A stretch of 64,000 bases of DNA from Aridibacter famidurans. Its GTDB lineage: Bacteria > Acidobacteriota > Blastocatellia > Pyrinomonadales > Pyrinomonadaceae. Position 1 is the first letter of the stretch. Every line of letters starts with the position of its first letter. Made by a program: the position numbers and the translations under genes. Below, piece after piece: positions 1 to 64,000 of the stretch. Below the pieces are notes generated by a model that saw only the letters and a list, made by a program, of their open reading frames with translations, ran no database searches and was not told the DNA's origin. The stretch spans positions 1 to 64,000 of the forward strand of contig JAGFIQ010000017.1 in the NCBI GenBank assembly GCA_024103495.1, given 5' to 3'.

Positions 1-1
1 G

Positions 2-496
2 GGATTCGAGTATCTTCAGGAATATGCGGCGAAGAACCCGAACGACGTCGTGGTCAGCTCGCAGGTTGACGCTCTGGCGGTAAGGGTTGCCGAGATCGAA
101 CAACAGAACAACTCCAAGGAAGCTCAGCCGACGGCAAAGACCATTCTGGTCGTTGACGACAGCCCGACGATCAGAAAACTGATCTCGCTGAAGCTCCAGA
201 AGTGCGGCCACGAGACCATTTGCGCCGTCGACGGAGTGGATGCCCTCGAGAAGATCGCCGACGTGGTCCCGGATCTCGTACTGCTCGACATCACGATGCC
301 GAGAATGGACGGATACCAGGTCTGCAAGCTCATTCGAGGCAACGACGCAACGAAGAACGTCCCGGTCGTAATGATCTCAGGAAAGGACGGATTCTTCGAC
401 AAGGTGCGCGGAAAGATGGTGGGAACGAGCGACTACATAACGAAGCCGTTCGGACCCGAGACCCTTATGCGCACTGTGAACGAATACCTGATGTAG
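2..496 (+). CDS. Response regulator, CheY-like receiver (5' end outside window)
   Basis: A CheY-like receiver domain fills the visible C-terminal part. It has the acidic pair in ILVVDDSPTIRK, the phosphoacceptor Asp in LLDITMPRMDG, the conserved Ser in VVMISGK and the Lys in YITKPFG. The reading frame stays open to the first base (residues GFEYLQEYAAKNPNDV precede the GTG at 50), so the true start and any N-terminal domain lie upstream. A polar linker rich in Glu and Gln separates that part from the receiver. It is the first gene of a plus-strand chemosensory cluster with CheW, two MCPs and a CheA hybrid. By position it corresponds to the PilG/PilH-type regulator of Pil-Chp systems. In known systems such a regulator is phosphorylated by CheA and controls type IV pili; that output is inferred here. 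Confidence 0.9.
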   Translation, partial: GFEYLQEYAAKNPNDVVVSSQVDALAVRVAEIEQQNNSKEAQPTAKTILVVDDSPTIRKLISLKLQKCGHETICAVDGVDALEKIADVVPDLVLLDITMPRMDGYQVCKLIRGNDATKNVPVVMISGKDGFFDKVRGKMVGTSDYITKPFGPETLMRTVNEYLM

Positions 497-600
497 GTCC
501 GGGCGGCAAAACGCCGCCCGTCATTCAGGTTCCGGCCGGATGATCCTCACCATCATCCGGAGTTTTACACGCTCACCGCTCGATCCCTGTAACGCTGAAA

Positions 601-1125
601 ATGACCAACGATCCCGCCGGAAACCCGGTGAGCCCCGCCACGCGCGATGCGGCCGGAAATATCGGCCGGCAGGCCCACGATGAACCCGGGCCCGTTTCCC
701 AGGGCAGGAAGTTCATCGTGTTCGTCGTCGGAGGTGCGAACTACGCCGTCGACTCGCAGACGGTGACCGAGGTCCTGCGTGACCTGGCGCCGGCAAGGCT
801 TCCCAACACGCCCGAATGGCTGAGGGGCATAGCGAATCTGCGAAGCGAGATCGTGACGGTCGTCGAACTCGGAGTGCTTTTGGAAGGAGGCCCGGCATCC
901 GGCGGAAGATCCCACAAGCACATCGTCGTCCGGCTGGAAACGATGGACGCCCTGATAGCGTTCCGGGTCGAAAAGCTCAGGGAGATCATCACCATCGAGA
1001 GATCGATGATACGGCCCGCCGCTGCCGCAAGCCGTCCGTTCGAGTCCGGGGAGTTCGAGCACAAGAGCGAGCGGTTCACCGTGATCAACGTGGGAAAGCT
1101 GGTCGAATCGCTGACGCTGGTCTGA
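601..1125 (+). CDS. CheW-type coupling protein (PilI-like)
   Basis: CheW domain protein of 174 residues. The first 35 or so residues are a low-complexity Pro/Gly/Asp-rich extension. The CheW beta-barrel follows from about residue 36 (FIVFVVGGANYAVDSQTVTEV), with the family pattern LPNTPEWLRGIANLRSEIVTVVEL near the middle. CheW proteins dock CheA onto the tips of chemoreceptors. It lies about 100 bp after the response regulator and 16 bp before the first MCP, so co-transcription is likely. No strong Shine-Dalgarno precedes the ATG at 601, and an internal start before the barrel cannot be excluded. The family assignment is firm. The PilI equivalence rests on gene order only. Confidence 0.9.
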   Translation: MTNDPAGNPVSPATRDAAGNIGRQAHDEPGPVSQGRKFIVFVVGGANYAVDSQTVTEVLRDLAPARLPNTPEWLRGIANLRSEIVTVVELGVLLEGGPASGGRSHKHIVVRLETMDALIAFRVEKLREIITIERSMIRPAAAASRPFESGEFEHKSERFTVINVGKLVESLTLV

Positions 1126-1141
1126 GGATCAAATCCGTTAA

Positions 1142-2917
1142 ATGCCTCGACAAATAACAAACTCGCTTTTCAATTCGCTCAGGGGAAGGATCTGGATCTC
1201 CACAAGCGTCCTTGCATTTTTCATTTGCACATTCGGGCTGATCTCTTATCTCGTCGTCACGCTTCTCGTGAACGATGTGTTCTACGGGATCTTCATACCG
1301 TTCCTCTTTCTCGCCTTTACGGTCGTCGTCTTCGGCTGGTGGCTCTCGAACGAGATCGTGAGCCCGATCGAGAAGGTGACCCTTCTGTCGAGGAGCCTGG
1401 AACGGACCTCGTCCACATCGCTTCCCAAAACCTCCGGATCGTACGAGACCGACGAACTTCTCAACACACTCTACCGGAATTCCCAGCAGGTCCAGATGCT
1501 CGTCACACTAATGGAAAAGGTGGCGGCCGGCAACCTTGAAGTTTCGACGGCATCGCTGGAAGGCTCCGACAAGCTGAGCGCGACATTCCAGAAGCTGCTC
1601 TCGAGAGTGTCCGAGTCTATAAACGCCAAAGAAGAACTCGACAAGCTACAAACTGCCGTCGAACAGATCAAACGCGAGATCTCACCGATCAGGTCCGGGA
1701 ACCTCTCCGCAAGAGTCTGGAGCGAGGACCTCCGGACCAAAGAGATCGCCGCGACCGTCAACTACCTGATCGACAGCCTTTCGTCTCTCGTTGAACTCGC
1801 ACGGAACGACTCGCGCGAGGCCGGCGAGCTTGCGAAGAAGATCGAAAGAGACCTGCGCGAGTTGATACAGCAGGACGAATCAAGGACCGACGACCTGATG
1901 CAGGCTTCGATCGCGCTGAAGCAGGTACCCAACCTCGTCAAGAAGATCTCGGAGGACCTGAACAACTCCTCGCATTCGGCGCGGCAGTCGATCGAAAAGG
2001 TGCAGAAAGGCAACCAGATCACCGCCCAGAACGCCGAGTCGGTCAGTAAGCTCCGCAAGCAGATGCGCGAAGCCGTAAAGCGCGTCCAGAGCCTAAACGA
2101 GCGCACTCAGGAGATCGGGAAACTCGCGACCACTGTGGAAGATCTTGCCAACCGGACGAACATGGTCGCGCTCAACGCTTCGATCCAGGCCGCGGAGCTG
2201 GGAGAAAAGGGCCAGGGATTCGCCCTCGTCGCTGAAGAGGTCGAACGGCTGGCCGCGCGGGCGAACTCGACGAACCGCCAGATCGCGGCGCTGAACAAGA
2301 GCGTTTCGACGGAGATAAGGAAGGTCGAGAACGCGCTTGAGCTCGCGGGCGGAGAGATATCGGGTTTCTCGAAATACTCGATCGAAAGCGGGAACATTCT
2401 TGCCGAACTCGAGCGCTACGTCGCGCAGTTCATAAATCTTCAGGGAAACCTTGTGGCGCTCGCCGGCGACCGTTCGGAAGAGAGCGAACAGGCCTTTCTA
2501 AAGTTTGCGAACTCAATTTCGGAGGGGCGTGCGAAGACCGACGACCTTCGCGGCTTCACTGCCGAACTCGGAAATCTGGCTCAGGTCCTCAACAACATAC
2601 AGGTCGGCGTCAGCGAATACAGAGTGACCGCCTCGGCGCCGGAGTCAGGAGCTCGAGGCGATTCGGAACACGACGCCTTCTCCCTGTTTGCGGATGACCG
2701 CGATCCAGGCGCCTCCGCTTCCGCGATGTCCGGAACCGGTGTTCAGAATGAGCAAGCGTCATCGGAATCGTCGCCCGAACGCACGTGGGCGGTTCCGAAC
2801 TTCGACGACGAGCCGGAGGAGTTCGGCATAGCCGAATACTACGAGGCGGGCAGCGCCGAAACCGAGACTATTCCCGTCGAGGACATTCTCGGCATCGAGG
2901 ACGGACAGTCGACCTAG
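1142..2917 (+). CDS. Methyl-accepting chemotaxis protein 1 (PilJ-like, no periplasmic sensor)
   Basis: Chemoreceptor of 591 residues. Two hydrophobic helices at about residues 18-41 and 46-68 are separated by only a few residues, so there is no periplasmic ligand domain. A HAMP-like coiled coil follows, then a long helical signalling domain. The signalling hairpin tip lies near residues 326-375 (LANRTNMVALNASIQAAE and [16 protein letters not shown]). The last 90 or so residues are acidic and low in complexity (DDEPEEFG, VEDILGIED). No CheR/CheB tether pentapeptide is seen at the C-terminus. Such receptors often sense membrane-proximal or cytoplasmic cues, or partner with pilus proteins. The stimulus cannot be read from sequence. 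The gene sits 15 bp before a second MCP. Confidence 0.92.
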   Translation: MPRQITNSLFNSLRGRIWISTSVLAFFICTFGLISYLVVTLLVNDVFYGIFIPFLFLAFTVVVFGWWLSNEIVSPIEKVTLLSRSLERTSSTSLPKTSGSYETDELLNTLYRNSQQVQMLVTLMEKVAAGNLEVSTASLEGSDKLSATFQKLLSRVSESINAKEELDKLQTAVEQIKREISPIRSGNLSARVWSEDLRTKEIAATVNYLIDSLSSLVELARNDSREAGELAKKIERDLRELIQQDESRTDDLMQASIALKQVPNLVKKISEDLNNSSHSARQSIEKVQKGNQITAQNAESVSKLRKQMREAVKRVQSLNERTQEIGKLATTVEDLANRTNMVALNASIQAAELGEKGQGFALVAEEVERLAARANSTNRQIAALNKSVSTEIRKVENALELAGGEISGFSKYSIESGNILAELERYVAQFINLQGNLVALAGDRSEESEQAFLKFANSISEGRAKTDDLRGFTAELGNLAQVLNNIQVGVSEYRVTASAPESGARGDSEHDAFSLFADDRDPGASASAMSGTGVQNEQASSESSPERTWAVPNFDDEPEEFGIAEYYEAGSAETETIPVEDILGIEDGQST

Positions 2918-2932
2918 GATCAGGAGCAGAAT

Positions 2933-4465
2933 ATGTCGAACAACCCAATCTGGAACCTGCTTCTCAAGGCGTTCTCGTTCATTTCGATCGCCTTCCTGCT
3001 GCTGGGTGCGGTGATGGTCAACGCCTCGTATCTGGGCCTGCCCGAGAACCCGACCTCGGCTACGCTGATCCTGGGGATCGGCGTGCTTGCCGTGTTCGCT
3101 TCCCTGCTGGCCGTCAATGTTTCCAACATAAACCTCAATGCGGAGCTGCACGAAGCATCCACCGCCGCGGCACAGCTGGCGCAAGGCGATCCGCTCGACG
3201 GAGATTCCGTATCGCAGACCGAACTGATGCTTTCGCTGAAGGATGTATCCGCATACATCCAGGAAAAAGCTGCGATCGCCGACCAGATCGCTGCAGGCGA
3301 TCTGTCCGGCGTCATACTTCAGAGATCCGAGAACGACCGTTTCGGGCAGTCGTTCCAGAACATGATGGACCAGCTCAAAGAAGTGGTCGAGACGCAGGAA
3401 AAACGCGACCGGCTTCAGGAGTCGATACTTCAGCTTCTTGAGGAAGTTTCAGAGGTCGCCGCGGGCGATCTGACGGTCCAGGCGGAGGTCTCGCCGGAAA
3501 TGACGGGCGCCATCGCAGAAGCGTTCAACTCGATGACCCGTGAGCTTCGGTCGCTGATCAAGCAGGTGAAGGACCTTACTTTCCAGGTGAGCATCTCCTC
3601 GAACTCGATCAACGACACGACCGAACAACTCGCGAGCGGAAGCGAGGCGCAGGCGTCGCAGATCGCAAGGATCACGTCTGCGGTGTCGAACATGGCCGTC
3701 CAGATCCAGGAGGTATCGGGAAACGCCTCCATGTCAGCCCAGGTGGCCGGCGATTCGCTCAACAACGCCCGCTACGGCTCGAAGGCCGTCCAGGACAATA
3801 TCAACGCGATGAACGGGATCCGCAAGCAGGTCCAGGAGACCGCGAGGCGGATCAAGAAGCTGGGAGAACGTTCCCAGGAGATCAGCCACATCGTCCAGCT
3901 GATCGACGATCTTTCAGAGCGCACAAGCCTTCTCGCGCTCAACGCTTCACTGCAGGCTTCCGCCGCCGGCGAAGCGGGACGCGGGTTCGCCTTTGTAGCC
4001 GAGGAAGTAGAAAGGCTTGCCGAGCGTTCGAACCACCTGACGCAGCAGATCGCGGCTCTGGCCCAGACGATTCAGATCGAGACCAAAGACGTGGTCGCAT
4101 CGATGGAAGAGACGATCCACGAGGTAGTCGTCGGGTCGACGCTCGCCGACAACGCAGGCCAGGCGCTTGTCGAGATCGAGAAGGTCTCGACGAGGCTCGC
4201 CGAGCTCATCCAGTCGATCTCCGAATCCGCAAAACGGCAGGCGCAGACATCGGAGGACATTTCGAACGCGATGGCAAACATCTCGAAGGTCACCGAGCTC
4301 GTCAACGAAGGCTCGAATCGCGCTGCAAAATCGGTGAAGAAGCTGGTCGAGCTTTCGGACGAACTCCGGGGTTCGGTAGCGCCGTTCAAACTTCCCGAGG
4401 ACAAGAGCGCCTCCTCGTACCTTCTCAGGAACTCATCCGGCAACGATACGCCTTTTCTTAACTGA
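2933..4465 (+). CDS. Methyl-accepting chemotaxis protein 2 (PilJ-like, no periplasmic sensor)
   Basis: Second chemoreceptor, 510 residues. Two N-terminal membrane helices at about 8-30 and 36-60 are joined by a very short loop ([11 protein letters not shown]). Two HAMP-like segments follow (the second around [16 protein letters not shown]), then the signalling domain with its tip near residues 320-370 ([34 protein letters not shown]). It resembles MCP1 in plan, so the pair probably arose by duplication and may form mixed receptor arrays. The ATG at 2933 follows GGAGCAGAAT, a reasonable ribosome-binding site. The gene is 15 bp after MCP1 and 30 bp before cheA, in one apparent operon. Confidence 0.92.
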
Positions 4466-4495
4466 CAAACGCCGGCAGATCGGAACGACCCATAA

Positions 4496-7366
4496 ATGAC
4501 AGTACTTAACGTCGAATCGAGACAGCAGATCATCGAGCAGTCCGAGATGCTCCTGCAAAGGCTCCGCGGGACCATTCTGGTGTGGTCCAGGGGCGAGGGA
4601 GATCTTAAGGGCCTTTCCGCAGTTCCGGAAAACCTGTTTCAGCTTGCAGGCTCCGCCCGTGAAGCGGGTATGGACCCAACCGCGGAACTTGCCGACAAGC
4701 TCGGCTCGGACATCGCGCGGCTGATAGCTTCCGGAAGCGCTAATCCCGAAACCGACGCGCTGCCGGTCCTCGACGAGATCGCGGCCCTCGAGGCCGAGAT
4801 CGCGGAATTCCGGTTCGGTTCCGACGATTTCGAGCTCGACCTTTCGAGCTTGCTTGACGAGTCCTTCGACAAGATAAAGGCTCAGACGAACGGGACAGAC
4901 CCGGCTGCGGAAACGCCTCCTTCGGAAGGGATGCCCGCGGCGCCGGAGGAACCGGTCGCGGAAGACGAGGGCGAGTTCGAGATCGATGAAGAGATGCTCG
5001 AGATCTTCGCGATGGAAGCAGAGGACCACCTCAAGAACATCAACGAGAATCTGGAGCGCCTGGAAAAATCTCCAAACGACCGTGAAGCGCTTCTCGAAAT
5101 CCGGCGAAGTTCTCACACCCTCAAGGGATCGGCGGGGATCGTGGGACTCACCAAACTCTCGAATCTCGCGCATAAGGTCGAGGACCTGCTCGATCACATT
5201 TCCGAGAACGAGATCGAGGGAAACACGGATATCTTTCAGCTTCTTCTCGCTGCAAGCGACTGCATAAGCGCCGTTGCCAGCAACGACACCTCCCGCGACT
5301 TGGAAGACAAGATCGCGAAGACCTATGCGCAGTTCGAGGTAATGCTGAAGAGCCTTGCCTCAGAGAAAGCTCCCGAGACCGCACAGACTCCTGAGCAGCC
5401 CGAAGCGGAGACAGCCGATTCGGCGGATGAATCGGAGGTCAAAGCGCCGGCGTTCCAGCAGGCGAACGGGCAGTCCAATCGATCGGTCGTGCGCATTTCG
5501 CTCGATAAACTGGACGACCTCGTAAAGCTCGTCCGCGAGATGGTCTTCGGCCGCGCGGTGTTCCAGCAGAGGCTCTCCGAACTCGAACTTCAGATCAAAG
5601 AACTTCAGAACAGCACCCGAAGGCTTCAGAGATCGACCGGCAAGCTCGAAACGGATTTCGGTGCCGGAAACCCCGGAACGGGCCCGATCTACAGGGATCT
5701 GGGGCTTCCGGGCACGTCGCGTTCAACGTCTCTGTCGCGGAACGGCTCGGACGAGGAAGAAGAATTCGACAGCCTTGAATTCGACAGGTACACGGATTTC
5801 AATCAGCTGACCCGTGAACTTCTCGAAACGACCACCGATGCGTTCTCGATCACGACCGAGCTGAACGTGATCCGGAGCTCGTTCGAATCGCTCTACGACA
5901 CCCAGAAACGTTTGATCGACGAGATCCAGGAGAAGCTCCTGAGCCTCCGAATGATCAAGTTCGGCACGCTTGGGGCACGGCTTCAGAGGACAGTAAGAAT
6001 GACGGCCTCCGAGCTCGACAAGCTAGTCGACCTGACGCTTGAAGGCGAGAATCTCGAGGTCGACACGAACATCCTCGATTCACTCGTCGAACCGCTGCTG
6101 CATCTTCTTCGGAATGCCGTCGCGCACGGCATTGAGAAGCCGGAAACGCGTCGATTGCTTGGTAAAGACGAGAAAGGGCTGATCAATCTGAAAGTGTTCA
6201 GCGAAGGCACGCATATCATTCTCGTCGTCAGCGACGACGGAAGCGGGATCTCGTCCGCCGCTTTGAAGGAAAAGGCGCTTGGGTCGGGACTGGTCACGAA
6301 GGAAGAGGCCGCCCGAATGTCCGAGGAAGAGGCGCTCTCGCTCGTTTTCCTTCCAGGCCTGACGACAGCGAACGAGATTAGTCAGATAGCCGGCCGCGGC
6401 GTTGGGATGAACATCGTCAAGACGAACATACTTCGCCAGCAGGGGACGGTTTCCGTATCTTCCGAGCCCCAGAACGGAACGTCGTTCACGATCCGGGTGC
6501 CGATGGCGCTCGCCATCGCAAGGGCGCTGCTTGTGAAGGTCAACGAGAGGACGTTCGCCTTCCCGCTCAAGCTTGTCAAACAGATCTCGGAGATCACAGC
6601 GGCCGACCTGCAGGCGGCGCGGGAGTCCGGGTCCGTTAATCTCGTGACCGGCAAGCATTCGTTCGTGTACCTGAACGAGCTCCTGGGTGTCGATCCCAAT
6701 TCTCACACGTTCGAGCGCGACTCCCAGCTTCTGCTGCTCGACACGGTTAAGAAGAAATGCGCTCTGCTTGTGGACGAGATATCGAAGCCGGAGGAGATCG
6801 TCATAAAGCCTCTCGGCCACCCGCTCAAGGACGTCCCGGAGCTGCTCGGCGCGACCATCCTCGGCGACGGCACCGTCGTTCCCGTGCTCGACCTCGTACA
6901 GCTCCTCGACACACGCAGCGCCCGGGCAAAAGAAAAGAAAAGGAAAGTGCAGGCCCCGCCGGCACAGGAACAGCCGGTATCCGCGCCTTCGAAGACGACA
7001 GTAATGATCGTGGACGACAGCCCCAGCGTACGTCACGTCAATTCGCGACTTGTTAAGAACAACGGCTGGGAGCCGATGGTCGCCAAGGACGGCACGGAAG
7101 CTCTGGAACTGCTTATGTCGCTGACGGACCTCCCTGATGTGATCCTGACCGACGTCGAAATGCCCGAGATGGACGGCTACGAGCTACTGTCGATCCTCAA
7201 GCAGAACGAGAAACTGAAACACGTTCCGGTGGTGATGATCACTTCGAGGGCCGGGGACAAGCACCGTACCAAGGCGATCGAGCTGGGAGTCTCCGAGTAC
7301 CTGAGCAAACCCTACGAAGATTCGAAACTTGTCGAGGCGATAAAGACGCTGAGCGGAAAGGGGTAG
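4496..7366 (+). CDS. Hybrid chemotaxis histidine kinase CheA with C-terminal receiver (PilL-like)
   Basis: CheA-type kinase of 956 residues. Domain order: an N-terminal helical region (1-130) that looks like a degenerate HPt; an acidic linker; a canonical HPt around 165-270 with phosphorylatable His207 in SSHTLKGSAG; a dimerisation/linker region; an HATPase domain about 520-680 with N box LLHLLRNAVAHGIEKP, G1 VSDDGSGIS and G2 GRGVGMNIVK; a CheW-like regulatory domain about 680-800; and a receiver about 835-956 with MIVDDSPSVR, phosphoacceptor Asp886 in TDVEMPEMDG and Lys in YLSKPY. It would autophosphorylate in response to the MCPs and pass phosphate to its own receiver and the upstream regulator. 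The CheA-REC architecture, together with a response regulator, a CheW and PilJ-like MCPs, matches Pil-Chp clusters. No cheB or cheR is present in the window. Confidence 0.95.
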   Translation: MTVLNVESRQQIIEQSEMLLQRLRGTILVWSRGEGDLKGLSAVPENLFQLAGSAREAGMDPTAELADKLGSDIARLIASGSANPETDALPVLDEIAALEAEIAEFRFGSDDFELDLSSLLDESFDKIKAQTNGTDPAAETPPSEGMPAAPEEPVAEDEGEFEIDEEMLEIFAMEAEDHLKNINENLERLEKSPNDREALLEIRRSSHTLKGSAGIVGLTKLSNLAHKVEDLLDHISENEIEGNTDIFQLLLAASDCISAVASNDTSRDLEDKIAKTYAQFEVMLKSLASEKAPETAQTPEQPEAETADSADESEVKAPAFQQANGQSNRSVVRISLDKLDDLVKLVREMVFGRAVFQQRLSELELQIKELQNSTRRLQRSTGKLETDFGAGNPGTGPIYRDLGLPGTSRSTSLSRNGSDEEEEFDSLEFDRYTDFNQLTRELLETTTDAFSITTELNVIRSSFESLYDTQKRLIDEIQEKLLSLRMIKFGTLGARLQRTVRMTASELDKLVDLTLEGENLEVDTNILDSLVEPLLHLLRNAVAHGIEKPETRRLLGKDEKGLINLKVFSEGTHIILVVSDDGSGISSAALKEKALGSGLVTKEEAARMSEEEALSLVFLPGLTTANEISQIAGRGVGMNIVKTNILRQQGTVSVSSEPQNGTSFTIRVPMALAIARALLVKVNERTFAFPLKLVKQISEITAADLQAARESGSVNLVTGKHSFVYLNELLGVDPNSHTFERDSQLLLLDTVKKKCALLVDEISKPEEIVIKPLGHPLKDVPELLGATILGDGTVVPVLDLVQLLDTRSARAKEKKRKVQAPPAQEQPVSAPSKTTVMIVDDSPSVRHVNSRLVKNNGWEPMVAKDGTEALELLMSLTDLPDVILTDVEMPEMDGYELLSILKQNEKLKHVPVVMITSRAGDKHRTKAIELGVSEYLSKPYEDSKLVEAIKTLSGKG

Positions 7367-7420
7367 GAGTTTTGTGAGTTGGCGGAGTTGGCTGAGTTTT
7401 CCGAGATTACTGAGTTCGAC
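7367..7420 (+). repeat. Six GAGTT nonanucleotide units directly after cheA
   Basis: Six consecutive 9-base units start at the base after the cheA stop codon: GAGTTTTGT, GAGTTGGCG, GAGTTGGCT, GAGTTTTCC, GAGATTACT, GAGTTCGAC. Similar arrays lie at 29159-29212 and, in inverse orientation, at 31778-31855 and 44377-44410. Their function is unknown. Confidence 0.8.
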
Positions 7421-7799
7421 TGGAGTGCGGGCGGGCTGCCCGCATTGAGCGAAGCGAATACGTTCCATCGAGTTTGTCGGGTCTGACCGGAGCGCGGGAA
7501 GCCCGCCCGCATTAAACGACGCTAAAAGGATCTGGGGACCGAGATTCGTGCCGTCCGGTCGTGTCGATTAGGCATGACGGAATCTCGATTCTCGAATCAT
7601 GTCGCCGCTACGCGGCTTGCTGATCTCGGGCCGTCCGGACCGTGGGTTGTGCCCAGCGGGCTTACCCACGGCTAAATGCACATGACCGCTTCGCGGTCGT
7701 CTTGAGGCTGGCGTTTGTTGTGCCCGCGGCTAAACGGCTCACCGCTTTCTGCTCACTGCTTGTCCCGCGCACAAGTGCGCAGGCTAAACGGCTCACCGC
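7421..7799. repeat. Gene-free spacer with GC-rich hairpin repeats
   Basis: No credible gene is seen between cheA and the SDR gene. The spacer holds a hairpin at 7640-7674 (CCGTGGG ... CCCACGG followed by CTAAA) that matches the dispersed hairpin family seen at 15241, 18662, 29245, 31709 and 44221. A short hairpin (GACCGCTTCGCGGTC) and two partial copies ending in GCTAAACGGCTCACCGCT follow up to the SDR stop. One of the hairpins may double as a terminator for the SDR gene, but no clear T-tract is present. Confidence 0.6.
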
Positions 7800-8507
7800 T
7801 CACTTCTTCGGTGGCTTGCTCGGCCGGATCTCGATCTTGCTCGGAAGCGCGTTCGGAGCAAAATCGAGCAGATCGACGACCGCCTTCGCGATGTCCGGTC
7901 CCTGCAGCTGCCAGGCCTTCTCGGCAGACACAGCGTCTCCCCCGAATTCCGTGTTCACCGACCCCGGGCATATGTAGCTGACCTTTATGCCGTCGTGCCG
8001 GACCTCCTGCATCAGCGCTTCCGTGAACCCGTTGAGCCCGAACTTCGAGGCGTTGTAGGCGGCCATTTTCGGATGGGCGTTCTGGCCCGCGAGCGACGAG
8101 ATATTGATGATGTATCCGCCCCGGTCCTTCATCAGAGGAACCGCAAAATGGCAGGCGTAGTAAACGCCCAGCAGATTCGTTTCGATTATCTTCCGGAAAT
8201 CTGAAGGCGCAATTTCCTCGACGGTCTGGCCGAAAACGCCCACGCCGGCGTTGTTGACCAGCACATCCACTCCGCCGAAGACACGCACGCATTCCTCGAG
8301 CATCATCCGGACCTGTTCCTCGCTGCGCACATCGCAGACCTCGCCGGCAACGCTTCCTTTCTCCGAGAGCTCGCGGACCGATTCGCTGATCTCGGCCTTG
8401 TTTCTTGCGCAAATAAAGACGCGCAGGCCCCGTTGAAGCAACGCTTCGGCGACCGCGCGTCCGATCCCCTTGGTGCCGCCCGTGATGACGGCTGTCTTAA
8501 AATCCAT
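7800..8507 (-). CDS. Short-chain dehydrogenase/reductase (SDR)
   Basis: Classical SDR of 235 residues with a Rossmann fold. The cofactor motif is TGGTKGIG near residue 10, the structural motif is NNAG near 90, and the catalytic Ser is in INISSLAG with Tyr and Lys in YNASK. An Arg at the end of strand beta2 (FICARNKAE) is compatible with NADP(H). The substrate cannot be inferred; the family covers 3-oxoacyl reductases and many ketone or alcohol oxidoreductases. At about 235 residues it is slightly short for the family. Its start overlaps the end of the upstream minus-strand gene by 11 bp, suggesting co-transcription with the secreted protein at 8497-9429. Confidence 0.9.
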   Translation of the reverse strand: MDFKTAVITGGTKGIGRAVAEALLQRGLRVFICARNKAEISESVRELSEKGSVAGEVCDVRSEEQVRMMLEECVRVFGGVDVLVNNAGVGVFGQTVEEIAPSDFRKIIETNLLGVYYACHFAVPLMKDRGGYIINISSLAGQNAHPKMAAYNASKFGLNGFTEALMQEVRHDGIKVSYICPGSVNTEFGGDAVSAEKAWQLQGPDIAKAVVDLLDFAPNALPSKIEIRPSKPPKK

Positions 8508-9429
8508 TCGCGGCTGGCTCCTCCGACATCTTCATCACCATCCCGGGCTTTCGCGAAAGTTCCTTCCAAACGATGGTCGTGTCACCGTCGTCTTCGTTGT
8601 CAACGACCTTGAAGACGACCACTACATCCGCGTCCTTTTCAAGCGGTTCCGTCGTTTCTCCGCGGTAGGCGATCGAACGGAATGCGTAAACGTGTCCGGG
8701 TTCGATCTTCGCCACTTTCGAGTAGTTCCGGGTCCGGCCGACGGCACCATTCTCAAAGCTCGCGACGGTCATACCGTTCTTGAGGTCGTCGAACTGGGCG
8801 TCCATCCCCTTCGAACTCTCCTCGGGCACGAAACTGAAAAGAAAGTGGATCTCCGCCGAGTCGCGGCTGACCGCAGAAAGATCAAGCTTCCCGAGATCCA
8901 CGATCATCGTCTGCACGGAATGGCGGGCGCCCACAAGGTACTCGGTTGTGATCCCTATGTCCGACCTTCCGAACAGCGTGTGAAGCTTTTCCCTGAAAGA
9001 GAAGGCATTGGCGTACTCGCGGATATTCGCATTCTCCTGGTAGCACTCCGTTGCCTTCGAAAGCCTCTCGATGCGGGTGCAGTCCCTTTGCGGAATCAGC
9101 TTCAGGACCCCCGTTGCCGGCTGACTCAGGAAATCGCCGTACGTCTGAAGCACGTCCGGAGCCACCTCCATTCGCTTACGAAGCTCATCCGACAACTCAG
9201 GCTTGAAGTACCGGGTCTTCAGTTCCTCGCGCCGTTCGACCTCTGCCTGCTTGCGGGCAAGCGTGTCTAGATTGCGCATCGTGTTCATTCTTCGCTCGAG
9301 ATTGTCCTTGACGATGTCCGACTGTGTCGGCCGATCCGGCCGCGTGGGCGGGTTCTGCGCAACGATCCCGAATGTACAAAGACCGATCACGGCCAAAATG
9401 ATCGTCGAACTTGCTAGTCTCTTTTTCAT
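8497..9429 (-). CDS. Secreted protein of unknown function (paralogue of next gene)
   Basis: 310 residues with an N-terminal Sec signal (MKKRLASSTIILAVIGLC, ending near AQNPP). The mature part starts with a charged helical region (ERRMNTMRNLDTLARKQAEV), then a mixed alpha/beta region with two cysteines about 12 residues apart (CTRIERLSKATEC). The C-terminus carries AFRSIAYRGE and TTIVWKEL. The neighbour at 9445-10377 shares this layout (spaced cysteine pair, SIAYEGE, ATLVWKEL), so the two are tandem paralogues. No known domain was recognised. It may act in the periplasm or cell envelope; nothing more specific can be said. Confidence 0.8.
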   Translation of the reverse strand: MKKRLASSTIILAVIGLCTFGIVAQNPPTRPDRPTQSDIVKDNLERRMNTMRNLDTLARKQAEVERREELKTRYFKPELSDELRKRMEVAPDVLQTYGDFLSQPATGVLKLIPQRDCTRIERLSKATECYQENANIREYANAFSFREKLHTLFGRSDIGITTEYLVGARHSVQTMIVDLGKLDLSAVSRDSAEIHFLFSFVPEESSKGMDAQFDDLKNGMTVASFENGAVGRTRNYSKVAKIEPGHVYAFRSIAYRGETTEPLEKDADVVVVFKVVDNEDDGDTTIVWKELSRKPGMVMKMSEEPAANGF

Positions 9430-9444
9430 CTCGTTACTCCTTGT

Positions 9445-10377
9445 TTATTCCTTGTCGGCCTTCAGTTTCGGCGCCTTATTGTCATCGAGTTCCTTCCAAA
9501 CAAGCGTGGCGTTCCCATCGGCGAGCCGAATGACCCTGAACGCAATCAAAACGTCCCGGCGTTTGTCGAGCTCCAGCTCGTTGTAAACGATCCCGACGAC
9601 CTTGCGCAGCGCTTCCCCCTCGTACGCGATCGACCTGATAACGTAGGTGGAATTCTCCTTTACGGGGAGGATGCTCGCGTACGTCTTACCATTCTCATTG
9701 ATGCCCTTCGTCAGCTTGTTTGCAAGCTCAGCCGCCTGCTGAAAATCCTTCGAAGGTTTTATCTTCGCAAGATAAGCCACTCCGTCGGATTTCTCCGTTA
9801 CCGATTCGAACGGCACGTCGCCGAGATCGACGATTATCCCGTGGTTCAGAACACCGAGCGCCTCAAAATTCCCTTTCTTGAAAACGATGTCGGCGATGTG
9901 ATGCATACGGTAATCCCCGAAACGGAAGGAATACCCGGAACCGGCGCCGGGCATTGAATACCTTGAGCAATCGACAGTGGCGCTTACAACCTTTGCGTTG
10001 TCGGCACAGCCCTTGTCCTCGACGAGAAGTATGAGGCCAGAGTCCTTCTTGCCCGCAAAGCGTTCGTAGGCCGCCTTGTCCTCATCCGACACCGCCATAA
10101 AAGCACGCTCTTCCTCCGTCGATTCGCGGTACAGCGGCTCGATCGTCGCGGCAAATTCTTTTCTTTTGGCGTCAGGCACTTCGGGCGGGAGGTTCTGGGT
10201 CATCCGCAAGGCGTCCGACCTCCTGTTCAGGTCATCACTCCGCCGCACGGCATCTTCGGTCCGATCGCCCGGATAGAGAGGATTCGGCGTTCTCTGCGGA
10301 TAGGGTGTGTCCTGCTGGCCGTAGGTAAGAGAAGTTAAAGTCAGCAAAACGGTCGTCAGTATAAGGAACCTCTTCAT
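9445..10377 (-). CDS. Secreted protein of unknown function (paralogue of downstream gene)
   Basis: 310 residues when started at the ATG at 10375-10377, which follows a good Shine-Dalgarno (GGAGG, 4-5 bases away). The frame is open further upstream to 10428, but that extension lacks a signal and is unlikely. The protein begins with a Sec signal (MKRFLILTTVLLTLTSLTYG, cut near GQQ). It then has a charged helical region, two cysteines (CADNAKVVSATVDC) and a C-terminal stretch with VIRSIAYEGE and ATLVWKELDD. The paralogue downstream has the same order, 15 bp away. The function is unknown. Both genes lie downstream of gatB on the same strand. Confidence 0.8.
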   Translation of the reverse strand: MKRFLILTTVLLTLTSLTYGQQDTPYPQRTPNPLYPGDRTEDAVRRSDDLNRRSDALRMTQNLPPEVPDAKRKEFAATIEPLYRESTEEERAFMAVSDEDKAAYERFAGKKDSGLILLVEDKGCADNAKVVSATVDCSRYSMPGAGSGYSFRFGDYRMHHIADIVFKKGNFEALGVLNHGIIVDLGDVPFESVTEKSDGVAYLAKIKPSKDFQQAAELANKLTKGINENGKTYASILPVKENSTYVIRSIAYEGEALRKVVGIVYNELELDKRRDVLIAFRVIRLADGNATLVWKELDDNKAPKLKADKE

Positions 10378-10453
10378 AAAACCTCCATTTGTGACCCGTC
10401 CGAGGGACACGGAACCCGGCTCAACCACATATGCGGCAAACCGGCTGTTGCGA

Positions 10454-11932
10454 TCAAAGCTTCGACCTGATGATCTCGTTTACCATCTGCGGATTCGCCT
10501 TGCCCTGCGATTCTTTCATCACCTGCCCGACGAAAAATCCTATCAGTCTGTCGTTACCTCCGAGCATTGCTTCCGCCTGCTCGGGGTTGGCCTCAAGCAC
10601 CTCGTCGACGATCTTCTCGATCGCGCCTCGGTCGGAGACCTGTTCCATCCCTTTTTCGCTAATGATCTCTGCCGCCGACCGGCCAGTTTCGAACATCTCG
10701 GGGAGCACTTCCTTAGCCTGCTTTCCGCTGATCTTCCCCGAATCGATGAACTTGATCAGCTCAGCGAGGCCTTCCGCCGTAACGGGCGATTCAGCCGCGG
10801 AGATACCGGAGTTGTTCAGCTCCCTCAGCAGTTCGGCCTGGATCCAGTTCGCCGCCGCCTTCGGATCGCCCGAGGCCTTCGCGGCCGTTTCATAGTATTC
10901 AGCAAGGCCTTTGTCGGAAACCAGCTGCGAGGCGTCGGAGAACCCCAGGCCGTATTCGGCCATGAACCTTGTCACCATCGCGTCCGGAAGCTCGGGCATC
11001 TCCGAGCGGGTCTTCTCGACGAATTCGCCGGAGACCTTGAGCGGCTGCAGATCCGGTTCGGGAAAATACCGATAGTCGTGAGCGTCCTCCTTGGACCGCA
11101 TCACGCGTGTTTCTGAATTCTTCTCGTCCCAGAGCCGCGTTTCCTGAAAGACCTCTTCCCCGGCTTCGTGGGCACGGATCTGGCGCTCGATCTCGAACTC
11201 GATCGCTTTCTGCATGAACCTGACAGAATTAAGGTTCTTCAGCTCTACCTTGTTGCGAAACTCCTCTTCTCCGATCTTTCTAACGGATACATTGGCTTCG
11301 CAGCGCAGATTTCCCTTCTCCATATCCGCGTCCGACGCGCCGACCCACTGAAGCGCCCGCCGCACGTGATTGACGTAATCGTATGCCTGCCACGACGTCC
11401 GGAAATCCGGAGCGGTGACGATCTCGGCCAGGGGCGTCCCTGCACGGTTGAGATCGACATACGAGTACTTGTCGGTATCGGGAAGACCTTCGTGGACGTT
11501 CTTGCCCGCGTCTTCCTCAAGGTGGAGCCGCACGATGCCGATCGTCATCGGCTTCCAGTCGCGCGCGTGGCCGCCTTCGTCACGCTCGGAGGTCATTATC
11601 GTGAGCGAGCCGTCGGACGAGAACGGTTTGTCGTATTGAGAGATCTGGTAACCCTTGGGAAGGTCGGGATAGAAGTAGTTCTTGCGGGCGAAGATCGAGG
11701 TCCCGTTGATCGTCAGGCCCAGCGCGAGAGCCGCGCGGGCTCCGAGCTCGACAGCCCGCCGGTTGAGCACGGGAAGCGCACCGGGCAGGCCCAGGCAGAC
11801 GGGGCACGTGTTCGAATTGGGCTCATCCCCGAAGTTCGCCGTGCATCCGCAGAAGATCTTGGTTTCGGTGGCGAGCTGGGCGTGGATCTCCATCCCGATC
11901 ACCGCTTCCCAGCCGTTATCCAGTTCGCTCAT
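10454..11932 (-). CDS. gatB: Aspartyl/glutamyl-tRNA amidotransferase subunit B
   Basis: GatB of 492 residues, a normal length. The N-terminal kinase-like transamidase domain shows GMEIHAQLATETKIFCGC, the CPVCLGLPGALPVLN zinc-site region and FYPDLPKGYQISQYD. The C-terminal tail (YqeY/GatB type, NPQMVNEIIRSKL) contacts tRNA. With GatA and GatC the enzyme converts mischarged Glu-tRNA(Gln) or Asp-tRNA(Asn) to Gln-tRNA or Asn-tRNA. gatA and gatC are not in the window, so the genes are dispersed here. The ATG at 11932 lies just before a heptanucleotide repeat array that probably separates it from the upstream transcript. Confidence 0.97.
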   Translation of the reverse strand: MSELDNGWEAVIGMEIHAQLATETKIFCGCTANFGDEPNSNTCPVCLGLPGALPVLNRRAVELGARAALALGLTINGTSIFARKNYFYPDLPKGYQISQYDKPFSSDGSLTIMTSERDEGGHARDWKPMTIGIVRLHLEEDAGKNVHEGLPDTDKYSYVDLNRAGTPLAEIVTAPDFRTSWQAYDYVNHVRRALQWVGASDADMEKGNLRCEANVSVRKIGEEEFRNKVELKNLNSVRFMQKAIEFEIERQIRAHEAGEEVFQETRLWDEKNSETRVMRSKEDAHDYRYFPEPDLQPLKVSGEFVEKTRSEMPELPDAMVTRFMAEYGLGFSDASQLVSDKGLAEYYETAAKASGDPKAAANWIQAELLRELNNSGISAAESPVTAEGLAELIKFIDSGKISGKQAKEVLPEMFETGRSAAEIISEKGMEQVSDRGAIEKIVDEVLEANPEQAEAMLGGNDRLIGFFVGQVMKESQGKANPQMVNEIIRSKL

Positions 11933-11940
11933 AACTCGTC

Positions 11941-12038
11941 ATCGGCCATCGGCCATCGACCATCGACCATCGACCATTGACCATTGACCATTGACCATTG
12001 ACCATTGACCATTGACCATTGACCATTGACCATTGACC
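11941..12038. repeat. Heptanucleotide tandem repeat, 14 units (ATTGACC family)
   Basis: Fourteen contiguous 7-base units: two ATCGGCC, three ATCGACC, nine ATTGACC. The gradient of substitutions from one end to the other is typical of a tandem array that grows by slippage. The same heptamer, in a variable form, builds the hairpins next to tRNA-Phe (33966-34000) and its two duplicates. The array lies just upstream of the gatB start. Confidence 0.95.
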
Positions 12039-12140
12039 AACACGATGATGGTCGTTACTGATCACCTGTCAAGTTCTTTCTTAGATTTAAGCTCCGGTAT
12101 CTGATACTTGCTCCCTGCTCCTTGCCCAGGATTCTTCACC

Positions 12141-12182
12141 CTTGAACTTTGAACCTTGAACCTGGAACCTTGAACTTGGAGA
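12141..12182. repeat. Heptanucleotide repeat, CTTGAAC family, 6 units
   Basis: Six 7-base units: CTTGAAC, TTTGAAC, CTTGAAC, CTGGAAC, CTTGAAC, TTGGAGA. They are the reverse complement of the TTCCAGG/TTCAAGG heptamers at 59490-59545 and 18511-18538. The stretch from 12039 to 12140 shows no gene. Confidence 0.85.
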
Positions 12183-12183
12183 C

Positions 12184-12690
12184 CTACGGCCTCCCTCGTC
12201 TCGCGTCTCTCAAAAGGCGCCTGAGGGTCCGGAATTTTCCGGGCTGGAAGGTGTCCCGCCCGTACCCGGTGTATCCGCGGGGGTACCTCTTGTATCTCTG
12301 ATTTCCGTAGGGATAGTAGAACCGGTAGTAGAAATAGGAGGGCGCGATCCGGCCGCCGTAATCCACAAAGTTCGGATTCGGATAAGGGAAGACCACCTGC
12401 GGGCCCTGGTACCGATCATCGTCCTGGACGATCACCAGCCGGTCCCGCTCGCGAAGCTCGTCGACGAGCTCGGCCTTCTGCCGCCTGTACTCCTCGATCC
12501 TTTGGGCCCTTTCTTCCGGAGAAGCAAATCCGAGCTCTTCGTAGTTCTCTCTTAGGTCTTTCTCCGCCGCGACCCTCTTCTCGCGGTACTTCTCAAGGTC
12601 GGCATTGGTGACGGTCTTGGTCTGTCCAGAAACCGCTACAGCCAAACAAAGAAGAAATGCCGCGCAAACGCCTGATTGCAACATTCTCAT
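12184..12690 (-). CDS. Small secreted protein, basic Tyr/Arg-rich C-terminus
   Basis: 168 residues from the ATG at 12690, preceded by GGCGGTGAG. A GTG three codons upstream (12699) is the alternative start. It has a Sec signal (hydrophobic stretch ending AVSGQTK), a charged coiled-coil-like segment (about 25-75, rich in Glu and Arg: EKYREKRVAAEKDLRENYEE), and a C-terminal half rich in Tyr, Arg and Gly (YFYYRFYYPYGNQRYKRYPR). No known domain was recognised. It is the last gene of the minus-strand run that contains the B12 uptake genes, 67 bp after the receptor. A link to uptake is only positional. Confidence 0.7.
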   Translation of the reverse strand: MRMLQSGVCAAFLLCLAVAVSGQTKTVTNADLEKYREKRVAAEKDLRENYEELGFASPEERAQRIEEYRRQKAELVDELRERDRLVIVQDDDRYQGPQVVFPYPNPNFVDYGGRIAPSYFYYRFYYPYGNQRYKRYPRGYTGYGRDTFQPGKFRTLRRLLRDARRGRP

Positions 12691-12757
12691 AGTACTCACC
12701 GCCTAACTTTTTCGGCGATTATAGCACGGCGAATGCGCAAAGCCCGAGAAAATGGCG

Positions 12758-15115
12758 TCAGAACTCGATTCCGATCCCGATCCGCCCCATCCTGCCCTCG
12801 GTCCTGAACCCGCTCTCGAAATACTCGTAGTCGAACAGGTTCTGGAGGGTTCCCCTGATCTTGAGGTTAGCCCGCTCACCAAAAAGCGGGATCGAATAAA
12901 CCCCGGAGAGATCGGCACGGCGGTTTCCGTCGAACCGGTAGATGACGGAGCTGAAGTCCATCGTGCTGAAGATCGGCGCAAGATAATCGCTGGTGATGTT
13001 CAGGTCAAAGCTGAGCGTCAGGTTCCTTGCGATCTCCTGAACCCCGACAAAGGTGAACTGGTTGTCGGGTACGCCCATTGTCGCAATGACGCCGCTTCCG
13101 GCGACCTCGGGAATAAGCTGATCGCTGTTCGTGAATGTGTACGAGGCAAAGAGATATGTCGAACGGAACGGCTGTGCCCTTGCCGAAAGCTCTACGCCGC
13201 GCGCGATACCGCCCTCTTCGTTCCGGTATCCCCCGAACGGCCGCGCGGTCGTCCCTATGTCCGGGACCGGGCTGCCGAAACCGATGACGTCGGTCATCTT
13301 CGTGTAGAAATAGGCGGCGGTCAGCCGGAGCCTGTCGTCCGCGAGATCCTGTTCGACACCTGCGTCAAAAGAGATCGATCGCTCCGGTTTCAGCCCGGGA
13401 TCCCCAAGCGCGAAGAAGGCCTGTGAGAACGCGCTGTAAAATGTGCCGAGCCGTTCGTAGAGCGAGGGCACCCTGTAGCCGTTACCGACGTGGGCGCGGA
13501 TCTTTGTCCCGGTCGATCTGAAGAACCATGAAGCGGCGCCGTCAAAAGTATATGAGACAGGTGGGTCGTCGACGCTCAGGTTTTCGTACGGCGGATTCTG
13601 CGCGCTGAATTCCGCGGCGCCCAACGAGAACATCTGCGTCCTGAATCCGCCGGCAATTTGGAGCCTCGACTCAAAGAATCCCGCCAGATGCTGCACGAAC
13701 AAGGTATTGCTTCTTTGACCTGACGTCGCCGAGAAGTCGCTTCCGGCATCGGGGCCGAAGCCGGTGTTGCCGTATTCTTCGGACTCGGACTCATATCCGA
13801 CAGTAAAGGTCTGCGCCGGCGCCGCGCTCCAGTCGATCCGGGCGGCGAGGGTATCGATCCTGCCTTCGAACGTGCTCGACTCATCCCCGCCGAACGGCTG
13901 GAACCCCGGACCCAGCGGCCCGTTCACGGTCTTTCTCCCGGTATCGAGCCCCTGATAGGAAGCGCGAAACAGGAGCGAAGGCGCGAGCACCTGTTCGAGC
14001 CTGAGCTGGTAGCCGAGAAGGTCGCTTTCCTGCACGTTGTCGGGGTCGTTCGCGTCCGCGATGAAGTTCACTCCCTCGCCGGCATCGATGATCCCCATTC
14101 CCGTGACATCCCCGAGAGCCTCCGGATTCGAATTCAGGTCGAAATTCACCTTGCTTGCGAAGATGCGGCCGCCGAGGTAGGTCCCCTGGCCGGGCCTCGC
14201 GTCCACCCTCGCCATGACGCTGTTGCTGTTCAGGTCGTCGTCCCCGTCGATTCCGTCGGATACGATCGTCCGGCCGAATGTGCCGCCAACCGCGAATGCG
14301 TCGGTGCCGCCATTCAGGCCCGCGATGAGCCTCTTGAAACCAAGGCCGCCGACCTCCGTCGCGAAGTCGCCGTGAAAACCCCGCCTGGGTTCGGCGGTCC
14401 GAAGATCGACCACGCCCCCGATCGCGTTCGTTCCGTAAACAGAACTCCCGGATCCCCTCAGAACCTCGATGCGGTCGATCCCGACTGCCGTGAGATCAGC
14501 GAGGTAAGGCGATGCGTCCCCGGTTATCGCGGCCGGATCGCGGAACCGAAGCCCGTCGATAAGAACTGATGTCCCCTGTTCCTGAAGGCCCCGGGCCTTG
14601 ATGTTCGCGGTGGAACCGAAACCCCCGAACTGCTGGACACGGAATCCGGGGACGGTCTTGAGAGCATCCACGATGGAAACATCGTTTCGGGCCTCAAGCT
14701 CCTTTTTTCCTATGACGTCGATGGTCTTCGAGACCTCGGATATCGGCTGGATCGTGTCCGCGGCAACCGATACGTCGACAACCTCGCGTACGGAGGGGAT
14801 CTTCTTCAGCCCCAGTTCCTCGACGACGGACGAACCGGGTTCCAGCTCCACTACCCTTGTTTCAGAAGCCGAGCCGTCTCGGGATATTGCGGCAAGCACG
14901 TAGCGTCCGGCTGGGACGTTCCCAAAACGAAAACGGCCGGATCCGTCGGTTACCGTGGCGAACGATCTGGGAGTGCCGACGCCGGACAGTCTGACGGACG
15001 CATCCTCCACGGCCGAGCCCTCATAGGTCACGGATCCGGAGATCTCGGACTGCGACTGAGCGGCGCAAACCGCTGCGAATGCAAAGATCGCGAACGCGAT
15101 CAAAATCTGTCTCAT
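12758..15115 (-). CDS. btuB: TonB-dependent receptor, probable vitamin B12 transporter (BtuB-like)
   Basis: Outer-membrane receptor of 785 residues from the ATG at 15115 (GAGGAG ten bases upstream). A TTG 18 bases earlier is the alternative. A Sec signal (about 1-20) is followed by a carboxypeptidase-regulatory-like beta-sandwich (about 21-105: ISGSVTYEGSAVEDASVRLSG, GNVPAGRYVL). A TonB plug domain comes next (about 120-245: ALKTVPGFRVQ, IKARGLQEQGTSVLIDGLR, IDRIEVLRGSGSSVYGTNA), then a beta-barrel ending in aromatic F. It is larger than typical BtuB (about 600) because of the N-terminal domain. The B12 role is inferred from its place behind a cobalamin-riboswitch-led BtuFCD operon. A siderophore or other cobamide substrate is possible. 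Confidence 0.85.
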   Translation of the reverse strand: MRQILIAFAIFAFAAVCAAQSQSEISGSVTYEGSAVEDASVRLSGVGTPRSFATVTDGSGRFRFGNVPAGRYVLAAISRDGSASETRVVELEPGSSVVEELGLKKIPSVREVVDVSVAADTIQPISEVSKTIDVIGKKELEARNDVSIVDALKTVPGFRVQQFGGFGSTANIKARGLQEQGTSVLIDGLRFRDPAAITGDASPYLADLTAVGIDRIEVLRGSGSSVYGTNAIGGVVDLRTAEPRRGFHGDFATEVGGLGFKRLIAGLNGGTDAFAVGGTFGRTIVSDGIDGDDDLNSNSVMARVDARPGQGTYLGGRIFASKVNFDLNSNPEALGDVTGMGIIDAGEGVNFIADANDPDNVQESDLLGYQLRLEQVLAPSLLFRASYQGLDTGRKTVNGPLGPGFQPFGGDESSTFEGRIDTLAARIDWSAAPAQTFTVGYESESEEYGNTGFGPDAGSDFSATSGQRSNTLFVQHLAGFFESRLQIAGGFRTQMFSLGAAEFSAQNPPYENLSVDDPPVSYTFDGAASWFFRSTGTKIRAHVGNGYRVPSLYERLGTFYSAFSQAFFALGDPGLKPERSISFDAGVEQDLADDRLRLTAAYFYTKMTDVIGFGSPVPDIGTTARPFGGYRNEEGGIARGVELSARAQPFRSTYLFASYTFTNSDQLIPEVAGSGVIATMGVPDNQFTFVGVQEIARNLTLSFDLNITSDYLAPIFSTMDFSSVIYRFDGNRRADLSGVYSIPLFGERANLKIRGTLQNLFDYEYFESGFRTEGRMGRIGIGIEF

Positions 15116-15433
15116 TGAATTATTGCTCCTCAATAAACTGTGTAATGTTGCGTAAGATCCAGTTTGCGCATCGCGCTGCGGCCGCTCGCCGTTCTCTGAT
15201 GTGCCGCCGCTAACGCGGCTCTGGAACAGGTGTCCTTGTTACCCCGGGCTGCGCCTTCGGCTTGCCCGGGGCTAACCTCCGTTGCCCCTTCGGGGCAAGT
15301 CCCTTCCGCCTCGCATCGCCGGCTACCTCGCGCTTCGGAAACTGATCGTTCGCGATGCCCCCTCGCTGAAGCTCGGGGTTCCGCCTCGCAGTCCTCAGTC
15401 CTCAGTCCTCATTACTCATTACTCATTACTCTC
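15116..15433. repeat. Spacer between receptor and btuD: hairpins and heptamers
   Basis: No gene is seen. It contains a GC-rich hairpin of the dispersed family at 15241-15272 (CCCCGGGC ... GCCCGGGG around the core TGCGCCTTCGGCTT), a second hairpin at 15282-15298 (TTGCCCC TTC GGGGCAA), and six heptamers at 15391-15432 (three GTCCTCA, two TTACTCA, one TTACTCT). The heptamers end one base before the btuD stop codon. The spacer makes it likely that the receptor has its own promoter or that the hairpins modulate read-through. Confidence 0.75.
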
Positions 15434-16204
15434 CTAGAAGAGAGTCGTGATCCGCACATTTCCCGTCCGGGGGTTTCTGTCCAGAAGAACATCGACCTCG
15501 AACAGGTCCGCGATCAGATCTTCAGTAAGAACCTCTTCCGGAGGCCCGCAGGCTGCGATCTTCCCTTTTTTCAAGAGCAGGATCTGGTCGGCGAATTCCG
15601 AAGCCAGGTTCAGATCGTGCGTGATCACCACCGCCGAACCGCCGCAGCCCTTCGTGCGCTCGCGAACAAGACGGAACATCATTGCCTGATGTGAAAGGTC
15701 CAGGTTCGCGGTGGGCTCGTCGAGCAGAAGCGTCCCGGCCTCAGTTGCGAGAGCCCTCGCAAGCAGCACCCTCTGACGTTCGCCTCCTGACAGCTCGTTC
15801 ATCAGCCGGTGTCCCATACCTTCCAGCTCGCAAAGGTTCATCGCCGTCTCCGCCGCCGCGATGTCCCTTTCCGATTCCCACCCAAATGCGCTTCCGTGCG
15901 CAAATCTTCCCGCGAGCACGAATTCGAGAACAGAGACCGGGAAGCTCGTTTCGTTCTCCTGAGCGACGACCGCCACCGATCTCGCGATCTGGCGCCTCGA
16001 GAGATCCGCGAGCTGCCTTCCGTCGATCACCACGCTTCCGGCGAAGGGATCGAGCGAACGGTTGAGCAAACGGACCAGCGTGGTCTTGCCCGCTCCGTTG
16101 GCTCCGAGCACCGCTGTGATCGAACCGTCCGCGACCTCGAACGAAATGCCGTCAAGCACCATCCTTCCGCCGTACCCTGCCTTTATGCCTCTAACCTCGA
16201 GCAT
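15434..16204 (-). CDS. btuD: ABC transporter ATP-binding protein, B12/Fe-siderophore type
   Basis: ATPase of 256 residues. Walker A is GANGAGKTTL near residue 34, the Q-loop is AQENETSF, the ABC signature is LSGGERQRVLLARALA near 138, Walker B is GTLLLDEPTANLD near 155, and the switch His is in VVITHDLNLA. The sequence is of the FecE/FhuC/BtuD type, with DLFEVDVLLDRNP near the end. It energises cobamide import through BtuC. It starts 3 bp after the btuC stop. The substrate comes from the riboswitch upstream of the operon, not from this protein itself. Confidence 0.93.
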   Translation of the reverse strand: MLEVRGIKAGYGGRMVLDGISFEVADGSITAVLGANGAGKTTLVRLLNRSLDPFAGSVVIDGRQLADLSRRQIARSVAVVAQENETSFPVSVLEFVLAGRFAHGSAFGWESERDIAAAETAMNLCELEGMGHRLMNELSGGERQRVLLARALATEAGTLLLDEPTANLDLSHQAMMFRLVRERTKGCGGSAVVITHDLNLASEFADQILLLKKGKIAACGPPEEVLTEDLIADLFEVDVLLDRNPRTGNVRITTLF

Positions 16205-16207
16205 CGT

Positions 16208-17185
16208 TCAGTTCTTCCTCAGGAGCCATATGAACAGAGGGCATCCGATCAGCGCTGTAATAGCTCCGACAGGCAACTCTCTTGGCGCGATCAGTGTCCT
16301 CGCGAACGTGTCCGCCAGGACGACAAAGCTGGCACCGAACAACGCCGAAAAGGGGATCACGAACCGGTTGTCGCTCCCAGCGAAAAGCCGGATCAGGTGC
16401 GGGACGATCAGGCCGACGAAACCGACGGATCCGCTAGCGGAAACCGCGACTCCCACAAGGCCCGCCGATGCCGCGAAGACCGCGAGCCTCGTCCGCCCGA
16501 CCTCCACCCCGAAATCGAGCGCGTCCCTTTCGCCGACCATCATCAGGTTCAGCGCCCGCGACTGTGTCGAAAGGATCAACGTCCCGGCGATAGCTGCGGC
16601 GAAACATATCCAGAAGCCTGTCATCGTCGCCTGCGAAAGGTCGCCGAGCAGCCAGAATGTGAAACTGCGCAGCCTTGTGGCGTCGAGAAGGCTGGTCAGC
16701 AAGATGATCACGGAAGAAAGCAGTGTCGTTATGATCACGCCCGAGAGGATCAGCCTTTCAGCGTTCATTCCCGCTTTCGAGCGTGCGATCTGGTAAACAG
16801 CGAACGTTGCCAGCGCGGCGCCTCCGAATGCGAGAGCGGGCCTTGCGAACTCGAACGACCCGAAGAGAATGATCGCGACCATCGTCCCGAGAGCGGCCCC
16901 GTTCGAAACTCCCAGCAGGTAGGGCTCGGCGAGCGGATTCCTGAGAAGCGCCTGCAATCCTGCTCCCGCCACAGCGAGGCTCGCACCGACGCAGGCGCCC
17001 AGAAGCACCCTCGGAAGTCGTATGTCGAAAAGGATCGCGGATTCAGTTTCGGAAAGGCTGAAGATCGAAAGCCGCTCGGCGCCCAGCGAGGCCCCGACGA
17101 GAATTGACGCCGCGAGAAGGACCGCAAAACCCGCGCCGTACCTGAGCGCTTTTCTCTTCCCCGCCGATGATCCCGGTTTCGTCAT
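16208..17185 (-). CDS. btuC: ABC transporter permease, FecCD/BtuC family
   Basis: Polytopic membrane protein of 325 residues with about ten predicted helices, the normal size for the FecCD family. Family hallmarks are RLPRVLLGACVGASLAVAGA near 55-75, LLRNPLAEPYLLGVSNGAALG, and the VGLIVPHLIRLFAGSDNR stretch that contacts the ATPase, plus FVVLADTFARTL. Its ATG overlaps the btuF stop by 4 bp (ATGA), a strong sign of translational coupling. As a dimer with BtuD it would import the cobamide delivered by BtuF. Confidence 0.94.
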   Translation of the reverse strand: MTKPGSSAGKRKALRYGAGFAVLLAASILVGASLGAERLSIFSLSETESAILFDIRLPRVLLGACVGASLAVAGAGLQALLRNPLAEPYLLGVSNGAALGTMVAIILFGSFEFARPALAFGGAALATFAVYQIARSKAGMNAERLILSGVIITTLLSSVIILLTSLLDATRLRSFTFWLLGDLSQATMTGFWICFAAAIAGTLILSTQSRALNLMMVGERDALDFGVEVGRTRLAVFAASAGLVGVAVSASGSVGFVGLIVPHLIRLFAGSDNRFVIPFSALFGASFVVLADTFARTLIAPRELPVGAITALIGCPLFIWLLRKN

Positions 17186-18087
17186 TCTCCCACCTTGCGG
17201 CCGTGCACGGCCTCGAAGCTCAACTCCAGCGCGTCGACGATCCTCGGGCCCGGTCGCGAAAGGACATCTGCATCGATCCGGAAGACGCGGCCGTTCCGGA
17301 CCGCTTCAGAATCGGCGAGCACCTCGTTCGGCTCTCGGTTGTCGGGGCTGTCGGACAGGATGATGATCCGCGGGTTGTAAGCCCTCGCGGCTTCCTTGCT
17401 CACTTTCGGATAGGCGGTTTCGATTTCCGCCGTGACGGACCGGCCTCCGGCGGTCAGGATCAGATCGGTGATGAAGGATCCTCTGCCGACCGTGTAAAGA
17501 TTGGGATCGATCTGCACGAACACGGTCTGCGGAACCTCATACACGATATTGGCAGCCTCTTCCTGCACCTTTTCGACCCGCCCCCGAAGCCGGCCGACGA
17601 CCTCTTCGGCCTCCTGTTTCTTTCCGAGCACGTCGCCGATGGCGAGCATCGATCGGAACACGCTTTCGAGGGAGTCCGGATTGGTAACGTAAACGGCAAT
17701 CCCCTGCCGTTCCAGCAGTCCCGTGAATGCTTCAAGCTGCGAAGCGGTCGATACGAGAACGACCTGCGGCCGGAGCGCGACGATCGCCTCCACGTTCGGC
17801 TTCAGAGTGTCCCCGACCTTCGGGATCTGTTTCGCGTCTTCCGGGTAGTTGCAGAAGGTCGTCACTCCGACAAGCTTTTCGCCCGCTCCGACCGCGAACG
17901 CGATCTCGGTCAGGTTCGGAGCCAGGGAAACCGCGCGCGTGACCTCCGCCGGCAGTTGCACCCTTCGGCCGATCCCGTCCGAGACGACGCGCGTTTCGGC
18001 TACGGGCCCCGAAGGCGCGCCCGCTCCGCAAGCCGAAAGTATCGCGGCGCAGATCAGAAGGATGACGATTTGGGTGATTCGAGCCAT
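17182..18087 (-). CDS. btuF: B12-binding lipoprotein of the ABC transporter
   Basis: Periplasmic binding protein of 301 residues. The start is set at the ATG at 18085-18087 because it gives a lipoprotein signal (MARITQIVILLICAAILSAC, lipobox LSAC). The open frame extends to 18204, but that extension translates the terminator hairpin. The class III binding-protein fold is seen in ITRAVSLAPNLTEIAFAVGA, LVGVTTFCNYPEDAKQIPKVG, NVEAIVALRPQVVLVST and the C-terminal lobe. It would hand cobamides to BtuC. It is the first gene of btuFCD and follows a cobalamin riboswitch. Confidence 0.9.
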   Translation of the reverse strand: MARITQIVILLICAAILSACGAGAPSGPVAETRVVSDGIGRRVQLPAEVTRAVSLAPNLTEIAFAVGAGEKLVGVTTFCNYPEDAKQIPKVGDTLKPNVEAIVALRPQVVLVSTASQLEAFTGLLERQGIAVYVTNPDSLESVFRSMLAIGDVLGKKQEAEEVVGRLRGRVEKVQEEAANIVYEVPQTVFVQIDPNLYTVGRGSFITDLILTAGGRSVTAEIETAYPKVSKEAARAYNPRIIILSDSPDNREPNEVLADSEAVRNGRVFRIDADVLSRPGPRIVDALELSFEAVHGRKVGE

Positions 18088-18103
18088 GGACGACCTCGCG
18101 GAA

Positions 18104-18155
18104 AACAAAAAGGCCCCGACTTTCTTCCTTCCGTCGAAGGAAAAAGGTCGGGGCC
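18104..18155 (-). terminator. Intrinsic terminator in the leader of btuF (riboswitch expression platform)
   Basis: On the minus strand, GGCCCCGAC (18155-18147) pairs with GTCGGGGCC (18120-18112) around a stem-loop, followed by a U-rich run read from 18111 to 18104. It lies between the cobalamin aptamer and the btuF start, where a transcription-attenuating terminator is expected. The paired stem is strong and the tract clear. Confidence 0.85.
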
Positions 18156-18222
18156 CTGCGGTCTGTTGCCGGCTGCCGTCTCCCAATGCCTTGACGCGAA
18201 GCATTTACGGGTTATGAAACCA

Positions 18223-18330
18223 AAGGCAGGTCATCAGACTTTCGCCTTGCGGCGTTCACTGTGACGCGATCGTGCGAGATTTTCACTCGGCTTCCCCTGC
18301 ACTGAGGTGTTCAATTCTGAAAAGATCGGG
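18223..18330 (-). ncRNA. Cobalamin riboswitch
   Basis: Read on the minus strand, the leader of btuF contains GGGGAAGCCG, AGTGAAAATCTCGCACGAT, GCGTCACAGTGA and, at 18240-18225, the B12 box AGTCTGATGACCTGCC. The order and wording match the conserved core of cobalamin riboswitches (GGTGAAAATCC, CACTGTGA, and AGCCAGGAGACCTGCC-like box). The 5' boundary is approximate. Binding of adenosyl- or aquocobalamin would favour the terminator at 18104-18155 and reduce btuFCD expression. The coordinates of the B12 box are certain. Confidence 0.9.
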
Positions 18331-19127
18331 ACCGTTTCCGCTAACGGTGGAAGGACGGTACCACGCGCCGGAGGATGTGTCAAAGGATTTGGCCGATCTG
18401 TGTTGTCCGCGGAAGCCGCCCGAGCGTGAACGTGTCCGAAGCCCGACCGTCAGGGAGCGTGCCGATCAACCATGCGGAACCCCGAGCGTGAGCGAGGGGG
18501 CGAGGCTGAGTTCAAGGTTCAATGTTCAAGGTTCCCGGGCCGTGTCCGAAGCCCGAGTGTGAGCAAGGGCTACCTCTGCATAGTTCAAGGTACCATGGGC
18601 GGAGCATGGTACCGATTCGGATCACGCAATCGCTTCGCGATGCGCGAATGATGTGACGAATACCGTGGGCTGCGCCCTTCGGGCCTGCCCACGGCTAAAG
18701 GTAGGTCGTCGCTTCGCGACTAAAGACATTTGGCTCCTACGGAGCCGGAGATCGTTGGGGTGCCGCGTTGCTATTAACATGTCGCGCCTAAGGCGCGTTT
18801 CATTGGTCAATGCTCAGTGGGCAATGATCATTGAGAAGAAGCGTGCATGGTTCATCTCCGCGGTCTCTGCGTGCTCTGCGGTTGACAGCCGACAAGCTGA
18901 AGCTTTTCGGACAGGCGAAGCGCGCCTAAGGCGCCATTCATTGGGCAATGATGATTGATAAGAAGCGTGCATGGTTCATCTCCGCGGTCTCTGCGTGCTC
19001 TGCGGTTAGAACTTCCCTGCGATTACGCTAAGACTTCAAATCGAAAGCGCCTTGATATCTGAATCTCAACAACGCTATTCTCTATCTACTTCTTTCGAAC
19101 CCGGAACTGCTGGAACCAATACAGTTT
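18331..19127. repeat. Repeat-rich spacer upstream of glgC
   Basis: No gene is seen in this 800 bp. It contains: two copies of a GTCCGAAGCCCGA-type block (about 18435 and 18543); heptamers TTCAAGG/TTCAATG at 18511-18538; a palindrome GGTACCATG/CATGGTACC at 18589-18613; a hairpin of the dispersed family at 18662-18695; heptamers GGTCAAT, GCTCAGT, GGGCAAT, GATCATT at 18805-18832; and a perfect 48-bp direct repeat (18836-18883 and 18960-19007) containing CTCCGCGGTCTCTGCG. Promoters for glgC and the riboswitch must lie here but none could be placed with confidence. Confidence 0.7.
18836..19007. repeat. 48-bp perfect direct repeat, two copies 124 bp apart
   Basis: The blocks 18836-18883 and 18960-19007 are identical, beginning AAGAAGCGTGCATGG and ending CTCTGCGGTT. 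Upstream of each is a GCGCCTAAGGCGC palindrome and a GGGCAATGAT heptamer. The whole unit is therefore a duplicated composite element of about 100 bp. Confidence 0.9.
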
Positions 19128-20417
19128 ATGGAACAGAACGCAAAGGTAATGGCGATCATCCTCGGCGGCGGCGCCGGAACCAGGCTGTTTCCGCTGACGA
19201 TGGAGCGGGCGAAACCGGCGGTCCCGCTCGGTGGGAAATACAGGCTGGTCGATGTCCCGATCTCGAACTGTATAAACTCGGACGTGATGCAGATCTTCGT
19301 GCTCACGCAGTTCAATTCGGCTTCCCTGAATCGCCACATCTCGAGGACCTACCGCTTCTCTTCGTTCTCATCAGGCTTCGTCGAGATCATTGCCGCCGAG
19401 CAGAGGCGCGACAGCCCGCAGTGGTTCCAGGGCACGGCGGACGCCGTCCGCCAGGTCATTCCGCATATCCGGGACTGGGGCGTCGACACGATCCTTATCC
19501 TTTCCGGCGACCACCTCTACCGGATGGACTACAGGCCGTTCATCAAACGGCACTTCGAAACGAATGCAGATGTTACGATCTCCGTGATCCCGTGCACGCC
19601 TTCGGAGGCGGAAGGCTTCGGGCTTCTGAAGACCGACGGCGAAGGCAGGATCGAAGAGTTCAAAGAAAAGCCGTCCGGCGAGGAACTGGAGGCGATGCGG
19701 GTCGACACGACGCGCTTCGGCCTGACTGAGAACGAGGCCTCGAAACGGCCCTTTCTCGCCTCGATGGGGATCTACGTTTTCAGCTACGAAAGGCTCGTCG
19801 AACTTCTCAACCGCGACGACGAGTGGGTCGATTTCGGCCGCGAGGTGATCCCGGCATCGATCGAGAGCCTCAACGTCCAGGCATTCCTTTTCTCCGACTA
19901 CTGGGAGGACATAGGGACGATCAAGGCATTTTACGACGCGAATCTCGACCTCGTGCGGCCGCTTCCAAAATTCAATTTCTTCAACGCGGAGGCGCCGATC
20001 TACACCCGCAGCCGATACCTGCCGCCTTCGAAGATACAGGACAGCGACATAGGCTTCTCGATGATCAGCGAGGGCTGCATCCTGAACGGCGTGTACGCGA
20101 GGAATTCGATCTTCGGGCTCAGGTCGAGGATCGACAACGGGGTTCGCGTGGAAGACTCGATCGTGATGGGTGCGGACTATTACGAATCGGTAGAGGAAAT
20201 GCAGAAGAACCTCTCGATCGGCAGGCCGCATATGGGGATCGGCGCGAACACCGAGATCAAAAAGGCGATAATCGACAAGAATGTCCGGATCGGGCAGAAC
20301 GTGAAGCTGGTCAACGAGCGCGGGATCGAGGAAGACGAAGGCGAGAACTACTACATACGGGACGGCATAATCCTGATACCGAAAAACTCCGTTATAAAGG
20401 ACGGGACCGTGATCTAG
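19128..20417 (+). CDS. glgC: Glucose-1-phosphate adenylyltransferase (ADP-glucose pyrophosphorylase)
   Basis: 429 residues, the usual GlgC length. The nucleotide-binding loop is [16 protein letters not shown], followed by [42 protein letters not shown], the glucose-1-phosphate region ending in [10 protein letters not shown], and a C-terminal left-handed beta-helix. The enzyme makes ADP-glucose from ATP and glucose-1-phosphate, the committed step of glycogen synthesis. The Shine-Dalgarno before the ATG at 19128 is weak. A second Met (residue 8) lies directly before the nucleotide loop. No other glg gene is adjacent. Its stop shares the four bases CTAG with the stop of the convergent VWFA gene. 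Confidence 0.96.
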
Positions 20418-21631
20418 TTCGTGTCCGGGGCCATCCTCGGACGGTCTTCAGGCGCGCGAACGACGTAGCTGTCTCGGGAGCGGACCGCGACGTTCGGCTT
20501 CGATACCTTCACTTTCAGCCTGCGGATCCTGCCCGGCTCTGAATCCGTCGGATAAAACCCGAGGCTGTAAAACTCACGCAATTCGCTGGCGATCTTTGAG
20601 AATGCCCTCGAAAGGTTCTCAGGGCTGTTCGCCTCGTAGACACGCCCTCCGGTAAGCAGCGCCATTCGGTCGAGATAAGCGGCGGCGCGTTCGTACTCTT
20701 CCTTAGTCGTGCCTTGCCCGCTGGGTATCCTGGAAGGCCGGCCGGAGCCGCCTATCGTGCCTGTCGGAAGCGGGAACGGAAGCGGATTCTTCGTGCCGGT
20801 CGTAGGTATGTTTCCGCCGTTGATCGGCGGGGTGATGATGGTCTTGTTCTGTTCGTCGGGCAGCATCACATTGCCGCTCTCGATCGCCTGGACATCGGCA
20901 AACGTGTCGTACCTGATGGGATAGATCAGCGCGTCTAGCTCTGAAGCCTCGCGGAGGTTGTCGCGGTCGAGCGCGGTCTGCGATGTCGTATCTACTCCAT
21001 CGGTAAAAAGCACGATGGCCTTCCTTCCCTCGATCTTGTTGAACCTTTGATTGATCACGAAGCTCACGGCGTCATAAAGGCTTGTCCCCGAAGAGACCCT
21101 CGTACGGATGATGGCATTATTGATCGTTTTGCGGTCGCTGGTCGGCTCGCACAGAATGTGAAGCTCTTCATCGAATGACAGGACCATCACCTTGTCGTTC
21201 GGCCTGAGCTCGGTCACGAACGCCAGCGCCGCCTGCTGGATCTCGTCGATCTTGAACGTGCTCGAATAGCTCATATCGAGCACAAGCGCGACCGTGAACG
21301 GGTTCTGCTCGTTCGAGAAGTACGCGACCTCCTGTTCGACATTGTCCTCAAAAACCTTGAAATCCATTTCCGTGAGGCCCCCTACGAACCTTCCCTGTTT
21401 GTCCAGAACCCGGACCGGGATCGTCACCAGATTCGTATCGACAGTGATTATGTCGTCCGCGCTGATCTCGTCTCCCGGAAGCGGAGGCGGCGTCGGTTCG
21501 GGCTGTTCGGCCGCGGGGCGTTTGTTCGCCTTTTTCGCTCCTGAGGAGGCGTTATTGCCGGACTGCGCAACAGCCGCCGCCGCAAGAAACAGCAGAAGAG
21601 CCGGAACCAGGATGAAGTGGAGTCTGTTCAT
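20414..21631 (-). CDS. Secreted VWFA-domain protein, Acidobacteria type (copy 1)
   Basis: 405 residues. A Sec signal (about 1-22, ending AVAQSG) and a Pro/Glu-rich linker precede a beta region with the family phrase [29 protein letters not shown] (given here as a pattern). A von Willebrand A domain follows from about 120, with a complete MIDAS triad start DMSYS, the Thr loop and [11 protein letters not shown]. It matches the VWFA-related family expanded in Acidobacteriota. It is the first of three minus-strand paralogues (20414-24285), with which it shares the C-terminal [14 protein letters not shown] and [19 protein letters not shown] type endings. The ligand and function are unknown; adhesion or envelope protein-protein contacts are plausible. 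Confidence 0.88.
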
Positions 21632-21766
21632 TCGGACTTTCTACAGGGAATTGTACAGGAAACGATCATACGATGCCTCGTTTCGGAAAGGAAGATGGTC
21701 TGGGGCCAAATAAACTTCAGGGCCGCCCATTTCGGAGCGGCCCTGCGGTCCATATTGATCTGCTGA

Positions 21767-22999
21767 TCAGCGATTCGAGCCCATCGAGCTGTTGTAATCG
21801 CCTACGATGTAGCTGCTCTTCGTTCTGACGACCACATCAGGCGCCCTTACCCGAACGCGAATTCGCTTTCTCTCGCCTCTTTCGCCCGCAGTTTCGGGAT
21901 AATAGCCGAGCGAATACTGCCTCCGCAGTTCTTCAGCGATGCTCCTGAACGACATGTCCAGATTCGCCACGGTGTCCGCCTCGAACATCCTTCCGCCGCT
22001 GTAGCGAGCGAGCTCTTCCAGATACACGCGTCCGACCCTGTATTCTTCAGGGCTTGTTCCCTTGGCTCCGCTCGGAACTCCCGGAAAACCTCCGCCCTGG
22101 CTGGCGATGATGCTTCCGAGGATGTCCGCCCAGACGTTGCCCGTCCGGATCGGCCTGCGGGTCGTAGTCGATCCCGCGTACTGTCGGTAGGTATCGTATC
22201 TGATCGGATAGATAAGCGCGTCGACCTCTTCGACCAGGCGGATCGTCGTTTCGTAGTCCGCAAGCCTCGATGTCGTATCGACGCCGTCGGTGAACAGCAC
22301 GATCGCTTTCCTTCCGGGAATGTCTCTGAGCTCGCGCTCGATCGTTTTCCCGACAGCGTCGTAAAGGCTGGTCCCGCTTCCAAAGTTGGCGCGCTCGATG
22401 GCGCTTCGGAGGCGGAATCGGTCGTTCGTAGGTCTGGTGAGGATCTGGTAATCGTCATCGAAAGCGACGACCATCACGGTGTCGTTCGGCCGAAGCTGAT
22501 CGACGAACGAGATCGCCGCCATTCTTATCTCGTCGATCTTGTACTGCGTCGAGGGACTCACGTCCAGGAGCAGGACGACAGTGAAGGGCGTCTCGACCGA
22601 TGCAAAGTATTCAACTCTCTGTTCGGCTCCGTTCTCGTAGATCTTGAAATCCCTCTGCGTCAGGCCCGGTATGAACCTGCCGTCGCGGTCAAGCACGGAG
22701 ACCGGAAGCGTCACAAAGTTGGTGTCGATCTTGATCACCTCGTCATCCTCTAGAACAAGAGGCGGAGGAGGCGCGAGGTCAGTGGGCGATTTGTTCGGGC
22801 TGTTGTCCTGAAGCACGGGAGCCGGCTTTCGGTTCTCAGGATATGGCGTGTCATTCTTTAGTTCCGGCGGTGAGGAAGCGGATTCCGTTTTCTGATCTGT
22901 GTCGTTAACTACTCGGGGCCGGGTCGTGTTCGTGGTCTGGGCAAACGCGTACATTCCCGACAATCCCAAGAGGACTGTTGCGGCCAAGATCTTTCTCAT
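21767..22999 (-). CDS. Secreted VWFA-domain protein, Acidobacteria type (copy 2)
   Basis: 410 residues from the ATG at 22997-22999 (GGAG nine bases upstream). A TTG five codons earlier is possible. It has a Sec signal (MRKILAATVLLGLSGMYAFA), a disordered Pro/Asn-rich segment, the phrase LPVSVLDRDGRFIPGLTQRD, and a VWA domain with MIDAS DVSPS and [11 protein letters not shown]. It is closest to copy 3 (shared LLLDVSPST versus LLLDLSPST, SIAEELRRQYSLGYYPE). The metal site is intact, so divalent-cation-dependent ligand binding is possible. Tandem duplication followed by divergence is the simplest origin. Confidence 0.88.
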   Translation of the reverse strand: MRKILAATVLLGLSGMYAFAQTTNTTRPRVVNDTDQKTESASSPPELKNDTPYPENRKPAPVLQDNSPNKSPTDLAPPPPLVLEDDEVIKIDTNFVTLPVSVLDRDGRFIPGLTQRDFKIYENGAEQRVEYFASVETPFTVVLLLDVSPSTQYKIDEIRMAAISFVDQLRPNDTVMVVAFDDDYQILTRPTNDRFRLRSAIERANFGSGTSLYDAVGKTIERELRDIPGRKAIVLFTDGVDTTSRLADYETTIRLVEEVDALIYPIRYDTYRQYAGSTTTRRPIRTGNVWADILGSIIASQGGGFPGVPSGAKGTSPEEYRVGRVYLEELARYSGGRMFEADTVANLDMSFRSIAEELRRQYSLGYYPETAGERGERKRIRVRVRAPDVVVRTKSSYIVGDYNSSMGSNR

Positions 23000-23256
23000 G
23001 TCCAGCTTCTCCAAAATGTCCTGACAGCCTTCCGGCTAGTAGAGAGTTCGTACAACGGGGAAAGTTGCGTGATTCTCGCCTAGGATTAGCATCCGGGAGA
23101 GATAGATGCCTGACAATTCTGGCCTTATCCGAGAGTTCGGACCTTATCCGAAAAGTCATTTAACCCAATAAGAATGGGCTTATTGTAGCACACTCCCATT
23201 GAGCCGGACATATTTATTTTCCGGAGATGAATTCGATCGAAGCGGTTGGTACCTGA

Positions 23257-24285
23257 TCAGAAATTGACGCGGTAGCTGCTTTTGGACCTTATGGTGAGCC
23301 TTGGGCGCCTGACGCGGATGTTGATCTGTTTGCGCTGGCCGAGCTTACCCTCGATCTGCGGGTAGTAGCCGATGTAGTACTGCTTGCGGAGTTCTTCGGC
23401 GATGCTCCTGAACGCCTGGTTGAGGTTCTCGATGTTGTTCGCTTCGTAGAGCTTTCCGCCGGCAAACTCCGTCAGATCGCTCAGGTACTCCCGCCCTCGT
23501 TTGTTCTCTTCAGGGCTGGCGCCTACGGGATAGATCGTCGCGCCGTTGGCGTCTTTTGTCGCCTTGCCTTCCTGAAAGGTGTTGTACCAGATCGGATAAA
23601 CGAGAGAATCCAGCGCTTCGGCATCCCGGATCGTGCCGTTGTAGTTCGCGCCGCGTGAAGACGTGTCGACCCCGTCGCTGAAGATGACGAGCGCCTTTCG
23701 TCCCTCGATGTTCTTCAGCTCGTTGCTCATCGCGTATGCGACCGCCTGGTAAATGCTCGTCCCGTCGCCGAACTTCGCATCGCGGATCGCCCTCCGGAAC
23801 CTGTGGTAATTGCTCTTCTGCCGGCTGACGACCTGAACATCGCGGCTGAATGTGACGACTATGATCTCGTCATCGCGCCTTAGCTGGTCGATGAACGCGA
23901 TCGCCGCGTCCTGGATCTCGTTGATCTTGTACTTGGTCGAAGGGCTGAGATCGAGGAGCAGCACGACCGTGAACGGCTGTTCGACGGACCTGAAGAACTC
24001 TATGTCCTGCATAACTCCGTCTTCGTAGACCTGGAAATCCTCCGGCTCAAGATCGGAAATGAAGCGGCCGCGCTCGTCGAGCACCGACACCGGCAGCGTG
24101 ACCAGATTTGTCTCGATCTTCAGGACCTCATCATCATCGACAACCAGCGGCGGCGGCGGTTCGATCGGTTTCGAAGGCTCGGCGTCCTTCTTGACGACCC
24201 TCGGCCGGCCAATGTCCTGGGCGATGGCCACTACGCCTGTCAGAAAAACTGCTGAAACGGCGACGGCGATAATTATCCTCTTCAT
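23257..24285 (-). CDS. Secreted VWFA-domain protein, Acidobacteria type (copy 3)
   Basis: 342 residues, the shortest of the three, with a shorter linker. The Sec signal is MKRIIIAVAVSAVFLTGVVAIA. The sequence then runs through LVTLPVSVLDERGRFISDLE, the VWA MIDAS motif DLSPS, VIFSDGVDTSS, and the ending SIAEELRKQYYIGYYPQIEG. It is separated from copy 2 by about 255 bp, so each copy may have its own promoter. Nothing in the sequence identifies the ligand. Confidence 0.88.
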   Translation of the reverse strand: MKRIIIAVAVSAVFLTGVVAIAQDIGRPRVVKKDAEPSKPIEPPPPLVVDDDEVLKIETNLVTLPVSVLDERGRFISDLEPEDFQVYEDGVMQDIEFFRSVEQPFTVVLLLDLSPSTKYKINEIQDAAIAFIDQLRRDDEIIVVTFSRDVQVVSRQKSNYHRFRRAIRDAKFGDGTSIYQAVAYAMSNELKNIEGRKALVIFSDGVDTSSRGANYNGTIRDAEALDSLVYPIWYNTFQEGKATKDANGATIYPVGASPEENKRGREYLSDLTEFAGGKLYEANNIENLNQAFRSIAEELRKQYYIGYYPQIEGKLGQRKQINIRVRRPRLTIRSKSSYRVNF

Positions 24286-24444
24286 TTCGATTGCTCCGGC
24301 TGCGTCGAGTCGGGAGTGACTGGAGTGCCCTTGTATTTAAGGTTAACTTGAATGACCTTCAAGGTCGAGCGGCTTCGGGGAAGTGAAGCCCGAGGGAGAA
24401 AGCGCCAACAAAAATCATAACATATCGGCCCGCGCCGCGTCAGA

Positions 24445-25572
24445 TTATCTCCCTTCTCGGACGATCCGGGCCGCGGCGCGAAGAAACCCGTTTCTCGCGT
24501 CAAATAGGTCCGCGAACGGCGGCCTCCTGCCGTGGGTCCGGTTCGTGAGCAAAACGTAAGTGCGCCGGTGTTCCGGGTCGATCCAGATCATTGTGCCCGT
24601 AAACCCAAGGTGTCCGAACGAAGCGTCCGGAATCGTCCCGTGAGCCGACGAATCTTCTGTCGCGGCGAGTTGAAAAGCGCAGGAACGCGCCTGATCGAGC
24701 CCCGGAGTCAGATTCTTGCGAAACAACTCGAGCGTTCCGGGCCTCAGAAGTTCCGATCCGGGAAGGAACAGCGACGCGATCCGTGCGGTCTCGGCGGCAG
24801 TCGCGAAAAGGCCCGCGTGGCCGGAGACACCGCTCACGAACCGGCAGTTTTCGTCGTGCACTTCGCCGCGGATCACCTCGGTCCGCCAGTCGTATTCGGA
24901 AGTCTCGAATCCCATTTCAACGGAAATCTCTTTCTCGTAAGCGTTTCCCTTCTCACTGGCAGCGATTCGGCCATACAGGATCTGCGAAGGCAGAAAGGAA
25001 GTGCTCTCGAGGCCCAGCGGCCGGATGATGTGCTCCAGGGCGAGTTCGTCCAGGCGTCGCCCGGAGATCTTTTCGATCAATGCGCCAAGCAAGAGGAAAT
25101 TCAGATCGCTGTAGACGACGCGGTCACCGACCGCGCCGGAAAGCGGAAGTTCCGCGATCTTCCGGACAATGCCGGCGAGTCTTTCGTCCCGTCCGTCACC
25201 CTCTACTTCAAGATAGAAAGGCCGCCAGGCCTCGAATCCGGTCCGGTGGGCAAGAAGATCCTCAAAAGTGATCTCCCTCTTGCCCTCCGACGCGAACTCT
25301 TCAAAATGAACCGAGAGCGGTTCATCTAGAGCAAGTTCTCCCGATTCCAGGAGGATCGCAAACAACAACCCTGTCACAAGCGGTTTCGTAAGGCTCGCCA
25401 GATCGTAGATCGTATCGACCGAAGCCTCCACCCGTACGTCGCCCGTTACCGCAAGACCCGCCGCGCCTTCGGAAAGAATTCCCTTTTCATCGGAAACGAC
25501 CCACGAAGCGGAAGGAAAGTCGCCGGCGACTATCCGGCTTTCGGCGAACTCTTTTATCGGATCAGAAGACAT
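24445..25572 (-). CDS. Serine hydrolase of the beta-lactamase/class C (PF00144-like) family
   Basis: 375 residues, no signal peptide. The nucleophile motif SxxK is SLTK (in YDLASLTKPLVTG, near residue 65), the second motif is YSD (in VVYSDLNFLLLG, a YxN variant), and the third is the HLGFTGT region in place of KTG. This pattern is typical of EstB-like esterases and D-Ala-D-Ala peptidase-like proteins. True class C beta-lactamases have YxN and KTG. The substrate is unknown and resistance should not be assumed. It is followed 15 bp downstream in the same orientation by nothing on its 3' side but the VWFA genes; the upstream neighbour is the Gfo/Idh gene 15 bp away, so co-transcription is likely. 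Confidence 0.85.
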   Translation of the reverse strand: MSSDPIKEFAESRIVAGDFPSASWVVSDEKGILSEGAAGLAVTGDVRVEASVDTIYDLASLTKPLVTGLLFAILLESGELALDEPLSVHFEEFASEGKREITFEDLLAHRTGFEAWRPFYLEVEGDGRDERLAGIVRKIAELPLSGAVGDRVVYSDLNFLLLGALIEKISGRRLDELALEHIIRPLGLESTSFLPSQILYGRIAASEKGNAYEKEISVEMGFETSEYDWRTEVIRGEVHDENCRFVSGVSGHAGLFATAAETARIASLFLPGSELLRPGTLELFRKNLTPGLDQARSCAFQLAATEDSSAHGTIPDASFGHLGFTGTMIWIDPEHRRTYVLLTNRTHGRRPPFADLFDARNGFLRAAARIVREGR

Positions 25573-25587
25573 TTGATCGGCAGGATC

Positions 25588-26583
25588 TCAGATACTCAAC
25601 TTAGCCCTGTGAGAGTCGATCTTCTCTAGCACCTTAAGCGCCAATACAAGCGCACGGCGGCCGTCATCGGCAGTGACGGGAGGAGCACTGTCGTCGACAA
25701 TGCACTTCAGGAACGAGGAAAGCTCGGCCCTGAGCGGCTCGACATCTTCGACCTCGAGCCTGTTCACGCTGATGCCCAGCAAAGGGTGCGACGCACCGGG
25801 GTCGAGCGACGTGATCGAGGCGAATCTCGTAGCGTAGTCGAGCACAACGTATGAGCTGGTCTGGTAGAACCGCGTCTTTCGGATCTTTTCCGTCCCGACC
25901 CTCGACGCTGTTATGTTCGCGACGGCGCCGTTGCTGAACTCCAGGCGCGCGTTCGCGGCATCGACCTTGTCCGAGATAATGGGAATACCGACGGCGGCCA
26001 CGGAATCGAGGGCCGCTTCCTCTCCCACAAGCCACTGGACCGCGTCCAGGTCGTGGATCATCACGTCCAGAACCACATCCACATCCAGGCTGCGGTTCGG
26101 GAACGGCGACACGCGGTGGATCTCGAAATACAGAGGCTTCGTGACGTGCGGCCTGAGCGCCGCCATCGCGGGATTAAAGCGCTCCAGATGGCCCACCATC
26201 AGCTTCGCGCCTGAGGCGTCGGCCGCGGCGATGATCCGGTCCGCTTCTTCGATCGTTCTTGCGATCGGTTTCTCGACAAGACAGTGAACACCGTTCTCGA
26301 GGAATCCGCAGGCCATTTCGCAATGGAGCTCCGTCGGAGCGACGATCGAGACGGCGTCCACCTGCCCGGTAAGCTCTTTCCAGTCTCTTACGTAGCCGGT
26401 CGAGTGCGACGTTGCTATCGAGCGTCCGGTCTCCTCGTCAACGTCGCACACGGCGATCAATTCGCACGCGCCTTCTTCGGCGAGTTCCGAGTAATTTCTG
26501 GCATGATGCCGGCCAAGCGATCCGACTCCGACGACGGCGGTCCTGATCGGCGCCCCGACGCTGTCATTTCCGTTCCGTTCCAT
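25588..26583 (-). CDS. Gfo/Idh/MocA family NAD(P)-dependent oxidoreductase
   Basis: 331 residues. The N-terminal Rossmann fold shows VVGVGSLGRHHARNYSEL, and the sugar-dehydrogenase motif EKP lies in HCLVEKPIARTIEEAD near residue 98. The C-terminal half carries VMIHDLDAVQWLVG with the catalytic-type His. The family oxidises or epimerises sugar or sugar-nucleotide hydroxyls, for example the UDP-GlcNAc 3-dehydrogenase type; the exact substrate is not readable. The gene is divergent from the glycosyltransferase at 26632 (48 bp gap), so the two share a promoter region and may both serve envelope glycan synthesis. Confidence 0.88.
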   Translation of the reverse strand: MERNGNDSVGAPIRTAVVGVGSLGRHHARNYSELAEEGACELIAVCDVDEETGRSIATSHSTGYVRDWKELTGQVDAVSIVAPTELHCEMACGFLENGVHCLVEKPIARTIEEADRIIAAADASGAKLMVGHLERFNPAMAALRPHVTKPLYFEIHRVSPFPNRSLDVDVVLDVMIHDLDAVQWLVGEEAALDSVAAVGIPIISDKVDAANARLEFSNGAVANITASRVGTEKIRKTRFYQTSSYVVLDYATRFASITSLDPGASHPLLGISVNRLEVEDVEPLRAELSSFLKCIVDDSAPPVTADDGRRALVLALKVLEKIDSHRAKLSI

Positions 26584-26631
26584 AGATTGAAAGGTAGGCG
26601 AAATTAAGCAATACTTGCATTTTCCGCTAGT

Positions 26632-28185
26632 ATGGCAGAAATTTCCAAGTCATCACAGCTTAGCTTTCCGGGCCCTCTCATATGGCTTTTCGTAACCGCG
26701 ATCCTGATGGGATACGTGTATATGTTCGGCCTCGGAATGCCGCTCATCGGGCCGGACGAGCCGCGTTACTCGCAGGTCGCGAAAGAGATGTTCGAACGCG
26801 GCGACTGGGTTACGACCACGTTGGGGGGCTATAACTGGTTCGAAAAACCGGCGCTGCTGTACTGGATGCAGATCGTCTCGTACGGCATTTTCGGCGTTTC
26901 CGAATTCGCAGCGAGATTAGGTTCGGCGCTTTTTGGACTCGGGACGGTGTTCGCGCTGTTTCTGGTCGGGCTCAAGCGTGAGGGAGGATACGAGGTCCAA
27001 AGCGGGCGCACGCCCCTCCCTTACTGGCTGCTTGCCGTTCCGGCGACGTCGCTCGGACTCGTCGTCTTTTCACGCGGCGCCAGTTTCGACATCATCGTCA
27101 CTTTCCCTCTGACCGCTTCGCTTGCCGCATTCTATCTTTGGTACCTCTCCTCGAACCGAAACGAATCGACGCAAAAGCGCACTTTTTTCCTTTTTGCCTT
27201 TTACTTCTTCGCAGGCGTCGCGGTCCTGGCCAAAGGGCTGATCGGCCTCGTGTTCCCCGCGGCTACGGTCGGTTTTTTCTTTCTGCTCCGCCGAGAGTTT
27301 CCGAAGAAGGACCTTTTCGTCAGCCTGCTTTGGGGTCCCGTTGTCACGATTCTGACCGCATCCGCGTGGTATCTCCCGGCGTACCTCCGCCACGGCTGGG
27401 AGTTCATCGACGAGTTCTTTGTCCAGCATCACTTTCAGCGGTTTACCTCGAACAAATACAAGCATCCTCAGCCATTCTGGTTCTTCTGGGCGATCTTCCC
27501 CCTGATGACTATCCCGTGGGTGCCATTCTTTCTTGTGGGCTTATGGAAATACGGACGAAGGATTGTTTCGGAGGTCATCTCGATCTTCTCGCGAAAGGAT
27601 CCTTCATCATCCGAAAAGCCGGACTCTCTCGCGGTCTTTGCTTTCGCGTGGATGCTGGTCCCGCTCGTGTTCTTTTCGTTCAGCGGATCAAAACTGCCGG
27701 GCTACGTGCTTCCCTCCGTTCCCGCGGCAGCGATCCTCACCGCGCTTTACGTCAACAACTTTGCGGCGGTCTCGAAAGCGCGCGATATGCTCTGTAAATC
27801 TCTCGCGATCGCGATGTTCGTCGTTTGTTTTCTGCTTCTGCTTTTTGTCGTTCCGCGCTACGCGGACGACGATTCGACAAAGAACCTTGTAAAAGCTGCG
27901 GACGAGGCCGGATTTGCTGACCAGAAGATAGCCGGATACCTTGCGCGGAACCACAACCTTGAATTCTACGCGGCGGGAAGGCTTTACCGGGATGACACGG
28001 GTGTGCAAAAGGAATTCAGGAAGCCCGAAGAACTTGTCTCGCTTGTCCGCTCTGCGCCGGAAGAAAAGCTGCTTGTCATCACTCAGGATCGGCTTGTAAG
28101 CGAACTGAAAAAGTTGCCGGATCTCAAGGTGCGGGAGATCGCCCGGCGGGGCGAATATGCGATCCTGGAGGTCGAGGCGAACTAG
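26632..28185 (+). CDS. ArnT/PMT-like membrane glycosyltransferase (GT39/GT83 type)
   Basis: 517 residues with about ten to twelve membrane helices. The first periplasmic loop carries the acidic motif GPDEPRYSQVAKEMFERGDW, the hallmark of the ArnT/PMT GT-C fold (DEP acting on the lipid-linked donor), followed by WFEKPALLYWMQ. These enzymes move a sugar from a polyprenyl-phosphate donor to lipid A, protein or another acceptor at the outer face of the inner membrane. The C-terminal soluble part lacks a recognisable domain. It is followed 3 bp later by a 98-residue gene, suggesting an operon. Confidence 0.88.
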   Translation: MAEISKSSQLSFPGPLIWLFVTAILMGYVYMFGLGMPLIGPDEPRYSQVAKEMFERGDWVTTTLGGYNWFEKPALLYWMQIVSYGIFGVSEFAARLGSALFGLGTVFALFLVGLKREGGYEVQSGRTPLPYWLLAVPATSLGLVVFSRGASFDIIVTFPLTASLAAFYLWYLSSNRNESTQKRTFFLFAFYFFAGVAVLAKGLIGLVFPAATVGFFFLLRREFPKKDLFVSLLWGPVVTILTASAWYLPAYLRHGWEFIDEFFVQHHFQRFTSNKYKHPQPFWFFWAIFPLMTIPWVPFFLVGLWKYGRRIVSEVISIFSRKDPSSSEKPDSLAVFAFAWMLVPLVFFSFSGSKLPGYVLPSVPAAAILTALYVNNFAAVSKARDMLCKSLAIAMFVVCFLLLLFVVPRYADDDSTKNLVKAADEAGFADQKIAGYLARNHNLEFYAAGRLYRDDTGVQKEFRKPEELVSLVRSAPEEKLLVITQDRLVSELKKLPDLKVREIARRGEYAILEVEAN

Positions 28186-28188
28186 GTC

Positions 28189-28485
28189 ATGAAGCTTTCG
28201 AAGGGAGATATCGTCACGGTCGTGCTCCAGAACCCCAGGGAGAAGATCCTCGGGGTGATGGAGAAGATATCCGACGCGGGCCTTTACATACGGGGCATCG
28301 ATCTCGCATATTTTGAAGAGTGGGCGCAGGCGATCCGCAACGATGAGCAGTACCTGCCGATGCAAGATCTCTTTTACCCGATGTGGCGGGTCGAGCGGAT
28401 CTCGCGCGATTCCGAATCCGCAGGGGTTCCTTCGATGGCCGATCAGTTCGAGCAAAGGACGGGGCGCAGCCTCACCGATTTCTGA
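28189..28485 (+). CDS. Small conserved-looking protein of unknown function
   Basis: 98 residues, no signal and no membrane segment. The N-terminal half (MKLSKGDIVTVVLQNPREKI, LGVMEKISDAGLYIRGIDLA) resembles a small beta-barrel that could bind nucleic acid or protein; this is only an impression. The tail ends SMADQFEQRTGRSLTDF. It starts 3 bp after the glycosyltransferase stop, so it is very likely translated from the same mRNA. Codon use is like its neighbours, which argues that it is real. No family was recognised. Confidence 0.75.
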   Translation: MKLSKGDIVTVVLQNPREKILGVMEKISDAGLYIRGIDLAYFEEWAQAIRNDEQYLPMQDLFYPMWRVERISRDSESAGVPSMADQFEQRTGRSLTDF

Positions 28486-28505
28486 AGTACCCAGAAGAAA
28501 GACTT

Positions 28506-29141
28506 ATGAAGTTGTACAGAGTTCTTTTCGCCGTCGTATTGGTCGCCGGCGCAACTCAAATCGCATTCTCTCAGGCACCCGCCGGGTATGATTACAAGGC
28601 GCAAAAGGCCTTCATTCCGGCGGATCTCGGCGAGGTCTTTATCGGAATGCCGTTCCGGGAATTCGTCAAGAAGATCGACATCACGGATGCCGAGGCCGAC
28701 ACGCGATTTGAAAACATCCACCTGAACATTGCTTACGAGAAGGGCGCGATCGACGGTCTTACGGTACGCGTCGGAGGGTTTACGCGTGAACAGATCAAAG
28801 CGATGTCGAAGGAGGTCGAGGTTGCGGTCAAGGACGATCTCGGCAATTACACGGTTAAGGAAGAGAGGATCGATCCGTCGAAGATCGAAGGTGACGGTTT
28901 CGTTTACGCCTTTTACATCGGATTCAAGCCGGAGTTCGATCTAAGATCGTGGGTGGTCAAGACTTACGGTGACGACGGCGAAGTCCGGAAGCCGGACGAC
29001 GAGTATCATTTCTTCGATATCCAATGGACGAAGCGAACGGATGACGGCCTTGCGTGGCTGATCCGCTCGTTTCACGAAGGCGACAGGCGCTCGCTTCAAT
29101 TGCTTGGCCGGATCTCCGGAACCGAATGGGCGGTGGATTGA
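28506..29141 (+). CDS. Secreted protein of unknown function
   Basis: 211 residues from the ATG at 28506, which gives a Sec signal (MKLYRVLFAVVLVAGATQIA, cut near FSQAP). The frame is open upstream to 28383, but that part overlaps the previous gene out of frame and is unlikely. The mature protein is mixed alpha/beta, with DLGEVFIGMPFREFVKKID and VRVGGFTREQIKAMSKEVE, followed by a beta-rich C-terminus. The opening resembles proteins with a short beta-hairpin/helix repeat, but no family is assigned. It lies 20 bp after the 98-residue gene, in the same probable operon. Confidence 0.78.
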   Translation: MKLYRVLFAVVLVAGATQIAFSQAPAGYDYKAQKAFIPADLGEVFIGMPFREFVKKIDITDAEADTRFENIHLNIAYEKGAIDGLTVRVGGFTREQIKAMSKEVEVAVKDDLGNYTVKEERIDPSKIEGDGFVYAFYIGFKPEFDLRSWVVKTYGDDGEVRKPDDEYHFFDIQWTKRTDDGLAWLIRSFHEGDRRSLQLLGRISGTEWAVD

Positions 29142-29438
29142 GATCTGTTCGGTCTGTAGAGTTTGGTGAGTTCTCCGAGTTTGCTGAGTTCTCCGAGTTC
29201 GCTGAGTTGGTCGGTTCTGCAGCCTGCGAAGCAGGCGTCATATCAATAGCCCCACGCAAGCCGAAGGCGCAGCGTGGGGTATCGTCGACAAACCGACTCC
29301 CAGCGGCTTCAGCCGCGACATAGTTTCGGCAGCCTGCGAAGCAGGCGTCATATCAATAGCTCAACGTAAGCCGATGGCGCAGCGTGGGGTGTCGTCGGCA
29401 AAGCGGCTGTCCCGTCTTAACAATTCAATCCAAGACCT
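29142..29438. repeat. Spacer with GAGTT nonamers and a 110-bp-period direct repeat
   Basis: Six nonamers run from 29159 to 29212 (GAGTTTGGT, GAGTTCTCC, GAGTTTGCT, GAGTTCTCC, GAGTTCGCT, GAGTTGGTC). Two near-identical copies of a block of about 74 bp start at 29219 and 29329 (GCAGCCTGCGAAGCAGGCGT and following). Each copy contains an inverted copy of the dispersed hairpin core (AAGCCGAAGGCGCAGCGTGG). No gene is seen. Confidence 0.8.
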
Positions 29439-31604
29439 ATGATCAACTTCAGAACCGTTTTCCTTCTCATCTTCATCCTCGCTTCGTTCGCTCTCGCTCA
29501 GACTCCGTCCACAGCCGAGGACTGGCGTGCGCTTGCTTTCAAGCAGATGGCGGAAAAGAAATATGAAACGGCGGAAAGATCGTTTTCCGAGTGTATTCGC
29601 CTCGATGGATCGATCTACCTTTGCTGGCGCGGACGGGCCGGAGCCAATTTCCTTCTGGGCAAGACTCAGGAGGCCTTCTCGGATGTCGGCAAGGCAATCG
29701 CTCTTGCGCCGCGCGATTCCCTCTCGGTCGCCCTGCGAGGTGAAATCAATCTCAGGCTCGGAAAGACGGACCAGGCACTTACAGACTATTCGTCCGCCAT
29801 TGCGATCGAACCTCGGCCCGTCTACTACACCGCGCGCGGCGAGGCTTACCTCGGGGTGAAGAGATACAAGGAGGCCGAGGCGGATCTGACGGCAGCGATA
29901 GGCCTCGAACCGCAGAACTCTTCTGCCTTCCGTAGACGGGCCAACATACGTAGCGCGGCGGGCAATCACCAGGGAGCCGTTGAGGATCTCTCAAACGCGA
30001 TCGGGCTCGAACCCGGTAATGCGCAGAATTACCTTTCCCGCGGCCTTTCGTATGAAAAGCTCAAGAAGTACAAGGAAGCGATCGATGATTACACAAAGGC
30101 CATAGAGCTGGATCCGAAGCTCGCGTGGGCGCACAACAACCGGGCGTTCGCGTATCACCAGCAGAGAAAGTACGCGCAAGCGGAGCCCGACTACTTGAAA
30201 GCGATCGCGATCGACCCTTCGGTGCCCATGTTCCGCCGCAATCTTGGTGATCTTTATTACGATCAGGAGAAGTACGTTGAGGCCGAGGCTGCGTTCAAGA
30301 AGGCGATCGAGCTCAATCCGGATTTCGCCTGGGCACACAACAATCTAGGCCTTACTTACCACAGACAGAAGAAATATACCGAAGCCCTGCAGACCTTTGA
30401 CCGGGCGCTTGAGATCGATCCCAAATATACGGCCGTGATGTACAACATCGGGATCGTGTACAGGGATATGAAGGATCTTGAGAAGGCCATCGAACAGTTC
30501 ACGAAAGCCGTTTCGGTGAATGAAAGATATGTAAATGCTTACAAGGAGCGGGGAGAAGCTTACACAAAGCTAAAGAGGTACGAAGAAGCGCTTGCCGATT
30601 TTGAAACCCTCGTAAAGCTGGAGCCCGCGAACGCGGCTCGCTACGTCGACCGCGGCGCAGCGTTTGACAGGCTCGGCCAGACTGAAAAAGCGGCAGCCGA
30701 GTACGACAGGGCTCTCCAGCTCGATCCGAAACAGCACTACGCGCTGTTCAACAAGGGAGTCCAGGCCTATCAAAAGAAGGACCACTCGGCTGCGGCGGAT
30801 TGGGCGGGCAAGTCGATAGCCGCGAATGGAACTTACGGAATGGCTTACAGGCTTCGCGCCATTTCGTATTGTTACCTGGCGAAACCCGATCTCGCGAAGG
30901 CCGATGAGGCGAAGGCGGCGGAACTCGGCACACCTGTGGACAAGCCCTGCGCGGCAACAACGCTTTCCGCGTTCGAATCGGCGAAAGAGGCAGTCGGTGA
31001 AGGCCGGCACGCAGAAGCCGTTGGGCTGGTGGATGAAGTACTGGCAGACTCGTCGGTAGTAGCTTCGGTGAGGCAGACCCGGGTCTTCGAGATCGCGTTG
31101 CTTCTCGAAAAGGCAAAGCAATACGGACATGCGAAGGATGTTCTTCTGAAGCTACAGGCCTCGCCGGGATTGGCCAAGGATATATCAGAAAAGTCTACGC
31201 TTGCTTTGGGGAATATGAGCTTCAAATCAGGTGATCATGCAAAGGCGCTGGAATACTACGGAAAGATCCCGCAGAACGTGGATGCCCGCACGAATTCGAT
31301 ACGCGCCTTCTACCAGTTGAAACGGTTCAGCGAAGCCGCAAGCGCCACGGCGTCGCTCGTGGAGGCGATGGCCGCACAGTATTACGCCACGCAGGATCCG
31401 GCCGCCAAGAAACAATGGTTCGACAGGACGAACGCGCTGATAAGGGATGCGTTCGGGCTTGCGGCGGAGTTCGAGAAGCTTGAGAACGGAAAGCCGCACG
31501 CGGTCGTGATCTACAAGGCTATCGGGAAGGTGGTTCCGGCCCAGTCGCCCGACGGACAGATCGTGACGTCGAGGCTGAATGAGCTGGGAGGCGGAACTCA
31601 ATAG
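29439..31604 (+). CDS. Large secreted tetratricopeptide-repeat protein
   Basis: 721 residues. It starts with a Sec signal (MINFRTVFLLIFILASFALA, cut near QTPS). About twelve TPR units follow from residue 30 to 470, including WAHNNRAFAYHQQRKYAQAE, LGDLYYDQEKYVEAEAAFKK, WAHNNLGLTYHRQKKYTEAL and YKERGEAYTKLKRYEEALAD. A second helical region (about 480-700) contains less regular repeats. TPR solenoids mediate protein-protein contacts; the partner here is unknown. The location is periplasmic or outer-membrane-associated. The N-terminal units are close in sequence to one another, suggesting recent internal duplication. Confidence 0.9.
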   Translation: MINFRTVFLLIFILASFALAQTPSTAEDWRALAFKQMAEKKYETAERSFSECIRLDGSIYLCWRGRAGANFLLGKTQEAFSDVGKAIALAPRDSLSVALRGEINLRLGKTDQALTDYSSAIAIEPRPVYYTARGEAYLGVKRYKEAEADLTAAIGLEPQNSSAFRRRANIRSAAGNHQGAVEDLSNAIGLEPGNAQNYLSRGLSYEKLKKYKEAIDDYTKAIELDPKLAWAHNNRAFAYHQQRKYAQAEPDYLKAIAIDPSVPMFRRNLGDLYYDQEKYVEAEAAFKKAIELNPDFAWAHNNLGLTYHRQKKYTEALQTFDRALEIDPKYTAVMYNIGIVYRDMKDLEKAIEQFTKAVSVNERYVNAYKERGEAYTKLKRYEEALADFETLVKLEPANAARYVDRGAAFDRLGQTEKAAAEYDRALQLDPKQHYALFNKGVQAYQKKDHSAAADWAGKSIAANGTYGMAYRLRAISYCYLAKPDLAKADEAKAAELGTPVDKPCAATTLSAFESAKEAVGEGRHAEAVGLVDEVLADSSVVASVRQTRVFEIALLLEKAKQYGHAKDVLLKLQASPGLAKDISEKSTLALGNMSFKSGDHAKALEYYGKIPQNVDARTNSIRAFYQLKRFSEAASATASLVEAMAAQYYATQDPAAKKQWFDRTNALIRDAFGLAAEFEKLENGKPHAVVIYKAIGKVVPAQSPDGQIVTSRLNELGGGTQ

Positions 31605-31914
31605 CGGCTCAGGAGGTGCCGTGAACTTCAGTTTGCGAGGTACCGTGAACTTCAGTTTGCGCCGCGCGCACGCGCGGAACCTCGATTGGCGGTCGTTCTT
31701 CGTCCCGTTACCCAGGGCTGCGCCTTCGGCTTGCCCGGGCTGACTTCCGTAGCCGCTCTGCGGCAATGAACCCGAAAAACTCGGCCGACTCATCCTAACT
31801 CGGCAAACTCACCGAACTCGGATAACCCGGCCAACTCGATCAGACTCGACAGACTTCCCCTTTCCGTTGTAACTTACTTCCACCCCGGGAACCGCTCCCG
31901 GGATATTCTCACAC
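31605..31914. repeat. Spacer before recA: 24-bp tandem repeat, hairpin and nonamers
   Basis: Two copies of AGGTGCCGTGAACTTCAG plus TTTGCG (24 bp, one mismatch) lie at 31614-31637 and 31638-31661. A hairpin of the dispersed family is at 31709-31742 and is followed by an AGCCGCTCTGCGGCA element. Nine-to-ten-base ACTC units in inverse orientation to the cheA array run from 31778 to 31855. No gene is seen. Confidence 0.75.
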
Positions 31915-31973
31915 GTTTCACATAACAACTTCTTGTTGCATCTGTGAAACACATCTGCTACACTTCCTCCGAC
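31915..31973 (+). promoter_or_regulatory. recA promoter region with overlapping 36-bp palindrome
   Basis: The palindrome GTTTCACATAACAAC ... GTTGCATCTGTGAAAC spans 31915-31950. A candidate -35 (TTGCAT, within the right arm) and -10 (TACACT), separated by 17 bp, follow, so a bound repressor would block RNA polymerase. The position before recA makes an SOS repressor site the natural candidate, but it fits neither the E. coli CTGT-N8-ACAG nor the Bacillus GAAC-N4-GTTC consensus. Confidence 0.5.
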
Positions 31974-32019
31974 CTCACGAAATTGCCACAAATTTCTTCA
32001 GGAGAGGAGCGTAGGACCA

Positions 32020-33087
32020 ATGACAACAACGGGGACGGTAACAATGAGTGTTGATAAAGGAAAGGCCATCGACGCGGCCTTGTCTCAGATCGAAAAGAAG
32101 TTCGGCAAGGGCGCGATAATGCGCCTCGGCGAAAGGCCGGCCGAAGACGTGGGCGCCATCTCGACAAGGTGCCTCAGCCTTGACGCCGCGATCGGCGTCG
32201 GAGGCTTCCCTCGCGGACGAATAATAGAAGTGTTCGGTCCCGAAAGCTCCGGAAAGACCACGCTCGCCCTTCAGGTCGTTGCGGAAGCGCAGGCGAAGGG
32301 CGGTATCGCGGCGTACATCGACGCCGAGCACGCGCTCGATCCCGTCTATGCCGGCAAACTCGGCGTGAACGTGGACGACATGCTCATCTCCCAGCCCGAT
32401 TCGGGCGAGCAGGCGCTCGAGATCGCCGAGACCCTGGCGCGTTCGAACAGCGTCGACGTGATCGTAGTGGACTCCGTCGCGGCGCTGGTGCCGCGTGCCG
32501 AGCTCGACGGCGAGATGGGCGATTCGCATATGGGCCTTCAGGCGCGATTAATGTCGCAGGCGCTCAGAAAACTGACCGCGATCGTCTCGAACTCGAAGAC
32601 CTGTTTCATATTCATCAACCAGCTCCGCCAGAAGATCGGCGTCTTCTTCGGCTCGCCGGAGACGACGACAGGCGGAAAGGCCTTGAAGTTCTACGCAAGC
32701 GTAAGGCTCGATATTCGCCGGATCGGTTCGATCAAGGAAGGCGACCAGATGGTCGGCAACCGCACCCGCGTGAAGGTCAAGAAGAACAAGGTCGCTCCTC
32801 CGTTCCACGAATGCGAGTTCGACATCATGTACGGCGAGGGCATCTCGCGCGAGGGCGACCTGCTCGACCTCGCGGTCGACAACGGCATAGTGCAAAAGAG
32901 CGGCGCCTGGTTCTCGTACGGCGAAGAGAGGCTCGGGCAGGGCCGCGAGAAGGTGCGCCAGCTCCTGAAGGATGACGAGGCGGTCTTCGAGAGGATCGAG
33001 AACGACGTCCGGGTCAAGCTCGGTTTCATCAAGCCGGAAACTTCGGAAGCGGAAGAAGAAGAAAAAGCCGAGGGCGCTGCGGGATAA
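32020..33087 (+). CDS. recA: Recombinase A
   Basis: RecA of 355 residues, normal length. The N-terminal oligomerisation helix ([18 protein letters not shown]), Walker [14 protein letters not shown], the catalytic Glu region ([10 protein letters not shown]), Walker [14 protein letters not shown]1 and L2 loops ([39 protein letters not shown]) and an acidic C-terminus ([13 protein letters not shown]) are all present. It forms filaments on single-stranded DNA for homologous recombination and, by inference, promotes LexA self-cleavage. The Shine-Dalgarno GGAGAGGAG precedes the start by about ten bases. A Met at codon 9 (MSVDKGKA) is an alternative. Confidence 0.98.
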
Positions 33088-33141
33088 CGAACGCCGACGG
33101 CTCTAAGAAAATAGGGGTAAGAGGCCCCGAAGGACCTGCTC

Positions 33142-33552
33142 TCAATTCGAGTTGGTCTTGCGGGGTCTTCCCAGCGGATCTGCGGGCCTCGTGTTCGAGT
33201 TCGAGTTCGGCACGACCCTCGAGGGCCGGTTCACAGAATTCACGTCTGCGTCTCTACGCTCAAGCTGTTTTCGTATGGTCTCCTCGTCCGGGATTCCCGG
33301 CGTAGGCGTGGTGCCTTTCCGGATGTTCGTCGCGTCGTTGACATTCGCAGGGATGCCGGGAGTCGGCGTGATACCTTTCGGCGGCACGTTCGCGTCGGGC
33401 GGAATTCCCGGAGTGCTGTTCGATCCGGTCTCGACCGGCTGGGTGTTTATGCCCTCGGGCATTTCTCCGTTCCCGGACGAGCCCGACCCTCCGCAGGCCG
33501 AGACGAGTGCGATGAAGGATACAAGCGCCGCGTACTTCAATGATTGCTTCAT
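33142..33552 (-). CDS. Small lipoprotein with TPGIP repeats
   Basis: 136 residues. The lipoprotein signal is MKQSLKYAALVSFIALVSAC, with lipobox VSAC. The rest is low in complexity: three copies of a TPGIP motif (STPGIPPDANVP, TPTPGIPANVND, TPTPGIPDEETI) and an Asn/Pro/Arg-rich tail. It is probably disordered and anchored to the inner or outer membrane. Function is unknown. It is convergent with recA, ending 54 bp after the recA stop. Confidence 0.75.
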   Translation of the reverse strand: MKQSLKYAALVSFIALVSACGGSGSSGNGEMPEGINTQPVETGSNSTPGIPPDANVPPKGITPTPGIPANVNDATNIRKGTTPTPGIPDEETIRKQLERRDADVNSVNRPSRVVPNSNSNTRPADPLGRPRKTNSN

Positions 33553-33882
33553 AAGACTTGGTTCCGGAATTTCCCGCCCTTAAATTAGCAGTGCCGGCTT
33601 GAGCGACGAACCACCGGTGGACAGTGGCCGTGAACAAACCGGCACGGGCAGGTTATATCAAACGGGCTTCGGAAGGTTTAGTGACCGACATTGGCAAACG
33701 GTCACTATTTGCGAATTATAGACCTCTCACGGATATTGTCAACACCTAATCGGCCCATTTTTGCTGATTATTTCTGATTTTCTTAATCTTTTTCTTTAAG
33801 GGGCCCAAAGATTTGACATCGGATTTTCGCTTGGGTACACTTACGGACTTGCCTCGAGGAATTCGAGGCTGAAATTTTGTGA
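33553..33882 (+). promoter_or_regulatory. tRNA-Phe upstream region with promoter
   Basis: A near-consensus sigma-70 promoter lies at 33813-33841: TTGACA, 17-bp spacer, TACACT, upstream of tRNA-Phe by 42 bp. Further upstream is a 7-bp-arm inverted repeat (GTGACCG at 33681-33687, CGGTCAC at 33699-33705) between the divergent lipoprotein gene and the tRNA. Nothing else is seen; the AT-rich stretch 33755-33800 may act as an UP element. Confidence 0.7.
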
Positions 33883-33999
<117 letters not shown>

Positions 34000-34092
34000 G
34001 TTTGTTTTGAGAATTAGGTTGGAACAGGGAGAAGGGTGGTGAAAGGGATCCGGCAGTAGGCCTCCTTTCTGTCCCGGCATCGCGACTACTAC

Positions 34093-34851
34093 TCAATCGC
34101 TGGCCGGATCGGCCCCGTCCATCCGCTCAACATCGATCGCAAGAAGCTTGCACTCGTTCGGCTTGAGTTCGAATTCCTTCTCGAATTTCTGAAGGCCCCA
34201 TCCTTCATTGAAATATTCCATCGGAGGGTTGAAGATCTGCATTCCACCGCTCACGTCGAACGGAAAAGTCAGCGAGAACACGAACTTTCCAGTTGTTGAG
34301 GTTACGTACGAATAATCACCGAATGTGTCGGACGGGAGCGGAAGGGTGACATTTCCGGTCTTGATCGATGCGACGCCCTGCGAAAAGTCATCGCTGGAAA
34401 GCCCGTTCACGGTGACATACAGACCGTACTGCGCCGGACCGGATCGCGCTCGCCTCGCATAAGCAAGGCCCTGATATGACTGCCCAATCGACATCGACCA
34501 ATTGCAGATGTTGTCGTTGATGCTTCGGACGAAGTTGTCATAGACAAGATACTCCTCGTTGATCTCGAATCCGGGCCCACACTCTGAAACCGGGAACTCT
34601 ACCTTCGCAGTATCTTCCAAGTCCCCTTTGAACGGTTCGATCACTTGGAACGAAACGGTCATCTTGCTCTCGTATTCCTGTTTCTCAATCTCAATCGCCA
34701 TGACCCGCCCAACAAAGACCTTTTTCGCTCTTGAGTACCTTGAGCACGTAGGTTCGAACGCGCACGTGCAGGCATCGGCCTCCTCTACAAAGCCGAAGAT
34801 AAGGAGGGCGACAAATATCACGACTCGAAATCTTGTTAATCTTGAGAGCAC
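34093..34851 (-). CDS. Secreted protein with NTR/TIMP-like N-terminal domain
   Basis: 252 residues. The Sec signal ends at ADAC, immediately giving a mature N-terminus CTCAFEPTC. The pattern Cys-x-Cys followed by AKKVFVGRVMAI, FKGDLEDTAKVEF, CGPGFEINEEYLVYD is typical of bacterial NTR (netrin/TIMP-like) domains. The C-terminal half is a beta-rich region of unknown type. Some such proteins are thought to bind metalloproteases, but that is only analogy. It is the only gene in the inner segment between direct repeats A and B at tRNA-Phe, so it is accessory DNA. Confidence 0.75.
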   Translation of the reverse strand: MLSRLTRFRVVIFVALLIFGFVEEADACTCAFEPTCSRYSRAKKVFVGRVMAIEIEKQEYESKMTVSFQVIEPFKGDLEDTAKVEFPVSECGPGFEINEEYLVYDNFVRSINDNICNWSMSIGQSYQGLAYARRARSGPAQYGLYVTVNGLSSDDFSQGVASIKTGNVTLPLPSDTFGDYSYVTSTTGKFVFSLTFPFDVSGGMQIFNPPMEYFNEGWGLQKFEKEFELKPNECKLLAIDVERMDGADPASD

Positions 34852-34921
34852 TCTTTATTTTCCGATCTGAGAATGAACTCAGATATTCTACACCCTTTCA
34901 GTTGCCGCTGTTTTTGAAAGT

Positions 34922-34995
34922 GTGTCGGCGGTTCGACTCCGTCCCTGGCCACCAGAACAATGACCATCGATCATCGTCCACTGATCAATGGTCTT
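34922..34995 (+). repeat. Direct repeat B: duplicated tRNA-Phe 3' end and hairpin
   Basis: GTGTCGGCGGTTCGACTCCG and the following CCTGGCCACCAG-type bases reproduce 33926-33959 exactly over 34 bases. The heptamers GACCATC, GATCATC, GTCCACT, GATCAAT, GGTCTTT follow in the same phase as in repeat A. The upstream half of the tRNA is absent, so this is not a functional tRNA. It marks the junction of the first accessory segment (33960-34921) with the second. Confidence 0.93.
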
Positions 34996-35068
34996 TTCCT
35001 TTTTGGTGACCTCGGTCCGTATCTTGTCGACGTCGGCGATGAGACAGGCAACCCAAAGGTTCGAATCG

Positions 35069-35935
35069 TTACTTCTTTTGGGGCTTCGGATCCAGGAAGT
35101 CGATCACCATCGGGATGATGATCGCCTTGCGGTTCATCAGCGTGACGTGCGTCGTGTCGGGCACGATGGCAAGTCTCGATTCCCCTCGCGGCGCCAGGTC
35201 TCCGTACACCCCGCCGCCCTTCAAACGGTACATCTCCACGATGTGTTCGAGCCGGACTCCGTCGGCGTCGCCATAGATAAAGAACATAGGAGCTTTCGTG
35301 GCCTTTAGATCGTCGGCGCCGAAGTCATAGGGCTTCAAGACCATCGCCTTGATGTGCTCGATAAAATCCGGGAACTTGTCAGGTGTCGGGCTGAGCCTTT
35401 TGTATTCGGCTTCCATTGGTGAGCCCTTGAACATTTCGTACGAGAACTTCGGCCACACGTCATCCGCTTCTTTGACCCAGCCGTCGCGGCGGATCGGGGC
35501 CGAGATGCTGACAACCCTTTGCACTTTTTCGGGATGGCGGATCGCACACATCATCGCGGTGCCGGCTCCCAGGCTGTAACCGACGATATCCGCGCGTGGG
35601 ATCTTTAGGTGATCGAGCAGCGCGGCCACATCGTCGGAAAGATTCTCAAAGGTGATATCCCGGTCGATGTCGGCAGTACGCCCGTGGCCCTGCATTTCGA
35701 CGGCGATCACTTTCCGCGTTTTGGCAAGTTCGCGGACCCATTCTTCCCAGTCTCCCGAGATCGCCATAAACGCCCCGTGGAGCAGAACAACCGGCTCGCC
35801 ATTACCCTGGACCTCGTAATACATCTTGAGCCCGTTCACGGGCGCGTATCCGGTGGCGGATTTCTGCTGAGCCGCGGCGACACCCGCCAATAGCATCACT
35901 ATGAGAACTGTCGAAACGAAACTTGTGTTATTCAT
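35069..35935 (-). CDS. Secreted alpha/beta hydrolase
   Basis: 288 residues with a Sec signal (about 1-22, ending VAAAQQ). The alpha/beta-hydrolase fold shows the oxyanion region [10 protein letters not shown], the nucleophile elbow GYSLGAG (Ser near residue 140), and a likely acid/His pair in [11 protein letters not shown] and PDTTHVTLM. Esterases, lipases and haloperoxidase-like proteins share this fold, and the substrate is unknown. It is the first gene in the accessory segment after direct repeat B and has no close operon partner; the 3' neighbour is the repeat itself. Confidence 0.88.
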
Positions 35936-36250
35936 ATTTCGAACTAGAACAATAGGTTTGGCGACCCGAATAGCGGAGCCGCGACGAGAAGACTAATTGA
36001 ACATTTAGTGAATTAATACTTCCTGTCCCGAGAAGCACCTACCTTCTCTTCCGAAAAGGGCTTCAGCGCAAGTTGTGGTTCGACCGCTCGTGCGACCAAT
36101 TGTGTTCTTCGTTTTCTTTCCGTGATGCGGTCTGCGGCGTCACCCCTATCTATCTTGCGTGTCTCATTCGGAGAAAAACCGGTCAAGGTCGCAAACAAAT
36201 GCCATTGACGTTCGCAAAGCTCACCGCGATATCGATGATTTTGGTTTCAG
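35936..36250. other. AT-richer spacer in the accessory segment
   Basis: No credible gene is seen. Short open frames exist on both strands (up to 85 codons) without a ribosome-binding site or recognisable homology. The base composition is visibly richer in A+T than the chromosomal genes on either side of the tRNA-Phe segments. Confidence 0.5.
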
Positions 36251-37000
36251 TCAAGAATCACCCTCGCGTTCTAGCTTCTTTTCTAAAGCAGAAGCAAGCG
36301 CTTCGTCTAAAAATGTCTGAAATCTTTTAGTGTTTGCATCATGTGGGGCACCCTCAAGAAATAGTTCTAAATGGTCATAGAACGCCTCTAACGCCTTCTT
36401 GCTCACATCGAGAGCGAGAAAGTCGAACAGTTTTCCGAAATTGGCCTCTTGAGCGAACGCATATCGTTGTCGCAGCCAGTTCTGAAAACCGACAAACACT
36501 TCTTGATCTAACGAACCTTCAATGCCAATGTCTTGTTCAGCCTTGATATAGCCATTCCACATTGCCCAAATCCCGCGAAGCCATTCGTCGTTTCCAAAAT
36601 AGAGCGCTGGTTTCTCGCGCATCACATCCGAATTGACGGTTTCGAGCACTGATCTTCTCCTTTGATCACGACTTGGCTGTTTTGGCGAATCATTTGTCCA
36701 GTCGCCGCTCTTGGCAATCTTCCAAAACTCAAAAAATAGATCGAGTGCTTGTTCTTCGGATTTTGTGATCAGCAAACAATATCTAGCCCAACCTTGCGGG
36801 CCGGAATATGCAGTGGTCGCAAACCATTTTCTAAAGTCCGAAAGACCAAAGTCGCCTGCAATGTTAGCGTCATGATGAAAAATCAAGGCGTGCTCATACC
36901 CATTGAAATATGCGATTAGTAAACTAGGTGAAAAGCCACCCAAATGTTCAAGCGGCTCTTCCCTTATCCGTTCTAAGAGGCTGTCCCAGGTTACTTTCAT
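36251..37000 (-). CDS. Unknown protein in accessory segment
   Basis: 249 residues, no signal, no membrane helix. The N-terminus (MKVTWDSLLERIREEPLEHL, GGFSPSLLIAYFNGYEHALI) is aromatic-rich and helical. The mid part has DLFFEFWKIAKSGDW, and the C-terminus is charged (FLDEALASALEKKLEREGDS). No family was recognised. Proteins of this type (soluble, aromatic, in small variable islands) include immunity proteins, but there is no toxin next to it, so that is only a guess. Codon use is AT-richer than the core genes. No Shine-Dalgarno is seen before the ATG at 37000. Confidence 0.65.
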   Translation of the reverse strand: MKVTWDSLLERIREEPLEHLGGFSPSLLIAYFNGYEHALIFHHDANIAGDFGLSDFRKWFATTAYSGPQGWARYCLLITKSEEQALDLFFEFWKIAKSGDWTNDSPKQPSRDQRRRSVLETVNSDVMREKPALYFGNDEWLRGIWAMWNGYIKAEQDIGIEGSLDQEVFVGFQNWLRQRYAFAQEANFGKLFDFLALDVSKKALEAFYDHLELFLEGAPHDANTKRFQTFLDEALASALEKKLEREGDS

Positions 37001-37130
37001 AGTTTATAGCGCAGTCACTTCAGTTTTCTTGCTTGGTGATTCTCGTCAATCTTGGGCGCGGCGGCTCTAACCTCGTCACTCTCAATCCTGCGTTTGCCAT
37101 GGCCGGCCGCCCATCTAACGAAGCGTGAAA

Positions 37131-37785
37131 CTAATCAGCAAGTGAAACATCGATCTTCTTTAACTTCTCAGCAACCATTTTTCTATGTTCCGAGGTCGTC
37201 GCAAGCTCCATTCGAGTGATCTCCTGTTGACGCAGATATTCGCAAATATCTTCATCCGCCGCATGAGAAACCAACAGCCTATATACACCGCCAACATATA
37301 GGTCATACTCATCGTTCGGAGCAATGTCATTGACCCCCAAACGGATCCCAATCATCGAAAAGAATGGTACGGATCGATTGCATGACCTCTTTCGTTTTTT
37401 TCCTTTTTAGGGTTTCGTTCCTGCTTGCCACGGTATCCTTGAAGGCCATGCCCCACGCAACAAAAAGATCCTGATCCAGGCTGAACGGATCTGTTAATTT
37501 GCCAGCGTCAGGCACCAGGACGATGAAAACTGACGTTGGATCTTCGTCACCGATCCTGTACCCGATCCAGCGAGAGCGAATCATCAGATTCACATATTTG
37601 CGACCCTCATAAACGACGGGCGTATCAAGTTCGATCAAGTACCAATCGAACTCACCAAAGGCGCCTCGAAATCGCTTTACAACCTCGCAAGACTGAGGGG
37701 TGAATGCTTCGTCGAACCCATCGTTTTGGTCGTAATAATCGAGCCAAATTCGATGCCCTACGATTGAATCAAGCGATCCAGCCAT
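37131..37785 (-). pseudogene. Unknown conserved protein split by a frameshift in a G run
   Basis: Two frames join well: a 152-residue frame (37327-37785, start MAGSLDSIVGHRIWLDYYDQ, SD AAGAGGTAG) and a 74-residue frame (37131-37355). At a G5 run (C5 on plus, 37334-37338) the first frame reads DDWDPFGGQ-stop. Skipping one G gives DDWDPFGVNDIAPNDEYDLY, which continues into the second frame. The phrase DDWDP-x-GV-x-D-x-x-x-x-DEYD-x-Y is a common bacterial motif of unknown function, which strongly supports a single original protein of about 217 residues. The disruption may be a real mutation, a slippage-switchable site or a sequencing error. Confidence 0.75.
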
Positions 37786-37853
37786 AAAAACTACCTCTTG
37801 CGGTTAGTGTTCTCTTGTTTCTCGAGATTTGCGAAGTCGTTTGAGTGAGGTAA

Positions 37854-38456
37854 TTACACGCTCTCCTCAATCTGAGGCGCACCGGTCTTTACCTCGCCGT
37901 CTCGTGCGTAGTTTGCAATCAAGACGCCGTTCGGGGTCACCTGGCTTTCGGTGACCTTGAAGGACGCCGGTATAGTGCCGTTTTGGAAAAGGCGCTTCCC
38001 TTTGCCAAGAGTGACGGGGAAGATCATCAACTGCAGTTCATTGACCAGATCTTCTTTGAAGAGCGTCTGAAGCAGATCAGCGCTTCCCATAATGTGGAGA
38101 TCCGGTCCGTCCTGCGCTTTGAGTTCCCTCACTTTCTCCGCGACGTCGCCGCTCAAGAACACGGTGGGCTGCCATTGGCTCGCATCACGCGAATTGGAGG
38201 CTACGTACTTGGTCGCAGTCATCACGTTGGGCCAGAAGTCCGAGTGCGTCGGCCAATAAGGTTCCCAGAGATCAAACGTCTTCCGCCCCAGCAGCAGATC
38301 CACCGGCTTGGCCAGACGCTCCTGTACGACTGCTCCGGTTTCCTCGTCAGCGTAGCCGAAGAACCACCCGCCGTGGTTGAAGCCGTCGCCGTCGTTCTCC
38401 TCGTTCTGAATTACGCCGTCGAGCGTCATGAATTCACACGCGATCAGTTTCCTCAT
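37854..38456 (-). CDS. Dihydrofolate-reductase-like (RibD C-terminal type) protein
   Basis: 200 residues of the DHFR/RibD_C fold. It begins [17 protein letters not shown], then has [56 protein letters not shown], and [18 protein letters not shown], the family fingerprint. These stand-alone proteins are NADPH-dependent reductases of mostly unknown substrate; they are not the housekeeping folA. Its ATG overlaps the AHSA1 gene by 4 bp (ATGA), and arsR precedes both. The arsR-AHSA1-DHFR module is common in soil bacteria. Confidence 0.92.
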
Positions 38457-38950
38457 TTGCCCGACTCCTTTTCCTGCCTGATTGTCTCCAGGAGATTACC
38501 CAGTTCTTTCAGTGTCATCGTGATCCCTTCTTTGAAACCCATCTCGATCATTCGCTCCAGGCGTTCAAGTGAATCGTTGTAGATCGAAATATTGACCTTT
38601 GTTCCGCCGTCCTGCTCGATGAAATCCAGATCCCAATCCGAACCCGGCAAGTCGGGATTCTCGTCTTTGTCCGCAAAGGCGTTCAGGAACTTGAAATTTG
38701 ATACCGGAGTAATGGACGTGTACTTCTGGATCGACCAATGCTCTTCTCCCTCCGGACTCACCATCGCATAGAACCGACGGCCTCCGACCTCAAAATTCAT
38801 GTGCTTTGTGCGCGAACGCCACGGTTTTGGGGCCCACCAACGGTCCAGGAGCTCCGGCTTCGTATAGGCGTCCCACACAAGCTCCCTCTCCGCTGCAAAC
38901 TCCGAGTTTATGTAGACCGTCTTCTTTTCTTTGTCTACGATAAAATCCAT
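38453..38950 (-). CDS. SRPBCC/AHSA1-family protein
   Basis: 165 residues from the ATG at 38948-38950. The AHSA1 helix-grip fold shows [40 protein letters not shown], a beta sheet with [11 protein letters not shown], and the closing helix [20 protein letters not shown]. The family binds hydrophobic ligands or activates Hsp90; the stand-alone bacterial members are mostly of unknown ligand. A longer frame to 39004 overlaps the arsR gene and is not used. It begins 7 bp after the arsR stop and overlaps the DHFR-like gene by 4 bp. Confidence 0.9.
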
Positions 38951-38957
38951 CTTCACT

Positions 38958-39284
38958 TCATTTTTCCTCTCTTTCTTTCTTGATCTCTGACAAAAGCTCG
39001 TCAAGCTGGTCGTACCTGGACTCCCATATCCTTCTGTATTGCTCCAGCCAGTCGTCGATCTCTTTCATTTTTTCTATCTTGAGCGAGTAGTAGATCTCCC
39101 GGCCCTTTTGTTCCTGCGATACCAGCTCGCACTCCGTCAGAATGCGAAGGTGTTTGGATACGGCCTGCCTGGTCGTGTCGAAATTCTCGGCGATGGCATT
39201 CGGCGTCATCGCCTGTATTGCGATGAGCGCAATGATCGCTCGGCGTGTGGGGTCGGCTATCGCCTGAAAGATGTCTCGCTTCAT
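38958..39284 (-). CDS. ArsR-family transcriptional regulator
   Basis: 108 residues from the ATG at 39282-39284 ([20 protein letters not shown]). The winged helix shows [20 protein letters not shown] as the recognition helix and [15 protein letters not shown] as the wing. The C-terminal helix ([20 protein letters not shown]) dimerises. No Cys-rich metal site is visible, so it belongs to the non-metal ArsR group that often accompanies SRPBCC proteins. It likely represses its own operon through the two palindromes at 39303-39344. The frame is open upstream to 39365, but that extension crosses the operators and is unlikely. Confidence 0.93.
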
Positions 39285-39302
39285 AACTTCGAATGAGAGT
39301 AT

Positions 39303-39344
39303 GCAACCATTCGGTTGCAAATGCAAGCGCAACCGAACGGTTTC
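39303..39344 (-). promoter_or_regulatory. Twin palindromic operator upstream of arsR
   Basis: Two similar palindromes, GCAACCATTCGGTTGC (39303-39318) and GCAACCGAACGGTTTC (39329-39344), share AACC-N4-GGTT with centres 26 bp apart. They sit 19 bp upstream of the arsR start, the normal location of an ArsR operator. The first is a perfect 6-bp-arm inverted repeat. Confidence 0.7.
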
Positions 39345-39391
39345 GCAAAATACTTGAAGATTCACGGTGTAGATCTAGACTGAAGTCCCTG

Positions 39392-39467
39392 GTTCGCGCA
39401 GTTCGACTCCTTTTCTGGCCGCCAGACCAACGACCATCGTTCATCGTCCAATGATCAATGGTCTTTG
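39392..39467 (+). repeat. Direct repeat C: degenerate tRNA-Phe 3' end and hairpin
   Basis: AGTTCGACTCCTTTTCTGGC and CGCCAG resemble the T-arm and acceptor end of tRNA-Phe with several changes. Then GACCATC, GTTCATC, GTCCAAT, GATCAAT, GGTCTTT (39433-39467) repeat the hairpin in perfect heptamer phase. It marks the outer end of the second accessory segment (34996-39391). It is older or more decayed than repeat B. Confidence 0.8.
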
Positions 39468-39904
39468 CTTTTGCTGCCGAGTGTGATCCTGCTGTCTCGC
39501 TGCTGGTTTTCGCTATCCGTATGAGTGCGATCATTTCCGGAGAACCCGCCTAAGGCCGCCGAGCCGTGTTTCGCCGGCAGCAGCGTCGGTATTCGTTTTC
39601 CGGTTCTGCGTCGGAGGCGCCCTCTTGCTGCAATTCTCCTTTTAGCTGTTCCTTGCCTGAGGAAAGGGTTGGGTCGACCCTCCGAATGCGGAGTTGGTGC
39701 ATCGGAGGAACAGTTTCGAAATTTTTCGATCGATCTACTGCAGATCCCTTTTTCTCAGTTGTAATTGAGCGTCCAGTCCAGTCAGCGCCCACTTCCGTTC
39801 ACGGTACGCGGACCGGAAAGTACTTTCGGGATCGAACTGGAATATATAGAATTGCTCTTCAGGACCCTCCTGAGACGTATTTGCCGCTTACCGGAGAATT
39901 TTTT
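39468..39904. other. Spacer between repeat C and the HEAT-like gene
   Basis: No gene with a plausible start is seen. The frame of the downstream gene stays open through it, but the implied residues are low in quality and no ribosome-binding site supports an earlier start. It may hold the promoter of the downstream gene; none could be placed. Confidence 0.5.
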
Positions 39905-42900
39905 GTGAAAAGCCTTGCCCTTTCGATAGCTCTCGGCATTTTCCTTTCCGCCGGCTGCTTCGGACAGCAGTCCATCCTGCGGCAGCTGATCGATCTACCT
40001 TCCCCGCCTCCGGAAATGCCCAAAGAAGCTGATTCAAACGGCCGGGTATCCCGGCCGGAGGAGTTCTACCGCCCTGAGAACGTACCCGCCGATAATGCAC
40101 CGATACGGGATCTGCTGGACTTCTGGATACGCCGCGCGAACCTTTCGAGAGATGACGGCGCGAAGATCTCGATGTCCGAGGCGGCCGCCTCAAGGATCCT
40201 CGATGAGTACGAGCGGGACCCCGAAGACCTCTCAATGATGCTCAACTCCCTTCCCGTCACAACCGAGACCACCCGCCGGGTCAAAGAAATTTACGAGACC
40301 GAACGGCTCGCCGCGGATACGAGCGAAGGTTGGATGAAAGATGTAAAGCATTGGCTGAAATTCAAGACTGATGCCTATCTTGAAGAGCTGATCGAGGAAG
40401 CTACAAAGGCAAGGGACGATACCGACTTCACGGGTGTAAAAGGCAAAGAGGCGCTTGTGGCCCTGGCCAGGTTCGACTGGCCCGCTGCGGAGATAATTTT
40501 GAAAGGACTGAAGAGCGACACGGGCAATCCACGGACGTCGGCCCTGGCGGTGAAGCTTCTTTACGAGAATGCCGTACGTTCCGGTGCTGGAGCGGAGGCG
40601 GAAAGGCTTCGCGAAGAATTAAAAGAGATAGCCCTCGACAAGGATCAGCCAGGCCACGCCCGGGATTCGGCATTGGACGCACTGCTCGGCGGCGAGACCT
40701 GGTCCGGCCGGGACGATTGGTACTTGTCACTCCTGGAGGATGAGACGCTCTTGCACTTAAGCGACGGCATCTACGGCTTCTCTCCTCTCGACACGCTCCC
40801 AACTAAAGATCCCGAAAAATGGACTCCCATACTCGCGGAACTCGTTACGCGCGGCGCAGGACCGGTTACAAATGCCGCCGCTCAGATCCTGATAGAGATC
40901 GATACCGCAGAATCAATCAAGCCTCTGATCCCCTGGCTGTCCGATCCGGGCTGGGCAAAGATCGACTGGAGTCCCGGCGGAAGGACTACATTAATACAGG
41001 CTGTTTCGAAGTTCGATCTCCGCGAGAGCATTCCGGGTCTCATCTGGATCGTCCAGAACGAAGATGACAATGTGAGCTGGGCGGCGCGTTCGCTTGCTGA
41101 GTTCGGAGATCCGGCCGCCGGCCCTGCGCTCCGTAATGCTTTGAGCAGGATCGGAAATGAGACGGACCGGGCGGATATCGTTAACGCGCTGATCAAGTGC
41201 AATGTGTTGTCAGCCTCTGAACAGGTCGCGGCGATCGAGGCATACGCGACGGCGATCTCCACACCTGAGGGACGTGACGGTGTCGAGAGCCGGGGCTACT
41301 GGGATGAAGAGGATCCGCTTCCCGTCGCGGTCAGCATCGGCAGCTTTCTTGCTCGTAGGGGAGAACCGGATGAGGAAACGATTCGTCTTTTGATCGATCG
41401 CCAAAAGTCCATCCGACGGTTGAATCCCGCGATATCGGGGATCATTTCTGACATTCTTCAGAGGTGGTCCGGCAGGCTTGTGGATCTTGAAACCCTGAAC
41501 AGTATCGCGGAGGACAAAGCGGATCTGGAAACCATCGTCGGGGCGCTCGCAAGGCGGAAGGAACTTATGAAGTCCGTTCCGAACGATGTGTACGCGCTTG
41601 TCACCTACACCGGCGCGGTCGGCAGGGGGCTGGCGCCTTGTATCGCCGGAGACATTGGCCTGCTGGCGAACACCCTTTCGAGTGAGAATGAACACACAAA
41701 GGCGGCTGTTCTCGCCTGCGCGCGACTCTTAAGGCTTGAGCTGCCCATTGCGGAAGCCAAGCTGCTGCTCGAACACAAGAACAAACTCCTTGCTCTCGCG
41801 GCCGAAAGATACCTGGAATCGGTCGACACGCCCGAGTCCCGAAAGATCCTCTACGAGAAGCACAAGGGCAAAGCGATCATCCTGGGAGCGCGCGACTCGT
41901 TCAATCCCGCAAAGATAACAAATGTCCCTTCGACGCTTTCGCGTCTGTTCTCAAGCGTCGCGGACGGGTACTCTTCGAGGCTTCATCCGTCGGCATCGAG
42001 ATACGGCGAATTGGACAGGTTCGAAGAAGACCTTCGAAAGGAGATCCTGGGGAACGACGATCTGGTCGAGATCTATTCGTTCGTCCCGAGCCACGTCGTG
42101 CGCGTATACAAGGACCGCGCGACCGTAACCTGGTACGAAGACGAAGCGCGTTACTACCGGAGGGTGGTATCGAAGGAAGAACTGAAGGAATTCAAGGGGT
42201 TCCTTGTCGAAGCCGATTTTGAAAACTCGCCGCCCGTTTTCGGCTACTGTCACCACAACTGCGGGATGATGGAATTTGTACGAATCAGCCGGGAAGGAGG
42301 CCGGAGGTTGTTCGGCTATTCGAACTACGCAAGGTTCCTTGGTTACCAGTTCGCGATCCACAACCTTGTAAAGCCAAGCGAGGCGAAGCTCAGGTACTAT
42401 CTTGAGGACAAGCTCGAAGGCCTCGAGGTCCTGAGTTCCGACACGCGGTATCAGCCCTGGGCGGTCTGGAATGACGGGGATGATCTCCGCGTGCTGTTCG
42501 CGGACCTTGAAATGGAAGAGCAGATCAGGGCGAGGATCAGCGAAGAGGACGATCTGGACGATAAGAACGAAGAGCTCGGGTACGAACTGAAACAGCAGCG
42601 CCGAAGGGAGCGCAGGGCGAGAAGCGAGTACGAGCATTTTCAATGGTTCGAGTTCAGGGATGGACAGAGAGGCCGCATAGCCGAAGAGCCGTTCGAAGTG
42701 CCGTTCCTCTCGAACAGTTCTAACTTCGAGTTCGGTACGGAGCTCAGGTGCGGACCAAACACGATCGACACCGTGACGGCAGGCTTGATGCTCTGCGCGG
42801 GCGATTACTCCGAGTACGGGCTCTGGCTGGTCGACCCGCGAGGGCCTTCAAGGGTCGCAGAAGGATGGATGGCCGACCCCGTCGCGGCCCCCGGCGGGAA

Positions 42901-43447
42901 CTGGGCGATCGCGTCAAAGACCGATTCAAACTGGGCAGATAAGAACTACGTCGTCCGAGTGGATCTGCGGAATAAGAAGTCGTACCGGCTGCAGATCCCG
43001 CCCGGAGACAACCTAAGGGCCGTTTCATACGTTGAATCGCACAGGAAGATACTGGTCTGCAACTCCGACGACGAGGGCGACAGGTCAGAATGTTATCTCG
43101 CTGATCCCGCATCCGGTGCCGTCCGGCGTGTTAAGGGCGAATTCCGGCCGCTGATACACCAGACGTTCCGAAGGCTTCAGCGAAGCTCCAAACCGGGAGA
43201 GTTCTGGGCTGCGATCGCGGAAGGCGATTCGACGAAGATCGGTCTATACAACGACAGGACCTTCTCATTCAGCGAGGTGATGGCCATTCCGGGCATCTCT
43301 CTCGACAGCATGGACATTTGGGTCGATGAAACGGGATCGAAGCTCTACTTTATGTATGGCGTGAGCTATTACGGCCGGAGCCAGCTTCTCAGTTTGCCGC
43401 TGCCGAAGGATCCGATACCGAAGGCCGGCGCGGGATCGTCGCAATAG
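39905..43447 (+). CDS. Large secreted HEAT-repeat-like protein with C-terminal propeller-like region
   Basis: 1180 residues from the GTG at 39905 (CGGAGA about nine bases upstream), which gives a Sec signal MKSLALSIALGIFLSAGCFG. A long helical region (about 100-720) has irregular HEAT-like pairs such as SLAEFGDPAAGPALRNALSR and LSDGIYGFSPLDT. The C-terminal part (about 800-1170) is beta-rich, with GLWLVDPRGPSRVAEGWMAD, NKKSYRLQIPPGD and YLADPASGAVRRVKGEF, resembling a beta propeller. An acidic/basic coiled segment (EEDDLDDKNEELGYELKQQR) joins the two. No family is recognised. It is probably periplasmic and works as a scaffold. Confidence 0.75.
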   Translation: MKSLALSIALGIFLSAGCFGQQSILRQLIDLPSPPPEMPKEADSNGRVSRPEEFYRPENVPADNAPIRDLLDFWIRRANLSRDDGAKISMSEAAASRILDEYERDPEDLSMMLNSLPVTTETTRRVKEIYETERLAADTSEGWMKDVKHWLKFKTDAYLEELIEEATKARDDTDFTGVKGKEALVALARFDWPAAEIILKGLKSDTGNPRTSALAVKLLYENAVRSGAGAEAERLREELKEIALDKDQPGHARDSALDALLGGETWSGRDDWYLSLLEDETLLHLSDGIYGFSPLDTLPTKDPEKWTPILAELVTRGAGPVTNAAAQILIEIDTAESIKPLIPWLSDPGWAKIDWSPGGRTTLIQAVSKFDLRESIPGLIWIVQNEDDNVSWAARSLAEFGDPAAGPALRNALSRIGNETDRADIVNALIKCNVLSASEQVAAIEAYATAISTPEGRDGVESRGYWDEEDPLPVAVSIGSFLARRGEPDEETIRLLIDRQKSIRRLNPAISGIISDILQRWSGRLVDLETLNSIAEDKADLETIVGALARRKELMKSVPNDVYALVTYTGAVGRGLAPCIAGDIGLLANTLSSENEHTKAAVLACARLLRLELPIAEAKLLLEHKNKLLALAAERYLESVDTPESRKILYEKHKGKAIILGARDSFNPAKITNVPSTLSRLFSSVADGYSSRLHPSASRYGELDRFEEDLRKEILGNDDLVEIYSFVPSHVVRVYKDRATVTWYEDEARYYRRVVSKEELKEFKGFLVEADFENSPPVFGYCHHNCGMMEFVRISREGGRRLFGYSNYARFLGYQFAIHNLVKPSEAKLRYYLEDKLEGLEVLSSDTRYQPWAVWNDGDDLRVLFADLEMEEQIRARISEEDDLDDKNEELGYELKQQRRRERRARSEYEHFQWFEFRDGQRGRIAEEPFEVPFLSNSSNFEFGTELRCGPNTIDTVTAGLMLCAGDYSEYGLWLVDPRGPSRVAEGWMADPVAAPGGNWAIASKTDSNWADKNYVVRVDLRNKKSYRLQIPPGDNLRAVSYVESHRKILVCNSDDEGDRSECYLADPASGAVRRVKGEFRPLIHQTFRRLQRSSKPGEFWAAIAEGDSTKIGLYNDRTFSFSEVMAIPGISLDSMDIWVDETGSKLYFMYGVSYYGRSQLLSLPLPKDPIPKAGAGSSQ

Positions 43448-43621
43448 ACCCCTTCGAACCGCAATGACTGACCGAACCGAGAGCGAATCTGCGCGAGCGA
43501 AAGGGCGCTCCCGGTAACGGCATTAGACACATCAGATGGGATAAGATCGCGGTCTCCTCTTGCGTTTTGTCGCAGCACTCAAAGAACAAGCGCCCGTGCA
43601 CGGGCGCTTTCCTGTCATTAC

Positions 43622-43696
43622 TGGTGCCGACTAGAAGATTTGAACTTCTGACCCCCCGCGTGTGAAGCGGATGCTCTACCACTGAGCTAAGTCGGC
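43622..43696 (-). tRNA. tRNA-Val (CAC)
   Basis: 75-nt tRNA on the minus strand. The acceptor stem pairs GCCGACT with AGTCGGC, followed by A and an encoded CCA. The D-arm is AGCTCAGTGGTAGAGC, and the anticodon loop TTCACAC gives anticodon CAC. The T-arm has GTTCAAATC. Open frames reading across it on the same strand are spurious. Confidence 0.96.
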
Positions 43697-44594
43697 GGGA
43701 TTCGCAAGCTAGAATCTATCAAATCTGCTTGACGGTTGAAAGTTCGGAAGGGCCCGCGCTAGCAATGGCGGAAGCGGCGAAACCCAGCGGAGCCGTGTAC
43801 CAGGAACCGATCAGCTACTACGGCCGCACGGATACGAAGAAAGGCTTTCGCGACGGTGTCACCGCTTTGTTCTGTAACCTGCAATACAACGGAGCTGGGA
43901 CCGGGAGCAGTTGCCGCATACGACAAGATCGCGGTCCCCGTCTTAAGCCGGCTTGAACGGATCTTGCCGATCCTTTTGGGGAAGAACCCGCTGGCGGTCG
44001 TACGGAGGGACTGAGGGTTCGGAAGTTGGCCAATCGGCGCCTGCCGTCGGCGTCGGCGGTTTCTCACGGGTGCTAAGTTCCGGTGGCTCTGTGGGTCAGC
44101 GGTTTCTCAGCTCCGTAGGAGCGGCATGTCTGTGGCACTCGGGCGCCAAAATGATCCACAGTCGCTTCAGCGGTAATAGAGCGTCGCCCCTCCGGGGCGT
44201 GGGATGTTCTTTTACCGCATACCCGGGGCTGCGCGTTCGGCTTGCCCCGGGCTAACCTCCGTAGCCGCTCCGCGGCATTCATACGAATGTACCGAGATCC
44301 GCTCAGCGGCATTGGCCCTCCCTGACCGCGGTCACAGTTCCCGTCACACGGTCCCAACAAAACGCGAAACCCGTTCAACTCAGCCTACTCAGCCTACTCA
44401 GTCAACTCGCCAAACCATTCCCTGAATCCGCTATTTCGCATCGCGCGAATTACATTTCCGACCGCCGGATCGGCGGCTATTTCACGTCAAGTAGTTAACC
44501 GAACATTAAATTTCACGTTTTTCTTGAAAGAATGGAATGTGGAAGTTAAAGTAAAGTTTTACTTTGCGACCTTAGTTATCAAGGGGGAGAAGCA
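43697..44594. repeat. 900-bp spacer: hairpins, ACTC nonamers and promoter palindrome
   Basis: No gene is credible here. A hairpin of the dispersed family is at 44221-44253 (ACCCGGGGCTGCG ... CCCCGGGCT), with CTAACCTCCGTAGCCGCTCC next to it. Further short hairpins (GCCCCTCCGGGGC) and nonamers of ACTCAGCCT (44377-44410) follow. The final 100 bp is AT-richer and carries a perfect palindrome at 44548-44565 (AAAGTAAA GT TTTACTTT) before the receptor gene. Confidence 0.65.
44548..44565 (+). promoter_or_regulatory. Palindrome upstream of the Oar-like receptor
   Basis: Perfect 8-bp inverted repeat AAAGTAAA / TTTACTTT with a 2-base centre, 30 bp before the start codon. A TTGAAA (44524) with an AT-rich stretch downstream may be the -35. 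The site could be an operator or an mRNA leader hairpin. Confidence 0.5.
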
Positions 44595-47402
44595 ATGAAA
44601 ACGTTTTTCAGCACAATTTTAACCAGCTTTCTATTTGCGGCAGCAGCATTTGCCCAGTCTAAAGGATCGATCGAAGGACGGGTCGCCGATGTGACCGGCG
44701 CTGTCATCGTAGGCGCAAGCGTGACGGTCGAGGGCGGCGGATTTGAAAGAAATTCAGTTACAAACGAGTCGGGCGATTATTCGATCGATGGCGTTCCGGC
44801 CGGAAACTATACCGTCACGATCTCCAATCCGGGGTTCGCTGCCTTCACACAGCAGAATGTTTCGGTTTCGGCCAACACCGCCACCGCCATCAACGCCACG
44901 CTAGACATCGAGGTAGTGGAAACCGAAGTTACCGTCGATGATGAAACGAACACCATCGACGTCTCGCCGGATAACAACGCCAGTGCGATCGTTTTGAACG
45001 AAGAGGACATCGAGGCCCTTCCCGACGACGAAGAGGACCTTGAAGCCGCGCTGCAGGCCCTGGCCGGTCCGGGGGCTGGACCGAACGGCGGCGGGATCTA
45101 TGTCGACGGCTTCTCCGGCGGAAGCCTTCCGCCGAAGGAAACGATCCGCGAGATACGCATCAACTCCAATCCCTTCTCCTCCGAATACGACCAGCTCGGA
45201 TACGGCAGGATCGAGATCCTGACGAAACCGGGTACCGACCGGCTTAGAGGTTCGGTCGAATTCGAGTTTGAAGATGAATCGTTCAATTCCCGGAATCCGT
45301 TCCTGGACACGCGTCCGCCTTATCAGCGAAAGGAGTTCGAGGCCAGGATCGGAGGCCCGATCATCCAGAATCGTGCTTCTTACTTCCTGAACTTCGAATA
45401 CGAAGACACGCAGAATAACTCTTACGTCAATGCGATCGTGCTGGACCCGAATTTGAACCCGCTCGAGATCCAGTCGTCCGCATCGGCTCCTTCCAGGGAA
45501 TTCGAGTTCGATCCTCGCGTGGACTTCCAGATCAACGAAAACAATACGCTGGTCGTGCGTTACGGCTTCGAGCGTGAAACCCGCGAAAACGCAGGGATCG
45601 GCGGCTTCAATCTTCTTTCGCGCGGCTTCAGCACCGAAGACACCGAGCAGTCCCTCAGGATCACGGAAACCGCGATCTTGAGTCCCAGGATCATCAACGA
45701 GACCAGGTTTCAGTACCTAAGCCGAAGAAGTTCGGAGGAGGGCGGCATCGACTCGCCCACGATACGCGTGCTCGATGCGTTCACGGGCGGCGGATCGAAC
45801 ATCGGGGACGCGTTCTCGGAAGACGACCGCTTCGAAGTGCAGAATTTCACTTCATTTCTTCTCGACAAGCACTCGATAAAGGTCGGCGGGAGATTCCGGC
45901 ACGTTCGCACGGTTAACGCTTCGCCCAACAACTTTGCAGGAACTTTCACTTTCGAAAGCCTCGATCAATACCGCGAAGCTATCCTCGGTAATGCCGTCCC
46001 GACTCAGTTCACAATCGCCGGCGGCGATCCGGAAGCCTCCGTATCGCAGACGGATTTCGGCCTGTTCGCGCAGGAGGACTGGAAGGTCAATCCGGGCCTT
46101 ACGCTTTCGTTCGGGATCCGGTACGAGAACCAGACGAACATCGATAGCGATCTTGACCTGGCACCCAGGTTCGGATTTGCCTGGGCGCCGTTTGCTTCCG
46201 GCGGAGATCCGAAAACGGTGATCCGCGGAGGGTACGGTCTTTTTTACGACCGGTTCGGATCGAATCTCACCCTTCAGGCCAACCGCTTCAACGGCGTGAA
46301 CCAGCAGCGGTTCATCGTCGAAGATCCCGACATCCTTGACGATGTGGTCTTCACGCTGGACGGCGTTTCGAACGTCCCGACCGTCGATGAGCTGTCGGCA
46401 TTCCAGCAGCCGCAGACGACTCGTGTCGTTTCGCCGGAGATAAGGTCCCCGTACACTTCGCAGTTTGCGTTCAGTGTCGAGAGGGAGCTGCCGTTCAGCA
46501 CGACCGTGTCCGCGACTTATCTCAACACCAAGACCCGGAGGCTTCTCAGATCGAGGAACATCAACGCGCCGATCGACGGCGACCGGCCGTTCCCGGACCA
46601 GGGAAACATCTTTCAGTACGAGGCGACGGGACGTCTTGACCAGCAGCAGTTCATCGTCAACTTCAGGACCCGTTTCAGCGACCATTCGATCTTCGCCAAC
46701 TACTCGCTGACGGACGCAAAGAGCGATACCGACGGCGCGGGGACATTCCCCGTGGACCAGTACGATCTGACGGGAGAATACGGGCGTTCGGCGCTGGATT
46801 CGACTCACAGGTTCGTGATCGGAGGAAATTACGACGCGCCGTGGGGAATCCGCTTGAGGCCGTTCGTCATTGTCCGTTCCGGTTCGCCATTTAATATTAC
46901 GACCGGGACCGATGCGAACGGCGACACGCTGTTTAATGAGCGTCCGACTTTCGCGGAGCTCTTCGCGCGCTGCGACGCGCTTTCATTGGGCAACGACTTC
47001 TGCGATCCCGCCGGCGTCTCGGACTTTGGCAGCATAGTTCCGAGGAACTACGGCACGGGGCCGTCTTTCTTTGCCGTGAATATGAGAACCACGAAGGCGT
47101 TTGAATTCGGGACCCGTGAAAGCGGCGGAGATGATTCGATGGGCGGCGGACGACGCGGCGGCCGATTTGGCGGGCCATTCGGCGGCGGACGACGCGGCGG
47201 AGGCGGAGGCGGAGACGCGAAATACACGCTGGAATTCACCGTAACCGTCCGAAATCTCCTCAACCGGACAAACCTGAGTTCGCCGGTCGGAAACCTCCGT
47301 TCGCCGTTCTTCGGCGAGTCGCTCTCGACCGCGGGCGGCTGGGGAGGCGGCTCATCCGGCGGAAACCGTAGGATCGAGCTTGAGATCGAGTTCGAGTTCT
47401 AG
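44595..47402 (+). CDS. TonB-dependent receptor with carboxypeptidase-regulatory-like domain (Oar-like)
   Basis: 935 residues with a strong Shine-Dalgarno (GGGGGAG). The Sec signal (MKTFFSTILTSFLFAAAAFA) precedes a carboxypeptidase-regulatory-like domain (about 24-105: SIEGRVADVTGAVIVGASVT, IDGVPAGNYTVTISNPGF). A plug-like region (GGIYVDGFSGG, IREIRINSNPFSSEYDQLG, RIEILTKPGTDRLRGSVEFE) and a beta-barrel follow. The C-terminus has a Gly/Arg-rich insert (GGRRGGRFGGPFGGGRRG, about 845-875) before the last strands, ending EIEFEF. The substrate is unknown. Oar-like proteins are abundant in Acidobacteriota and are thought to import polymers or anchor surface structures. An intrinsic terminator follows the stop. 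Confidence 0.9.
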   Translation: MKTFFSTILTSFLFAAAAFAQSKGSIEGRVADVTGAVIVGASVTVEGGGFERNSVTNESGDYSIDGVPAGNYTVTISNPGFAAFTQQNVSVSANTATAINATLDIEVVETEVTVDDETNTIDVSPDNNASAIVLNEEDIEALPDDEEDLEAALQALAGPGAGPNGGGIYVDGFSGGSLPPKETIREIRINSNPFSSEYDQLGYGRIEILTKPGTDRLRGSVEFEFEDESFNSRNPFLDTRPPYQRKEFEARIGGPIIQNRASYFLNFEYEDTQNNSYVNAIVLDPNLNPLEIQSSASAPSREFEFDPRVDFQINENNTLVVRYGFERETRENAGIGGFNLLSRGFSTEDTEQSLRITETAILSPRIINETRFQYLSRRSSEEGGIDSPTIRVLDAFTGGGSNIGDAFSEDDRFEVQNFTSFLLDKHSIKVGGRFRHVRTVNASPNNFAGTFTFESLDQYREAILGNAVPTQFTIAGGDPEASVSQTDFGLFAQEDWKVNPGLTLSFGIRYENQTNIDSDLDLAPRFGFAWAPFASGGDPKTVIRGGYGLFYDRFGSNLTLQANRFNGVNQQRFIVEDPDILDDVVFTLDGVSNVPTVDELSAFQQPQTTRVVSPEIRSPYTSQFAFSVERELPFSTTVSATYLNTKTRRLLRSRNINAPIDGDRPFPDQGNIFQYEATGRLDQQQFIVNFRTRFSDHSIFANYSLTDAKSDTDGAGTFPVDQYDLTGEYGRSALDSTHRFVIGGNYDAPWGIRLRPFVIVRSGSPFNITTGTDANGDTLFNERPTFAELFARCDALSLGNDFCDPAGVSDFGSIVPRNYGTGPSFFAVNMRTTKAFEFGTRESGGDDSMGGGRRGGRFGGPFGGGRRGGGGGGDAKYTLEFTVTVRNLLNRTNLSSPVGNLRSPFFGESLSTAGGWGGGSSGGNRRIELEIEFEF

Positions 47403-47458
47403 AACCTTCCGACGAAGAAAAACTTTTTGGCAGTGGCGATGCTGCCATGCTATTATTT

Positions 47459-47488
47459 AAGTGCTCCTTCGGGAGCACTTTTCTTTTG
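47459..47488 (+). terminator. Intrinsic terminator after the Oar-like receptor
   Basis: AAGTGCTCC TTCG GGAGCACTT followed by TTCTTTTG: a 9-bp perfect stem with a TTCG tetraloop and a T-rich tract, about 57 bp after the stop codon. The adenines before the stem (TTTAAG) make it possibly bidirectional. Confidence 0.93.
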
Positions 47489-47593
47489 TTTACTTCTTCG
47501 CCCTCCCGCCATTCTAAGTAGTCCCCTTCGGCATTCGGCGGAATCGCAGCATAAACCCAACCTTCCTCCCGGTTCACTCTTAAAGAACAAGTC

Positions 47594-49021
47594 ATGGACA
47601 AGTTAAGGATCCGGATCGTACCGGTTGTTCTCGCGCTAATAGTGGGTTCAGGCATTGCTCCGGCCCAGAGAGCCATCGTCAATCCTTCGTTTGAACAGCC
47701 TGTGATCCCGGCGAACAACTATCGCCAGATCAATGAAGACAACATAGACGGCTGGGAGACGAGTCACCCGCAGAACTCGAGCTGTACAGTTGGAACGAAC
47801 CCGTGCCGCCCGATCGAGTACTGGAGGCAGGTGTTCAACGGCGTTTCCGCGGCGACAGGAGCGGGCCTTCAGTGGGCCGAGATCAACTCCACGACCAACT
47901 CTATGATCTATCAGCCGCAGTGCGTGATCAGCGGCGAGTCCTTCAGCTACGCTTTCCTTCACAGAGGAAGGGCAAGTTCCTCGGTGGCGGACGTGATGCA
48001 GTTCAGGCTCGGGATACCCGGAGGACTTCCCTCCGGATCGGTGCCCGCTGATTCGTACTCGTACCCGATCGTCCAGGTTGCGACGACGAACAACGGCACT
48101 GTCGGCGCTCCGCCAGTCGGCAGCGGTACTATCAACGCGCCGGTAGCGGCAGGAAACGGCTGGAGGAGGTACTCCGGGACCTACACTTACACGGGACCGT
48201 CGCAGGTCGTTAACATGGGCTTCGTGGCTCTCAGCACGGGAGGCGGCGATCTTTCGATCGGGAATTTCGTCGACGGATGGACGGTGACACTTGTTCCGTT
48301 CTACGAATTCAACGCGGCGGCCGGGAACGATTACGAAGATACGATATTCGGAGGCGGAAGCTCGACACCGGCCAACCGTCCCCGGGTCAGGGTCTACGGC
48401 ACGGTCGCGTCTCCGCTTGCGATAAGGGTCTCCGTAACCGGAGGCACCGCGACGCTGGGCGAGGACTACAGCCTTACCGCGACCTTCCAGTCCGGCAGTT
48501 CGGTGAGCTTCGTCGACATCGTCGTCCCTGCCGGAGTTTACGACGGCACGACGACGGGCGTCTACCCCGTACCGTTCGCCGTCTCGACGGACAACGAGCC
48601 CGAACTCGACGAGACCGTTGATTTCGCGTTCGCGCTGCTGGGCGGCTCGGCTACGGCTTCAAGCATTGATTCCTGCGGAAGCGCGGCGATCTCCTCAACG
48701 ACGTACACGATCGAGAACGACGATCTCGTCACAGCGGGAGACAGCGAGGTCTCCGGAAGGGTTGTAGATTCGGACGGCAGGCCGATCTACGGCGTCCAGC
48801 TCTACCTGGTCTCGATCGACGGAGAGTACTCGACAGCACGCTCCAACCAGATGGGAAGATTTCGGTTCGCAGGGATCGAAGCCGGCAGCGATTACTACCT
48901 TTCGGCCTTCTCCCGGTCGCACGTTTTCCTCCCGAGGGTCATAACGGTCAACGAATCCATCGACGGTCTTGTGATCCAGAGCGAGGCCGCGTCGTCACGC
49001 TCCGGACTTAAGCTCCGGTAG
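47594..49021 (+). CDS. Secreted protein with Calx-beta and carboxypeptidase-regulatory-like domains
   Basis: 475 residues. A Sec signal (about 1-24, ending IAPAQR) is followed by an N-terminal beta-sandwich of the DUF642/carbohydrate-binding type (IVNPSFEQPVIP, DGWETSHPQ, CRPIEYWRQVFNG), about 25-225. A Calx-beta-like domain comes next, about 240-385 (VSVTGGTATLGEDYSLTATF, DNEPELDETVDFAFALLGG). The C-terminal carboxypeptidase-regulatory-like domain is about 388-470 (VSGRVVDSDGRPIYGVQLYL, FRFAGIEAGSDYYLSAFS). It looks like a surface adhesion or matrix protein. Only a weak Shine-Dalgarno precedes the ATG. A terminator-type hairpin is present after it. Confidence 0.8.
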   Translation: MDKLRIRIVPVVLALIVGSGIAPAQRAIVNPSFEQPVIPANNYRQINEDNIDGWETSHPQNSSCTVGTNPCRPIEYWRQVFNGVSAATGAGLQWAEINSTTNSMIYQPQCVISGESFSYAFLHRGRASSSVADVMQFRLGIPGGLPSGSVPADSYSYPIVQVATTNNGTVGAPPVGSGTINAPVAAGNGWRRYSGTYTYTGPSQVVNMGFVALSTGGGDLSIGNFVDGWTVTLVPFYEFNAAAGNDYEDTIFGGGSSTPANRPRVRVYGTVASPLAIRVSVTGGTATLGEDYSLTATFQSGSSVSFVDIVVPAGVYDGTTTGVYPVPFAVSTDNEPELDETVDFAFALLGGSATASSIDSCGSAAISSTTYTIENDDLVTAGDSEVSGRVVDSDGRPIYGVQLYLVSIDGEYSTARSNQMGRFRFAGIEAGSDYYLSAFSRSHVFLPRVITVNESIDGLVIQSEAASSRSGLKLR

Positions 49022-49097
49022 CCCGGCCAGAATGCGTGGAATTCCACGCGTCCGATGGCTCATATTTTCGCGGAACTGCTCCGCAGGCACTGACCGA

Positions 49098-49139
49098 GGC
49101 CCGTCGGGCCCCTTTTTCGGGGGTTCCGGCGGGCCTTTT
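49098..49139 (+). terminator. Intrinsic terminator after the Calx-beta protein
   Basis: GGCCCG (49098-49103) pairs with CGGGCC (49130-49135) enclosing an inner GC-rich hairpin (CCCC TTTTT CGGGG), followed by TTTTCTTG. It lies 77 bp after the stop codon. A second perfect palindrome, GCGTGGAATTCCACGC, lies between the stop and this terminator. Confidence 0.8.
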
Positions 49140-49267
49140 CTTGTGAAAAGAGGGAACGCGGATTGCGCAAGGTATAATAGAGAACAAGCTGAAACACGGA
49201 ACGCTCGGAAGGTGCGGCGTTTCCTCATCCCCACAGGCGCGCGAGGCCTTCCGAAAGGAGTCCGCCT

Positions 49268-50623
49268 ATGCGCGCAAGCCCAAAGACAAGCCTTATCGAT
49301 GAGGTGGTCGCCGGCGAGGCGATCCCCTTACGGCCCGACGAGATATCCGACTACGATCCCCTGCTAGATGCGATTGGAGCCGCACGCATCGTCCTGATCG
49401 GAGAAGCCTCGCACGGCACACACGAGTTCTACCGGGAAAGGGCAAGGATCACGAAACGTCTGATCCGAGAAAAGGGCTTCGACGCCGTAGCGGTAGAGGC
49501 CGACTTTCCCGACGCGCACCGCGTCGACCGATATGTGCACGGCGAGGGTACTGATGCCGACGCAGAAGAGTCGCTGCGCGGGTTCAAGCGCTTTCCGCAG
49601 TGGATGTGGCGCAACGCGGAGGTCCTGGACTTCGTGGGCTGGCTCAGGGCGCACAACGACAAGATCGACGACCCCGACGGCAAGATCGGAATCTACGGCC
49701 TCGACCTATACAGCCTTCACACTTCCATCAACTCGATACTGGAGTACCTTTCGAAGATCGACCCGCAGGGAGCCGCGAGGGCCCGCGCGCGTTACTCCTG
49801 CTTCGATCACTTCGGAGAGGACACACAAATGTATGGCTACTCGACTGCCTACGGGTTAGCCGAATCGTGCGAGCGGGAGGTGGTCGAGCAGCTTGTCGAA
49901 CTACACGAAAGGTCGTCGGAACTTGCCCGTCTGGCGGGACGGGTCGCCCGGGACGACTACTTCTTCGCCCGCCAGAACGCGAGGCTCGTGAAGAACGCCG
50001 AGGAATACTACCGGAAGATGTACCGGAGCGACGTGTCCTCCTGGAATCTTCGCGATTCGCATATGGCGGAAACTCTCGAGGAACTCGACAGGTTCATCTC
50101 GGCGAAAAAAGGCAGGCCGGCGAAGATCGCCGTCTGGGAGCACAACTCGCATCTGGGCGACGCCCGCCACACCGAAATGGGGCGCCGCAGCGAATGGAAT
50201 GTCGGGCAGCTGGCCCGACAGAAGTACGGAGGAAACGTGTTCTCGATAGGGTTCACTACCGATCGCGGCAACGTTACCGCCGCTTCGAACTGGGGAGAGC
50301 CCGCGGAACGCAAGCGTGTCCGTCCCGCTCTGGAGGGAAGCGTCGAAAGCCTGTTCCACGCCGCCGGACTCGAGCGTTTTTTTCTGCTGATGAAAGAGGG
50401 ATCCCACGCAGCTGAAGCGCTGAGAGAGCCGCTGCTGGAAAGGGCCATCGGCGTGATCTACAGGCCCGAGACCGAGCGCCAAAGCCACTATTTCTACGCG
50501 AGCGTCTCGAGGCAGTTCGACAGCGTGATCCACATAGACGAAACAAGGGCGGTCGAGCCTCTAGAACGTACGGTCGAATGGGACGAAGGCGAGGCGCCGG
50601 AGACGTTTCCCAGCGGAATGTAA
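49268..50623 (+). CDS. Erythromycin-esterase-family protein (EreA-like hydrolase)
   Basis: 451 residues. Family motifs are RIVLIGEASHGTHEFYRERA (catalytic-type Glu/His), GFDAVAVEADFPDAHRVDRY, FPQWMWRNAEVLDFVGWLR, VWEHNSHLGDARHTEMG, and the FYRPET-like ending. The family hydrolyses ester bonds; members clustered with phosphoribosyltransferases or dienelactone hydrolases, as here, are of unknown substrate, so macrolide resistance should not be assumed. The start at 49268 has AAAGGAG eight bases upstream. It is the first gene of a three-gene operon. Confidence 0.92.
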   Translation: MRASPKTSLIDEVVAGEAIPLRPDEISDYDPLLDAIGAARIVLIGEASHGTHEFYRERARITKRLIREKGFDAVAVEADFPDAHRVDRYVHGEGTDADAEESLRGFKRFPQWMWRNAEVLDFVGWLRAHNDKIDDPDGKIGIYGLDLYSLHTSINSILEYLSKIDPQGAARARARYSCFDHFGEDTQMYGYSTAYGLAESCEREVVEQLVELHERSSELARLAGRVARDDYFFARQNARLVKNAEEYYRKMYRSDVSSWNLRDSHMAETLEELDRFISAKKGRPAKIAVWEHNSHLGDARHTEMGRRSEWNVGQLARQKYGGNVFSIGFTTDRGNVTAASNWGEPAERKRVRPALEGSVESLFHAAGLERFFLLMKEGSHAAEALREPLLERAIGVIYRPETERQSHYFYASVSRQFDSVIHIDETRAVEPLERTVEWDEGEAPETFPSGM

Positions 50624-50638
50624 GACAGGAGGAAGGAA

Positions 50639-51328
50639 ATGAACAGCAACACAGCGATCGACGAGAACGTGCTGATCCGGGCCGGGGATGCCGTCCTTGA
50701 AGGAAACCTCAAGGTTCCGGAAAGCGCGAAAGGCATCGTCCTGTTCGCGCACGGATCGGGAAGAAGCCGGCACAGCCCTCGAAACAAGTACGTTGCGCAA
50801 ATCATACGCGAGCACGGACTGGGGACGCTCCTTTTCGACCTTCTCACTGCTGATGAGGAAAGGGTCGACCGGGCGACACGCCATCTTCGGTTCGATATTT
50901 CCCTGCTTGCTTCGAGGCTGAAGGCCGCGGCTAGATGGGTCCAGAACCGAGAACTTACGAAACACCTGAGCCTCGGCTTCTTCAGCTCGAGCACAGGCGG
51001 CGGCGCCGCTCTTGTAGCAGCCGCGCAGATGGGCTCGGACGTTTGCGCTGTCGTTTCCAGGGGAGGCCGGCCGGACCTCGCGGGCGACGCACTTGGGCGG
51101 GTCGCTTCGCCGGTTCTTCTTATCGTCGGAGAGCTGGACGAACAAGTGATCGCGCTCAACAAGTATGCAATGCAACAGATGAATTGCCGGAACGAGCTCA
51201 GAATTGTACCGGGAGCGACACATCTGTTCGAAGAGCCCGGAACGCTGGAAATGGCGGCGAGGCTGGCCGCGGACTGGTTCCGCGATCACCTTTCGGAAAG
51301 AGCGGACGCCGCGCGGAATCGCGGCTAA
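50639..51328 (+). CDS. Dienelactone-hydrolase-like alpha/beta hydrolase
   Basis: 229 residues. It opens with a beta-strand pair (VLEGNLKVPESAKGIVLFAH), then GSGRSRHSPRNKYVAQII and the nucleophile region GFFSSSTGGGAAL, a less usual form of the Gx-Ser-x-G elbow. The acid and His lie in LLIVGELDEQVI and PGATHLFEEPGTLE. This family is often fused or adjacent to phosphoribosyltransferase domains in stress-gene clusters. The substrate is unknown. It begins 15 bp after the EreA-like gene. Confidence 0.88.
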   Translation: MNSNTAIDENVLIRAGDAVLEGNLKVPESAKGIVLFAHGSGRSRHSPRNKYVAQIIREHGLGTLLFDLLTADEERVDRATRHLRFDISLLASRLKAAARWVQNRELTKHLSLGFFSSSTGGGAALVAAAQMGSDVCAVVSRGGRPDLAGDALGRVASPVLLIVGELDEQVIALNKYAMQQMNCRNELRIVPGATHLFEEPGTLEMAARLAADWFRDHLSERADAARNRG

Positions 51329-51366
51329 GTCGTGAAAAGAAGGAAGTTCCAAGGAGAATTACGAAG

Positions 51367-52494
51367 ATGAAAAAACTAAATCTATTGTTAGGAGGAATCG
51401 GGATCGGAGCGGGGTTGATGTACCTACTTGACCCCCAGAAAGGAAGAAGAAGACGGGCGATGCTTCAGGACAAGGCTCGTCACCTGGGAACCGTCGGCAA
51501 GCGGGGCCTGGTCAAGGCTTCACATGATATCTCGAACAGGTTCAACGGGCTGGCATACGACGCCAGGTCCGTTTTCCGGGCCGATGACGATCCGTCAGAC
51601 GCGGTACTCGACGCGAGGGTACGTTCGATGCTCGGGAGAACCAGCTCGAATCCGCACGCACTAAAGACCCACGTCGAGGACGGGGTGGTCACGATCGCAG
51701 GACCCGTGCTCGAACACGAAGCGGAAGACGTGGTGTGCCGAACCTCGCGGGTTCGCGGCGTGAAGTCGGTTAATGACGAGATGGAAAGGCATTCACGGGA
51801 AGAGGAGTTCCCGTCTCTTCAAGGCGACAGGTCCTTGGAGCACAGGGAAGCCCGTTGGTCTCCGGCCCAGAGGCTTGTTGCAGCGGGCATCGGAAGCAGT
51901 ATGGCCGCATACGGAGCAAAACGGGGAGATCTTCTGGGCGCCGGGCTTGGCGCGGCGGGGACCGGGCTTCTGATCCGGAGCTTCTTCGAACGGCCTCTGA
52001 CGAAGGCCCTGACCTGCGACGGCGGCATACACGTGCAGAAAACGATCACGATCGACAAGCCGGTCGGAGAGATCTTCGAGCTTTGCTCGAAACCGGAAAG
52101 GTTTCCGGAGTTCATGAGCCATGTCCGGAATGTCGAACGCACCGGAGAAGAGACTCACCGCTGGACGGTAGACGGGCTTCCGGGAATGACCCTGACCTGG
52201 GATACCAGGATCACGGAATTCGACGAGAAGAAGCGGATAGCGTGGAAGAGCGTCGAGGATTCGGTCGTCGATCACTTCGGCGAGCTAGTATTCGAGGAAG
52301 CAGAGGACGGAGCGACAAGGCTTTCCGTCGATATGCGGTACTCGCCTCCTGCGGGCCTCATCGGCCACACGGCTGCCGAGCTGTTCGGACGCGACCCGAA
52401 GTCGGAAATGGACGACGACCTTTTGCGGATGAAGAGCTTTGCCGAGAAGAACATCGTGCCGCACGACGCGGCGGCGAAGGTTCACGGGGCGTAG
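51367..52494 (+). CDS. BON-domain and SRPBCC (cyclase/dehydrase) fusion protein
   Basis: 375 residues from the ATG at 51367 (AAGGAG ten bases upstream). The frame is open earlier, to 50935, but overlaps the previous gene. A short hydrophobic start (LLLGGIGIGAGLMYLLDP) with a basic stop (QKGRRRRA) anchors it to the membrane. A BON domain spans about 75-140 (DAVLDARVRSMLGRTSSNPH, LKTHVEDGVVTIAGPVLEHE). A glycine-rich hydrophobic segment is at about 175-205. A polyketide-cyclase/SRPBCC domain covers about 215-365 (TIDKPVGEIFELCSKPERFP, EFMSHVRNVERTGEETH). BON binds membranes, and SRPBCC binds hydrophobic molecules. The combination is known in bacteria, but its function is not. Confidence 0.88.
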   Translation: MKKLNLLLGGIGIGAGLMYLLDPQKGRRRRAMLQDKARHLGTVGKRGLVKASHDISNRFNGLAYDARSVFRADDDPSDAVLDARVRSMLGRTSSNPHALKTHVEDGVVTIAGPVLEHEAEDVVCRTSRVRGVKSVNDEMERHSREEEFPSLQGDRSLEHREARWSPAQRLVAAGIGSSMAAYGAKRGDLLGAGLGAAGTGLLIRSFFERPLTKALTCDGGIHVQKTITIDKPVGEIFELCSKPERFPEFMSHVRNVERTGEETHRWTVDGLPGMTLTWDTRITEFDEKKRIAWKSVEDSVVDHFGELVFEEAEDGATRLSVDMRYSPPAGLIGHTAAELFGRDPKSEMDDDLLRMKSFAEKNIVPHDAAAKVHGA

Positions 52495-52539
52495 GTGCAT
52501 TATCATCGAGCGCGAGCTTTGAGACCGGTGAAAGCATGT

Positions 52540-52598
52540 AGCGCGAAGCGCTGCTCTAAACTGGTTAATATGAACTGTTTAGAGCAGCGCTTCGCGCT
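52540..52598. terminator. Long perfect inverted repeat between convergent genes
   Basis: 22-bp perfect arms (52540-52561 AGCGCGAAGCGCTGCTCTAA+AC and 52577-52598 GTTTAGAGCAGCGCTTCGCG+CT) enclose a 15-base loop. It lies between the convergent BON-SRPBCC and molybdenum hydroxylase genes. It may act as a bidirectional terminator, followed on plus by GCGGTTTTCTGC; the GC-rich base is like REP elements. Confidence 0.85.
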
Positions 52599-52626
52599 GC
52601 GGTTTTCTGCAAACCAAGGCTGGGCT

Positions 52627-54840
52627 CTACGCAACGACCGGCTCAAGTTCGTCACGCGATCTCTCCATCGCCCTCTTTACACGTTCCGGAATAAACGGCA
52701 TATGCCTCAAACGTGTTCCGGTCAGCTCAAAGAAAGCGTTCGAGACCGCTCCGCCCATGAACGGAAGCGCGGCCTCTCCAACCCCCGAAGGATGCTCTGT
52801 TGACGGGATGAGCTTAATGTCGATAAGCTCTGGCGTGTCGTCGATCCTCATCAGGTGATAATCGTCGAAATTCGACTGCTCGACCGCGCCGTCCTTGTAG
52901 GTGATGCTCTCGTGCAGGATCGTGCTAAGCGCCATAAGCATGCTTCCCTCAGACTGAGCCTTCACGTTGTCCGGCTGAATGACGATACCCGCGTCGAGCG
53001 CGCACCAGATCTTGTGGACCCTGATCTTGTACTCTTCGAGCGAGATCTCGACCACGCCCGCGCAAAGCGAACCGCTTCTTTCCGCGAACGCGATCCCTTT
53101 GGCCCTTCCTTCGGGAGATGCCTTGCCCCAACCGGACATTGCAGCCGCTGTGTCCAGCACCTTTATCGCCCTCGGAAAATTCGCCATAAGCTCGCGCCGG
53201 AACTTGTACGGGTCCTTCTTCTCACCGTGGGCGATCTCGTCGACAAATGCCTCGATGGCGAACTTGTTCGGACCGTGGCCGACCGCACGCCAGTGCTTCG
53301 TGCGAATACCGTGCTCGACGTCCCTGCGCTCGATCCTCTGGTTCTCGAACGTGTAGAACTGCGTGTCGGCGCCGCTCGTCATAAGCCCGCCTCCGGTCCC
53401 GACGGTCGTGTGCTTCCACGCAGTGACCTTTCCTGAAGCGTCGACTCCCGCTACCATCCTCTGTAGCGAAGCCGGGCGCATCATCCCGTAGGTGATGTCG
53501 TCCTCGCGAGTCCAGACCAGCTTCAAAGGACGTTTTACGGTCTTCGCAAGTTCAGCCGCTTCTTCAACGTAATCCGAGGCGGAACGCCTGCCGAAGCCTC
53601 CTCCAAGGTACATCTGATTGAACTTCACATTCTCGCGGGGAATTCCGAGCACCGCCGCGGCCGCGCTCCTTGCTCCATCCGGTGCCTGAGACCCGGCCCA
53701 GACCTCCGCGCTCTTTCCGTCCGCGGCGACCGAAACGACGGCGTTTAGAGGCTCCATCTGGGCGTGCACGACGTGGTCGTTCAAGTAATCCGCGGAATAC
53801 TTTCGAGCGGCGTTCGCGAGCGCCTGGTCGGCGTTTCCCTTGTTCTCCTCGGCGCGTCCGGCTTTCGCAGGATCCGACGCGACCGCAGCATATTTCCTGT
53901 CCCACATCCATTCCTGAGAGTTGTAGCCTTTCGAATCGCCACCCGACCAGTCGATCTTCAAAGCATTCTTCGCGGCCAGAGCGTCCTCCACAGTCTCGGC
54001 GATCACGCCGATCCCGTGGCCGAGCGCGACCGTCTTGATCACGCCCTTCATCGCGCCGATCGCGCTTTCGTTTGCCAGCTTCGGCTTCGCCCCGTGGACA
54101 GGCGACCGCGAGATGACTGCGTACACCATGTTCGGGAGCATGATGTCGATCGCAAACTTCGCGGAACCGTCACATTTCGAGGGGATGTCGTGACGCGGGA
54201 TGTCGACCCTGCCGATAAGCCGGAAGTCCTTTGGATCTTTGAGTTCCGAAGAAGAAACGGCGGGCGGCGTCTCAGGGACGCGCATAATTCCCGCGATCTC
54301 GCCGTAGCTCATCTTTCGTCCGCTGCCTTTATGGACGACGGAACCGGGCTCGGTCAAAAGCTCGCCGGCCGGGACTCCCATCTCCTTCGCGGCGCTGTTT
54401 ACCAGCATCTTGCGAACCTGCGCGCCCGCTGTCCTAAGCGAATCGAAATATCCAGAAACAGCGCGGCTGCCGACAGTGATCATCCGGCGGCTGTTGCCGA
54501 ACATCACGCTCCCGTAGATCGCGGGTTCGATCGGCGACTGTTCGATAACTACATCGTCCCAGTTCGCATCCATCTCTTCCGCAAGTATCAGGGGTAGCGC
54601 TGTCATCGAGCCCTGTCCCATTTCCGCAGCCGGATTGTAGATCGTGACCTTCCCTTCCGTGTCTATCCTGACCCAGGCGGTGACCGTCTGTTCGACCAGT
54701 TCGCCGCTTGCCTGGGCGTCTTCGCCGAACGGCAGCTTCGGAAGCAGAGCGTACGCGGCGACCGCGAACGTGACTCCGCCGGCGGCCTTCAGGAATCCTC
54801 GCCGTGAGATCGTTCCGTTCCCTTTCTTTTCCTTGCTCAC
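52627..54840 (-). CDS. Molybdenum hydroxylase large subunit (IorB-like, Tat-exported)
   Basis: 737 residues. The Tat signal SRRGFLK (residues 12-18) precedes a hydrophobic stretch (GGVTFAVAAYALLPKL), so the enzyme is exported. The xanthine-dehydrogenase-type molybdopterin domains show AEMGQGSMTALPLILAEEMD, YLGGGFGRRSASDYVEEAAE, WRAVGHGPNKFAIEAFVDEI, and the GVGEAALPFMGGAVSNAFFE motif with the active-site Glu. It resembles isoquinoline 1-oxidoreductase beta or aldehyde dehydrogenase subunits; the substrate is probably an N-heterocycle or aldehyde. It starts with GTG, whose G is shared with the TAG stop of the small subunit (TAGTG), so the two are translationally coupled. Confidence 0.93.
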   Translation of the reverse strand: MSKEKKGNGTISRRGFLKAAGGVTFAVAAYALLPKLPFGEDAQASGELVEQTVTAWVRIDTEGKVTIYNPAAEMGQGSMTALPLILAEEMDANWDDVVIEQSPIEPAIYGSVMFGNSRRMITVGSRAVSGYFDSLRTAGAQVRKMLVNSAAKEMGVPAGELLTEPGSVVHKGSGRKMSYGEIAGIMRVPETPPAVSSSELKDPKDFRLIGRVDIPRHDIPSKCDGSAKFAIDIMLPNMVYAVISRSPVHGAKPKLANESAIGAMKGVIKTVALGHGIGVIAETVEDALAAKNALKIDWSGGDSKGYNSQEWMWDRKYAAVASDPAKAGRAEENKGNADQALANAARKYSADYLNDHVVHAQMEPLNAVVSVAADGKSAEVWAGSQAPDGARSAAAAVLGIPRENVKFNQMYLGGGFGRRSASDYVEEAAELAKTVKRPLKLVWTREDDITYGMMRPASLQRMVAGVDASGKVTAWKHTTVGTGGGLMTSGADTQFYTFENQRIERRDVEHGIRTKHWRAVGHGPNKFAIEAFVDEIAHGEKKDPYKFRRELMANFPRAIKVLDTAAAMSGWGKASPEGRAKGIAFAERSGSLCAGVVEISLEEYKIRVHKIWCALDAGIVIQPDNVKAQSEGSMLMALSTILHESITYKDGAVEQSNFDDYHLMRIDDTPELIDIKLIPSTEHPSGVGEAALPFMGGAVSNAFFELTGTRLRHMPFIPERVKRAMERSRDELEPVVA

Positions 54841-55301
54841 TATTCACCGTCCTTCGCCGCCTTTTCGATCGCCTTCACGATCCGGTAATAGGTGGCGCAT
54901 CTGCAAAGCACGCGTTTCATATGGTCGAAGATCTCCTGCCGGTTCGGGTTCGGCTTGTTCGCTAGCAGCTCAGCGGCGCGCATAATCTGCCCTGACTGGC
55001 AGTATCCGCACTGCGGGACCTGTTCCTCGATCCACGCTTTCTGCACCGGATGGTCACCGTTCTCGGAGAGACCCTCGATCGTCGTGATCTCGCCGTCCAT
55101 CACTTCCGAGACAGGAGTGTTGCACGACGGGACCGTCTTGCCGTCGACGTGCACCATGCAGGCTCCGCAGACCGCGATCCCGCAGCTGTACTTGGGTCCA
55201 GTCAGGCCGAGCTTCTCCCTAAGGACCCACAAAAGCGGTGTCGAAGGATCGGCGTCGACCGACATCTTCTTGCCGTTGACGTTTAGGCTTATTTCGGGCA
55301 T
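54840..55301 (-). CDS. 2Fe-2S subunit of molybdenum hydroxylase (IorA-like)
   Basis: 153 residues from the ATG at 55299-55301 (MPEISLNVNGKKMSVDAD). The N-terminal plant-type ferredoxin cluster ligands are CGIAVCGAC and the following Cys in VPSCN, with the C-terminal CGYCQSGQ and CRCATYYRI for the second [2Fe-2S] cluster. It passes electrons from the molybdenum site of the large subunit to an acceptor, usually a cytochrome c. That acceptor is not encoded here. The open frame upstream to 55514 is not supported by a start site. Confidence 0.94.
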   Translation of the reverse strand: MPEISLNVNGKKMSVDADPSTPLLWVLREKLGLTGPKYSCGIAVCGACMVHVDGKTVPSCNTPVSEVMDGEITTIEGLSENGDHPVQKAWIEEQVPQCGYCQSGQIMRAAELLANKPNPNRQEIFDHMKRVLCRCATYYRIVKAIEKAAKDGE

Positions 55302-55588
55302 TTCGTTCTTTGGTCGGATTGGTGGATGTTTCCGGGATGATATCAGAGCGGGATTTCGAAGGGCAAGATTTTCGGGGTCAATAGTGAGTACAGTGATGAA
55401 GGGGATGAAAGGGATTGCCGTGTCCCAGTTCGTGGGATTTGAGTTCGACTCCTGGGTTCGCCTCCAGATCTTCCTTTCGTGCATTTCTTGAAATTCGTGG
55501 CTAAGAAATCCCACAGATTCTAGATAAGTTCGTAGCTCTTGGTTTATGATTGTCGCGCCCGAACACTTTTACTTTGAGAGATCCCGAG
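55302..55588. other. Spacer between divergent IorA-like and aminotransferase genes
   Basis: This 287-bp gap separates divergently transcribed genes, so promoters for both must lie here. None could be placed with confidence. No gene or repeat is seen. Confidence 0.5.
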
Positions 55589-56893
55589 ATGAACCCGACC
55601 GAACAAAAGACAGAGCTTTCCGAATCGATCAGAAAGCACCGCGAGTTTCTGTTTCCCGCCGTTGCGAACTACTACGAAGAACCGCTCGCGCTTGTGAAAG
55701 GCAGCGGCGAGTTCGTCTGGGACGATGCGGGGAACCAGTACCTAGACTGCTTCGGAGGCGTACTGACGGTCAGTGTCGGTCACGCGAATCCGGAAGTGAA
55801 TGAGGCGATCATCGAGCAGGTCAACACGATCTCGCACACTTCGACGCTGTACGCCAACAAGCCGCAGAGCGACCTTGCCGAGAAACTCGCGTCTATCTCG
55901 CCCGGAAAGCTGAAGAAATCATTCTTTTCCAACAGCGGAACGGAAGCGGACGATACCGCGATCCTGGCGGCAAAACTCGCGACGGGGCGGCACGAGGTTG
56001 TCGTACTCCGCCACAGCTATTCTGGAAGAAGCGCGACAGCGCTGTCGGCGGCCGGGCACCACACGTGGAAACCGATCGCGCCGCAGGTGGCGGGAATGAC
56101 CCACGCACCCGCTCCGTATTGCTATCGGTGCCCGTTCAAGCTTGAATATCCGAGCTGCGGAGTCGCCTGCGCGGACGATGTCGAGGAAGTGATCAAGACG
56201 ACGACTTCCGGAGAGATCGCGGCATTTATGGCGGAACCGATAATGGGAGTCGGGGGTTTCATTGTTCCACCCAAAGAATATTTCGGGAAGGTAGCCGAGA
56301 TCGCGCGGAAATACGGCGGCCTGTTCATCGCCGACGAGGTCCAGACCGGGTGGGGCCGCACGGGCGACAAATGGTTCGCGATCGAGCACTGGGGTGTCGA
56401 GCCGGACATCATCACTTCTGCGAAAGGGATGGGCAACGGCGTGCCGATCGGATGGACGATCGGCACGCCCGAGGTGGCTGACGCGTTTCCCGGCCTTACT
56501 TTCTCGACGTTCGGCGGCAATCCGGTCTCGATGGCCGCGGGCCTGGCGGTGATCAAGGTGATCGAGGAGAACGACCTGAGGAAGAATTCAGCGGTCGTCG
56601 GCGGCTACCTTCGGGAACAGCTGGAAGAATTGAAGGAAAAGCACAGGGTGATCGGCGATGTGCGCGGGATGGGCCTGATGCAGGCGATGGAACTCGTGAA
56701 GGACCGAGAGACGAAGGAACCGGCCCCGGAGGCTCTGTTAAGGGTTTTCGAAGGGACGAAGCGCCGCGGCGTGCTGATCGGCAAGGGCGGTCTGTACGGC
56801 AACGTGATCCGGACGGGGATGATGCTGAACTCGACGAAAGACCACGTGGACCGGATGATCGAAGCGCTGGACGCTGCGTTCGAAGAAATCTAA
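55589..56893 (+). CDS. Class III PLP-dependent aminotransferase (AGXT2-like)
   Basis: 434 residues from the ATG at 55589; an earlier TTG at 55550 in the same frame has no good signal. The fold type I class III pattern shows FSNSGTEADDTAILAAKLAT (PLP phosphate site), LRHSYSGRSATALS, FIADEVQTGWGRTGDKWFAI (Asp binding the pyridine N), and the Schiff-base Lys in IITSAKGMGNG. An unusual Cys-rich insert (YCYRCPFKLEYPSCGVACAD) is typical of the alanine-glyoxylate/beta-alanine transaminase subgroup. With the dihydropyrimidinase at 59704 it suggests beta-alanine or beta-aminoisobutyrate removal in reductive pyrimidine catabolism; the link is inferred. Confidence 0.92.
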   Translation: MNPTEQKTELSESIRKHREFLFPAVANYYEEPLALVKGSGEFVWDDAGNQYLDCFGGVLTVSVGHANPEVNEAIIEQVNTISHTSTLYANKPQSDLAEKLASISPGKLKKSFFSNSGTEADDTAILAAKLATGRHEVVVLRHSYSGRSATALSAAGHHTWKPIAPQVAGMTHAPAPYCYRCPFKLEYPSCGVACADDVEEVIKTTTSGEIAAFMAEPIMGVGGFIVPPKEYFGKVAEIARKYGGLFIADEVQTGWGRTGDKWFAIEHWGVEPDIITSAKGMGNGVPIGWTIGTPEVADAFPGLTFSTFGGNPVSMAAGLAVIKVIEENDLRKNSAVVGGYLREQLEELKEKHRVIGDVRGMGLMQAMELVKDRETKEPAPEALLRVFEGTKRRGVLIGKGGLYGNVIRTGMMLNSTKDHVDRMIEALDAAFEEI

Positions 56894-57080
56894 CCACGGA
56901 GTAACACGAAAAAGCACGAAGATTTGATCTCACTTTGTGCGCCTTTGTGTCCCTTCTTGGTTGAACCATCGAAGCGATACACGAATCTTTCAGGCGGCTT
57001 CAGCCGCCTTCAGTTGCAGCCGCTTCAGCGGTGGCAGCTAAAATCATCCGATCTGACAAACAGGCGTTACAAAAACGAAT
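56894..57080. repeat. Spacer with CACGAAG-type repeat and GC hairpins
   Basis: AACCACGGAGTAACACG and following bases at 56894-56967 resemble the ACGAAGG...CTTCGTG block at 59625-59705. Hairpins AGGCGGCTTCAGCCGCCT and GCCGCTTCAGCGGTGGC lie at 56990-57035. No gene is seen. Confidence 0.6.
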
Positions 57081-57093
57081 AGGAGGCCATTTG

Positions 57094-59486
57094 GTGAAAG
57101 CAAAAACGTATTTTTTAGTCGCGATCTCCCTTGTCTTCCTGGCCTCTCAGGCATTCGGATCAGGCGGATCGCTCTCGCAGGAGAACCGCACGCTATACGA
57201 TCAGATAAACGCATTCAAGCTCGACGGGGGCTCGGCAACGGTCGAGAATCTCGTTCTCAAGCGCGACCGCGTCGAGATGACCTTCACAGGAACGTTCTGG
57301 TTCACCCCGGCGGTGGACGGAAAGGTGACGGGCGCAGTATTCATCGGCAGCGGTGATTTGCGTGCTGCCGTCCCGGCGAGCGATTTCGAGAAGGCGCAGG
57401 TAAGGCGGCTGATCGGCTCTGACGAAGTAGCTTCCGATTTCAAGCGCGCAGTTTTCAGGTTCACCGACGACACTTTCGGGATAATCGGCGCGAATGCGGC
57501 CGAAGGCGTCGCGTCGGCCGAAGCTCAGAAGCTGGCCGACGAGTTTTCGGTGAATTTCCTTAGAGATACGGGGCAAACTCGGCGGCGCGCCTGGCGCTTT
57601 CGATCGTGAACGGCGAGTCGCCCGGAGTGTTCATTGCGGAGTTCGACGGAGGAAAGCGCGGCCGGTTCGGATTCGTTTTCGACCCGCAGACACGGGTCCC
57701 CACCGATCAGTTCTCCATAAACGGCGGCGAAAAAGGCCTTATCTACAAATACACGAACTCGCTTTACGACAACGAGGTCTGGCTGGCTTTTTACGGCCTT
57801 GAAGACTATGAAAAGAACATCGTTTCGTATTCGGACGTCAACGACGTGGTTGACATAACCCACTATGAAGCCGAGATCGACCTTACCTCGCCTTCAAAAC
57901 GGCTGGGCCTGAAAGCCGATATCGAGATGATCGTGAGATCGGACGGCATCGCCGCGATCCCGTTCATTATCGGGGAGAGCCTGGGAACCCGGGACGACGA
58001 CCGTAAGAACAAACAGATGCGTATCTCGAGAGCGGTGGTCGACGGCGTTCCGCTTGCATTTGCTCAGGAGGAATGGGAAGGCGGATTCACGGTGTTCCTT
58101 CCCGCAAAGGCCAAGGCGGGAGACAAGATCACCGTCGAGATGGAGCTCGAAGGCGATTTCCTGCGACAATCGCAGTTCGTGAACCACTGCCATTATCCGC
58201 GCTCGAACACGAGCTGGTACCCGAGACACGGATATCTCGACCGTTCGACCTACGCGCTTACCTTCAATCATTCGAAGAGCCGCAAAGTTGCGGCCGTCGG
58301 CCTTCGCACGAGCGAGGAACGCGACCCGGAAGACGACAGCGTCACGATCACGAAGTACGAGATGCGTCATCCGATATCGCTTGCCACATTCGCGCTGGGC
58401 CCGTTCGAGAGGCATACCGAACAGATCAAGTGGGACACGGGCGAAGACCCGATAACGCTTGAGTTCAACTCCCTTCCCGGCGCCTATCTCGCGATCAAGG
58501 AAAGTTTCATCCTCGCCGAGCTGAACAATACGGTGCGATACTTCCACGCGCTGTTCGGCGCTTATCCATATGACACGTTCTCCGCGACGTTCCATCCGTA
58601 CGGGTTCGGTCAGGGCTTCCCTTCAATGCTGATGATGCCGCCTACGGACCGCGATTCGAAATACACGTTCGCGTTCGTGTCGCACGAAACGGCTCATCAA
58701 TGGTGGGGAAACATCGTCGCCTGGCGCTCGTACCGCGATCAATGGCTTAGCGAGGGGTTCGCGGAGTATTCCGGCGTGCTTTACACGGGGCTGAGGCGCG
58801 ACCAGGGAGCGGCGAAGAACATGATCGAGGCGATGCGCGGCTCTATGAGCGCGCCGCCGAGAACGGAACTTGGCCTCGGAAAGGGCCGCCTGACCGATGT
58901 CGGGCCGTTGATCCTGGGACATCGGCTGGCGTCGAGCGAGACGCTTGATGCGTATTCGGTCCTAGTTTATGAGAAAGGGGCGCTGGTCCTCCGAATGCTG
59001 CATTTTCTGCTGTCCGACCCCAGCACGCTGGACGACAAGGGTTTCTACGACATGATGAAGGACTTCGTCGGGCGGTACCGCAACAAGGTGGCGTCGACGG
59101 ACGACTTCCGGATCGTAGCGGGAGAGCATTTCGCGAAATCCCCGATCGGCAGGAAGTTCGGGCTCCAGAACCTCGACTGGTTCTTCTCCCAGTGGGTGTA
59201 CGATTCGAAGCTTCCTTCATACAAGATGGAATACACTATCGAAGACCGGCAAGGCGGCGGGGTGGTCGTGAAAGGAACCGTTTTTCAGGAGGACGCCGGC
59301 GAGAAGTGGTTTATGCCGCTCCCGCTCGTATTCGACTTCGGCGGTAAGCAGGTCGCCCGCGGAACGGTCCACGCCTACGGGCCTTCGACGCCGTTCTCGA
59401 TCGATCTGCCGATGAAGCCGAAGGGAGTGAGCCTCGATCCGGACAAGTGGATACTTTCGGACAAAACTTCGGAGAGCAAGAAATAG
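57094..59486 (+). pseudogene. M1-family metallopeptidase split by a single-base frameshift
   Basis: The gene starts at GTG 57094 (AGGAGG seven bases upstream), giving a Sec signal (VKAKTYFLVAISLVFLASQA). The first frame runs to 57609 and ends in non-matching residues after FLRDTG. With one extra G at the G4 run 57570-57573 the frame becomes DTGANSAARLALSIVNGESP and runs into the second frame (57606-59486). The second frame holds the M1 catalytic site: HETAHQWWG (HExxH, near 58682) with the third ligand Glu in LSEGFAEYSG 18 residues later. Together they make about 797 residues, a normal aminopeptidase. The lesion may be real, phase-variable or a sequencing error. Without correction the product lacks its signal. 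Confidence 0.85.
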
Positions 59487-59489
59487 ATC

Positions 59490-59545
59490 TTCCAGGTTCC
59501 AGGTTCCAGGTGCAAAGTTCCAGGTTCCAGGTTCCAGGTTCAAAG
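59490..59545. repeat. Heptanucleotide repeat TTCCAGG, 8 units
   Basis: Eight units: TTCCAGG x3, TGCAAAG, TTCCAGG x3, TTCAAAG. The array starts 4 bases after the peptidase stop codon. It is the same family as the units at 12141-12182 (reverse complement) and 18511-18538. Confidence 0.95.
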
Positions 59546-59703
59546 TTTAGTTGCCCCCCGTTTCAAACGGGGGGTAATCGAAGGCTATATTCGATCTGGG
59601 CGGCTTCGGCCGGCAATGGTGGAGATAAACCGCGAAAATGCACGAAGGAGCACGAAGAAGATCCATCATCCCTTCGTGCCCCTTCGTGTGCCTTCGTGGT
59701 TGA

Positions 59704-61089
59704 ATGAATATGAAAACACTCATCAAGAACGGCCGCATAGTCACCGCGGTCGATGATTACACCGCCGACATCTTCATAGACGGCGAGACCGTGACGACGA
59801 TCGGAAGGTCTCTGGATATCGAGGCCGACAAGGTCATTCACGCCTCCGGAAAGCTCGTCATCCCCGGAGGGATCGATCCGCACACCCACATGGAGCTTCC
59901 CTTCGGAGGGACCGAATCCTCAGACGACTTTGAGACCGGGACGCGCGCCGCCGCATACGGAGGCACTACGACGATCATCGACTTCGCGGTCCAGACAAAG
60001 GGCGAATCGATGATCGCGGGCGTCGACAAATGGCACGCCAAGGCGGAAGGCAAGACCGCTATCGACTACGGCTTTCACCTGATCACGACCGATTTCGAAG
60101 ACAAGCACACCGAAGAGATGTACACGCTGATGGACGAGGGCATCACCAGCTTCAAGCTGTTTATGGCCTATCCCGGCGTGTTCCTCGCCGACGACGCGAC
60201 TATCTTCCGGGCGATGTCCGCCGCGGGCGAAAGAGGCGGCCGGATCTGCATGCACGCCGAGAACGGGATCGTCATCGATGAGATCATCAAGCGCGCGCTC
60301 GCCGAAGGAAGGACCGCTCCGAAGTATCACGCGCTCACCCGTCCGACGATCGCCGAAGCCGAGGGCGTCCATCGCGCGATCGCGATCGCCGAGATGGCCG
60401 AATCGCCTGTTTACATCGTCCATCTTTCCTGCACCGACGCGCTGAACCAGGTCCGGGAGGCGCGCGACCGAGGAATTCCCGCGTTCGCCGAGACCTGCCC
60501 GCAGTACCTTTTCCTTTCGATCGACGATTACGGCGACGGTTTCGAAGGCGCGAAGTACGTGATGACGCCTCCGCTTCGCGAGAAGCACAATCACGGCGAG
60601 CTCTGGAAAGGCCTGAAGATGGACGACCTTCAGGTTGTTTCGACCGACCATTGCCCTTTCTGTATGAAGGAACAAAAGGAACTTGGAAAGGACAGCTTCG
60701 CCGCGATCCCGAACGGCGCGCCGGGAGTCGAGAACCGCATGGGGCTGATATACAACGGAGGCGTTCACGAGAACCGCATCTCATTAAATCGCTTTGTCGA
60801 GATCACCTCGACAGCGGCCGCAAAGATGTTCGGCCTCTTCCCTAAGAAAGGCACTATTGCGGTCGGATCCGACGCCGACATCGTCATCTTCGATCCGGGC
60901 AGGTCGCAGACGCTTTCCGTGGAGACCCACCATATGAATGTCGATTACAATGCGTACGAAGGAAGGACCGTTCAGGGCGTGGTCGAAACCGTCCTTTCGC
61001 GCGGAAAGGTCGTCATCGAGGATGGAGAGTATAAAGGCAAGAAGGGTGACGGGCGGTTCCTGAAACGAGGCGAGTGTGTGGCGATCTGA
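59704..61089 (+). CDS. hydA: Dihydropyrimidinase / D-hydantoinase
   Basis: 461 residues, cyclic amidohydrolase family. Metal-binding HTH is in GGIDPHTHMELPFGG near residue 60, the carbamylated Lys in ITSFKLFMAYPGV near 150, His in ICMHAENG and IVHLSCTDA, and Asp in VVSTDHCPF. It hydrolyses dihydrouracil, dihydrothymine or hydantoins reversibly to the N-carbamoyl product. The neighbouring class III aminotransferase fits a later step, but no dihydropyrimidine dehydrogenase or beta-ureidopropionase is in the window. The ATG at 59704 has no strong Shine-Dalgarno. It follows the CACGAAG-type repeat. Confidence 0.95.
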   Translation: MNMKTLIKNGRIVTAVDDYTADIFIDGETVTTIGRSLDIEADKVIHASGKLVIPGGIDPHTHMELPFGGTESSDDFETGTRAAAYGGTTTIIDFAVQTKGESMIAGVDKWHAKAEGKTAIDYGFHLITTDFEDKHTEEMYTLMDEGITSFKLFMAYPGVFLADDATIFRAMSAAGERGGRICMHAENGIVIDEIIKRALAEGRTAPKYHALTRPTIAEAEGVHRAIAIAEMAESPVYIVHLSCTDALNQVREARDRGIPAFAETCPQYLFLSIDDYGDGFEGAKYVMTPPLREKHNHGELWKGLKMDDLQVVSTDHCPFCMKEQKELGKDSFAAIPNGAPGVENRMGLIYNGGVHENRISLNRFVEITSTAAAKMFGLFPKKGTIAVGSDADIVIFDPGRSQTLSVETHHMNVDYNAYEGRTVQGVVETVLSRGKVVIEDGEYKGKKGDGRFLKRGECVAI

Positions 61090-61107
61090 GTTTCCGAAAG
61101 CGGCGTT

Positions 61108-61485
61108 ATGTCCAAAGGTTACAGCATCGAGTTCCTTGAGGACCACATCCTCGTGGTCCTCGAACCCGACTACAAGGTGAACGCCGATAACCGAAAGTCA
61201 TTTTGGAAACATTTGCATGACACCTGCCAGGAATTCGATACGCGCCGGGTGCTCGTCGAGGGCGAGATTCCAAGGGAAGAACGCGAAACCGACGATGTCA
61301 TCGACGCGGGCAAAAGCACCGCAGCAGTGCCGCATCTGTGGCTGGCCTTCAGCATCCCGGACTGGGAACCCACGCCGCAGGCCGCGCTTTTCAAAACTAT
61401 GGCGAAGATAAGCGGCGTCCGCGTGAAGTTCTTTCCCGATTCGGAAAAAGCGCTGAACTGGCTGCGGATGAACGGACCGAAATAG
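61108..61485 (+). CDS. Small cytosolic protein, STAS-like topology, unknown function
   Basis: 125 residues, no signal. Alternating strands and helices (YSIEFLEDHILVVLEPDYKV, RRVLVEGEIPREERETDDVI, ALFKTMAKISGVRVKFFPDS, EKALNWLRMNGPK) suggest an alpha/beta STAS- or SpoIIAA-like fold. No family was confirmed. It begins 18 bp after hydA and precedes the zinc-ribbon gene by 53 bp; it may be co-transcribed with hydA. Confidence 0.72.
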   Translation: MSKGYSIEFLEDHILVVLEPDYKVNADNRKSFWKHLHDTCQEFDTRRVLVEGEIPREERETDDVIDAGKSTAAVPHLWLAFSIPDWEPTPQAALFKTMAKISGVRVKFFPDSEKALNWLRMNGPK

Positions 61486-61538
61486 CCGGAATCCGAGAAT
61501 TTCCCGACATCCTCTGTTTTTCCTGTATCATTCCCCGG

Positions 61539-63527
61539 ATGAAGAATTGCCCCAAGTGCAACAGGTCGTACGACGACGATTCCCTGAACTTCTGCCTCGA
61601 TGACGGCGAATGGCTGATCGAGGAAGGCAGCGAGGCCCGAACGCGATCCTTCTCGCCGGACCTCACCGAAGATCCCGGCGAAGCTCCTACAAGGCACAAG
61701 ATCTCCAAGACAGACGAGACCGCCGTTTTGCCGACCGGAGCGATCGATGGTGAATTGAAAAGAGACGGCGCCTCTTCGAAGAGATCATATCTTTTTGCAG
61801 GCGTCGCGATCGTCGCGGTCTTGTTGGCAGCCGGGTACGGATTGTATAAATGGTCTCCGTTCTCCGGTAAAGGGTCGGACGCGCCTCCGCCGGAGTTCAC
61901 TACCGAACGGTTGACCGGGGACGGATCGGTTGTTCATGCCGCGATCTCACCGGACGGAATCTTTCTCGCGTATCTGGAAGTAATCGAAAACAAGATAACT
62001 CTGAGAATCAAGCAGATCGAGACAAACAGCACGGTTGAGATACTTCGGGCGGGCGAGTTTAGCGAGATCGGCAATCTCGTCTTCGCGCCGGATAACAACT
62101 TTGTGTATTTCGCCGGAGTGGATCGAGAAAAACTAAGGTCGATCTATAAGGTTCCGACGTTGGGAGGTAAGCCGATCAAGATACCGATCTCGACCGGCGC
62201 GTTCAGCCTTTCACCTGACGGATCTCTTATTGCGTTCTACGGAGATATCGCCGAATCAACCGAGACTAACATCAGCGTCGCAAACTCTGACGGCAGCGAG
62301 CCCCGCAAAATTATCTCAAGGAGTGGAAAGAAGTTCCTCGGGGGTTCGACGGCGTGGTCACCTGACGGCAAAAGACTTGTTTTTGTAGAGGGCAACGACG
62401 AACGAATACCCGATCCTCTGTTGTCGCTCGGAATTTACAGTTTCGAAGATCAATCGGTAAAGGATCTCGGGACTGACCGGTGGGAATATATCGACGGCTC
62501 AGGCCTTGTCTGGAGCCCTTCGGACAATTTCATTTACCTAACCGGAAGCCGTACGGGGGGAGAGACACCGCAGATCTTCAGGGTTTCCGTCCAACAAGGA
62601 AATGCGATTCAGCTAACAGGACTGGGAAGCAGCTCGTGGGGACTATCCATTACCGCAGACGGAACGCGGCTGGTTACGACCGAAGAGGAAGTGAAAACAG
62701 GTATCTGGGTCTCCCCCGACCTTGATCCTATGAACGCCGTTGAAGTACTTCCGGCACGCGGCGACACGTGGAGCCTTGACTGGACAACCGACGGGAGGCT
62801 CGTCTACGTATCGGACCAGAGCGGCGCGAGAGAGGTTTGGGTGATGGACGCCGACGGAAAGAACGGGCAGCAATTGACCAACGATCGCGTCGCAAAATCA
62901 GAGCCTGTCGTTTCGCCCGACGGTGACACGGTCCTTTACTGGAGTCCCGTCGAAGGATTTCAGATCTATAAGCTGCCTATCGGAGGCGGCAATCCCTCGC
63001 GGATGGATACCGGTGCGGTCGGACCGAACAACCCTGTGTTCTCTCCGGACGGTAAATTTATCGCATTCGATTCATGGCCGGAGGGAATGCAAAGCATATT
63101 CAGGATGCCGGCTGAAGGAGGACGGGCCGAACGGTTGACCGACTATTTCTCGTTGGAACCAAGTTATTCGCCGGACGGTTCGAGGATCGCCTGTTTCTTC
63201 CTGGATGGTAAGGATCAGTTCCTCAGTCTCGCGATCATTCCCGCCGAAGGAGGAACGCCGATAAGGAAGTTCGAAGTTCCTGTTTCGGTCATTTCAAGCC
63301 GGGGATCAGTCTGGACTCCGGACGGGAAACAGATCACCTACCTTGTCAGGGACGGAGAGAAAACTGACCTTTGGGCGCAATCGGTCGAAGGAGGCGATCC
63401 GGTCAGGCTGAGCGAGTTCAGCAGACCCTGGATCCAACGGTGGGCATATTCCAAGGACGGAAAGCGGATCGCGATCAGCAGGGGCCAGGGCCTCAGGAAC
63501 GCTGTAATGCTCAAACTCAAGCAGTGA
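61539..63527 (+). CDS. Zinc-ribbon, single-pass membrane protein with TolB-like beta-propeller
   Basis: 662 residues from the ATG at 61539 (the frame is open to 61338 but overlaps the previous gene). An N-terminal zinc ribbon (CPKCNRSYDDDSLNFC) and a disordered linker precede one membrane helix (YLFAGVAIVAVLLAAGYGLY, about 85-105). From about 120, PD40/TolB-type blades follow: ISPDGIFLAYLE, LSPDGSLIAFYG, WSPDGKRLVFVEG, VSPDGDTVLYWS, FSPDGKFIAFDSW, YSPDGSRIACFF, WTPDGKQITYL. In Acidobacteriota similar propellers are often fused to a Ser/Thr kinase; here the kinase is absent. The membrane topology places the propeller outside. Function is probably binding or scaffolding. Confidence 0.88.
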   Translation: MKNCPKCNRSYDDDSLNFCLDDGEWLIEEGSEARTRSFSPDLTEDPGEAPTRHKISKTDETAVLPTGAIDGELKRDGASSKRSYLFAGVAIVAVLLAAGYGLYKWSPFSGKGSDAPPPEFTTERLTGDGSVVHAAISPDGIFLAYLEVIENKITLRIKQIETNSTVEILRAGEFSEIGNLVFAPDNNFVYFAGVDREKLRSIYKVPTLGGKPIKIPISTGAFSLSPDGSLIAFYGDIAESTETNISVANSDGSEPRKIISRSGKKFLGGSTAWSPDGKRLVFVEGNDERIPDPLLSLGIYSFEDQSVKDLGTDRWEYIDGSGLVWSPSDNFIYLTGSRTGGETPQIFRVSVQQGNAIQLTGLGSSSWGLSITADGTRLVTTEEEVKTGIWVSPDLDPMNAVEVLPARGDTWSLDWTTDGRLVYVSDQSGAREVWVMDADGKNGQQLTNDRVAKSEPVVSPDGDTVLYWSPVEGFQIYKLPIGGGNPSRMDTGAVGPNNPVFSPDGKFIAFDSWPEGMQSIFRMPAEGGRAERLTDYFSLEPSYSPDGSRIACFFLDGKDQFLSLAIIPAEGGTPIRKFEVPVSVISSRGSVWTPDGKQITYLVRDGEKTDLWAQSVEGGDPVRLSEFSRPWIQRWAYSKDGKRIAISRGQGLRNAVMLKLKQ

Positions 63528-63536
63528 AAATGTACG

Positions 63537-64000
63537 ATGATCGTTGACAAGAAGCTGTCTCAAGGGCTTGAGCGCACCGAGGCACGGGCAAACGCCGATT
63601 TCGTCGAAACACGCGCGCGGCTTGAGCCCGAAAGCGGAGCCGAATGGATCGAGGTCGGCGGCGCTTTCGCGATGTTCGACGGTGCGGAATCGCCTCTGAC
63701 ACAGACCTTCGGGCTTGGGATCTTCGAAGACGCGACGGAAGAGCATCTCGATCGACTTGAGAACTTCTTTCGAGAGCGCGGCGCTCCTGTCTTTCACGAG
63801 GTCAGCCCGACGGCCGATCCGTCGATCCTTTCACTCCTGGGCGAGCGGGGATACAGGCCGATCGAGCTGACGACGGTGATGTGCCGCGAACTGCAGATAT
63901 CGGCCGACGTGACGCCGCAGAACGGTTCGCCGGTATCGACGCGCGTTATCGAAGAGGGCGAGCACGAGCTCTGGGCTCGCACCTCGGCCGCCGGCTGGGC
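63537..64000 (+). CDS. GNAT-family N-acetyltransferase (3' end outside window)
   Basis: The frame starts at ATG 63537 (MIVDKKLSQGLERTEARANA) and is still open at the window end. It shows GGAFAMFDGAESPLTQTFGL, FEDATEEHLDRLENFFRERG, APVFHEVSPTADPSILSLLG and YRPIELTTVMCRE, a recognisable N-terminal half of a subfamily of GNAT proteins. The acetyl-CoA-binding loop would be downstream of the window. The Shine-Dalgarno is weak. The gene lies 9 bp after the propeller gene. Confidence 0.85.
   Translation, partial: MIVDKKLSQGLERTEARANADFVETRARLEPESGAEWIEVGGAFAMFDGAESPLTQTFGLGIFEDATEEHLDRLENFFRERGAPVFHEVSPTADPSILSLLGERGYRPIELTTVMCRELQISADVTPQNGSPVSTRVIEEGEHELWARTSAAGW

Follow-up and report, generated by a model that had tools for sequence, protein, structure and literature searches.

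A palindromic operator conserved at recA suggests a LexA-independent, XRE-controlled DNA-repair regulon in Pyrinomonadaceae

The recA promoter of an acidobacterium from the family Pyrinomonadaceae (class Blastocatellia) carries a 16-bp palindrome, GTTKCAYNNRTGMAAC, that recurs before recA in nearly all relatives, at other repair genes and at the gene of a small XRE-type regulator. We propose that it serves as operator in a DNA-repair regulon that would be independent of LexA, controlled by the XRE protein and similar in its working to the DdrO/IrrE system of Deinococcus, and we put the probability of this reading at about 0.75. The analysis is based on sequences and structural models throughout, and the genomes used are drafts. 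The stretch of 64,000 nucleotides that was analysed, here called the window, lies in contig C92 of an acidobacterial draft assembly of 4.38 Mb, the window genome. The family assignment comes from its RecA, whose named relatives include MAGs of Pyrinomonadaceae and Acidobacteria.

The recA promoter and its operator

The features of the recA upstream region are collected in Table 1. The original prediction had placed a -35 and a -10 hexamer with a 17-bp spacer before recA, the repeat overlapping the -35 hexamer, and this promoter was recovered as proposed. The description of the site as a near-perfect inverted repeat of 36 bp, on the other hand, does not fit. The outer 8 bp pair perfectly, but in the ungapped repeat only 10 of 18 positions match overall by our own count. 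The dyad GTTTCACA-N20-TGTGAAAC occurs once in the window, and a dyad with 16-24 bp between the arms was found in none of 100 shuffles, this pattern having been chosen after the site was seen. The conserved unit is the 16-bp palindrome, and the left arm at 31915 is a separate half-site. Further upstream, between recA and a TPR-like gene, GAGGTRCCGTGAACTTCAGTTTGC stands twice in tandem (31613-31660).

Table 1. Features of the recA promoter region (positions in the window).
Feature	Position	Strand	Remark
Upstream half-site GTTTCAC with decayed right half (GTTTCACATAACAAC)	31915..31929	+	Starts 44 bp before the -10 hexamer
Full 16-bp operator GTTGCATCTGTGAAAC	31935..31950	+	Exact copy of the motif GTTKCAYNNRTGMAAC
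-35 hexamer TTGCAT	31936..31941	+	Predicted promoter element; inside the left half of the operator
-10 hexamer TACACT	31959..31964	+	Predicted promoter element; 17 bp after the -35 hexamer
Purine-rich AGGAGAGGAG	32000..32009	+	Probable ribosome-binding region
recA open reading frame	32020..33087	+	355 codons from ATG 32020; ATG 32044 is a possible alternative start

For 32 family genomes we aligned our view on the 300 bp that precede recA, with loci taken by their coordinates. Conservation in relatives, which the original prediction had named as a check, is pronounced: GTTKCAYNNRTGMAAC occurs at no more than one mismatch in 30 of the 32 genomes (17 exact, 13 with one mismatch), and shuffled recA-upstream windows contain the motif in 7 of 6400 cases. 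The two exceptions are G014, with two mismatches, and G026, which has no site. Among 18 genomes from other families of the class, none carries the motif before recA at up to two mismatches.

The position of the palindrome relative to the promoter is also largely constant. Of the 30 genomes with a site, 24 have its first base 43-44 bp ahead of a -10-like hexamer, and in 26 of the 30 a half-site TTNCAN, mostly usable as a -35 box (own count), follows 20 bp after its first base. Shorter distances to the -10-like hexamer, 30-33 bp, are found in G003, G004 and G005. The window genome and its close relatives G002 and G006 display the reversed order: the left half GTTTCA(C/T) is retained some 44 bp ahead of the -10 hexamer, and the full palindrome starts 24 bp before it. 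As judged from this spacing, the operator is shifted by about 20 bp, or two helical turns, relative to the -10 hexamer in these three genomes. The odd appearance of the 36-bp repeat would be due to this shift, which left one half-site and one full site, and operator turnover is visible here at one promoter. In two relatives (G013:C53 and G041:C111) recA itself is split within one long open frame; the two matches, 3-204 and 201-333, lie roughly 1 kb from each other, the layout that an intein would give.

Genes that carry the motif

Exact sites were counted in 19 family genomes, chosen by us from 37, and assigned to genes by our own reading, with Pfam searches for some of the proteins. We obtained 56 exact copies of GTTKCAYNNRTGMAAC compared with 3 of a reversed control pattern. 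The targets are recA (11), the promoter of the XRE regulator (11), which is often divergent from a Rad52-like gene, and genes of the DinB/YfiT family (10; PF05163, not the polymerase), followed by topoisomerase IB or a linked uncharacterised family (4), an ATPase family with a weak AAA_24 match below cut-off (3), ruvA (2), a WGR protein (2), an uncharacterised 140-aa family (2), Rad52 (1) and a DNA alkylation repair protein of the AlkD type (1). The other 9 sites fit no recurring target, and one of them lies inside a clpA-like gene.

In the window genome three sites are exact, namely those at recA, at a DinB/YfiT-family gene (C168) and at the XRE/Rad52-like pair (C63). Seven more have one mismatch. 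One precedes ruvA-ruvB and one is a second copy at the XRE gene, while two others precede a gene near the PA0069 radical SAM family (below the family cut-off) and a secreted-protein gene, look-alikes of which, identified by eye, have a site in G001 and G024. The sites in C25 and C66, both inside genes, and in C81, by a tRNA and an RdgB-like gene, were taken as chance matches. None of these ten sites lies at lexA, imuA or a recognised uvr gene, which the original prediction had named as places to look for the motif. At two mismatches the window genome contains 64 sites and the control 62; weak sites cannot be called because the two counts are equal in effect, with no excess over the control.

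Pfam gave no match for the Rad52-like protein of the window genome. In single comparisons it did match its counterparts in relatives, L189, a protein with a Rad52 domain, at E 4e-16 and L196 at E 2e-19. In Deinococcus, ddrA is of the Rad52 type. Overall, the site reads as an operator that belongs to a DNA-repair regulon and is conserved before recA in the family, and to this extent the prediction of an operator at recA stands.

One uncharacterised family with the motif, grouped by eye, comprises L302 803-1276 (-), L184, L199, L209 and L216. Neither L184 nor L216 has a Pfam match. In two genomes the gene forms a divergent pair with topoisomerase IB, and in G051 with the XRE gene.

LexA and the XRE regulator as candidate binders

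The original prediction had left the binder open between a lineage-specific LexA and another regulator, and the evidence favors the second part. One of the two LexA-type proteins of the window genome might bind the motif, which would then be the new LexA box of an otherwise standard SOS regulon; this would fit its presence at recA and ruvAB, which are usual SOS targets. The two proteins are LexA1 (C91) and an imuA-linked LexA2 (C72), and by our reading the latter keeps the AAG cleavage region as well as the catalytic Ser and Lys. LexA motifs are also described as differing between phyla, in the part of the source available to us (PMC7739468). Such a LexA box would nevertheless have to be missing from the lexA genes themselves, since the motif was found at up to two mismatches in none of 21 lexA1 promoters and none of 9 lexA2 promoters. 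LexA usually represses its own gene.

The state of LexA1 adds to this. In the window genome (L001 1078-1689 (-)) its catalytic Ser is replaced by Ala and its Lys by Gly. At least one of these two residues is missing in 13 of the 21 genomes compared, the window's included, with the DNA-binding domain kept; LexA1 of G022 and G024 retains both residues but has no Ala-Gly at the aligned cleavage site, and 6 of the 21 genomes have an intact protein. Moreover, the XRE gene carries the motif even in families that lack it at recA. We therefore regard LexA as an improbable binder of the motif. An acidobacterial SOS operator has reportedly been described before, by Mazon in 2006, for LexA of Acidobacterium capsulatum; that box is said to be a GTTC direct repeat, in contrast to the palindrome found here.

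Other candidates in the search for LexA were set aside or are noted for completeness. The second LexA match, L002, reads in our hands as an AsnC/Lrp-type regulator. A TRTCC repeat before the imuA-linked lexA was considered as the LexA2 operator but could not be used for a search, with 53 matches on both strands of the window genome compared with 27 for the reversed control. A third, weak match of the S24 type is located at C98:62550.

The XRE (Cro/C1-type) regulator is a protein of 138 aa, encoded at C63:21537-21950 in the window genome and unlinked to recA. It was found in 34 of 37 family genomes and in 43 of 60 genomes of the class sample, two of these matches being partial or weak (G031, G053). 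With a stricter cut-off over the phylum, it was detected in 15 of 199 genomes sampled, all 15 from the class Blastocatellia. The family search gave no XRE protein in G009, G029 and G036, and absence from an incomplete genome carries little weight; G009, at 74% completeness, has an exact site at recA.

Its gene carries the motif at no more than one mismatch in 29 of 33 family genomes (24 exact), and the promoter sites are often paired, 38 bp apart. The XRE gene of the window genome has three copies, one exact, one with one mismatch and one with two. G026, which has no site at recA, has an exact one at the XRE gene. Outside the family, 4 of 8 genomes have the motif in the XRE promoter at no more than one mismatch and the other 4 do not; the four genomes with the motif have none at recA. 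The operator copies at its own gene suggest that the XRE regulator is autoregulated, and their position makes it a better candidate for the binder than LexA. In the simplest history, self-control of the XRE gene would be old and recA would have joined later, in the family Pyrinomonadaceae.

The assignment of the XRE protein comes from the position of the sites, and the motif might instead be recognised by a third regulator, in charge of recA as well as of the XRE gene. Three family genomes (G008, G034 and G035) fit such a regulator, as they have the motif at recA while the best match in the XRE promoter shows three mismatches. However, no other targets are as frequent among the exact sites as recA and the XRE gene, and self-regulation is described as usual for XRE regulators in the available part of PMC12565409, so we consider control by a third protein unlikely.

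A chromosome segregation site of the ParB type hardly deserves consideration: the half-site TGTTTCAC is identical to that of parS, whose full form we take to be TGTTTCACGTGAAACA without a spacer, and parS-like TGTTTCACGTGAAACA occurs at no more than one mismatch in three of six genomes searched, each a member of the window's genus, but these sites are spacer-free and located elsewhere, whereas the recA operators have a 2-bp spacer, overlap promoters and are a mark of repair genes. Clusters of such spacer-free sites, which share the half-site of the recA operator, are located at L317 (G002:C2:654668) and at G001:C2:863233-864012.

The M78 partner and comparison with known switches

Returning to the XRE protein as the putative binder, we found a gene for an M78 protein (PF06114, ImmA/IrrE-type) directly after the XRE gene in 12 genomes read. 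By coordinates it lies within about 1 kb in G010 and G020 and 3-4 kb away in G016 and G021. The two genes are unlinked in the window genome (C54 and C63). A search of solved structures with the M78 profile returned IrrE (3dte) first and its ortholog 8slm next, with modest E values of 0.0012 and 0.0014. The M78 model (pLDDT 82) gave a similar picture, with IrrE/PprI on ranks 1-4 (E 9e-4 to 5e-3, TM about 0.46) and an M. tuberculosis regulator on ranks 5-10. Using a motif pattern that allowed H or E at the first position, we read EExxH in place of HExxH in all 18 M78 proteins, of which 12 are encoded next to the XRE gene and 6 are unlinked homologs. Because EExxH replaces HExxH, the M78 protein may not be a protease but an anti-repressor that works without cleavage.

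The following mechanism would be consistent with these data. The XRE repressor probably sits on GTTKCAYNNRTGMAAC as a dimer. Since the operator covers the -35 box of recA, the repressor would keep RNA polymerase from this promoter, and its own gene would be controlled through the operator copies described above. DNA damage would lead to inactivation of the repressor, most likely by way of the M78 partner, either through cleavage as in IrrE/DdrO or through contact as in Rir/Crh. Loss of the repressor would then switch on recA, ruvAB, the Rad52-like gene, DinB/YfiT-family genes and others.

The closest parallel is the DdrO/IrrE (PprI) system of Deinococcus, which likewise combines an XRE repressor with an M78/COG2856 partner. 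As described in the part of PMC8533742 available to us, its palindromic operator also lies at recA, ruvB, ddrA and other genes, and in D. radiodurans recA is under the control of neither LexA1 nor LexA2. What LexA still controls in several Deinococcus species is an imu-dnaE2 mutagenesis cassette, according to the accessible text of PMC8072749, and the imuA-linked lexA found here is a parallel to that. The differences are nevertheless considerable. The DdrO operator is the 17-bp RDRM, while the motif here has 16 bp and differs by eye from the RDRM sites shown in the available part of PMC8533742. The profile of the XRE protein resembles DdrO only in the common HTH domain. Its model is of modest quality (pLDDT 72, pTM 0.44), and although DdrO (6jq1) ranked first in Foldseek, this whole-model match is weak (E 1.1e-3, TM 0.40) and no match reaches E 0.001. 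In a second structure comparison, which covers residues 10-80, DdrO appeared on ranks 26, 27, 37 and 42, below many other HTH proteins. Furthermore, IrrE has HExxH where the partner here has EExxH, the M78 protein of about 210 aa leaves no room for a GAF domain, and the phyla differ. The Blastocatellia system would work like DdrO/IrrE but is set apart by operator, partner motif and lineage, and we do not count it as a member of that system.

Similar gene pairs are known from mobile elements. In ImmR/ImmA and other COG2856/XRE pairs, too, a short M78 gene comes after the XRE gene, and section 4.4 of PMC8072749 calls these pairs widespread. They differ in controlling one element, where the sites here lie at many chromosomal repair genes, and in the HEXXH named in that section, where the proteins here have EExxH. 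A precedent for a non-cleaving partner is Rir/Crh of a Streptococcus thermophilus prophage, in which, by the accessible text of PMC7907104, the COG2856 protein inactivates the XRE repressor without cleavage; it differs in being a prophage switch and in the predicted HEXXH of Rir. DdiA of Myxococcus xanthus is likewise an XRE regulator in a LexA-independent DNA-damage response. It is described as a co-regulator, and the available part of that source mentions no M78 partner (PMC12288472). A search of titles and abstract beginnings in the open-licence literature returned no paper that deals with the motif, nor one about a damage response of the XRE/M78 type in Acidobacteria.

The control of recA by an XRE/metallopeptidase pair instead of LexA has been described above all for Deinococcus and related bacteria. 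If a major soil phylum has such a regulon too, this would be a sign that switches of the ImmR/ImmA type became genome-wide damage responses more than once, and a defined candidate operator, regulator and partner are now available for study. The conserved EExxH also raises the question of whether a protein with the IrrE fold can work without the usual zinc site. More tentatively, and with greater doubt than confidence, we suggest that Blastocatellia evolved a chromosomal XRE/COG2856 damage response separately from Deinococcus, that recA was taken over from LexA in Pyrinomonadaceae, that LexA1 lost its self-cleavage residues in many members and that an IrrE-fold partner with EExxH removes the repressor without cutting it.

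Two observations concern the M78 genes themselves. The M78 gene of the window genome (L311 865-1503 (-)) overlaps the start of a GAF/phosphatase-like gene around position 865, and IrrE itself has a GAF-like domain. In G023, a second and more distant XRE gene (G023:C3:14898-15730, L272; 45% identity) has as its neighbour an M78 gene in which the canonical HExxH is present.
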